Of a stretch of 29,642 bases of DNA, positions 1 to 29,642 are shown piece after piece (the first letter of the stretch is position 1; every line of letters starts with the position of its first letter). The stretch lies in the IMG/VR virus record IMGVR_UViG_3300030047_000097, positions 1-29,642 of that record; one strand, 5' to 3'. The notes beneath the pieces are model-generated. The model searched no databases. It was not told the DNA's origin and saw only the letters and a program-made list of their open reading frames with translations. The position numbers were made by a program, and so were the translations under genes. This stretch comes from a virus.

Positions 1-381
1 ATCCAGTTTGATGCTGTTGAGCGTGCCGCCTTGGGCAGTAGCGCTAATGGCTGTCGCTGAAACGGTTTTTACCATGCCGCAGCCGCGTAAAACAGCATCA
101 TAGGCAGGGGTTGTCCCTGGCGTGGGGACGCCTGCTGCATTGCCGCCGGTGGCCAAGGCTATTTCAAAATCCAACTGGCCTTCAGAGGTCGCCACCACTT
201 TTGCACTCGACCCCATGAACGGCTTGATGGTGTTGCGGTCAATGGTTTTCACATCGAGTTTTTTTACGGTCAACGTTTCGACATAGAGGCCGTTTACTGA
301 GGTTGGGGACGAATCAATACCGGGCGTGGTTTCGGCCTTGGCAATTAAAAATCGCTTATTGGTTAGGCGTGGATCACTCAT
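1..381 (-). CDS. Phage tail tube protein, N-terminal part (runs off left edge)
   Basis: Open from the ATG at 381 to the window edge, 127 codons, C-terminus missing. The N-terminus (MSDPRLTNKRFLIAKAETTP) followed by a stretch containing TIDRNTIKPFMGSS, a Gly-rich loop and AYDAVLRGCG resembles siphovirus tail tube (major tail) proteins, which polymerise around the tape measure to form a non-contractile tail. A second ATG lies directly upstream at 384. The AGGGGA element suits the 381 start better. The start overlaps the last codons of the small acidic gene upstream, suggesting translational coupling. No contractile sheath gene (Mu gpL type) precedes it, which argues for a siphovirus. The family call rests on recalled motifs, not a search. 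Confidence 0.7.
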   Translation of the reverse strand, partial: MSDPRLTNKRFLIAKAETTPGIDSSPTSVNGLYVETLTVKKLDVKTIDRNTIKPFMGSSAKVVATSEGQLDFEIALATGGNAAGVPTPGTTPAYDAVLRGCGMVKTVSATAISATAQGGTLNSIKLD

Positions 382-508
382 CATCTTCCCCTAATTTGTG
401 TTCATCGTCGGATTCAGCTACGGCTTCGGCTGCATCGTCCGCATCAATCCCGGCACCCTCTTCAGCTTCAACCGGTTCTTGTTCTGTTATATCTTCAATC
501 CCGCTCAT
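374..508 (-). CDS. Small very acidic protein, 44 aa, in tail operon
   Basis: A 44-codon frame from the ATG at 508 to the TGA at 374, too short for most gene finders. It begins MSGIEDITEQ and is strongly acidic throughout, ending LGEDDE. The start overlaps the stop of the upstream gene in an ATGA arrangement, and its 3' end carries the ribosome site and start of the tail tube gene, so it is embedded in a chain of coupled genes. There are no Cys residues, no membrane segment and no recognisable domain. By position it may be a tail-assembly accessory factor, but that is inference. It could also be only a coupling frame. Confidence 0.5.
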   Translation of the reverse strand: MSGIEDITEQEPVEAEEGAGIDADDAAEAVAESDDEHKLGEDDE

Positions 509-747
509 GGCTTTACTCCCGATCCAGTTGATTTTATCGTTTCTTGCCTGTCTGTACTTACAGTTTCCATGGCGTCAGGTTGTGCAGTTTCCTGACTGTC
601 AGGTTGTGCATTATTTACGTCAATTTGTACAAGTTGTTCCCCCTCCGTAATTTCTTGGGGTCCATCGTCCAATACATAAGAATCAGTCTTAGCGTCATAG
701 CTGCCACTTTTTCCGGTTTTTTTATAGTCTTCAAAGTTCAAGTTCAT
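505..747 (-). CDS. Hypothetical acidic protein in head-tail connector region, 80 aa
   Basis: I chose the ATG at 747 (MNLNFEDYKK) because AGGA lies about 7 nt upstream and the start then falls just after the stop of the tail-terminator gene. A longer frame from 789 would overlap that gene with no ribosome site. The product is hydrophilic, rich in Gln, Asp, Thr and Glu, with a low-complexity C-terminal half (repeated QE(T/E) and QPD motifs) and no membrane segment. In Mu-like genomes this slot holds a short hypothetical gene before the tail sheath or tube gene. The function is unknown. Its stop overlaps the next start (ATGA). Confidence 0.6.
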   Translation of the reverse strand: MNLNFEDYKKTGKSGSYDAKTDSYVLDDGPQEITEGEQLVQIDVNNAQPDSQETAQPDAMETVSTDRQETIKSTGSGVKP

Positions 748-755
748 TTTTAATC

Positions 756-1178
756 CTAAGCTACCCGAAGATAGCGGCTTGTTTGCCAAAGTTCGCGCCA
801 GAAGTGCAGCCCGTCACGCATTAAAACCAGATCGCCGCCGCCATATTCCAGCGGCGCATAACTGTTATCAACCGTCAAGCCAAGTAACACGCCCCGGATC
901 AGAGTGCATAAGGCTTCGCTTTCGTCTGAATTAACCCCGCCCCGGGCATCCTGCACATTGCGGGTCACGACCAATACGCCCAGCGTTTCCATGCTCAGTT
1001 GCGAGATTGTGCTAATCGCGGTATTGGGGTTAACGGTTACTTTTTGCCTGAACACATAACAACCCGGCGGCGTGACAGCATTCGCCAATACGGATTGGAT
1101 ACCCGCCGCCCCGCCCACGTCTTTAAATTCATGGATTGCCAGCCGGATGGTGTCTTCAACCAGCGCCCTTAGCATCAT
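756..1178 (-). CDS. Tail terminator / Mu gp37-like (DUF1834-type) protein
   Basis: 140 aa. It starts at 1178 (a second in-frame ATG follows directly at 1175) and its start overlaps the TAA of the gp36-like gene. The pattern is an N-terminal amphipathic region (LVEDTIRLAIHEFKDVGGAA), a central strand-rich part and the C-terminal motif HFWRELWQTSRYLR. This is typical of the phage tail-terminator proteins next to gp36/DUF1320 genes in Mu-like morphogenesis modules. Such proteins cap the growing tail tube and join it to the head. Position between gp36-like and tail tube genes supports the role. The family call is from memory of motifs and synteny. Confidence 0.65.
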   Translation of the reverse strand: MMLRALVEDTIRLAIHEFKDVGGAAGIQSVLANAVTPPGCYVFRQKVTVNPNTAISTISQLSMETLGVLVVTRNVQDARGGVNSDESEALCTLIRGVLLGLTVDNSYAPLEYGGGDLVLMRDGLHFWRELWQTSRYLRVA

Positions 1179-1585
1179 TAATAATTTTCCACGGCAACCG
1201 GCGCATTGCTGCTGATTAAGATACCGCCCATGGCTGATGGAATCGGTTCCCCACGGCTATCGGGGGCCAGTTTTATCGTCCCGTTAGCGACCATTTTTAG
1301 ATAAGCGATAGCACTGTCATAACGGGCCTTTACGGGCTCATTCATTTGGTCGTCGTAACAATAATACCTGACAATATCGCCCGCCAAGCGGACAAAATTA
1401 GCCGGTACATTGGCTAACGGCAGGCTGTAAGCGCCCAGGTAGCCATTGATTTCCGAGTCAGCGTCGCTTATTAGCTGCATCAACACCGCATCGTCAATGT
1501 CCCCGCGTCTGTCCCTATCCGTGCGCTGGATGAGTTCAGCCACGCCAAACCGGTCAATCAGGTTTTGTTTCGTGCAATAGCTCAT
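1178..1585 (-). CDS. Mu gp36-like head-tail connector protein (DUF1320)
   Basis: 135 aa. The N-terminus SYCTKQNLIDRFGVAELIQR, the central DADSEINGYLGAYSLPL and the following VRLAGDIVRYYCYDD are hallmarks of the DUF1320 family (Mu gp36), a small helical adaptor thought to sit at the portal/neck. The length matches the family. The start overlaps the 3' end of the upstream gp35-like gene by about 30 nt and its stop overlaps the next start, so the connector genes are tightly coupled. Nothing appears broken. Confidence 0.85.
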   Translation of the reverse strand: MSYCTKQNLIDRFGVAELIQRTDRDRRGDIDDAVLMQLISDADSEINGYLGAYSLPLANVPANFVRLAGDIVRYYCYDDQMNEPVKARYDSAIAYLKMVANGTIKLAPDSRGEPIPSAMGGILISSNAPVAVENY

Positions 1586-1736
1586 GTTTGCAAATGAGGT
1601 TGTTAGCCAGTAACACCGAGGCCGCCTGTTCAGACAGCACTATTTTATCTTGCGGCTGATAGCTAAAGCCGTCATGTTGCAGGGGTTCTATTACCCGATA
1701 CTCAGTATCAACGGGTTTATGGGTTTTATCGGCCAT
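1554..1736 (-). CDS. Mu gp35-like small head protein, 60 aa
   Basis: Starts MADKTHKPVD and contains the pattern YRVIEPLQHDGFSY-PQDKIVLSEQAASVLLANNLI. This short beta-rich sequence is typical of the roughly 60-aa proteins encoded between the major capsid and DUF1320 genes of Mu-like phages (recent collections call similar ones DUF7210). The exact role is unknown; a minor capsid or connector function is inferred from synteny. The start abuts the stop of the major capsid gene (1737), and its 3' end overlaps the gp36-like gene. Confidence 0.7.
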   Translation of the reverse strand: MADKTHKPVDTEYRVIEPLQHDGFSYQPQDKIVLSEQAASVLLANNLICKHELLHETKPD

Positions 1737-2681
1737 TTAAGCCACCGCCGCAGAAATCAGATAGCCCGCGTTCACGCAACTAAGGACCGGTTTAACCGCA
1801 TCGGATACGTCATAGAGCCAAGACCGCGTGGTATAGTCGTAATGCGGCGTTTCTACAAAGGGATAGCCAGATAGCTGGTAGGTATAGCCGTAAGTCGGCC
1901 TCCCCATATCGGCCAGGCCGCTTTGTTCGGTATAGGCCACAATGACGAATTTTCCCCAAATATCGGAGAAGGTGCCCGCCTCATCGGCGCTGATGGCATC
2001 GCCTACCACGACCGTGGAAACGCCGAACAGGGAGGCTAACAGTTCAGGTGTAGGCACATCACGACCGGTATATTTAATACGATCAATAATTTTAGGGTGT
2101 TGCACCATAGACTTAAGCACGGCTGCACCTAGAACGACGGTGTTGGCGCGTTGTCCTACGGCCTGGCGTACTGCATCTTTTGCCACTTCAATATCTTTGA
2201 GGGGGTCGGATACGCCGGTGGTCAGGTCGCTCCATTGGCTGGTGCCTGATAATGTCGTCTTGTTAGCGGCCTGATAACTGCCTGCGGTCGTTGCCAGTGT
2301 CGCCTGGTCAATTTCCAGCCGCAATTGCATAATATCCTGGACGGTGCGCACGGAGGCAGACGCCAGGTTAATACCCGGGACGGCTTGCGCTTCTTCCAGA
2401 AGTTCAATCGGAACGACAGCGGATAAGGCGTGGTCAACAATACCATAGGTTTGTGAGCCATAGCCGATAGAAATCCGCTTGACGGCGGTTCCCGGCGCCC
2501 GTGCCGTATCAAAGGTCATAAAGCTTTCTTTTCCAAACTGGATAATTTTTCCGGCGCGTTGGGTGACTGGAACGGAGGGGAACAAGGCGCTGCCAATCAG
2601 GGCCGAGTTTTTATAGCCTTGGGCAACGGTTGATAAAATCGGGTCGATAACCCGCGTTGCTGAGATAGTCATTTGAGTCAT
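1737..2681 (-). CDS. Major capsid protein
   Basis: 314 aa, from the ATG at 2681 with AAGGA 6 nt upstream. The sequence opens MTQMTISATRVIDPILSTVA and continues through a region with LIGSALFPSVPV, GKIIQFGKESF and repeated beta-rich segments. This is typical of HK97-fold major head proteins found after protease and decoration genes in Mu-like modules. It forms the icosahedral shell. The gene order protease/scaffold, decoration, capsid, gp35, gp36, gp37 is intact. There is no N-terminal delta domain long enough to act as scaffold, consistent with a separate scaffold made from the upstream protease gene. Confidence 0.85.
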   Translation of the reverse strand: MTQMTISATRVIDPILSTVAQGYKNSALIGSALFPSVPVTQRAGKIIQFGKESFMTFDTARAPGTAVKRISIGYGSQTYGIVDHALSAVVPIELLEEAQAVPGINLASASVRTVQDIMQLRLEIDQATLATTAGSYQAANKTTLSGTSQWSDLTTGVSDPLKDIEVAKDAVRQAVGQRANTVVLGAAVLKSMVQHPKIIDRIKYTGRDVPTPELLASLFGVSTVVVGDAISADEAGTFSDIWGKFVIVAYTEQSGLADMGRPTYGYTYQLSGYPFVETPHYDYTTRSWLYDVSDAVKPVLSCVNAGYLISAAVA

Positions 2682-2690
2682 GGCGGTTCC

Positions 2691-3038
2691 TTATGCGGCG
2701 ATGGGCAGCAATAAAATTTCGATAAATTTTCCGGTGCCTGAAGCGGCTTGCAGGGCAATCCCTACTTTAGCGCCTGAAGTCGCCCAGGTGATGACTTTGC
2801 CGGTGCCATCCACTTTTAAGGTGTCGCCTGCGGTGATAGCCCCGCCTGCCTCGCAAACGGTGGTGCCAAGGACATCGACGGGGACTTTATCACCCGACAC
2901 GGCGGCGGTTCTGACGACGCCCAACACAGCGGCATCGGCGGAAGGGACAGCGCCCGCGAAAGTGATAAAGCGTTCGGCCACCAGGGTGGCAGAGGCTGCG
3001 ATGGTTAGCGTTAATAGGGGAAAACTTTGCTTGCTCAT
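2691..3038 (-). CDS. Capsid decoration/stabilising protein (DUF2190-type)
   Basis: 115 aa, nearly all small and beta-forming residues. Motifs include TLVAERFITFAGAVPSADA near the N-terminus and GDTLKVDGTGKVITWATSGA followed by KVGIALQAASG near the C-terminus. These match the DUF2190 family of phage capsid decoration proteins, which bind the outside of the shell after expansion. It lies directly upstream of the major capsid gene, as in many phages with this head type. Its start overlaps the stop of the protease gene (ATGA). The hydrophobic stretch near the N-terminus is not a clear signal peptide. Confidence 0.75.
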   Translation of the reverse strand: MSKQSFPLLTLTIAASATLVAERFITFAGAVPSADAAVLGVVRTAAVSGDKVPVDVLGTTVCEAGGAITAGDTLKVDGTGKVITWATSGAKVGIALQAASGTGKFIEILLLPIAA

Positions 3039-4153
3039 AATTGCGCCTCAACCGCTAATATGGCGGCTTCATAAGTGGTGTTATGTTCAGATTGGTAGTT
3101 TTTAATTTTGGTATGTAAAGCCACCGTTTCAGGGTCAATTGAATAACCTGTCGGCGTTTTAAAGGCGCTTATTGTCCGGTCATCAGGCCCTATCCCATTT
3201 GTTTGCAGGCCACTTAAGGCGGCAATAGGACGGGCAGTATCCAGATAGGTCGTGAGTGCGGCCAGGTCTGTGCTGCCTAATTTTTCCGCCCAGACTTTTT
3301 GCGCGGGTAACAAGCGGCCATCGGCTAGGGCAGGCTCAATCATCTGACGGATTTTATCGCCTTGCACTGTAGCCAGTAACGCGGCATATTCGCCTTGCAG
3401 GGCTTGCATTACTTCAACGGGCACGAAGCTTGACACATCTGGCAGGTGTGCGGACAGTTCTTCTATCCGGTGGGTTTGCGCGCTTAAATAAGCGGCCAGG
3501 CCTTGGGTCGTGTCTTCGGGTGTTGAGATAAGGGTTTTGAGTTTTTCCAGCTCAGCTAGCACCTCATCAAGCGTTGCTAACGTTGGAAGGTTGAGTAAAT
3601 ATCGCAGGCGTTCAAGCAGTTCGTCTTGATCCATGGTGATGTCCTGTTGTAGTGAAACGTGAAAATGTGCGGCGGCAAGATCGTTCAAGCCATCAAGCGC
3701 GGGATAGTTGACCAGGGCGGCCATCAGCAGGCCGGTGACTTCGCCGGTACTTGGGTTGAAGGTTAAAACCGGGGAGATGTAGCGGTATTCTTTGGACTCA
3801 ATGGCTTGGGTTGCGGCGGCTGTCCATTCGACATTGGTGGCATAAAGACCGTCATCAGACCGCCATTGCAGGGCTGAGAACCAGCCTGCGGCGGGCGCTT
3901 GTTGGCCGTTGGTTTTACTGTACAAGGTCTGGTGGTCGTAATCGATCAGGTAATTGTCTTGCTGGCTGGCACAAGCGCTAAGCAATGCACCGGCGCTTTG
4001 GTCATTCATCAGCCAGCCGGATAGTCCGTGCGGGCGTCCGTCCTTGGCTTTGAATTTACCTGATGGAAGTAGTTTAATTTCGGTAGGCACAGAACCGCCC
4101 AGCTCAATCAGCCGTGCAGAAAGGGCAATGGATACCGGGGGTGTTTTACTCAT
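3035..4153 (-). CDS. Mu gpI-like prohead protease with C-terminal scaffold region
   Basis: About 372 aa from the ATG at 4153; a GTG at 4204 would add 17 residues and neither start has a strong ribosome site. The N-terminal half carries the gpI pattern: IKLLPSGKFKAKDGRP, LIDYDHQTL, KEYRYISPVLTFNPSTGEVTG and LMAALVNYPALDG. Mu gpI is the maturation protease of the prohead. The C-terminal half is helical and charged (from MDQDELLERLRYLL) and looks like the scaffold part. An internal ATG at 3634 with AGGACATCACC directly upstream could yield a separate 199-aa scaffold (3035-3634), like Mu gpZ. The stop overlaps the decoration gene. Confidence 0.8.
   Translation of the reverse strand: MSKTPPVSIALSARLIELGGSVPTEIKLLPSGKFKAKDGRPHGLSGWLMNDQSAGALLSACASQQDNYLIDYDHQTLYSKTNGQQAPAAGWFSALQWRSDDGLYATNVEWTAAATQAIESKEYRYISPVLTFNPSTGEVTGLLMAALVNYPALDGLNDLAAAHFHVSLQQDITMDQDELLERLRYLLNLPTLATLDEVLAELEKLKTLISTPEDTTQGLAAYLSAQTHRIEELSAHLPDVSSFVPVEVMQALQGEYAALLATVQGDKIRQMIEPALADGRLLPAQKVWAEKLGSTDLAALTTYLDTARPIAALSGLQTNGIGPDDRTISAFKTPTGYSIDPETVALHTKIKNYQSEHNTTYEAAILAVEAQL
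3632..3645 (-). promoter_or_regulatory. Internal ribosome site and ATG for a nested scaffold protein
   Basis: Reading leftwards, AGGACATCACCATG lies in frame inside the protease gene. AGGA is placed 7 nt before an ATG that begins the charged helical C-terminal half (MDQDELLERLRY). In Mu the scaffold gpZ is made from an in-frame internal start in gene I. The sequence here supports the same arrangement; translation from this ATG is inferred. Confidence 0.55.
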
Positions 4154-4215
4154 GGCAAGATGGTAGCGCCATGGGCGGGGCAATTGTAAGGTGAAATGTT
4201 TCACCTTAAACCTGC

Positions 4216-4259
4216 TTTAACTAAGGACTATGATAAGTTAACCTAATTTAACTAAGGAA
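4216..4259. repeat. Direct repeat TTTAACTAAGGA (two copies) between divergent operons
   Basis: The 12-bp sequence TTTAACTAAGGA occurs at 4216-4227 and again at 4248-4259, 32 bp apart (three helical turns), in the short gap between the leftward capsid operon and the rightward fibre island. A GTTAAC palindrome lies between them. The second copy supplies the AAGGA ribosome site of the gene at 4265. The spacing suggests a regulator binding two sites on one face of the DNA. I could not find a strong -35/-10 pair here. Confidence 0.5.
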
Positions 4260-4264
4260 ACTGG

Positions 4265-4618
4265 GTGAAAGCGGCTAAATTAAATCTTCCAGTTATTGAA
4301 AAAGGGGCGACGTGGCGGCATTCACTCATCTGGAATGACAGCAACGGCCAGCCCATTAATTTAACGGATTGCACGGCTAAAATGCAAGTTCGGGAAACTG
4401 TGGAATCGGCTTCGTTTTTACTGGAGCTCAGCACCGAAAACAACCGGATTACGATTACCCCATCCATTGGAAAAATGGACTTTTACATAGCAGCAGCCGA
4501 TACCGATGCGCTAATCGGTGCAGGCGGTTTATATGATCTGGAAATTTATTTTTTAAATAGCGATACCGTGCGCCTGTGCTACGGTGTAGTTATGTTTAGC
4601 GAGCAAATAACGAGATAA
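4265..4618 (+). CDS. Small phage structural protein, first gene of fibre island
   Basis: 117 aa from a GTG start with AAGGA 6 nt upstream. The opening KLNLPVIEKGATWRHSLIWND, followed by INLTDCTAKMQVRE and a strand-rich C-terminal part, resembles the N-terminal domains of short baseplate/fibre-associated proteins (BppU-like folds) encoded just before collagen-like or fibre genes in many phages. It may be an adaptor between the tail tip and the fibres encoded next; that role is inferred. It is followed 4 nt later by the collagen-like gene and is clearly co-transcribed with it. Confidence 0.6.
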   Translation: MKAAKLNLPVIEKGATWRHSLIWNDSNGQPINLTDCTAKMQVRETVESASFLLELSTENNRITITPSIGKMDFYIAAADTDALIGAGGLYDLEIYFLNSDTVRLCYGVVMFSEQITR

Positions 4619-4622
4619 CCCT

Positions 4623-5093
4623 ATGTCTTTTTTTATTACCCCCGTTATTGATGTTTTAATATCGTCTGAGCAGGGGCCACCAGGACCACCAGGACCACCA
4701 GGGGAGGCTGAAACTTCGGTAGTTTCACTCTCTGATAGTGACAATGATGTGGTGTTAAATGCCCAGGGGCAGTCTAATTTTTCGATAAGACTCACTAAAA
4801 ACCATGTTCTGTTAAACCCTGTAAATCTTGGCGATGGCAGGTTAATTAGAATAGCGTGTACACAAGATTCAGTCGGTAAGAGGCTATTAACCTACGATAC
4901 TTCTTACCGATTCCCGAAGGGGGCGGCGGCCTTAAGCACTGAGGCGGGTGCATTGGATTTGATAGTTTGCTACTACGACGGCGCCTATCTACTCTGTACA
5001 CTGTATAAAGGGTTTGCTGCCCCGGTAGCCTATACCCCAGGGACTTTCGATTTTTCCGCCATGCAAGCATCGGGCTTAACAGCACTTATATAA
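4623..5093 (+). CDS. Collagen-like tail/fibre protein, 156 aa
   Basis: After a short N-terminus (MSFFITPVIDVLISSEQ) there are three Gly-Pro-Pro triplets followed by GE. This collagen-type Gly-X-Y run is used in phage fibres to drive or lock trimers. The remaining ~125 residues are beta-rich and contain DVVLNAQGQSNFSIRL and ALDLIVCYYDGAYLL, which looks like a small jelly-roll-type tip domain. The triplet DNA (CCACCAGGA repeats, about 4677-4700) is nearly identical from copy to copy and could expand or contract by slippage. It sits between a putative adaptor and two larger fibre proteins. Confidence 0.7.
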   Translation: MSFFITPVIDVLISSEQGPPGPPGPPGEAETSVVSLSDSDNDVVLNAQGQSNFSIRLTKNHVLLNPVNLGDGRLIRIACTQDSVGKRLLTYDTSYRFPKGAAALSTEAGALDLIVCYYDGAYLLCTLYKGFAAPVAYTPGTFDFSAMQASGLTALI

Positions 5094-5106
5094 AAGGAAA
5101 ATACTC

Positions 5107-5988
5107 ATGCCAACTTCCATACAAGTCCTTGACGCCACGGGAACCCCTCAAACGATCAACACAAACCCGGCTTTAGGCCAGGCGTTGGCAAATGCCAGTA
5201 TTCCGGTTGTGCTGGCTTCCGACCAAGGGGCGCTGCCGCTAGCATCGGGCGCGTCAACCTCGGCCAAACAGGATACCGGAAATACATCGATTGCCAGTAT
5301 TGATGCAAAAACGCCCGCTTTAGTTACCGGACGAATCCCCGTTGATGGGTCAGCCGTAACGCAACCTGTTTCAGCCGCGTCCTTGCCGCTTCCTACGGGT
5401 GCCGCCCGGGAAACGGGCGGCAATCTGGCTGCCATATTAGCCGCCCTGGAATCTGGATCATCGACTGCTTTACTAGCAGGTGAGTTACATATAGGTTCAG
5501 TATCAGGCCAGAGTGCGTTAGTTTCCGCCAGTTATGCCCGGCCTGCCAATACGGATTATTATACGGCGCTTGATGTTTTTTCAAATTCAACATCTGCGCC
5601 CGCATTGTTATCATTCACTAATATTGCACGCGTTAACGCGGGCTCAGGTTATATCGTTAAAGCGCGGTTAGTCACTGACCAGGCATCCAATGCGTCCCGG
5701 TTCAGATTGCATTTATTTCATACAGCCATTTCACCGATTGCTGATAATTCGCCCTTTGCATCCCTGTATGCGAACAGGGCCAATAAAATAGGCTTTATTG
5801 ATTTTGATGCAATGGGTGCGGAAGGCTCTGGGTCTGATTGTGCGGAATCGAGCAATTTTTCAACCCGTTTAAAATTCGTGTGCGCAGCCGCATCACGCAG
5901 CCTTTATGGCATTTTGGAGGTCCGTGATAATTTTACGCCGACCTCGGGGCAATCAATTTTTGTAGAACTAACGGCAGAAATAGACTGA
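5107..5988 (+). CDS. Putative tail fibre / receptor-binding structural protein, 293 aa
   Basis: From the ATG at 5107 with an AAGGA ribosome site. The first half is low in charge and rich in Ala, Ser, Thr and Gly. It contains the SIPVVLASDQ and GASTSAKQDTGNTSIASID patterns that recur in tail-tip/fibre proteins of many environmental phages. The second half (from about residue 130) is a probable beta-sandwich carrying ALDVFSNSTSAPALLSFTNI and RFRLHLFHTAISPIADNSPF. No enzyme motif is visible. It probably forms part of the adsorption apparatus with its neighbours. Domain names are inference. Confidence 0.65.
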   Translation: MPTSIQVLDATGTPQTINTNPALGQALANASIPVVLASDQGALPLASGASTSAKQDTGNTSIASIDAKTPALVTGRIPVDGSAVTQPVSAASLPLPTGAARETGGNLAAILAALESGSSTALLAGELHIGSVSGQSALVSASYARPANTDYYTALDVFSNSTSAPALLSFTNIARVNAGSGYIVKARLVTDQASNASRFRLHLFHTAISPIADNSPFASLYANRANKIGFIDFDAMGAEGSGSDCAESSNFSTRLKFVCAAASRSLYGILEVRDNFTPTSGQSIFVELTAEID

Positions 5989-5992
5989 TTTT

Positions 5993-7444
5993 ATGAACCC
6001 TGCAACCAAACAGCTTATAGTAACTACGCCACGTACTAAGCTCTTTTCATTTGATGAGATAGGCTCCGGTTTTGGCGGTCCCACTGTTATTAATAGTGGG
6101 AAATTATATTGGCTTGCCTTAAATGGAATGGCTGTTTCCGCATGGATTGGCAGAATCAAGGGTACTTCCTGTTCAATTAAAGTCCGCAATGCCGGGGATG
6201 ATTATTCATCCATCATGGTCAGTGTCGATGGCAAAAAGGCGGTCTCTGCTATTCCCTACGGAAGCGGCGACATTCATTATTTGTTTAAAGACCTGGAAGA
6301 CACGCTGCATACCATCGTTGTCATGCCGGGCGCAGGGGCTTATTATCAATATTTTTCCATAACTGACCCGGCCATTTTTGCAGTCACCGGTGCAAGCCCT
6401 GAAATCATACCGGCCAATACGATAATTTCCGCAGGGGATTTTCAGGCCAATACGGTCCAGTCCGGGTTTTTTGAAAGTTATAGCCAAGGTGGAAACACGC
6501 AAACGGGAACGGTTCCGGCAACCCTGTTAAGCCGTGATTACGGTGGCGGAAATCCGGGCGGTTGCAGCACGATCTGCTTTAAAAGCGACGCTAGCCACAT
6601 GATCATAACCTCAAACAGCCATTGTTTGTTTGTGTGTATAGATGGAACCACTACCACCCGCTATGGCACTGAAAAAACCGGGGACAATACCAATAATCTG
6701 GGCGCAACTCCCTTACCCTTTCCACTATCCGGCAATACTTGGGATGCTCAGGGGCCGTTCTTTTCAAACTTTTCCGTCTCGTGGACGATTGCATTGCCCC
6801 CAGGAACGCATACCTATAACGTCTGGACAGGCGGACTGCCCAACAGTTATAACCTGTTTGTTATCGGCCTGGATAAACCGTTGCTAACCTTGCCGGGAAC
6901 ACCCAAACGTCTGGACCAGTTCGGCGATAGCCTGACCGCCGGGCTTGCGTCAACGTCAATGGGCGAAGTCGAGACAATGAGAGTCGCGGCCTATTACGGT
7001 TATGCGGGTGCGACTTACGGGCTATCCGGTGAAACGATTGGGCAATTTGCAACCCGTCTGCCCAATCTGTTAAACGGCATAACAGCCACCGCCAATGATG
7101 TGGCCGTCATTGCCCAAGGGCGCAATGGTTCCAGCACGGATAATCCCTTGAGCGGTGGCGATATAACCGCTTATACCGGCTTTATTACCGCACTGTTGGC
7201 GAAAGGTTACGGCAAGGTGCTTTGCCGTGGCATCATCCCGGAACAATCCCCTAACCGTTGGACAGCGAATAATGCGTCCATAGCCGCTATTGTTTCAGGT
7301 CTGGCAGACTCCCGCGTTGTCTATGTTCCAGTGACTTCGTGGGCTGACCAATGGGTTTCCTGTGGCGATGGCACGCATCCCGGTGATTTTGGTTATACGC
7401 AATGGACGGCGTTGGCCATCGCGTCTTATAACGGGCTAATTTGA
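5993..7444 (+). CDS. Tail protein with C-terminal SGNH/GDSL hydrolase domain
   Basis: 483 aa. The first ~300 residues are beta-rich and Gly-rich, as in a fibre or adsorption domain. The C-terminal ~170 residues are an SGNH-fold esterase: block I FGDSLTAG with nucleophile Ser313, a Gly block around ATYGLSGET, block III GRNGSS with Asn378, and block V DGTHPGDFGY with Asp459 and His462. The catalytic set looks complete. Phage SGNH domains commonly deacetylate surface polysaccharide or peptidoglycan, so a role in host surface recognition or trimming is likely, though the substrate cannot be read. The start lies 4 nt after the preceding stop with a poor ribosome site, so coupling is likely. Confidence 0.8.
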   Translation: MNPATKQLIVTTPRTKLFSFDEIGSGFGGPTVINSGKLYWLALNGMAVSAWIGRIKGTSCSIKVRNAGDDYSSIMVSVDGKKAVSAIPYGSGDIHYLFKDLEDTLHTIVVMPGAGAYYQYFSITDPAIFAVTGASPEIIPANTIISAGDFQANTVQSGFFESYSQGGNTQTGTVPATLLSRDYGGGNPGGCSTICFKSDASHMIITSNSHCLFVCIDGTTTTRYGTEKTGDNTNNLGATPLPFPLSGNTWDAQGPFFSNFSVSWTIALPPGTHTYNVWTGGLPNSYNLFVIGLDKPLLTLPGTPKRLDQFGDSLTAGLASTSMGEVETMRVAAYYGYAGATYGLSGETIGQFATRLPNLLNGITATANDVAVIAQGRNGSSTDNPLSGGDITAYTGFITALLAKGYGKVLCRGIIPEQSPNRWTANNASIAAIVSGLADSRVVYVPVTSWADQWVSCGDGTHPGDFGYTQWTALAIASYNGLI

Positions 7445-7482
7445 TTGAATAACCGTATTTCCGGCCACTCAATCAAAACAAA

Positions 7483-7668
7483 ATGATCCCCGATACCGAA
7501 CTTTTGGACGAGGCACTCCCTGTCGACGCTTATGCTGAAGAATGCCCCCGCTGTGATAATACCAAGCTGGGGATAATGATTACCCTACGGCTGCAATACT
7601 GCCCATGCTGTCATACCTGGCTTAGATACGCTAAAGGGTCGCCTAGCAAGATTGAGCAGGGTTATTGA
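7483..7668 (+). CDS. Small zinc-ribbon-like protein, 61 aa
   Basis: Contains ECPRCDNTKLG and, about 15 residues later, YCPCCHTWLRY, giving two CxxC-type knuckles (with an extra Cys) that fit a zinc ribbon. There are no good ribosome-site bases before the ATG, only an A-rich stretch, so expression may rely on read-through from the tail gene 38 nt upstream. Function unknown; DNA, RNA or protein binding are all possible. It is the last gene before a terminator-like hairpin. Confidence 0.55.
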   Translation: MIPDTELLDEALPVDAYAEECPRCDNTKLGIMITLRLQYCPCCHTWLRYAKGSPSKIEQGY

Positions 7669-7701
7669 CAGCCGCCGGAAACTAAACTAATCTATACCTT
7701 A

Positions 7702-7758
7702 GAGGCTTGATAACCTCATCACAAGCGGAAACCGCACCCGAAAGAAAGCGGTTTTTTT
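7702..7758 (+). terminator. Terminator at the end of the fibre island, with competing upstream hairpins
   Basis: AAACCGC (7729-7735) pairs with GCGGTTT (7748-7754) and is followed by T's to 7758: a rho-independent terminator. The same CCGC (7732-7735) can instead pair with GCGG at 7725-7728, destroying the terminator. Upstream, GAGG (7702-7705) can pair with CCTC (7714-7717), and GCTTG (7705-7709) with CAAGC (7722-7726). These mutually exclusive pairings resemble an attenuator. The terminator works only rightwards, since no T-run follows it on the minus strand. Confidence 0.65.
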
Positions 7759-7778
7759 ATGTCTACGATTTTAGTTTT

Positions 7779-7857
7779 GAGTTAGGAGGGTTAGAGAATA
7801 ACCAATATCTAACGCAGACTTGTGACTGTTATCAACCTCCTAACTCTCCTTCGGGAG
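7779..7857 (+). other. Structured untranslated leader before the lipoprotein gene
   Basis: GAGTTAGGAGG (7779-7789) is perfectly complementary to CCTCCTAACTC (7836-7846), an 11-bp stem with a 46-nt loop. Directly after it CTCC-TTCG-GGAG (7846-7857) forms a UUCG tetraloop hairpin. A frame spans this region (7707-7895) but begins at TTG, runs through the terminator and shows no family features, so I treat 7669-7887 as non-coding. It may be a regulatory leader or a small RNA. Confidence 0.5.
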
Positions 7858-7887
7858 CTTTCTTGATAAAAAGCACAGGAGACAGAA

Positions 7888-8169
7888 ATGTCTAATCTAA
7901 TCGCATTAATTTTGGCAATAATGGCATTAACTGGCTGCTCTGTACTTCCACCAGAAAAAATACTAGCTGATTTTTCTTCTAGTGCTATCGGCTGCCCGTC
8001 AAGCGAAATAACGGTATCCAGTTGGGAATATCACAGAAATGCACTTGTAACAGAATATTTCGCAGAATGTCACGGTAAAAAGTTTGTTTGTAACAAGGCA
8101 AATGATTACTCACTTGGCAATTTTGCACATACCTATAATCCAGCCACATGCAAAGAAATGTTGAAATAA
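7888..8169 (+). CDS. Small lipoprotein, 93 aa
   Basis: Starts with a good ribosome site (CAGGAGA, 7 nt before the ATG). The N-terminus MSNLIALILAIMALTGC is a lipoprotein signal with an LTGC lipobox, so the mature protein would be acylated on Cys17 and anchored in the inner or outer membrane. The mature part of about 77 residues has four further Cys (GCPSSE, ECHG, VCNK, TCKEM), suggesting disulfides in the periplasm. It is not a known structural gene and sits at the edge of the opposite-strand island. Prophage lipoproteins of this size often act in superinfection exclusion or lysogenic conversion; that role is inferred. It converges on the gpG-like gene with a 28-bp gap. Confidence 0.75.
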   Translation: MSNLIALILAIMALTGCSVLPPEKILADFSSSAIGCPSSEITVSSWEYHRNALVTEYFAECHGKKFVCNKANDYSLGNFAHTYNPATCKEMLK

Positions 8170-8197
8170 ACAACACACGCATACTGTGATTTATTTA

Positions 8198-8611
8198 TTA
8201 TGTCACCAGATACCGGTGAATAATATCCAATACCTCACGCTCCCAACTCTCTGGAAGCCCGCCCTCTTGAGTGGGCAAAAAGGCGCGTTGGGGCGAGCCC
8301 AAGCCTAGCTGGTGGTACTTGCCATAGGCCACGTTAGTACCAATAATTGCTTCCAGGGCGCTGGCGTTCGAGGTGATGGAGCCTTTTAGCCGTCCAGTGT
8401 CATTCAAGGGTTTGGAACTGCCATCTTTACGGGGTTTTTTGAGTGGCAACCAAGGCGAGCCGTAAGGGTCTGCGGCATCGGTAAAGGTCAGGTCTACCAA
8501 ACTGGCGACGTGTTCGCCGATGTCGGTCATAACCGGTTCCATGTGCGTCAGGCGCTGGCTTAACTGCTGTAAGGCGAGGTCTACGGCGGCGGTTTCTATC
8601 TGGATGATCAT
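8198..8611 (-). CDS. Mu gpG-like virion morphogenesis protein
   Basis: 137 aa from the ATG at 8611 (a TTG at 8617 is the alternative). Matching features are the N-terminal helix (VDLALQQLSQRLTHMEPVM), FTDAADPYGSPWLPLKK, LNDTGRLKGSIT, TNVAYGKYHQLG and PQRAFLP. These are signature motifs of the Mu gpG / P2 gpS tail-completion family. These proteins complete the head-tail junction. It follows the gpF-like gene as in Mu. The leftward operon is interrupted after it by the plus-strand island. Confidence 0.9.
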   Translation of the reverse strand: MIIQIETAAVDLALQQLSQRLTHMEPVMTDIGEHVASLVDLTFTDAADPYGSPWLPLKKPRKDGSSKPLNDTGRLKGSITSNASALEAIIGTNVAYGKYHQLGLGSPQRAFLPTQEGGLPESWEREVLDIIHRYLVT

Positions 8612-8635
8612 TGACAATGTGCTGTTTTCAATTTA

Positions 8636-8737
8636 TTATTTAACCCGTAACGATTGATCGACGATGTTGACATCAACCTGATCAGGAACCAATCGGGCAG
8701 TGCGCCAGATGTCTAGGCGCATTGCACATTCAATCAT
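8636..8737 (-). CDS. Possible 33-aa ORF between head protein F and gpG
   Basis: An ATG at 8737 overlaps the last codons of the gpF-like gene and reads MIECAMRLDIWRTARLVPDQ through to a TAA at 8636. It fills the only gap in the head operon. There is no clear ribosome site, so coupling to the upstream gene would be needed. Because the upstream gene ends in a predicted nuclease domain, a small partner or immunity peptide is conceivable, but a chance frame or a decayed C-terminal fragment is as likely. Confidence 0.25.
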   Translation of the reverse strand: MIECAMRLDIWRTARLVPDQVDVNIVDQSLRVK

Positions 8738-9980
8738 TTCGATAAATTAAAGCACCATCGCGCTTTGATTCAAAGTAATCAGAACGAAAGTTTTGATAAC
8801 CCGTCCAACCTGTCCACACCTTCCCTGTTTGCCTAAAAACGGCCAATACATTCATGATGTCTTTTTTAATCAAAAAGCGCGATAAAAAATAAAGCGCATT
8901 ATCTTCATATTTACCGGTTTTTAACCATATTTCAGCGGGGTTAAGAATAGTATCTGCGATATGCAGTACGTATTGTTCACGCCCATGCTTGGTTATTTTT
9001 GAATCGCCACTTTTATGGTTAGAAAACAATTCATCAGAAACTAATAATTGATGAAGACCTGTTTTAGCCTCAACAATGACCTGCTCATTATAAGCCGCTC
9101 CAAACTGCTGCATGAACTGGGTTAAATAAAAACGATCATCCTTGCCCTTGTCGAATACCTGAAAATCAACTTGCTTAGGTGGCGGCATTTCTTTTTGAAT
9201 ATCCAAGCCGACTGACAGCATATTTAAAATATTTTCCCCATCGCCATGGCACCAAATAGGCTTAGTATATCGGCTCTTTCCCCCTGCCGCCAAGGCTGTA
9301 AATGTCCCGTTACATTGCGATTGTTTGTTGTTTATCGCCCGTTTAATCCCCTCCATCGGCTCCTTGCCCGGATTATAATCCCAGCCTTTATCTGGCTGCA
9401 TAGCCTCAAGATCGATGGGCTTGTTTAAGCCTTTGCCATCGCCTGAGCGGGCTTTGGCTTGGGCTTCTGACATCGAAATTAATCGACATCGGCAATTGAA
9501 ACCTAAGCTTGGGCTGTGGGTATTCCAGAAGGGGTCATCTACCGGCCTGATAATGCCATCGAGGGCAAGGTGGGCTGGTCTGACGCGATTGTCATTTATC
9601 GCGTCTAGCATCAAATAAGGCCGCGTGGCTTTTACGGCTTCGAAGCGCTGCCAGCGCCCACGATTGTAATTTGACTGTATGTTCGTCCTGAAAATGGTGT
9701 TTAGCCGGTATTTAGGCAAGTCCAGCGTGCCCGATTCAAGGATGTTTTTACGCCAGGTAGCGAGGGATTCACCACTCTGCAGGGCGGCGGCTAGGGAATC
9801 CCTGACGACCGTTAACTGGTCAAGGCTGGTTATTCCGGCAATGCTGAAGGCCAGCTGGCGGGCAATGCCCTGATACGCAGCAGAATAATATAATTCTGGT
9901 AAAACAACGCCCCTGTTTTGCGCCGCCTTTATGGCCTGAAAAAATGGGGTGTTAAGCGATATTGATAACGGTTCGCTCAT
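8730..9980 (-). CDS. Mu gpF-like minor head protein fused to a PBECR2-type nuclease domain
   Basis: 416 aa. Residues ~30-215 are the gpF / SPP1 gp7 head-morphogenesis domain: RLNTIFRTNIQSNYNRGRW, NRVRPAHLALDG, FWNTHSPSLGFNCRCRLIS and WDYNPGKEP. The remaining ~180 residues are not part of that family. The last ~90 contain ITKHGREQYVLHIADTILNP-EIW, a Phe/Leu-rich strand, VWTGWTGY and RDGALIY, which I recognise as PBECR2, a barnase/EndoU/colicin/RelE-like nuclease domain predicted computationally at the C-termini of phage head proteins. A few copies of gpF are packaged in virions, so the domain could be delivered to the host. Nuclease activity is predicted only. Confidence 0.8.
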   Translation of the reverse strand: MSEPLSISLNTPFFQAIKAAQNRGVVLPELYYSAAYQGIARQLAFSIAGITSLDQLTVVRDSLAAALQSGESLATWRKNILESGTLDLPKYRLNTIFRTNIQSNYNRGRWQRFEAVKATRPYLMLDAINDNRVRPAHLALDGIIRPVDDPFWNTHSPSLGFNCRCRLISMSEAQAKARSGDGKGLNKPIDLEAMQPDKGWDYNPGKEPMEGIKRAINNKQSQCNGTFTALAAGGKSRYTKPIWCHGDGENILNMLSVGLDIQKEMPPPKQVDFQVFDKGKDDRFYLTQFMQQFGAAYNEQVIVEAKTGLHQLLVSDELFSNHKSGDSKITKHGREQYVLHIADTILNPAEIWLKTGKYEDNALYFLSRFLIKKDIMNVLAVFRQTGKVWTGWTGYQNFRSDYFESKRDGALIYRND

Positions 9981-9983
9981 CGC

Positions 9984-11474
9984 CTAACCCGCATGGACAT
10001 ATCCCATCACATCAGCCGCAAACAGGGCTTTAGCCAGCGTATCGCTAAACTCGCTGGTATCGGTATCAACCAGGATAGCAGCCAGCCGTTCCTCCAAATC
10101 CTGCGGATCAGTAGCGGCACGGATAGCAGAGGCGATTAAATCGCTGTTGATCGGGCTGCCCTGGGCATTTAACAGACTGTCGGCTAAATCTTCGATGACT
10201 TGCTGTTGTGGCGTAAACATGGGCTTAGGTAAGGCCGCTAACGCCGATAAGGCGGGTGTAGGTGCGGCAGTGGGCGCTACCGGTGCGCTAATAACCTCTT
10301 CCCCCGCTTCAGGCATCGGGATTTTTAACTTGTCGTAGAAATAGCTGGCGGGGATTTTTAAGCCCATCGCCACCAGTTTTGGAAAAGCATCGGCACAAAG
10401 CGCCAAATCAGCCGATTGTTGGGTGTCAAAAGTCCATTTACAGCTAAAATTCAGGCCATTGACGGCAATAATCGCGCCAATTAACTGATTGGTTAAGGTT
10501 TCGGCTATCTGTTTGGCATCATGGTCTCTAATCTCGTTACGCACTTCATCATGAATAGAGGCGGTGGCATAGTTGCCATTGCGCCCGGTATCGCTGGTTA
10601 AGGTACCACCCAGGATGGCTTTTGAGACCGAGGCCTCGCACCATTGAATCAGGTTTAAAAAGCCCTGGCCTTCGCCGGTGGCTGAATCGACGGTTTTCAA
10701 ATCATCCTGAGTGCCACCTTCCAGCAAGGCCACGCCGTTTTGGCCCATGGCCTGCAAGGAATATAAGATCGCCTGTTTTTTACCCTCATCCTTTTCGTGA
10801 TGGAACAAGACCCGAATCGGGACGGCATACAGTTCACAAAAGCGTAACCAATTTTTGGTGGCGAAATTCTTGAACAGATAAGGCAATGCCAAGGCGCGGT
10901 AAAGCCCTTGAGTGCCCGGTTCTCCGGTGGTTTTGCTGCTATGCTCGTGGACGATCCAGCCGTATTGGACGAGTTCCACGCCATCAATGGACTGGTTATC
11001 CCGTAAACGCAAGTTTTGGCGAGTGGCTTGATCGACGGTAAACCAGCGCGTCGGGCGTGGGTTAAACGTTTTTGGCATCCAAAAGCCGGTAGCATCGCGT
11101 CCCCATTGCAGTTCCAGCGCCATGAAGCCGTGGCCGATCGCATTCGCCATATCAAACACCAGGGTCTCAATATCGAAGGTGTCTTTGATCAGCTCTTCCA
11201 AATCCATCACCGCCCTTTTCTCCCGTGCGCCTGCGCTGCGGTTGGGTTTAAGCGACCAGTCTAACTGGGCGACGGCCATTTTACGCTTGGTCATTTCCGC
11301 ATAGATGTGAGCGTCACGCTCTTCCATATCGGTAAACAGCTCGGCTTGTGCTGTCAGGTACCCCGCTTCAGCCTGGCTAAGTAGGTTTAAGATAGCCGTT
11401 ATACTGGTCGATGGGTAATGCTGCGCTATTTCGCGCTGCATGAGGGGGTTGATGGCTTGTGATTTTGGCGTCAT
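9984..11474 (-). CDS. Portal protein, DUF935 / Mu gp29 family
   Basis: 496 aa. Family features include PSTSITAILNLLSQAEAGYL, TDMEERDAHIYAEMTKRKMAV followed by DWSLKPN, AIGHGFMALELQW, FKNFATKNWLRFCELYAVPI, ILGGTLTSDTG and a Pro/Ala-rich segment before the C-terminus (~400-425). This is the Mu gp29-type portal, a dodecameric ring at the capsid vertex through which DNA is packaged and ejected. It begins 6 nt after the terminase stop and is 4 nt from the gpF-like gene. Full length for the family. Confidence 0.9.
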   Translation of the reverse strand: MTPKSQAINPLMQREIAQHYPSTSITAILNLLSQAEAGYLTAQAELFTDMEERDAHIYAEMTKRKMAVAQLDWSLKPNRSAGAREKRAVMDLEELIKDTFDIETLVFDMANAIGHGFMALELQWGRDATGFWMPKTFNPRPTRWFTVDQATRQNLRLRDNQSIDGVELVQYGWIVHEHSSKTTGEPGTQGLYRALALPYLFKNFATKNWLRFCELYAVPIRVLFHHEKDEGKKQAILYSLQAMGQNGVALLEGGTQDDLKTVDSATGEGQGFLNLIQWCEASVSKAILGGTLTSDTGRNGNYATASIHDEVRNEIRDHDAKQIAETLTNQLIGAIIAVNGLNFSCKWTFDTQQSADLALCADAFPKLVAMGLKIPASYFYDKLKIPMPEAGEEVISAPVAPTAAPTPALSALAALPKPMFTPQQQVIEDLADSLLNAQGSPINSDLIASAIRAATDPQDLEERLAAILVDTDTSEFSDTLAKALFAADVMGYVHAG

Positions 11475-11479
11475 GGTGA

Positions 11480-12697
11480 TTACCAGGCAGTAATGGGCGT
11501 AATGGTTGATGTGGTTATGCTGTGTCCGCTTAGGCCTCTGTGTATGATAGGCTCAAGGCTATAACGTATTGCATCGATGCAATGTTGGTCTGCATCCACC
11601 AGCTCGGGCAAAATGTCACCACTCAACCTATCTGTTTTATAGCGATAGAGCCGGGATTCTTCAATGGCATGGACGCAACGCGGATGAATGATGATTTTTC
11701 GGTAGCTTCTCAGGTGCATCACGCCCTCCTCTACACTGCCCTTGCCCTTGACCGCGCCCCGGATATTAAACCCGGCACGGCGCATATAACTAATCGTTTC
11801 AGGGCGGGCACTATCGGCACGGATAACATGGTCTTCTGCACCGGGTACGGTTCTGAATAGCGCCGGCGTGTGGTCGATCTCCACGCCAACACCATAGGCT
11901 TCATGTTCGATGTAAAGATAGTCGTCATGTATCCAGCATTTAACCAGCGTGGTGGGGTCGGTGCTAAAGCCCCAGTCAGCGCCAAAGTAGGGGCCGTCCC
12001 AGTATTCCTTAGGGATAAATGAATCGATGCTGACCTTGCCCTTGAGCACTTGGGCATCGGACACGCTTTGATACTCACCCAGCCAGACATGGGCGTATTT
12101 ATCGGGGTCGCGTTGCTGATCCATGATCATTTCATCGCGTAGCACATCAGGGAACCAGGGGTTGTCTGAGTAATTCGCCTTGACAACAATGGCGTCCTTG
12201 GGCGGATTTTCCCCGCGTAACAAGCGGTCTATCGGGTCACTGGGCTTGTTGGGGTTCCATGAAAACCACAACTGACTGCCTGGCTTTCTGATGGTGGGCC
12301 GTAATAAGTCCAGTGACCGGTTGCTGAGGCTTTGTGCTTCTTCTACCCACGCAATATCATAGCCCTCTAAACTTTTAATGGATTCTGCCGTGTGGTTCTG
12401 CATTCCTGAGAAGATGATCTGTCCGCCATTGTGGCATCGTATGACATTATCCAGCACGGTAAACAGGGAGCCTACGCCCATTTGCTCTATTTTTTTTTCC
12501 AGCAGGCGCTTGACCGATTCTTTCAAGGATCCCTGTATTTCACGTATGCAGACAGAATCCGTCTTTTTTTGTAAGTGCCTGGCAATCATCATGGTGGCGA
12601 AGTGGTGGCTCTTGGCGCTACCCCTTCCACCCCACGAGCCAAGGTAGCGGGCGGGCGCCAGCAAGGGTTTAAAAACCGGCGGATAGCTAATCCTCAT
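11480..12697 (-). CDS. terL: Terminase large subunit, PBSX-like
   Basis: 405 aa. ATPase domain: Walker A GGRGSAKS at residues 23-30 and Walker B YDIAWVEEAQ with Glu119/Glu120. Coupling motif region around FSWNPN. RNase-H-like nuclease: GADWGFSTDP (Asp241, Asp247), RADSA (Asp294) and the C-terminal DADQHCIDAIRY (Asp370, Asp375), so the metal-binding residues look intact. This is the PBSX/SPP1-type large terminase, not the Mu gp28 type that usually accompanies this portal and head set, so the packaging genes come from another lineage. It overlaps the small-subunit gene by 11 nt. Confidence 0.92.
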   Translation of the reverse strand: MRISYPPVFKPLLAPARYLGSWGGRGSAKSHHFATMMIARHLQKKTDSVCIREIQGSLKESVKRLLEKKIEQMGVGSLFTVLDNVIRCHNGGQIIFSGMQNHTAESIKSLEGYDIAWVEEAQSLSNRSLDLLRPTIRKPGSQLWFSWNPNKPSDPIDRLLRGENPPKDAIVVKANYSDNPWFPDVLRDEMIMDQQRDPDKYAHVWLGEYQSVSDAQVLKGKVSIDSFIPKEYWDGPYFGADWGFSTDPTTLVKCWIHDDYLYIEHEAYGVGVEIDHTPALFRTVPGAEDHVIRADSARPETISYMRRAGFNIRGAVKGKGSVEEGVMHLRSYRKIIIHPRCVHAIEESRLYRYKTDRLSGDILPELVDADQHCIDAIRYSLEPIIHRGLSGHSITTSTITPITAW

Positions 12698-13073
12698 TGG
12701 ATTTTACCACCCACTCGATAACATCAATCTTGATCGGATCGCCATTGGGGCCGCTGTGTTCAGTGGCCAGTTTATCACCATAAAATCTGGGAAACATTTT
12801 TGAAGACAACCACTTTCTTGTATCCAAGCGCAGCCGGTCGCGCTGAAAATCACCTGTTGGATTATCAGCAATTTCTAAAAGTTGATCTACCAATGTTTCT
12901 GCTTTTTTTTCTCGCGCGCGCGCGTAGTGCTCTGGATGGCAATTTAAATAGTCATAAAGAACCGCCTCACTCACGTTATTTTTTTTTGCTATTTCCCTCA
13001 TAGGCATGGCTTCGCCTATCTGATTGCAGACTACCTCAATGCCGACTGCATCTAATTTTTTCTTTTTGGCCAT
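12687..13073 (-). CDS. terS: Terminase small subunit, Sf6-type
   Basis: 128 aa. An N-terminal HTH (MREIAKKNNVSEAVLYDYLN) is followed by a helical region with KAETLVDQLLEIADNP and the signature RDRLRLDTRKWLSSKMFPRFYGDK of Sf6-like small terminases. The protein recognises the packaging site on the phage concatemer and regulates the large subunit. It lies immediately upstream of terL with an 11-nt overlap. A (CG)6 alternating tract (12913-12924) falls within the codons for the Ala-Arg repeat and is unusual for this genome. Confidence 0.85.
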   Translation of the reverse strand: MAKKKKLDAVGIEVVCNQIGEAMPMREIAKKNNVSEAVLYDYLNCHPEHYARAREKKAETLVDQLLEIADNPTGDFQRDRLRLDTRKWLSSKMFPRFYGDKLATEHSGPNGDPIKIDVIEWVVKSNED

Positions 13074-13122
13074 AACAATAACCTACCACGACTCAAGCCT
13101 GTTAACCCTGTGGTGGACGCCT

Positions 13123-13488
13123 TCAACTAAACAAATCCAGTTGTGGGCTGTTGCGGTTAGGCTCTAACCCACAGATATTAATTATTTGCCTGTCAGTCAG
13201 GTTAAACTTCCTGGCCAGTGTTTTTACCGGTGTCCCGTTGTTTTTGTCGCATTTTATCTGACTATTGCGTGCATCCAACAAGGCGTGGTGGCAACGGGGG
13301 ATAAACAGATAACAGCCGACATAGAGTGAGTATAGTTTAGTGCTGGCCTCGCTACTGATACCTAAGTAACCCGCCTTGTTTTTAGCAAAAAACAGCGTGC
13401 TTCCGCCATGTAGTTTGACCAGCGCCAAGGTGTCCGGTTCGCCGATCAAGGCAATCAGTTCATTAATTGATTTTGGAATCCCCATCAT
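13123..13488 (-). CDS. Mor/C-like transcription activator
   Basis: 121 aa. The N-terminal half (ELIALIGEPDTLALVKLHGGSTLFFAK) and the C-terminal HTH (GTPVKTLARKFNLTDRQIINI) match the Mor/C activator family of Mu-like phages. There a dimer binds a dyad beside middle or late promoters and recruits RNA polymerase. Position directly upstream of the packaging genes fits a late-gene activator. Two adjacent ATGs (13488, 13485) follow 2 nt after the stop of the upstream 41-aa gene. Residues 45-65 differ from the usual family. No matching late promoter was identified with confidence. Confidence 0.75.
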   Translation of the reverse strand: MMGIPKSINELIALIGEPDTLALVKLHGGSTLFFAKNKAGYLGISSEASTKLYSLYVGCYLFIPRCHHALLDARNSQIKCDKNNGTPVKTLARKFNLTDRQIINICGLEPNRNSPQLDLFS

Positions 13489-13490
13489 TT

Positions 13491-13616
13491 TTAACCCGAT
13501 AGAGCTGACACCGCAAGCGCCCCGAAAATAGCCATGACAAATAGCACGAATACGCCGACTATGACCGCTGCCGCGAAGAGCTTATTACATTTTCGCATGG
13601 CTGAATTGAAGGTCAT
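13491..13616 (-). CDS. 41-aa single-span membrane protein beside endolysin
   Basis: The ATG at 13616 overlaps the stop of the upstream gene (ATGA). A short basic N-terminus (MTFNSAMRKCNK) precedes about 25 hydrophobic residues (LFAAAVIVGVFVLFVMAIFG) and a tiny tail. A small one-span protein within 0.3 kb of an endolysin suggests a holin, antiholin or spanin-like lysis accessory, but no family is recognised. AGGAGG lies 14 nt upstream, rather far, so coupling is likely. It was missed by length-filtered gene finding. Confidence 0.6.
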   Translation of the reverse strand: MTFNSAMRKCNKLFAAAVIVGVFVLFVMAIFGALAVSALSG

Positions 13617-13822
13617 TGACTTGTCAATACCTCCTTTTCAATATCATTAACGATATTTTTAAACACATTCGCAGACATAAACCGTATTAAATTATGGCTT
13701 CCACACACTTGAAATTTTACAGCGGTCAAATGCACTGTGTCATTTTGGAAAATCCATTCGACAATCACATCGAAATTATATAAAATCATCTTATGCAGGT
13801 GGATTAGCTTATCGGGTTTCAT
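13613..13822 (-). CDS. Hypothetical protein between endolysin and membrane peptide, 69 aa
   Basis: Starts MKPDKLIHLHKMILYNFDVI; the ATG overlaps the stop of the endolysin gene (ATGA) and its own stop overlaps the next start. The composition is mixed, with aromatic-rich segments (NFDVIVEWIFQ), two His near the N-terminus and no signal or membrane span. I do not recognise a family. Its place in a tightly coupled three-gene cluster suggests a lysis-related or late accessory role. Confidence 0.5.
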   Translation of the reverse strand: MKPDKLIHLHKMILYNFDVIVEWIFQNDTVHLTAVKFQVCGSHNLIRFMSANVFKNIVNDIEKEVLTSQ

Positions 13823-14229
13823 GCCAATTTTTTACCGGCCTGGAAGTCGGCCAGGGTTAGGCCGCCCGTTAGCTGAAAATGGGCACTCTCGCGAAACATT
13901 TTGAAACGGCCCGACCATTCAAGCCCAAGTTTCTCGCCTATTATGCCGCATTTGGTAAACAATTCCGCATTGTTCCAAACCGCTTTACCGTGGACTATCG
14001 GGCAGAAATCGAAGGCAACCTTGTGGTTATGGAAAGATTGCCCCGGCTTGGCATTGGTGACACGGTTGCCCGGTTTTGTTCTGCCTATCGCGTATAAAGC
14101 GGCTTGTTCTTCGTTAGACCGAAAAGTGGAAGTGATTATCACAATAATCCCCTGCTTCTCGCATTCCTCGACAAACTTATGACAAAGCACGGCAACATGC
14201 GGCTCTAAATCATTAATATTTCGGCTCAT
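13819..14229 (-). CDS. Endolysin, M15 family L-Ala-D-Glu / D,D peptidase
   Basis: 136 aa, close to the size of T5-type endolysins. Zinc ligands are visible as SFHNHKVAFDF (His67, Asp74) and ESAHFQ (His117, with catalytic Glu114). STFRSNEEQAALYAIGRT is the usual N-terminal M15 motif. The enzyme would cleave peptide stems in host peptidoglycan at the end of infection. There is no signal peptide, so it needs a holin. A LydA-like holin lies at 27341-27703, far away on this map, and small membrane proteins lie beside it. Confidence 0.88.
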   Translation of the reverse strand: MSRNINDLEPHVAVLCHKFVEECEKQGIIVIITSTFRSNEEQAALYAIGRTKPGNRVTNAKPGQSFHNHKVAFDFCPIVHGKAVWNNAELFTKCGIIGEKLGLEWSGRFKMFRESAHFQLTGGLTLADFQAGKKLA

Positions 14230-14264
14230 TTATATTTTCCCCCGTATTTTAGAACCCTCAAAAA

Positions 14265-14357
14265 CTAACAGCTGAACGTCCACGCAGCGGTTATTATGAG
14301 GGCGGCAATAACAAACCAAATCACCCACTGGTCGAAGCAATAAAGTAGCCAGTTCAT
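14265..14357 (-). CDS. Possible 30-aa membrane peptide
   Basis: The ATG at 14357 reads MNWLLYCFDQWVIWFVIAAL, then IITAAWTFSC and a TAG. It is almost entirely hydrophobic with three Trp and could span the membrane once. No strong ribosome site is present (GGCGTAAA). It lies directly upstream of the endolysin gene in the same orientation, where a small holin-like or antiholin-like peptide would be expected. A random frame is possible. Confidence 0.35.
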   Translation of the reverse strand: MNWLLYCFDQWVIWFVIAALIITAAWTFSC

Positions 14358-14368
14358 TTTACGCCAAG

Positions 14369-14391
14369 TTTTCCACAGTTTCTGTGTATAA
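14369..14391. promoter_or_regulatory. Two facing DnaA-box-like sequences around a small palindrome
   Basis: TTTTCCACA (14369-14377) on the plus strand and TTATACACA (14383-14391 read on the minus strand) face each other around CACAG-TTT-CTGTG. The second matches the DnaA consensus TTATNCACA; the first has one mismatch. It lies between the endolysin cluster and the HTH-like gene at 14413, where a promoter or operator for the lysis genes might be. Binding is inferred only. Confidence 0.3.
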
Positions 14392-14412
14392 CACGTTATT
14401 AAACACCGTTTT

Positions 14413-14730
14413 TCATCCCCTAATTTGTTGACTATAGGACGCTTTTTTCAGATTGTCCAAAGTTTGTACAGTTTTTTTAGTCTTTTTGTGTTTTACGTTC
14501 AAAAACATCAGCTTTGGAGATTGCACTTGCAGCCTTTTTTTATGTGCGCCAGCGCGCCAGTGATGGACCCATTGCAGCGCATAACCGCGGTCATATAGCT
14601 GGTTATTCCCCTCTTTCCCGATACAAACAGGTGGTTTTGACAACCTATTCCTGAACTGTTGGATCAACTCGTTATAGCTCACGCCGGTGACATGGCACAG
14701 TTCTTTGCGGCTGATTAGTACTTCGCTCAT
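14413..14730 (-). CDS. Putative HTH DNA-binding protein, 105 aa
   Basis: N-terminus MSEVLISRKELCHVTGVSYN reads like a short helix-turn-helix of the kind seen in phage regulatory or MerR/excisionase-like proteins, followed by a strand-turn (NQLYDRGYALQWVHHW). The C-terminal third is very basic (KHKKTKKTVQTLDNLKKAS), fitting nucleic-acid binding. No specific family is recognised. It is placed between replication-associated small genes and the lysis cluster, so it could regulate the switch to late expression. Confidence 0.5.
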   Translation of the reverse strand: MSEVLISRKELCHVTGVSYNELIQQFRNRLSKPPVCIGKEGNNQLYDRGYALQWVHHWRAGAHKKRLQVQSPKLMFLNVKHKKTKKTVQTLDNLKKASYSQQIRG

Positions 14731-14783
14731 TTTGTTACTTTTTCGCTGGTTTTGTCTATATTTTCGCTGCTTTTAGCCGCCCG

Positions 14784-15161
14784 TCATAAATCCGGTTCGG
14801 CGGTAATTTTAACCACGATCTTGCCCTTAAAATCTTCCTGAAAACCGTGATAAAAATAATGCGGTATAAAATTCCGGTCATTCATGCCCAAATATTCTGC
14901 TATCGAATCCTGGCCGAATTTCATCATGGCGACACAATTGTCTTGATCGTAAGCATGTCTGCTGGGTGGATAGAAATCGAGGCTTAGATGTACCTTTTCG
15001 CCGCCAGGATTGACCAATCCGGCTTCTTTGCACAAATAAAAAACAGCCCGCTTATAATCTTTGCCGGTTTTGGCTTTGATGTACCAGTGGCAACGGCTGT
15101 TCGGACTCAATTCCTTTGGGGGCCATGGCAAAACAACCTCGTTGGAAACTAAGGTGTCCAT
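14784..15161 (-). CDS. rusA: RusA-like Holliday junction resolvase
   Basis: 125 aa from the ATG at 15161, with AGGGA about 9 nt upstream; a longer frame starting at 15251 would overlap the upstream gene heavily. Pattern LPWPPKELSPNSRCHW at the N-terminus, LSLDFYPPSRHAYDQDN with Asp72 and Asp74, and KFGQDSIAEYLGMND with Asp85 match the RusA family, whose catalytic Asp residues lie in this arrangement. RusA resolves four-way junctions in phage recombination and clears branched DNA before packaging. It complements the YqaJ/RecT pair encoded on the other arm. Confidence 0.8.
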   Translation of the reverse strand: MDTLVSNEVVLPWPPKELSPNSRCHWYIKAKTGKDYKRAVFYLCKEAGLVNPGGEKVHLSLDFYPPSRHAYDQDNCVAMMKFGQDSIAEYLGMNDRNFIPHYFYHGFQEDFKGKIVVKITAEPDL

Positions 15162-15448
15162 GCTGCTGTGTCCCTGTCTAAATCCCGGTTTGGAATGATG
15201 ACCACATCGCCCTGAATCGTGTAATGTTTGGTCGTGTCCTTTAGTTTGCATATCTCGGTTGCCTTATAATTTATCGGAAGTTTCAAAGAATACGCTTCAT
15301 CGTTAAACAGCATAATGTGTATGCCATCATCAAGAGCGACGATGTATAAGCTGTCAGCACCTAGCAAGGTGGCTATTTCAGTGAGGGATCGGATACCTTC
15401 AAGGTCGTATTCTAGCCCGTCGGCAAGGATCACTTTACGGATAAACAT
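15149..15448 (-). CDS. Hypothetical small protein (possibly DUF3846-like), 99 aa
   Basis: Starts at the ATG at 15448 with GGTGGA 9 nt upstream; a TTG at 15457 would add three residues. The product is MFIRKVILADGLEYDLEGIR onwards. The segment ATEICKL followed later by HYTIQGDVVIIP resembles the C-terminal strand pair of DUF3846 proteins common in phages, but the match is weak. There is no membrane segment. Its stop overlaps the RusA-like start by 13 nt. Function unknown. Confidence 0.5.
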   Translation of the reverse strand: MFIRKVILADGLEYDLEGIRSLTEIATLLGADSLYIVALDDGIHIMLFNDEAYSLKLPINYKATEICKLKDTTKHYTIQGDVVIIPNRDLDRDTAAWTP

Positions 15449-15450
15449 CG

Positions 15451-15633
15451 TCAGCAATCCACCAAAATCAAACTAACAAACAATTCTCTGAGGGTTTTTC
15501 CGCAACAATGGCCCTCGCCATCGGGGTTAAACAGCCACCAGATACCGTCATTTCTACCGATGTAAAAGCCTTCCAGGAGCCGCGTTTCAAGTAGTTCAAA
15601 CACAGGATAAAGTTTATCGTCTTGTTCGGTCAC
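15451..15633 (-). CDS. Hypothetical protein, 60 aa, GTG start
   Basis: I place the start at GTG 15633, which overlaps the upstream stop (GTGTGA) and has GGGGAGG 5-6 nt upstream; a TTG at 15654 is the alternative. It reads TEQDDKLYPVFELLETRLLE, then an aromatic middle (GIWWLFNPDGEGHCCGKTL). It is acidic and soluble. No recognised family; it belongs to a chain of overlapping small genes typical of the variable part of a phage replication region. Confidence 0.5.
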   Translation of the reverse strand: MTEQDDKLYPVFELLETRLLEGFYIGRNDGIWWLFNPDGEGHCCGKTLRELFVSLILVDC

Positions 15634-15812
15634 ACGCCCTCCCCGATCTGCCAAACCACATTCCGGTTATCCATGCGCATCGAGGCCATGCAATACGGTT
15701 GATCCTCGAAATTATGGCAATACGTGTATTTTTCGAACGCACAGCCAATACATGATTTACGCTCAATGGCCTGGTATTTAACGCCCTCAAACTCAAAACT
15801 GTCTTCAGTCTT
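15630..15812 (-). CDS. Small Cys-rich (zinc-finger-like) protein, 60 aa
   Basis: Start chosen at the ATG at 15812 (MKTEDSFEFEGVKYQAIERK). A much longer frame to 16064 exists but its N-terminal part overlaps two other genes and has poor composition. Cys residues are arranged as SCIGCAFEKYTYC and YCMASM, giving four possible metal ligands. Similar short proteins with CxxC-x6-C spacing occur in phage replication regions. The start overlaps the stop of the gene upstream by 8 nt. Confidence 0.5.
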   Translation of the reverse strand, partial: KTEDSFEFEGVKYQAIERKSCIGCAFEKYTYCHNFEDQPYCMASMRMDNRNVVWQIGEGV

Positions 15813-15996
15813 CATCGGTGTAGTAACCGTCACGTTTATCGTTGTGCCTGCGGGTGAATAACTGGCTTTTAACCCAGTCTTTTGTCCGGGTTTCTTCGCA
15901 ATCTGAGCAAATGTAGTCGCCCTGCCTGGCCGTGTGTATTTTTGCCTCAATTTTTGCCATGTGCTTTCCATAGCGGCAATAAAATTCTTTAGCCAT
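15805..15996 (-). CDS. Small zinc-binding protein, paralogue of the gene at 16268
   Basis: 63 aa from the ATG at 15996 (MAKEFYCRYGKHMAK); a GTG at 16038 would add 14 residues. The core ARQGDYICSDCEETRT is nearly the same as SRQGNYICADCEDKRT in the protein at 16268-16456, and both have an aromatic-Arg-Tyr stretch ahead of it. The CxxC plus an upstream Cys could bind metal. The two copies flank the membrane-protein gene at 16010, suggesting an old duplication. Function unknown; no ribosome site is obvious. Confidence 0.5.
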   Translation of the reverse strand: MAKEFYCRYGKHMAKIEAKIHTARQGDYICSDCEETRTKDWVKSQLFTRRHNDKRDGYYTDED

Positions 15997-16009
15997 AGCA
16001 GCAATGCAC

Positions 16010-16225
16010 TTAATGCCGGTAGAACGGGTAGGGGCCACCCTCGCCCGGAAACAGGCCGAAGCAATTAAGCACCGCCAGCAACACCAGCAACCCCACTAAA
16101 ACCCTGATAAGCATCATAACCGGCGGCGGAAGTGGCAAGAATTGGGCGATTAAAATTTGTAAAACGTAGAGGACAATAATGGCCACGATTACGTAAATAA
16201 TTAGATAAATAATACATTGTAACAT
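16010..16225 (-). CDS. Two-span membrane protein, Thivi_2564-like
   Basis: 71 aa with AAAGG about 8 nt before the ATG. The N-terminal half is almost wholly hydrophobic (CIIYLIIYVIVAIIVLYVLQ). The second span (MLIRVLVGLLVLLAVLNCFG) follows a short Pro-rich turn. Length, two spans and the LNCFGLFPG ending resemble the Thivi_2564 family of small bacterial and phage membrane proteins. A holin-like role is possible but not shown. It lies between two paralogous zinc-protein genes. Confidence 0.6.
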   Translation of the reverse strand: MLQCIIYLIIYVIVAIIVLYVLQILIAQFLPLPPPVMMLIRVLVGLLVLLAVLNCFGLFPGEGGPYPFYRH

Positions 16226-16267
16226 CTTGATTACCTTTAGTTAATTTACTATTTTTTGGGATTACAA

Positions 16268-16456
16268 TTAGACATTATTGGGCTTCCATGGTTCTGCTTT
16301 GTTCCGGGCAATGGCGGCGGTGCGCTTATCCTCGCAGTCAGCACAGATGTAATTACCCTGTCTCGAGGTTGGCAAGCGATCAATCTCAAATTTCCACTGA
16401 CCACAGTAACGGAAAAAAAACTGCGGTTTGCTGGGTGGGCTGTCAGGGCCTAGCAT
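16268..16456 (-). CDS. Small zinc-binding protein, paralogue of the gene at 15805
   Basis: 62 aa, starting MLGPDSPPSKPQFFFRYCGQ. It contains SRQGNYICADCEDKRT, matching the product of 15805-15996 (ARQGDYICSDCEETRT). The upstream RYCGQW may provide a third Cys. The start overlaps the 3' end of the upstream gene by 7 nt. It is not a known family to me; a DksA/TraR-like or ribbon-type zinc fold is possible but too short to be sure. Confidence 0.5.
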   Translation of the reverse strand: MLGPDSPPSKPQFFFRYCGQWKFEIDRLPTSRQGNYICADCEDKRTAAIARNKAEPWKPNNV

Positions 16457-17070
16457 TTTGTGTAACTCCCATAAATCTTTTGTTCTTTCAGCAAATCAAT
16501 AAACACTTCGCTGACCCATTCCTTTTGCGGGATGGTTTTATCGGCCTCAAGATAGCGGTTTATAAAATAATCCTGCTCTACGCCGCAGCGACGGCAGGCT
16601 TCGAGTCCGTTGGCAATCCAAGCCGGATCACGGCTATATTTTTTGGCTAACTCGGCTTCGTTTACCCAACCAAATTTTTCACTGGCCTGGTCAGGTGTCA
16701 GTATTTTTATACTGTCCGCATTATAGTTTTCATCACGGATTAACTGAGGCACGATTTCAGGCACGATTTCAACTTGAGTCGCTATCTTTATCGTCGTTTT
16801 TTGTTTTCGTGGCGTGGCGGGTATCTCACGTCGCTCTATTAGGTGTTTATACGGCCTATTCGCCTTGTACAATTCAGTTGCTTGCCTAACTCGCTCAATG
16901 GCCTCTTCCTGCGTTTGATGAAACGCCAAATGCACGGCGCCCAAACTGCTGGAGTATTGTTTTATCGTGTCGTGATAGTTTACGTTCCTAGGGCGTATTT
17001 TAGCTTTCATTTTTTTTATCTCGGTAAAAGATGCTACTTTTTCATTATCGTGTCTTCTAGGTGCCTTCAC
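16450..17070 (-). CDS. Hypothetical protein, 206 aa, replication region
   Basis: Begins with GTG at 17070, 5 nt after the upstream stop; an ATG at 17010 (MKAKIRPRNVNYHDT) is an alternative. The N-terminal two thirds are basic and helical with a repeat-like EIVPEIVPQ (from a 12-bp DNA duplication near 16748). The C-terminal third contains SEKFGWVNEAELAKKYSRDP and AWIANGLEACRRCGVEQDYF, which could be a helical DNA-binding region. No family recognised. It follows the replication genes in the same transcription unit and may be an accessory replication or regulatory protein. Confidence 0.55.
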   Translation of the reverse strand: MKAPRRHDNEKVASFTEIKKMKAKIRPRNVNYHDTIKQYSSSLGAVHLAFHQTQEEAIERVRQATELYKANRPYKHLIERREIPATPRKQKTTIKIATQVEIVPEIVPQLIRDENYNADSIKILTPDQASEKFGWVNEAELAKKYSRDPAWIANGLEACRRCGVEQDYFINRYLEADKTIPQKEWVSEVFIDLLKEQKIYGSYTKC

Positions 17071-17075
17071 GTTCG

Positions 17076-17276
17076 TTAAAACACCGTTTTACTCTCATCT
17101 TCTGCTTGCCTTTGCAAAACGACCAAATGCCGGTTGGCTGCCTCGACCGTATTGAGCAACTGCAAATAGTCTTCCTGCTCCAAGCCGCCGAGTCTACGAT
17201 GCCCGTAGCGTTCGGCTTTGAGCTCGTTCACCCAGTCGACTAGATCACGCAGGATTCGGAGGGTTTCGTTGTGCAT
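17076..17276 (-). CDS. Small coiled-coil-like hypothetical protein, 66 aa
   Basis: Starts MHNETLRILRDLVDWVNELK 2 nt after the stop of the P-like gene, with a GGAAA ribosome site. The sequence is almost entirely helix-forming with leucines spaced for a coiled coil (LRILRDL, YLQLLNTVEAANRHLVVL). No known family. Co-transcribed with the O/P-like genes, so it may help replication. Confidence 0.5.
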   Translation of the reverse strand: MHNETLRILRDLVDWVNELKAERYGHRRLGGLEQEDYLQLLNTVEAANRHLVVLQRQAEDESKTVF

Positions 17277-17278
17277 GG

Positions 17279-18001
17279 TTAGATTTCCAATTTTTCACAA
17301 AAGCTGGCAAAGTGACTCCGGCTTTTCTCCAGATCAACCGGCCTTTTGTCCGCCTTAAGCGCCTTTTGTTCGGTTAACGCATAATCAGGCCAGCCTGGAA
17401 AACCTTTCAGCAATAATCTCTCGTAAATCGGCATGATGGTTTTTATTGCGGTTACTGTCCTCACCGTCCGCAAAATATGCATATCAACCTGGCTGGCTAT
17501 GCAAAAAATCAACGGATGACCATACCGGGACTTGATACTCCCTGTCTTCCCAGACACGGAGACCAACACATTGACGCACTGCTCAGATGTTGGAATGTCC
17601 TCCATTTTTTTGCTCAAGCACAATTTCCTGAACTCGGGCAATGACGGCGGCCATTCGCACGACTTTGAAATCAACATGTCAAAACCGATCTTAACCTGAT
17701 CAATGCCGAGGCCTGATAACCCTTGCTGCCATGTTTTAGCCGCATCGGACAAATGGCCTTTTGCATCGGTTGAAAGGCCCATATGGCTAGCCCACTTGTA
17801 ACCGTAAATCGACAACATGCGTTTCCACAGATGAAAAATAACCTGATCGCTTAAGCATTCAGTTGACGGTTCTTTCCCGTTCGAGTTGTTCTCGTCGTAA
17901 TCTTGCTTCGAGCCGCCTTCCTGCTTGTTCTTCAAGCTCCATAAGGCAGAGTTTTCGACCAGTTGGAGAATGGGTTTCATTGTTTTCTTCTTGTGTGTCA
18001 T
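17279..18001 (-). CDS. Lambda P-like replication protein (helicase loader), overlaps O-like gene
   Basis: 240 aa from the ATG at 18001, chosen because GGTGA lies 5 nt upstream; MKPILQLVENSALWSLKN at 17980 is an alternative. The central pattern VIFHLWKRMLSIYGYKWASH, GLSGLGIDQVKIGFDML and CEWPPSLPEFRKLCL is the mark of P-type proteins, which bring the host DnaB helicase to the O-bound origin. The 5' end overlaps the O-like gene by about 140 nt in another frame, an unusually long overlap. Confidence 0.7.
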   Translation of the reverse strand: MTHKKKTMKPILQLVENSALWSLKNKQEGGSKQDYDENNSNGKEPSTECLSDQVIFHLWKRMLSIYGYKWASHMGLSTDAKGHLSDAAKTWQQGLSGLGIDQVKIGFDMLISKSCEWPPSLPEFRKLCLSKKMEDIPTSEQCVNVLVSVSGKTGSIKSRYGHPLIFCIASQVDMHILRTVRTVTAIKTIMPIYERLLLKGFPGWPDYALTEQKALKADKRPVDLEKSRSHFASFCEKLEI

Positions 18002-18800
18002 AATCTTCACCGCTGTATTCGTTGTTTTTAGAAAATAAGTCAGAACCATTCACCTTGCCTGGAGGAGCGTTCTGGCTTTTTTTATGCCCGTCGTTTTGTT
18101 CTTTAGCCAGCCAGCTATTCACAAACCGGGACAACCCGCTTTTGGTTTTCCTGCGCTTGGGATTGCTTTTCAACCATCCCAGCATATTACGCAATTGCTG
18201 ACCGACATCCACAGCCGGATAGAGCGATTCCCATTCGCACACATCGCTTTGCGTCACTGCATAAAATTCCCCGGTCTTGTTCGTCGGCAATTCGACAATG
18301 ACGAGAGAGTGTGTTTTGACGGTCGCTATTCCGTCATTCCCTGAGAATTTTTCGGACTCCATTTCCGGCGTTTGCTGTTCTGAGCTTTTTTGCTCAGGAC
18401 AAGAAGTAAAAGGAGTACGTAGTACTTCTTTTATATCTGTTTCTTCTTTATATTTATCTTGCTTATAAGTAGCTTGTAAGTTTTTAGTATGGTTATCTCT
18501 ATAATTCAATAAGTTGGGAATATTTACAGTTATATCGTCAGAAGCACGTTGGACCAACATCAGACCAACGTCAGAGCAACATCGGACTAAATGCAAAAAT
18601 TTTTTAGTGCTGATGTTAGTTTTTCTACCCCATCTGGACATGCTAAAAGTAACTTCACATCGATTGGATTGATCGACATATTCAGCAACAATCTCGAGCA
18701 TCTTGAAATAAAATCCATAGCCCTCTAATCCGCACTTATCTTCAAGACGAGCAATCTTCTCGTCATTTCTTGCGGTCGATAAATGCTTAAACCATTTCAT
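17859..18800 (-). CDS. Lambda O-like replication initiator
   Basis: 313 aa. The N-terminal MKWFKHLSTARNDEKIARLE and GLEGYGFYFKMLEIVAEYVD is the typical start of phage replication initiators (DUF4373/Lin1244-type winged-helix domains), followed by KTNISTKKFLHLVRCCSDVG. The C-terminal half is charged and likely binds the P-like protein. The codons for residues ~68-83 contain 11-bp repeats that look like replication iterons (18553-18596), just ahead of an AT-rich stretch. This is the lambda layout, with the origin inside the O gene. It follows the gene at 18803 by 2 nt. Confidence 0.75.
   Translation of the reverse strand: MKWFKHLSTARNDEKIARLEDKCGLEGYGFYFKMLEIVAEYVDQSNRCEVTFSMSRWGRKTNISTKKFLHLVRCCSDVGLMLVQRASDDITVNIPNLLNYRDNHTKNLQATYKQDKYKEETDIKEVLRTPFTSCPEQKSSEQQTPEMESEKFSGNDGIATVKTHSLVIVELPTNKTGEFYAVTQSDVCEWESLYPAVDVGQQLRNMLGWLKSNPKRRKTKSGLSRFVNSWLAKEQNDGHKKSQNAPPGKVNGSDLFSKNNEYSGEDYDTQEENNETHSPTGRKLCLMELEEQAGRRLEARLRREQLERERTVN
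18553..18620. repeat. Candidate replication origin: 11-bp iterons inside the O-like gene
   Basis: GACCAACATCA, GACCAACGTCA and GAGCAACATCG lie head to tail at 18553-18563, 18564-18574 and 18575-18585, followed by a weaker copy GACTAAATGCA (18586-18596). An inverted copy, ACTAACATCA, is at 18611-18620 (minus strand). The stretch at about 18420-18540, downstream within the gene, is visibly AT-rich and could be the unwinding element. Lambda ori has the same order. Function is inferred from the repeats and their position. Confidence 0.6.
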
Positions 18801-18802
18801 GA

Positions 18803-19138
18803 CTAATCTTCAAAACAATCATCATCATTATTAAAAAATGCCTTTCCGTGGTAATGGTTATATTTAATAAGCTGTATTATTTCTTCTGGCCTTGGAAAAT
18901 ATTTGCTTGACCGGGCATGGTCTCTAAGCGCATTTTTTATTAGTAATTCACTCTCTTTCTCGCTAACGCTAACAACCAAATTGAATACAAATTGATCTTT
19001 TAAAATCTCATAATAAAATTGAGGAATTAAATGATCATCTAATTTAATAAAATAGGCTCTTTCTATCATTCTTATTTCATCAGAGAATGAGCGTTTAACC
19101 ACATGTCCACAGATAAATTCTAATTCTTCAGTTGTCAT
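18803..19138 (-). CDS. Hypothetical protein upstream of replication genes, 111 aa
   Basis: Starts MTTEELEFICGHVVKRSFSD with a GAAGA ribosome site. Predicted mostly helical and acidic, ending in FFNNDDDCFED, with no membrane span or Cys pair. No family recognised. It is the first gene of the replication cluster and stops 2 nt before the O-like start, so they are co-translated. Its upstream region (19139-19244) is shared with the divergent brnT promoter. Confidence 0.55.
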   Translation of the reverse strand: MTTEELEFICGHVVKRSFSDEIRMIERAYFIKLDDHLIPQFYYEILKDQFVFNLVVSVSEKESELLIKNALRDHARSSKYFPRPEEIIQLIKYNHYHGKAFFNNDDDCFED

Positions 19139-19193
19139 CCGATATCTTCTTCAGCCTCATAGCCGTCTCGGGGTGCAGCCTGGCGTTGTCAAA

Positions 19194-19238
19194 TGTAGTT
19201 ACAATAAATTGACTTTGCTTATTATTGTAGCTACAATA
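19194..19238 (+). promoter_or_regulatory. brnT promoter with duplicated palindromic operator
   Basis: Promoter: TTGACT (19209-19214), 17-bp spacer, TACAAT (19232-19237). A perfect 16-bp palindrome, TATTGTAGCTACAATA (19223-19238), covers the -10. A related TGTAGTTACA (19194-19203) lies upstream with centres 32 bp apart, three helical turns. BrnA-type antitoxins repress their own operon, so these are the likely binding sites. The expected start site (about 19244-19245) coincides with the brnT ATG. Confidence 0.75.
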
Positions 19239-19244
19239 TTCAAC

Positions 19245-19523
19245 ATGAAAATTACTTATGACCCTTCTAAACGAGATAAAACCCTTGCTGATAGGGGCAT
19301 TGATTTTTTGGAAGCCGCCGAGGTTTTTGCAGGCCGCCACTTCACTTTTTTGGATAACCGGGCTGATTATGGCGAATGTCGGCAAATCACCGTTGGCTAT
19401 CTGGGCGTGCGTATAGTGGTTGTCGGATGGGTCCAGCGCGGCAATGACCGGCATGTGTTCACAATGAGGAAAGCCAATGACAGAGAAATTAAAAAGTACA
19501 CCGAGAGACTGGGGCAAGTTTGA
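19245..19523 (+). CDS. brnT: BrnT-family toxin (ribonuclease)
   Basis: 92 aa from the ATG at 19245. The sequence KITYDPSKRDKTLADRGIDF, VFAGRHFTFLDNRADYGE, then RQITVGYLGVRIVVVGWV and VFTMRKANDREIKKY is the complete BrnT signature, including the His/Arg-rich motifs of this RelE-like RNase. BrnT halts translation when unrestrained. A longer frame from 19173 exists, but its N-terminal part covers the promoter. It overlaps brnA by 47 nt. It appears inserted between leftward early genes, on the opposite strand. Confidence 0.92.
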   Translation: MKITYDPSKRDKTLADRGIDFLEAAEVFAGRHFTFLDNRADYGECRQITVGYLGVRIVVVGWVQRGNDRHVFTMRKANDREIKKYTERLGQV

Positions 19524-19773
19524 CGCCCATGTCATCACGCAGGACGAATATGATGAATTGCCTGAATTGACAGATGAATTTTTCGAAAGCGCCGATTTGT
19601 ACGAGGGTGAGAAACTCATACGGGCGGGACGGCCAAAATTGCTGCACCGTAAGATATTACTATCAGTCAGGTACAGCCCCGAAGTAGTAGAGTATTTTCG
19701 CGCTACGGGCAAGGGCTGGCAGACGCGAATGAATGATGCGCTCAAGGAGTGGCTTAAGGGCCATGCGGCGTGA
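19477..19773 (+). CDS. brnA: BrnA-family antitoxin
   Basis: 98 aa, overlapping the 3' end of brnT. The N-terminal part (DWGKFDAHVITQDEYDELPE) binds the toxin. The C-terminal part (KILLSVRYSPEVVEYFRATG, GWQTRMNDALKEWL) is the ribbon-helix-helix DNA-binding domain typical of BrnA, which would bind the palindromes before brnT. The pair looks intact and functional. In prophages such modules serve plasmid-like stabilisation or exclusion of other phages. A shared terminator-like hairpin follows at 19845. Confidence 0.9.
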   Translation: MTEKLKSTPRDWGKFDAHVITQDEYDELPELTDEFFESADLYEGEKLIRAGRPKLLHRKILLSVRYSPEVVEYFRATGKGWQTRMNDALKEWLKGHAA

Positions 19774-19844
19774 TTCAATTTGACCGAACCTTAAAACCTG
19801 ATAAAATAACCATGCTTTTTCCTATGTAATAAAAGTGTTTTAAG

Positions 19845-19867
19845 CCCCGGACCTCATTAATCCGGGG
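19845..19867. terminator. Hairpin between brnA and the leftward early gene
   Basis: CCCCGGA (19845-19851) pairs with TCCGGGG (19861-19867) over a 9-nt loop. Rightwards it is followed by a short T-containing tail (TGTTCTTT), so it could end the brnTA transcript. Leftwards it is followed by CTTAAAACACTTTT, so it could also end transcription coming from the cro promoter. If active leftwards, the O/P genes need read-through or another promoter. Confidence 0.6.
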
Positions 19868-19879
19868 TGTTCTTTAGCG

Positions 19880-20194
19880 CTAATGCAGCGTTTTATCTGC
19901 CTGCCTGTCTTCAGGTTGCTTGGGGTAAAACCGGCGCTGAAGCATTGCCTCTTCCTCTCCAAGGTCTCCGCTTTTAATCTTGCGCCAGCAGATACCACAA
20001 AAGTATTTCGTGGCACGCTCTGCGGTTTCCGTATTCTCACAGGCAATCATCATAAAATTAACCAGTGCGTTATCACTAAAACTGTCTGAAAAGTTCTTCC
20101 AGATCGAAATAATGAACGACCGGGTAAAGCTCAAATCCGGGTAATACTCCTGGAACACTTCTTCTAGTGCTCCCCATTCAAAATCATTGCGCAT
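19880..20194 (-). CDS. Hypothetical protein in leftward early operon, 104 aa
   Basis: AAGGA 8 nt before the ATG at 20194. It starts MRNDFEWGALEEVFQEYYPD and reads mostly helical. CGICWRKIKSGDLGEEEA contains a CxxC that might bind metal, but a second pair is not obvious. No family recognised. It follows the Cro-like gene in the same direction with a ~145-nt gap, so it is probably an early gene of the leftward operon. Brief overlapping frames on the other strand look like shadows. Confidence 0.6.
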   Translation of the reverse strand: MRNDFEWGALEEVFQEYYPDLSFTRSFIISIWKNFSDSFSDNALVNFMMIACENTETAERATKYFCGICWRKIKSGDLGEEEAMLQRRFYPKQPEDRQADKTLH

Positions 20195-20338
20195 CGCGTT
20201 ATTCCTTCAATAACCCCTTAAAAAAGAGAGCCTGGCAGCACCGTAAGGGACAGCGTTTTCAGTCTCGATAACCTAGCCACGCTCAAACTCAGTTGCTTTA
20301 CTTTGTCTTGATTACTGGTTAATTACTGCTTCACATAT

Positions 20339-20533
20339 TTAATCAGTGTAAAGATCGGGGCGTATTTTTTTTGCTAATTGGTAAATATTTAACGCGTAAT
20401 GCGAGTTCTTATGTACGCCTGTACGTACTCTATGAATAGTTGCCTGTGAAGTACCAATGAGCATACTTATTTCTCGGTCAGTTAATCCCGTATTTCTTAT
20501 ATCGGTGAGTATTTTTTGTATGTTTAATTTCAT
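20339..20533 (-). CDS. Cro-like HTH repressor
   Basis: 64 aa from the ATG at 20533; the TTG at 20554 is rejected because it lies within the promoter. Contains a classic helix-turn-helix (TDREISMLIGTSQATIHRVR) followed by a short C-terminal helix (YALNIYQLAKKI). Its size, divergent placement from the larger repressor gene and shared operators suit a Cro role: turning down the repressor and early promoters in the lytic cycle. The mRNA would start only a few nucleotides before the ATG. Confidence 0.75.
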   Translation of the reverse strand: MKLNIQKILTDIRNTGLTDREISMLIGTSQATIHRVRTGVHKNSHYALNIYQLAKKIRPDLYTD

Positions 20534-20541
20534 AACAACAG

Positions 20542-20570
20542 ATAATATACGCAAACGTATTGGTAGTCAA
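20542..20570 (-). promoter_or_regulatory. Promoter for cro-like gene (leftward)
   Basis: On the minus strand TTGACT (20565-20570) and TATTAT (20542-20547) are 17 bp apart, a strong sigma-70 layout. Operator 1 (20547-20560) overlaps the -10 edge and spacer. The -10 ends 8 bp before the ATG at 20533, so the message would be leaderless or nearly so. Confidence 0.7.
20547..20560. promoter_or_regulatory. Operator 1, ATACG-N4-CGTAT
   Basis: ATACGCAAACGTAT is a 14-bp dyad with 5-bp arms. The same arms and 4-bp spacing recur at 20570, 21376 and 21400, so this looks like the binding site of the repressor and/or the Cro-like protein. Confidence 0.7.
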
Positions 20571-20583
20571 TACGCCAACGTGT
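20570..20583. promoter_or_regulatory. Operator 2, ATACG-N4-CGTGT
   Basis: ATACGCCAACGTGT differs from the dyad by one base in the right arm. It sits 23 bp from operator 1, just upstream of the repressor promoter -35. A weaker site here could allow repressor autoregulation, as with lambda OR2/OR3. Confidence 0.6.
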
Positions 20584-20612
20584 TTGATTCTAATGTTCCA
20601 TCGCTCTACATT
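20584..20612 (+). promoter_or_regulatory. Promoter for repressor gene (rightward)
   Basis: TTGATT (20584-20589), 17-bp spacer, TACATT (20607-20612). The next ATG is at 20619, 6 bases after the -10, so the repressor message should lack a 5' leader, as lambda cI does when made from PRM. The -35 touches operator 2. Confidence 0.6.
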
Positions 20613-20618
20613 GGACAA

Positions 20619-21050
20619 ATGGACACATTGAGAGAAAATATAAGAAAAAAAATGATTGAGAAGGGCCTAAACCCTTATACTCTTTCTGAAAAATCAGAGG
20701 TTCCACAACCTACGATTCAGCGATTTTTGAGTGGCAAACATGGCGATCCAAGATCAAGCACCATTCAAAAACTAGCTAAAGGACTTGATGCGACTGAAGC
20801 AGAATTAAGGGGTTTTGATAATGTGTTAGATAGTAGAATTAAAACCATTAATGAATTAATGAGTAAATTATCCAGTGAGCAAATTAGTAGCCTTGAATTA
20901 ATTATAAAATCAATGGTTAATCCTAAACATAATTCAAAAAACCCACCGGAACCCGAAAAAACCCAATTAACAAACGCCATGGAAGGCAGGCTCACACTAG
21001 CCCATGAGCCCGATTCAGAGACTTATGAGAGGATGGCTAATAAAAAATGA
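20619..21050 (+). CDS. Phage repressor (CI-like, short, no S24 domain)
   Basis: 143 aa from the ATG at 20619; a longer frame from 20457 is rejected because it runs through the operators and both promoters. The N-terminal HTH is MDTLRENIRKKMIEKGLNPY then LSEKSEVPQPTIQRFLSGKHGDP. The C-terminal part is a helical segment (KTINELMSKLSSEQISSLEL) and a Pro/Glu-rich tail, with no room for the ~110-aa Ser/Lys peptidase domain of lambda CI or LexA. It would bind the ATACG dyads as an oligomer and could not be cut after DNA damage. Its last codon overlaps the next start. Confidence 0.75.
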   Translation: MDTLRENIRKKMIEKGLNPYTLSEKSEVPQPTIQRFLSGKHGDPRSSTIQKLAKGLDATEAELRGFDNVLDSRIKTINELMSKLSSEQISSLELIIKSMVNPKHNSKNPPEPEKTQLTNAMEGRLTLAHEPDSETYERMANKK

Positions 21051-21277
21051 CTGATAATATAGACAATATTGTTTTAGAACATTTAAAACATATCAGAAAA
21101 TCACTTGAATCTTTAGATGAAAAAGTGGATATGCTGACAGGTCGCGTATCCTCAATAGAACAATCCACTGCATTTCTTCACGTTGATTTAGCACAAGTCA
21201 AAAGTCGGCTGGATAGCTTTTCAAAACGACTTGAGCGCATAGAGCGTCGCCTTGAGTTATCTGATAGCATAAATTAG
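21047..21277 (+). CDS. Coiled-coil protein coupled to the repressor, 76 aa
   Basis: Starts in an ATGA overlap with the repressor stop, so the two are made together. After NIDNIVLEHLKHIRKSLESL the whole sequence is a heptad coiled coil (DEKVDMLTGRVSSIEQSTAF, LDSFSKRLERIERRLE). There is no DNA-binding motif. It is transcribed with the repressor and could be a lysogenic accessory such as a repressor partner or exclusion factor. Its function is not known to me. A strong terminator follows at once. Confidence 0.6.
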   Translation: MTDNIDNIVLEHLKHIRKSLESLDEKVDMLTGRVSSIEQSTAFLHVDLAQVKSRLDSFSKRLERIERRLELSDSIN

Positions 21278-21301
21278 TAAATCTCAATACCTTATACAAT
21301 C

Positions 21302-21324
21302 AACCCGCCTGGTGCGGGTTTTTT
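21302..21324 (+). terminator. Rho-independent terminator of the repressor operon
   Basis: AACCCGC (21302-21308) pairs with GCGGGTT (21314-21320) over a 5-nt loop (CTGGT) and is followed by TTTT. This isolates the repressor operon from the early right promoter only ~65 bp further on. Confidence 0.85.
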
Positions 21325-21375
21325 ATTGCCCGAAATAAGGCGACTGGGTGTAATAATATTTATTTTCCCTAAATT

Positions 21376-21389
21376 ATACGATTACGTAT
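21376..21389. promoter_or_regulatory. Operator 3, ATACG-N4-CGTAT
   Basis: ATACGATTACGTAT, a perfect dyad like operator 1. It ends at the first base of the early right promoter -35. Confidence 0.75.
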
Positions 21390-21416
21390 TGATTAAAATA
21401 TACGATAGCGTATAAT
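21389..21416 (+). promoter_or_regulatory. Early right promoter
   Basis: TTGATT (21389-21394), 16-bp spacer, consensus TATAAT (21411-21416). Operator 3 touches the -35 and operator 4 overlaps the spacer and -10, so bound repressor would shut it. It should drive the exported protein, recombination genes and antirepressor downstream. The expected start is about 21423, giving a ~95-nt leader. Confidence 0.75.
21400..21413. promoter_or_regulatory. Operator 4, ATACG-N4-CGTAT
   Basis: ATACGATAGCGTAT, a perfect dyad 24 bp from operator 3 and overlapping the -10 of the early right promoter. Together the four sites form two pairs, as OL and OR do in lambda. Confidence 0.75.
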
Positions 21417-21438
21417 TACCCACACCGGAGCAAATTAT

Positions 21439-21469
21439 CCGTTAAATCGCCTCTCTCGATTTCTAACGG
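21439..21469 (+). other. Hairpin in the leader of the early right transcript
   Basis: CCGTTA-AATCG (21439-21449) pairs with CGATT-(TC)-TAACGG (21457-21469): an 11-bp stem with a 2-nt bulge and a CCTCTCT loop. It would lie at about +17 to +47 of the transcript, where antitermination sites (nut or put) occur in lambdoid phages. There is no T-run after it, so it is not a terminator. Confidence 0.45.
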
Positions 21470-21518
21470 CAGGTCTGTGAGATTCAGGCCATTCTTTTAA
21501 CTTCATAGGAAAAAGCAA

Positions 21519-21827
21519 ATGAACAAATTATTAACAGCCGCCATGATAGCCCTGATTTCAACGTCAGCAACCGCAGCAACCTTAAAAAAGGATTACCCTT
21601 TATGTACCACTGAGGACGCTTTTAAGGAAATGGTCCATGCCCTCGTAAAGCACGATGTAGAGCAATTTAAGGCGCTACTTCTAAACGGTTCGTGTGTCAT
21701 AACTACGGAGGGGGCCTTAAAGTACACCACGTTGGATCGTGGCCTGCTGGGAACGTCGAAAGTACGGATATACGGAAACGGAACAAACGCTATTGCATAC
21801 ACCAACTACGAAGCCCTGAACCATTAA
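21519..21827 (+). CDS. Exported early protein with Sec signal peptide, 102 aa
   Basis: AGGAA 7-9 nt before the ATG. The N-terminus MNKLLTAAMIALISTSATAA is a Sec signal with an AxA cleavage site. The mature part of about 82 residues contains YPLCTTEDAFKEMVHALVKH and LLNGSCVITTEGA, with two Cys that could pair in the periplasm. It is the first gene under the repressor-controlled early promoter, which suggests it acts at once after infection in the periplasm, for example to block other phages or alter the envelope. No family recognised; that role is inferred. Confidence 0.65.
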   Translation: MNKLLTAAMIALISTSATAATLKKDYPLCTTEDAFKEMVHALVKHDVEQFKALLLNGSCVITTEGALKYTTLDRGLLGTSKVRIYGNGTNAIAYTNYEALNH

Positions 21828-21855
21828 TTTTTAGAGTTTACACAGGAAAAAGCAA

Positions 21856-21993
21856 ATGAAACAACCCGACTGGGCTGACCGCTCCTGGCTGCTTGAACAA
21901 ACAACCCCTCTAAAAGCGGCTGACACCCGCGCTAAAACCCTAACTGCAATTATGCTTACGCTGATTGCAGCGGCATTGATAAAGGTGATTTGA
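21856..21993 (+). CDS. Small membrane protein, 45 aa, translationally coupled to exonuclease
   Basis: An ATG at 21856 preceded by AGGAAAAAGC, the same leader as the exported gene before it. Starts MKQPDWADRSWLLEQTTPLK and ends in a single hydrophobic span (TAIMLTLIAAALIKVI). The TGA overlaps the ATG of the YqaJ gene. It was missed by length-filtered gene finding. Type II (N-in) anchoring seems likely. Function unknown. Confidence 0.6.
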   Translation: MKQPDWADRSWLLEQTTPLKAADTRAKTLTAIMLTLIAAALIKVI

Positions 21994-22976
21994 TGGAACC
22001 CCAAGCAAATTATGAATTTTTACAAGCCCGTCAATCGGGCCTGGGCGGTTCTGATATTGGGGCGGTGATCGGCGTGAGCCAATATAAATCCGCCCTCGAT
22101 GTTTACTTCGACAAAACAGAACCCAAGCTGGAACAGGAGCATCAGGAGCATTTTTACTGGGGTCATGCACTCGAACAACCCATTGCTGAACGGTTTTCAA
22201 GGGAGCATCCTGATTTTGAAGTGATGCGTAACGTACCGATTGCCATGCACCCACAACATGAATGGATGCTGGCTAATGTGGATGGTCTTTTTGATGATGA
22301 CCAGGGTAATCGTGGCATTTTAGAGATCAAGACGGTTAACGCCTTCGCTAGCGATAGCTGGGGCTTTGAAAACAGTGACCAAGTGCCGCTGTCCTACGCC
22401 GCACAAGTGGCTTTTTATATGGCTGTCATGGACGCGGATTTTGCCATTATTGCCGCGCTGTTTGGTGGCAATTCTTACAAAGAATTCAGGATAGAACGGG
22501 ATCTGGAAATAGAAGCTGTTTTAATTCGGGAAGGCGGCGCATTTTGGCATAACCATGTTATCCCAAGGATACCGCCAGAACCCAAAACCGCTAACGATGT
22601 TGCCCGGTTGTTCAAGCACGACTTAGGCACGATCCTCGAAGCCGACGACAACCTCCTGAACCTTTGCCAAGAGATTAAGCGGCTTAAAACCGATGCCAAA
22701 GACTTGGACGGCCTGATTGTCGAGCTGACAACCAACTTAAAGAAAGTCATGGGCGATTCGGCGTTGTTACAGTATGCAGGCAGTACCATTTGCTCATGGA
22801 AGAATAATAAGGACTCAACGAAAGTAGGTTATGAAAAAGCCGTCGTTGATTTTACAGGTTGGCTAAACAGTTTTAAAAATAACCCGCAAATGGAAGGTAT
22901 CTCGGATGTTCTTACCCAATACCTACGTGAAAACACCAAGACTGTGCCTGGTATCAGGCCTTTACTCATTAAGTAG
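21993..22976 (+). CDS. YqaJ-family recombination exonuclease (lambda exo-like)
   Basis: 327 aa from the ATG at 21993 with AGGTGA 5 nt upstream. PD-(D/E)xK motifs: GLGGSDIGAVIG near the N-terminus, YWGHALEQPIAERF (Glu61), VDGLFDD (Asp98) and GILEIKT (Glu111, Lys113), so the active site is complete. It resects one strand of double-stranded DNA ends for the RecT annealase encoded next. Full length for the family. Together they form a Red-like recombination system. Confidence 0.88.
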   Translation: MEPQANYEFLQARQSGLGGSDIGAVIGVSQYKSALDVYFDKTEPKLEQEHQEHFYWGHALEQPIAERFSREHPDFEVMRNVPIAMHPQHEWMLANVDGLFDDDQGNRGILEIKTVNAFASDSWGFENSDQVPLSYAAQVAFYMAVMDADFAIIAALFGGNSYKEFRIERDLEIEAVLIREGGAFWHNHVIPRIPPEPKTANDVARLFKHDLGTILEADDNLLNLCQEIKRLKTDAKDLDGLIVELTTNLKKVMGDSALLQYAGSTICSWKNNKDSTKVGYEKAVVDFTGWLNSFKNNPQMEGISDVLTQYLRENTKTVPGIRPLLIK

Positions 22977-22985
22977 GAGTTTACC

Positions 22986-23168
22986 GTGAGCAGAAAAGAA
23001 GAATACGATTATGAGAATGATGTTTTTTATGATGTTTGGCGTTCCGGTGGAAATCCTGACAACCTTGATATGGACAGGGTTAATGATGATTACCATGACG
23101 GCTTAGATCATGAGCAATCAGCGAAAAAACATTTTGAACGTCAAAAAAATAACAATAGGAATTACTGA
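22986..23168 (+). CDS. Small acidic hypothetical protein between exonuclease and RecT, 60 aa
   Basis: GTG start at 22986 with TAGGAGT upstream. Composition is very polar: SRKEEYDYENDVFYDVWRSG, then acidic (DNLDMDRVNDDYHDG) and a basic end (KKHFERQKNNNRNY). No motifs or membrane segment. Position between exonuclease and annealase suggests a recombination accessory, or simply a variable early gene. Confidence 0.55.
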   Translation: MSRKEEYDYENDVFYDVWRSGGNPDNLDMDRVNDDYHDGLDHEQSAKKHFERQKNNNRNY

Positions 23169-23169
23169 T

Positions 23170-24408
23170 ATGTCAGCACAATTAAAGTCTGCCTTAATAA
23201 ATGGCAACAAGCCCCCCGTAAGACTCGCAGACCTGCCCCGTGCGGACCAGCTCAAGGCGGTGCTGTTACAGTCTAAACGGCAAATAACCTCGTTGCTGGA
23301 GGATGAAACCAAAGCCAACAAGTTTTTAGCGGCTTCCTTGGTGGTGGCTAATGACCCTGCCCTGCGTAATTGTTCACCGGAATCAATTGTCCAGTCATTA
23401 ATTGGCGTGGCGATGGCTAATCTTTCTGTCGATAAGAACCTTGGACAAGCGTATTTAATTGGCTATAAAGACCAGTGCACCCTACAACTGGGCTATAAAG
23501 GCTGGATTCAGTTGTTGTTTAGGGCTGGCTGGCTGGTTAAAGCCTTTCCTGTCTTTGATTGTGATGAATTTAGCATGGCCTGGGATGGCTGGGATAACCG
23601 GGTACAATTTACGCCTGATCTGGATGAACGCGATGAAGGTGATTCAGCGTGGTCCTATGCCCATTTACGCGGCGTTTTCGTCATTGCCCGTAACTCGGAC
23701 ACTAAGGACGAGTACAGCGTGTTCGTGGCTAAAAAAGTCATTGAGAAGTTGCGGCTAGTGTCTCCTAACCAACGCGGGGCGACTACCCCACAAGGCATCT
23801 GGAAAGATTGGTACATTGAAATGGCTATCGGAAAAGCCGTTAAAAAGCTGGCTAAACTGCTGCCTGTAGGCGATACCCGACAAGTTGCAACCGCGCTTGC
23901 CGTCGATGATAAGGCCGAAATAGGTAAAAAGGTAGACTACTCCAGTACGATTGAAAGCGGGATCGTCACAGAAATAAATGACGCGCCCATAGCCGAACCC
24001 GAACCTGAAGAAACCATCAATGAAGAAACCGGCGAAATCTATTCCATTCCTGATGATGAACTGCCGTTCGTTGAGCCATTACAAACACCACAAAAACCTG
24101 ACCCTTACGCATTAGGTAAAGTGCTGGCTACGATTCGCGAGGCTAAAACCGTTGAGGAGCAGGAGCTGGTACATATCGCCATGGCCGAACTGGACAACGA
24201 AGCCGGTAAGACCGCCAAGAACGCGTTTACCAAACGCCAAGCGGCTTTGAAGAAAGAAGCCAGGCCGGTTGATAAAAACTGGGCGTTTGAGATTGAATCC
24301 TGCAATGAAAAACAGGCCTTGATTGATCAAATTGAAATCATGTCGGATCACGATCAGGCTAAGTTCAGGCAATTGCTGGATGATAAGCTGGATTTTTTGA
24401 GGGATTGA
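23170..24408 (+). CDS. recT: RecT-family single-strand annealing protein
   Basis: 412 aa from the ATG at 23170, with AGGA about 9 nt upstream; a longer frame from 23110 overlaps the previous gene. Core RecT features are CSPESIVQSLIGVAMANLSV, the AYLIGYKDQCTLQLGYKGWI segment, ARNSDTKDEYSVFVAKKVIE and KAVKKLAKLLP. The C-terminal ~150 residues are an acidic linker and a helical extension not needed for annealing; the extension (ALGKVLATIREAKTVEEQEL) may bind a partner such as SSB or the exonuclease. It pairs with the YqaJ gene. Confidence 0.9.
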   Translation: MSAQLKSALINGNKPPVRLADLPRADQLKAVLLQSKRQITSLLEDETKANKFLAASLVVANDPALRNCSPESIVQSLIGVAMANLSVDKNLGQAYLIGYKDQCTLQLGYKGWIQLLFRAGWLVKAFPVFDCDEFSMAWDGWDNRVQFTPDLDERDEGDSAWSYAHLRGVFVIARNSDTKDEYSVFVAKKVIEKLRLVSPNQRGATTPQGIWKDWYIEMAIGKAVKKLAKLLPVGDTRQVATALAVDDKAEIGKKVDYSSTIESGIVTEINDAPIAEPEPEETINEETGEIYSIPDDELPFVEPLQTPQKPDPYALGKVLATIREAKTVEEQELVHIAMAELDNEAGKTAKNAFTKRQAALKKEARPVDKNWAFEIESCNEKQALIDQIEIMSDHDQAKFRQLLDDKLDFLRD

Positions 24409-24409
24409 T

Positions 24410-24637
24410 ATGGAAATACCAAAATTAGAAATATGGACAATCTACTTTAGCCCTAAAGATTTTCCGAATGAGTATGTGGCAAGAATGTTTGAACTTGACC
24501 AGCCGACAAAAAGTATTTTGAGAGCTTCAGGGCTTGAGGACTTGCGGGGAAAGATTCAAAACTACTCAGACCATGAGCTTGTTAGAATAAATCGTTCAGA
24601 AAATGACCATCGCAGCGTGATAGAAAGCTGGATTTGA
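24410..24637 (+). CDS. Hypothetical early protein, 75 aa
   Basis: Starts 1 nt after the RecT stop (TGATATG). Contains KLEIWTIYFSPKDFPNEYVA, then a helical part (LEDLRGKIQNYS). No Cys pairs or membrane segment. Similar short proteins are common after recT in phage early operons, but I do not recognise a named family. Confidence 0.5.
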   Translation: MEIPKLEIWTIYFSPKDFPNEYVARMFELDQPTKSILRASGLEDLRGKIQNYSDHELVRINRSENDHRSVIESWI

Positions 24638-24656
24638 GAGGTTGATAGACATCGCC

Positions 24657-25037
24657 ATGTACATAACCACCAAAGAAGCCGCCATTGCTTTGGGCGTGGC
24701 GCATGGAACCATTTCAAAAATGGCTAAGGCGGGACGCATACCGACTCCATGCGTGTTTGTGCTAAATAAAAATACAGGGCGACAAATCAAGGCCTATGAC
24801 AAAGCCGAGTTTATGGCCTGGGTTGCAACCAACCCAATCAAGCATTGTGGCTATAGGGACGCGGAAGAACGTCAAAAGCGGCTTAAAATTGTCAGCCAGC
24901 CGGTTTATTCAAAATCGGAAGACGATGTGTACTGCATCCAGAGAAAAGCCGAGCCGTTTGTTTATTCCGGGTATAAAAAATGGTGGATTCTTAATTTTAG
25001 ACCGGCGCTGTTAAACAGGGGATATTCGTATGATTGA
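24657..25037 (+). CDS. HTH protein with MerR/excisionase-like N-terminus
   Basis: 126 aa from the ATG at 24657 (a TTG at 24642 has its ribosome site too close). The N-terminal MYITTKEAAIALGVAHGTIS with KMAKAGRIPTP is a compact helix-turn-helix of the winged type, then strands (GRQIKAYDKAEFMAWVATNP). The C-terminal half is basic and aromatic (FVYSGYKKWWILNFRP). A DNA-binding regulator or recombination directionality factor is plausible, but a clearer excisionase candidate lies at 25795. Confidence 0.55.
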   Translation: MYITTKEAAIALGVAHGTISKMAKAGRIPTPCVFVLNKNTGRQIKAYDKAEFMAWVATNPIKHCGYRDAEERQKRLKIVSQPVYSKSEDDVYCIQRKAEPFVYSGYKKWWILNFRPALLNRGYSYD

Positions 25038-25061
25038 TTTTTATGAACAGTGGATAAATGT

Positions 25062-25739
25062 ATGAATGACGCAATACAAATACACGGCATAACCATCAAC
25101 GTCGATGCCGATAACCGCTATAGTCTTACCGACTTGTATAACGCCGCTAAAAAAATGGGATTGGCTGATGAAAGTGATAGACCGACCGATTGGCTAAGGA
25201 CAAAAACAGCTCAAAAGTATGTCGATTTTTTAGAAATTAACGGTGTAAATTCTCACTTTGGTGTGGGCATCCAGCCTATCGAAATAATTAAGGGTGGTGA
25301 GTTTTCAGGTACGTATGCGGTCAAAGATTTGGTATACAGTTACGCGATTTGGTTAAGCGTAGAGTTCCACCATGAAGTCATTCAAACCTACGATAAAAAA
25401 GTTACCGAAGAACACGCCCAACTCGAAGAACTACAAGCCAAACTAAAAACCTCTATCCCTAAAGACCCTAATTGTATTTCCAGCGTCATCGGCGGAAGTC
25501 CTCTTGAAGCCCATAAGTTTTTTAAAAAGATGGAAGTATTAGACTTGGTTAGAATAGAAATCGACTATAAACCCGTCTATAAAAAATTTATTACTGAAAA
25601 GGGTTGGGCTTACTTACAAGGCTACAGCAAGGATGGAATTGTACGAGTGGAACCGGAAATGCACAACGCGCTGATGGCGCTGGTGGCTAATTTTGGCAAG
25701 GGTAATCAGATTGATATGTTCGGTAGTTTAAAAGAATAA
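25062..25739 (+). CDS. KilA-N domain protein, probable antirepressor
   Basis: 225 aa from the ATG at 25062 (a GTG at 25050 is possible). Residues ~5-110 are the KilA-N fold: GITINVDADNRYSLTDLYNA, PTDWLRTKTAQKYVDFLE and a block containing SGTYAVKDLVYSYAIWLSVE. After a coiled linker (EHAQLEELQAKLKT) there is a C-terminal DNA/antirepressor-type domain (ISSVIGGSPLEAHKFFKKME, KGWAYLQGYSKDG). KilA-N proteins bind DNA and often counter phage repressors. Because the repressor here cannot self-cleave, this gene is the best candidate for the induction switch. It sits late in the repressed early operon. Confidence 0.75.
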   Translation: MNDAIQIHGITINVDADNRYSLTDLYNAAKKMGLADESDRPTDWLRTKTAQKYVDFLEINGVNSHFGVGIQPIEIIKGGEFSGTYAVKDLVYSYAIWLSVEFHHEVIQTYDKKVTEEHAQLEELQAKLKTSIPKDPNCISSVIGGSPLEAHKFFKKMEVLDLVRIEIDYKPVYKKFITEKGWAYLQGYSKDGIVRVEPEMHNALMALVANFGKGNQIDMFGSLKE

Positions 25740-25794
25740 ACGCCTGGAAAACAACCCACAGACCGACATTTTTGAAGAAGCGGTTATTTAGACT

Positions 25795-26019
25795 ATGCTT
25801 AAAATATTGCTTGATAAAGAAGAAACAGTCTCGGCGGTATCGCTCAGTATCAGCACGATTAACCGTCTGGTGATCGAGGGAAGATTCCCTAAGCCCGTGC
25901 GTGTAGGTACTCGGGTTCTATGGCGGCATTCTGAATTGGTCGAATGGTCTGAAAAGCTCGGTGATGGCGCTATGCTGGCTTCAGGAAAGAAACGTGGACG
26001 GCCACGCTTGGCAGTTTAG
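25795..26019 (+). CDS. AlpA-like excisionase / transcriptional regulator
   Basis: 74 aa. LLDKEETVSAVSLSISTINR, LVIEGRFPKPVRVGTRVLWR and HSELVEWSEKL are the complete AlpA/phage-Xis winged-helix pattern, ending in a basic tail (KKRGRPRLAV). Next to an integrase it most likely acts as recombination directionality factor. The stop overlaps the stop of the integrase gene on the other strand by 4 nt. The ribosome site is weak. Confidence 0.75.
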   Translation: MLKILLDKEETVSAVSLSISTINRLVIEGRFPKPVRVGTRVLWRHSELVEWSEKLGDGAMLASGKKRGRPRLAV

Positions 26020-27002
26020 CCCAGCTTGTTAGCTAGATCGTCTGGATTCAACCGCACATATTTAGACAGCATTTCAACGGTCTTATGGCCACCAATAGCT
26101 TTTAATTCCAGAATAGAAAGCCCTTTCTCGGCCATCCTTGAAAGTGCCTCATGGCGTAAGTCATGAAGATTCAACCCCGTAATACCCGCTTTACGACATG
26201 CTTTTAAAAACGCCTTGCTGTAATGGTCAGCCTGAAACTCAAACAATCGGCCATCCAACCGAAGTGGCAAGCTGTTAATCGCTTTAAGCGCCTCGGTTGA
26301 TAAGGGTACGTCACGCGATACCCCCCCTTTCGTTTCCGGTAAATAAGCCACTTTTCCCCTGATCCATTTACGCTGAAGTCCAACCAGCTCCCCGCGCCGC
26401 ATCGCGGTTTCAATGGCTAGCGTGACATAGGCTTTTAATTCTGCGGAGCAATTATTTAATATCAGTTGTTCCTCGCCTTCGTATAAGCGCCGATCCCGTG
26501 AGCTATTGGGTTTAGGTAGCCGTATCATGGCAACCGGATTAATCAGTGGCATCCCCCATTCCTTTATAGCAATAGTGAACACATGGGACAGGAAAGCCAG
26601 GTCTTTTGTTACCGTACTTCCACTGATACCTTCGGAAAGCCGTGTATCACGCCATATAGCCATATCAACTTGTCTGATAGTGCCTATCCCCTTACCTGCC
26701 AAGTGACTTTTTTTCCAAAGAGCAGTACGGTATTTTTCCCGAACCGCGCCCTTTTTTAACGGCATTATTTCAGATGCATAACGATCCAGGCATTCGGCCA
26801 ATGAGGTTGACAGGGTTTCGCGATTGTCCTGGTAGACACCGATACCCATATCGGATTCAATTTTTAAAGCCCATCGTTCGGCATCGCCTTTGGTGTTAAA
26901 CGTGCGTCCAATGCTTTTATGTCCCTTACGCCTGACTTGGCAATACCAGCCTGTTTTTTTTTGGGTGAATGTGGCGATTACTTTCTCCAAAATATTAGCC
27001 AA
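26016..27002 (-). CDS. int: Tyrosine-family phage integrase
   Basis: 328 aa from a TTG at 27002. N-terminal arm-type DNA-binding domain (GWYCQVRRKGHKSIGRTFNT, AERWALKIESDMG), SAM-like core-binding domain (~65-150), then the catalytic domain with Arg202 (ETAMRRGEL), His280/Arg283 (HDLRHEA), His306 (IGGHKT) and Tyr315 (SKYVRLNP): all catalytic residues present. It would recombine the attP core at 27113. The start is uncertain: TTG has no ribosome site, while GGAG precedes an ATC codon (26978) that would give ATFTQKKTG, a typical integrase N-terminus. It converges on the excisionase gene. Confidence 0.9.
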   Translation of the reverse strand: MANILEKVIATFTQKKTGWYCQVRRKGHKSIGRTFNTKGDAERWALKIESDMGIGVYQDNRETLSTSLAECLDRYASEIMPLKKGAVREKYRTALWKKSHLAGKGIGTIRQVDMAIWRDTRLSEGISGSTVTKDLAFLSHVFTIAIKEWGMPLINPVAMIRLPKPNSSRDRRLYEGEEQLILNNCSAELKAYVTLAIETAMRRGELVGLQRKWIRGKVAYLPETKGGVSRDVPLSTEALKAINSLPLRLDGRLFEFQADHYSKAFLKACRKAGITGLNLHDLRHEALSRMAEKGLSILELKAIGGHKTVEMLSKYVRLNPDDLANKLG

Positions 27003-27112
27003 GAGAGAAAATATAAACGCAAAAAAAATAACTGTAAATTTTCCTTAGTGCTTACAGAATGCTTTTTATGCCACGGTTATTTATTTTAGAATTTCTTAAC
27101 CCTTTGATTTTA

Positions 27113-27161
27113 TGGTGGCGATAGGTGGACTTGAACCACCGACCCCGGGGTTATGAATCCC
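27113..27161 (-). other. attP core: 3' half of a tRNA-Met gene
   Basis: On the minus strand the stretch runs from an anticodon-like TTCATAA loop through a T-arm (GGTGG-TTCAAGT-CCACC) to the acceptor end TATCGCC-A-CCA, all tRNA 3'-half features, with CAU anticodon. The 5' half is missing: the matching GGCGATA acceptor strand and D-arm are not present upstream. The anticodon stem has an A-C mismatch at its loop end. This is what a phage attachment core identical to a tRNA end looks like. The integrase gene is 111 bp away. Confidence 0.8.
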
Positions 27162-27176
27162 ACGACATAGATTGTT

Positions 27177-27189
27177 TATCAATTAGTTA
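27177..27189 (+). promoter_or_regulatory. IHF-type site in the attachment region
   Basis: TATCAATTAGTTA fits WATCAANNNNTTR exactly, 16 bp beyond the tRNA core. IHF bends attP DNA for many tyrosine integrases. Nearby, ATTGCTTCA is repeated at 27263-27271 and 27274-27282 and AGCAATAA/TTATTGCT is an inverted pair (27256-27263, 27272-27279): possible integrase arm sites. The gap 27003-27340 otherwise shows only this site, the core and a terminator. Confidence 0.5.
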
Positions 27190-27295
27190 AATCGTAGTTT
27201 ATTGATATTTATAAAGTTATTAATTTATTAGTATTCATGATTAAGCATCATAAAAAGCAATAATTGCTTCATTATTGCTTCACTATATTTCAGGC

Positions 27296-27320
27296 AAAAA
27301 AAAGGACGCGCCAGGCGTCC
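27296..27320 (-). terminator. Terminator of the late operon
   Basis: On the minus strand GGACGC-CTGGC-GCGTCC (27304-27320) is a 6-bp GC-rich stem followed by eight T's. It lies just after the holin stop and before the attachment site, so it ends the late tail/lysis transcript and shields attP and int. Confidence 0.85.
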
Positions 27321-27340
27321 GTATTCCAAGGCTTGTTTTA

Positions 27341-27703
27341 TCACTTATCTAGCAAGTTTGTTTTGACATCGTCTTTCTCAACATCAACACTGGCCTTCAA
27401 CAATCTGGACTCGATAATACGCTCAACCAGGAACAGGAAACGTGTCGCCATATGTCCCCCGATTCCAGCACAGGCGGCACTCACACCCATGGGTTGTCCT
27501 ACTGAATCGGTGAGCATAAAAATACCCACACCAACAAAGCCAGAGGTGAAGAGTTCACCAAACAACTCGAATATTTTAAAGTGCCCGTCCTTGATGGACT
27601 TGCTGTTTCCAAGCCAGTTGATCAAGCCACCGCTTAAGGCCATGCTTAAGGCGATGACCCAGGTGACTACTGGCCAGGTGCTGGGGTCTGAGGTTTCTTG
27701 CAT
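27341..27703 (-). CDS. LydA-like holin
   Basis: 120 aa with three probable membrane segments: PVVTWVIALSMALSGGLINW, GELFTSGFVGVGIFMLTDSV, and AACAGIGGHMATRFLFLVER. The pattern with GELFTSGF and GIGGHMATR matches LydA/HP1-type holins. It would open the inner membrane so that the M15 endolysin reaches the wall. The start lies 4 nt after the stop of the preceding gene. Its endolysin is more than 13 kb away on this map, at 13819. Confidence 0.85.
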   Translation of the reverse strand: MQETSDPSTWPVVTWVIALSMALSGGLINWLGNSKSIKDGHFKIFELFGELFTSGFVGVGIFMLTDSVGQPMGVSAACAGIGGHMATRFLFLVERIIESRLLKASVDVEKDDVKTNLLDK

Positions 27704-27707
27704 GGCG

Positions 27708-28202
27708 TTACAAGGTTTTAGCGAGCATAAACAGCGTGTCTATTTGCTCCGGTGTTTGTCCCATGCCTTCAAGTAACGCGCAAACTAAAGGGTCATTGCG
27801 CTTTATATCGATGGCGTATTCCCATTGAATCCTGACGGATTCCGGTTGCTGGGCAACCATCGCCTCAACGGCATCTAAAAAACCATGTTCCAACAAGATC
27901 AACCGTGCCTGGCGGGGCGTAATCGATACGGCTGCCATGAGTTCAGCGTCCGGGGTTTTTCGGTCCCAGCCTGCGAAAACATGCGGAAATTCGCTGGCAT
28001 TGCCGACGGTATCGACGACGCTACCATCAGCTAACATCTCGCCTATATAGTACGCGCCTGCCGGTGATTCTGTGGCACTGTCAACGATATAATCTATGTA
28101 GAGTTTACCCTCGTACTGAATCGCAATGGCGCTTTGCGGCAGGTGAAAAATACCCGCTTGGTTTGCCTCGGGGGGGGTGTATTCAATAATTATTCTTTTC
28201 AT
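27708..28202 (-). CDS. Tail-fibre-associated protein (DUF4376-like / chaperone position)
   Basis: 164 aa. N-terminal beta-rich half (EYTPPEANQAGIFHLPQSAI) and a C-terminal helical domain with SITPRQARLILLEHGFLDAV and QPESVRIQWEYAIDIKRNDP, a pattern very common in small proteins encoded after tail fibre genes of myo- and siphoviruses. They are thought to assist or decorate fibres. It begins next to the stop of the tail protein and precedes the holin. Confidence 0.7.
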   Translation of the reverse strand: MKRIIIEYTPPEANQAGIFHLPQSAIAIQYEGKLYIDYIVDSATESPAGAYYIGEMLADGSVVDTVGNASEFPHVFAGWDRKTPDAELMAAVSITPRQARLILLEHGFLDAVEAMVAQQPESVRIQWEYAIDIKRNDPLVCALLEGMGQTPEQIDTLFMLAKTL

Positions 28203-29642
28203 TTAGGTCAATCCTGTAATTTCCAACGTGCAGTAACTTTCTAAATAATATTGGACATCAATTTCAAAGCTCTGATAATACCCGTACTGGATCATCATGG
28301 AATAAAGATTATCCGCGCCGATCCATACCAGAGGCGTAGACCGGTACGCGGCCAGGGTATTGTAGACCAGGTCAACCCGGGCGTTATCGATAACGAGGTT
28401 GACGTTTTGCCGCTTGGAGTAGCGGCGCTTGACGATGGTAGTACCGCCCCAGGCATCAATGGTTTTTGTTGAGTAATCGTTGATACCGGTTTTAACACCG
28501 TATTGCGTAGTACCCAGCTCAAATTTTGAGCCGAGAACTAACTTTCCTAGCCTGACATTGCCGGTTGCAACCCTTAATTGAATCGTGATTGAACTGGTCG
28601 CTGTCATCCCGAGGTCACTGATGATAAAGTCGCTTAACCCCGTTAAAACGAAGGTTTTAACCAAGGTCACAACCGGGCCTACGTCCGTTACCACGACGGT
28701 GACGGTATCGGCTTTGATATTCAATAAAGCCAGGCTATCGGCAGCGACATACGGGGTTATGATAAAGCCGAGGACGCTGGGTATGTCTGAGGTTGATCCA
28801 TACACCTCATCGAAAACGCGCCATCGGTTGGTTGCGCCCACCACGAACCATTTCGGCGAGGTGCCGGTGATGTTCGATGACGGGATAAAGTTGGTATTGG
28901 CAATCGCGCATTCATAAATTTTATGGGTGGCTGTCAGGATGCATTGCATGCCGACGGTATAGGCGGTTGCCGCGTTCCAGACTACTTCAGTCCCGTAAGG
29001 TTCAGTCACCGACCCTAGCATCATGGTGGTGTTGATGTCGGCGTAGCGGGTCACGGCAGCGGACATGGTTTTTATATACGAGGTGGTGTAATTCCCAAGC
29101 TCAACCTGAGCGCCACCGGCATAAACAGAAGCCGTTTGCGTGACGGATAACTGGCTAGGGTAGACAGTAACACGCAAAACCGTGTTGCCTGTGCTGTTGT
29201 TAGTAATACTTGCCTCAAGACGAAACAGGCCCGGGGTTATTTCTCTTAACGAATAGTTTATTAAGGGGTTTACTTGATACGCTTTTTTAGCAATGAAATC
29301 GATAGTGATATATCTATATATCGGAGTAGTGCCGCTTAGGAAACATAAGTCAATTCTTGTTAGATTGTCAGTCCCTGACTGTTTTAAAAATAGTGAAGCG
29401 ATATAAGTGTCGCTATTATTGGGGATGGTTACTGATTTATTAATATTGCTCGATGCTGAAGTGTCGGTATCTGAGACTAGCGCTAACGTTAGTCCATGGG
29501 CCGTATGTGCTGTGCCCAGCGTTGCGTTAGAATTCCAGTGACTAACATCTTCACTGTACGTGAACAGGTTGGTGGCCGAAGGTTCCAATAACAGTCTAAC
29601 TTCAGGCTCATATGAGCTGCGCACTGTATTTATAGCGGCGGT
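28203..29642 (-). CDS. Tail fibre / receptor-binding protein, 5' part beyond right edge
   Basis: At least 479 codons, open to the window edge with no in-frame stop, so the true start lies outside (the GTG at 29624 is internal). The N-terminal part LLLEPSATNLFTYSEDVSHW with WNSNATLG and repeated beta segments (YAGGAQVELGNYTTSYIKT) is the lectin-like sandwich found in phage spike and fibre proteins. The rest is beta-rich with WRVFDEVYGSTSDIP and ALLNIKADTVTVVVTDVG. It probably binds the host. It is the last large tail gene of the late operon. Confidence 0.7.
   Translation of the reverse strand, partial: TAAINTVRSSYEPEVRLLLEPSATNLFTYSEDVSHWNSNATLGTAHTAHGLTLALVSDTDTSASSNINKSVTIPNNSDTYIASLFLKQSGTDNLTRIDLCFLSGTTPIYRYITIDFIAKKAYQVNPLINYSLREITPGLFRLEASITNNSTGNTVLRVTVYPSQLSVTQTASVYAGGAQVELGNYTTSYIKTMSAAVTRYADINTTMMLGSVTEPYGTEVVWNAATAYTVGMQCILTATHKIYECAIANTNFIPSSNITGTSPKWFVVGATNRWRVFDEVYGSTSDIPSVLGFIITPYVAADSLALLNIKADTVTVVVTDVGPVVTLVKTFVLTGLSDFIISDLGMTATSSITIQLRVATGNVRLGKLVLGSKFELGTTQYGVKTGINDYSTKTIDAWGGTTIVKRRYSKRQNVNLVIDNARVDLVYNTLAAYRSTPLVWIGADNLYSMMIQYGYYQSFEIDVQYYLESYCTLEITGLT

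Follow-up and report, generated by a model that had tools for sequence, protein, structure and literature searches.

A predicted C4-type antisense-RNA control module related to sRNA-Xcc1 in front of a phage lipoprotein gene

The non-coding stretch ahead of the lipoprotein gene

What is the function of the structured non-coding sequence that separates the fibre genes from a lipoprotein gene in a temperate phage? The DNA analysed here (the window) is a virus record of 29,642 bases with a Mu-like head gene set. A first-pass annotation made from the letters alone had considered a conditional leader, a small regulatory RNA, an attenuator and a riboswitch. Our analysis indicates that positions 7665–7887 very probably constitute a C4-type antisense-RNA control module of the sRNA-Xcc1 subtype, which governs the lipoprotein gene at 7888. 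Its elements follow each other in the order promoter-like site, a1, b1, terminator, junction RNA (containing b' and a'), UUCG hairpin, a2, b2 with the Shine-Dalgarno sequence, and start codon (Table 1).

Table 1. Features of the predicted control module and of the gene behind it (positions are those of the window).
Feature	Position	Strand	Sequence	Basis or remark
Promoter-like site	7665–7693	+	TTGACA-N17-TAATCT	Read from sequence; expected transcription start near 7700
Hairpin with a1	7702–7717	+	GAGG-CTTGATAA-CCTC	Loop and 3' side contain site a1
Site a1	7706–7714	+	CTTGATAAC	TTGATAAC is an 8-bp Watson-Crick match to a'; shuffles, p 0.0034
Site b1	7719–7725	+	TCACAAG	7-bp match to b'; shuffles, p 0.0032
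Alternative hairpin	7725–7735	+	GCGG-AAA-CCGC	Exclusive with the terminator; from sequence
Intrinsic terminator	7729–7758	+	AAACCGC-ACCCGAAAGAAA-GCGGTTTTTTT	From sequence
Three-way-junction antisense RNA (C4-type, sRNA-Xcc1 subtype; predicted)	7779–7846	+		RF02221 match, leave-one-out model, covariation
Helix P1	7779–7789/7836–7846	+		
Helix P2	7790–7795/7808–7813	+		
Helix P3	7815–7817/7826–7828	+		
b'	7819–7825	+	CTTGTGA	In the P3 loop; exact complement of b1; matches b2 over 6 bp with one G-U
a'	7828–7835	+	GTTATCAA	Between P3 and P1; complementary to a1 and a2
UUCG hairpin	7846–7857	+	CTCC-TTCG-GGAG	From sequence
Site a2 (copy of a1)	7862–7869	+	CTTGATAA	7-bp match to a'; shuffles, p 0.005; direct repeat D10
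Site b2 and Shine-Dalgarno sequence	7874–7881	+	CACAGGAG	CACAGG pairs with CUUGUG of b', one G-U
Controlled gene (predicted), 93-residue lipoprotein	7888–8169	+		Open reading frame; lipobox LTGC

The lipoprotein gene belongs to a plus-strand island (4265–8169) that also encodes a fibre, a GDSL esterase and a zinc-ribbon protein. This island is embedded in the minus-strand head operon and is bounded by a Mu-G-like gene (8198) and a Mu-I-like protease (4204). Two further virus records and one contig from a Methylococcaceae MAG carry the stretch without a single difference. A pair of virus contigs that match the window identically (L006, L017) stop at 7747 and 8181, positions which flank most of the segment carrying the RNA and the lipoprotein gene; this segment may be variable between strains. 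Elsewhere in the window, an int-alpA RNA (RF02996) was detected on the minus strand at 20215–20283 with 44 bits, over its gathering score. A protein encoded at 25050–25739 on the plus strand looks KilA-N-like by eye; it has no NCBIfam match and no junction RNA in front of its gene.

All elements named in the first-pass annotation were found in the sequence, among them the mutually exclusive GCGG/CCGC hairpins with the terminator, the perfect inverted repeat of 11 bp enclosing a 46-nt loop, and the UUCG hairpin ahead of the ribosome site of the lipoprotein gene. The CCGC at 7732–7735 is able to pair with the GCGG at 7725–7728 or with that at 7748–7751, the latter choice forming the terminator. 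Our terminator scan missed this element because its loop comprises 12 nt. By pattern search, 33 of 44 loci have a G+C arm with a T-run ahead of the junction RNA. The -10 box of the promoter-like site is poor, matching the consensus at only three of six positions; TTGACA followed after 17 or 18 nt by TATGCT or TACGCT was found at the equivalent place in five other loci. The UUCG hairpin has counterparts at the equivalent place in seven.

DNA similarity searches against phages, plasmids and E. coli genomes returned terminator or chance pieces only. The folding energy on the plus strand was lower than that of shuffled sequences (z -3.2), which alone proves little because the minus strand does equally well (z -4.0). 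That the stretch is more than a product of chance is concluded from covariation, from a model built without the window and from cognate complementarity.

A three-way-junction RNA kept by covariation

The structure of the junction RNA, in which the inverted repeat forms helix P1, has been kept by covariation. A plain alignment of four sequences, which was not fitted to a model, contained 98.7% standard pairs, and 9 of the 19 pairs had changed on both sides. An alignment of 23 distinct sequences was fitted to the model, so that its counts lean towards the structure; it yielded 98.1% standard pairs and double changes in 15 of 19 pairs, a result obtained in none of 500 shuffles. The covariation score for the 23 sequences was 0.695 as compared with 0.214 in shuffles, and slid versions of the structure were at most 49% paired. 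The covariation search in relatives, proposed as a check in the first-pass annotation, has thus given a strong signal.

The leave-one-out model R3 was built from 16 other loci and not from the window, its alignment rows being placed with model R2, whose four seed rows do include the window. R3 matched the window at 7779–7848 with 60.3 bits (E 4.9e-16), and this was its sole match in the 29.6 kb. A match of the early covariance model R1 inside a coding region (L072) was considered to be due to chance and was dropped.

Among the Rfam families, sRNA-Xcc1 (RF02221) is nearest, with a score of 29.9 bits (E 0.0021) for the window against a gathering score of 53 bits. This sub-threshold match is linked to over-threshold members of the family via models R2 and R3. 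A search of Rfam at the gathering score found nothing in the stretch, and RF02221 run over the window's own record gave no match because the score is far below the cut-off. When 351 bases of the window were searched, the models for C4 (RF01695) and c4-a1b1 (RF03163) gave no matches up to E 5, and that for isrK (RF01394) gave none.

An ordinary terminator of the fibre operon followed by an unrelated, fortuitous inverted repeat might look similar, as the terminator does stand behind the fibre genes and short two-copy repeats often arise by chance. We consider such a coincidence next to impossible: the same combination recurs, with covariation, in unrelated phages and genomes, and the covariation of the 23 sequences together with the leave-one-out model already contradicts it.

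The AGGAGG at 7784–7789 had been described as sequestered. It does lie in the first arm and pair with CCTCC, but we rejected its role as a hidden ribosome site, since no gene starts behind it and the relatives keep the pairing with CCTCC. We take it to be one strand of the structure. The RNase P signature of the phage P1 C4 RNA (GGW at the 5' end, RCC behind helix P1) is not clear in the window, and by eye no GGW is present at 7779.

Complementarity of a' and b' to the flanking sites

The loop sequence at 7706–7714 and the sequence at 7862–7869 are copies of one sequence, each of them complementary to 7828–7835, a relationship overlooked in the first-pass annotation. On the plus strand, the a-b tandem occurs only at 7707 and 7863. 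For the window sites alone, a1 together with b1 was recovered in 0 of 5000 shuffles. The b2 site of the window is weak (four Watson-Crick pairs; 6 bp when one G-U is included) and is not significant in the window locus alone.

In 36 loci, a' and b' were set against the two flanks of their own locus and against those of the other loci. The mean exact run was longer for cognate than for swapped flanks throughout: 7.25 versus 5.32 for a' upstream, 6.64 versus 5.30 for b' upstream, 6.08 versus 4.86 for a' downstream, and 6.11 versus 4.88 for b' downstream. In each of these four comparisons the cognate mean was reached in 0 of 20,000 permutations (p<=5e-5). A second set, consisting of eight loci of the host's order and the window, repeated the excess for a1, b1 and a2; b2 was not significant there (p 0.12), and with G-U pairs allowed both b1 and b2 lost significance in this small set. 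Whole-duplex energies, for which the split between cognate and swapped pairs is less clean than for exact runs because the arms are shared, were not relied on. Cofolding energies were not used, as cofolding cannot model loop-loop pairing.

Examples of co-varying pairs are GCTTAGACAC with GTGTCTAAGC in L027, CTTCATACA with TGTATGAAG in L033, and CTACGAG with CTCGTAG in L042, where CTACGAG is found again before the start codon. At the level of sequence, a' and b' co-vary in the relatives with the sites on both sides.

The conservation is accounted for by this co-varying complementarity to a site on either flank, with no need for a ligand, and the earlier proposal of a riboswitch is not supported. 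A structured leader does precede the gene, as would be expected for a riboswitch of unknown ligand. However, the variable loops co-vary with the flanking sites, the genes controlled in the relatives have no common metabolism, and Rfam searches gave no match to a riboswitch family, which makes this interpretation extremely improbable. The conditional leader and the small regulatory RNA are both supported, the leader containing an antisense RNA.

A rival reading is transcription attenuation: the choice between the GCGG/CCGC hairpin and the terminator would decide whether transcription continues into the lipoprotein gene, and it is mainly on this choice in the nascent transcript, not on translation, that the junction RNA would act. 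The alternative pairing, GCG[G/T]..CCGC, is conserved in 27 of the 44 related loci, b1 abuts GCGG, and phage P4 and IsrK provide precedents (PMC4825925). Against this, the competing hairpin has 4 bp only, and a2 and b2, which attenuation does not need, are conserved at the ribosome site. We therefore regard attenuation as the main mode of action as rather unlikely. What stands of the attenuator proposed before is the alternative pairing, conserved in most relatives, and control at such a terminator would have a precedent in the phage P4 CI RNA (PMC4825925).

Relatives, known systems and a proposed mechanism

When related virus records were searched with 7660–8200, the terminator part was found in two phages (G007 and G009) with a Mu-G-like protein that shares just 34–35% identity with that of the window. 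Both carry the hairpin, terminator, three-way junction, UUCG hairpin and ribosome site, followed by a Rha or BRO gene. Further relatives are a freshwater phage record (L033), in which the next gene is annotated as prophage antirepressor, and the virus records L034 and L036, which score 60.5 and 46.6 bits with RF02221. When 369 genomes sampled from the host's class were scanned with RF02221, 25 had a match at E<=0.001, and 11 of these exceeded the family cut-off. R3, the phage-leader model, matched in 16 of 251 genomes of the host's order, most of them with the same layout. The models derived from the window's phage relatives recover bona fide sRNA-Xcc1 members (L038, L040, L063, L064). The Pfam-matched genes behind the junction comprise five KilA-N, four SymE, three Bro-N, two Rha and one ORF6N; only in the window was a lipoprotein recognised directly behind it.

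The four loci with a SymE gene after an RF02221 match are those same sRNA-Xcc1 members, and they have a and b sites that match on either side of the RNA; in L038, an attC-like GTTRRRY sequence lies just upstream. Two junction RNAs (L100, L103) have a promoter-like site directly upstream and neither a1b1 nor a terminator, and are possible stand-alone C4-type RNAs. Two RF02221 matches (L058, L059) lack the a and b sites and probably fall outside the family.

An alternative is that the RNA came with an antirepressor gene which was later replaced by the lipoprotein gene, leaving the control vestigial. Wherever a close relative has a recognised gene, the gene under control is of the antirepressor type; b2 is weak in the window, and contigs of identical phages end at the borders given above. 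Decay appears unlikely nonetheless, because a1, b1, a2, a', b' and the junction have all been preserved intact and the a and b matches between a1b1 and the junction are exact.

The predicted control module finds its closest parallel of layout in the C4 RNA of phages P1 and P7 (RF01695; targets c4-a1b1, RF03163), where a1, b1, a terminator-like hairpin, C4, a2, b2, the ribosome site and the gene follow in the same order. The phage P1 record is annotated with a1 at 48255, b1 at 48269, C4 at 48343–48419, a2 at 48423, b2 at 48452 and icd at 48470, and the terminator-like hairpin lies between b1 and C4. Helices P1, P2 and P3 correspond, with b' in the P3 loop and a' before the 3' strand of helix P1. 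The P1 C4 RNA is excised by RNase P; part of the ribosome site is covered by its b', and specificity comes from a' (summarised in PMC5320573). Cut at GGW, the processed RNA has about 77 nt. In contrast to this system, helix P1 has 11 bp in the window versus about 17 in phage P1 C4, and the gene encodes a lipoprotein instead of the icd/ant antirepressor operon (antirepressor-type genes in the window's relatives). As the Rfam C4 models miss the window and R3 misses phage P1 C4, the window is best described as working like C4 while being nearest to sRNA-Xcc1 by sequence.

sRNA-Xcc1 is the nearest family by sequence and structure, and its members carry the same a and b sites; unlike them, the window scores below the gathering score and has a shorter P2 that lacks the inner ACCC..GGG stem. 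The RNA accumulates as an 88-nt species in Xanthomonas (PMC2996969), is found upstream of symE in integron cassettes (PMC12444791), and has been treated as a trans-acting sRNA (PMC12189769). In the literature searched, the coverage of which is incomplete so that the point is not certain, we found no statement that sRNA-Xcc1 is C4-like. Acinetobacter already offers examples of C4-type RNAs that are no longer tied to antirepressors (PMC5320573).

IsrK/STnc1160 of prophage Gifsy-1 (RF01394) likewise combines a short terminated RNA with a complementary read-through leader: some transcripts pass the terminator and form an inactive mRNA, which is activated in trans by the short RNA (PMC4825925). It differs in that it controls orf45-anrP, its pairing has been worked out with other helices, and its model misses the window; on the a1b1 region of phage P1 the isrK model reaches 35 bits, under its cut-off. 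The authors of the IsrK work draw a comparison with seqA, CI and seqC of phage P4 (PMC4825925). There, too, an antisense RNA lies between two complementary flanking sites (PMC4825925), but the P4 CI RNA acts by transcription termination, and its likeness to the window is drawn from this description.

We propose that transcripts starting near 7700 would mostly end at 7758 and yield an a1b1 RNA of about 58 nt, while read-through of the terminator would give the leader. The junction RNA would act in cis or be excised as an RNA of about 70–85 nt. Pairing of a' with a2 and of b' with the ribosome site would leave the lipoprotein untranslated, and the short a1b1 RNA would pair with a' and b' instead and thereby relieve repression. 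The terminator itself may in addition be adjusted by pairing at b1/GCGG. Both the processing and the direction of each step we infer from phage P1 and IsrK. By this analogy, repression of the lipoprotein by the junction RNA is likely, the odds for relief by the short RNA are about even, and a part of the GCGG/CCGC switch in termination is possible but doubtful.

Taken more widely, the evidence tends to favour the view that the sRNA-Xcc1 family represents a C4-type control cassette of wide occurrence whose cargo can be exchanged: phage antirepressors, SymE toxins of integron-like cassettes and, here, a phage lipoprotein. One leader would give rise to two RNAs of opposite effect, the short a1b1 RNA that ends at the terminator and the junction RNA. 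A non-coding stretch and, via its relatives, an orphan Rfam family would thus gain a testable function. Links to virulence or carriage in vesicles have been discussed for members of sRNA-Xcc1, and their predicted targets number in the hundreds; on the sequence evidence, the first target to consider is the adjoining gene. The C4-type switch appears to be portable and able to precede a surface-type gene, and a possible lysogenic-conversion gene of methanotroph prophages would come under immunity-style RNA control.

The lipoprotein matches no Pfam family. Homologues of similar make-up occur in other genomes of the host's order, and the junction RNA is absent before each of the four best. Its assignment as a Cor-type exclusion protein was not retained, since the PHROG match (E 0.079) spans the signal peptide only and leaves this role unproven. 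Its amino terminus, MSNLIAL (7888–7912), resembles those of antirepressor-type proteins encoded behind the same RNA, MSTIAL (L079), MNAIAL (L101) and MNALAL (L099). Gene replacement could have left these common first codons behind, or they could be due to chance.
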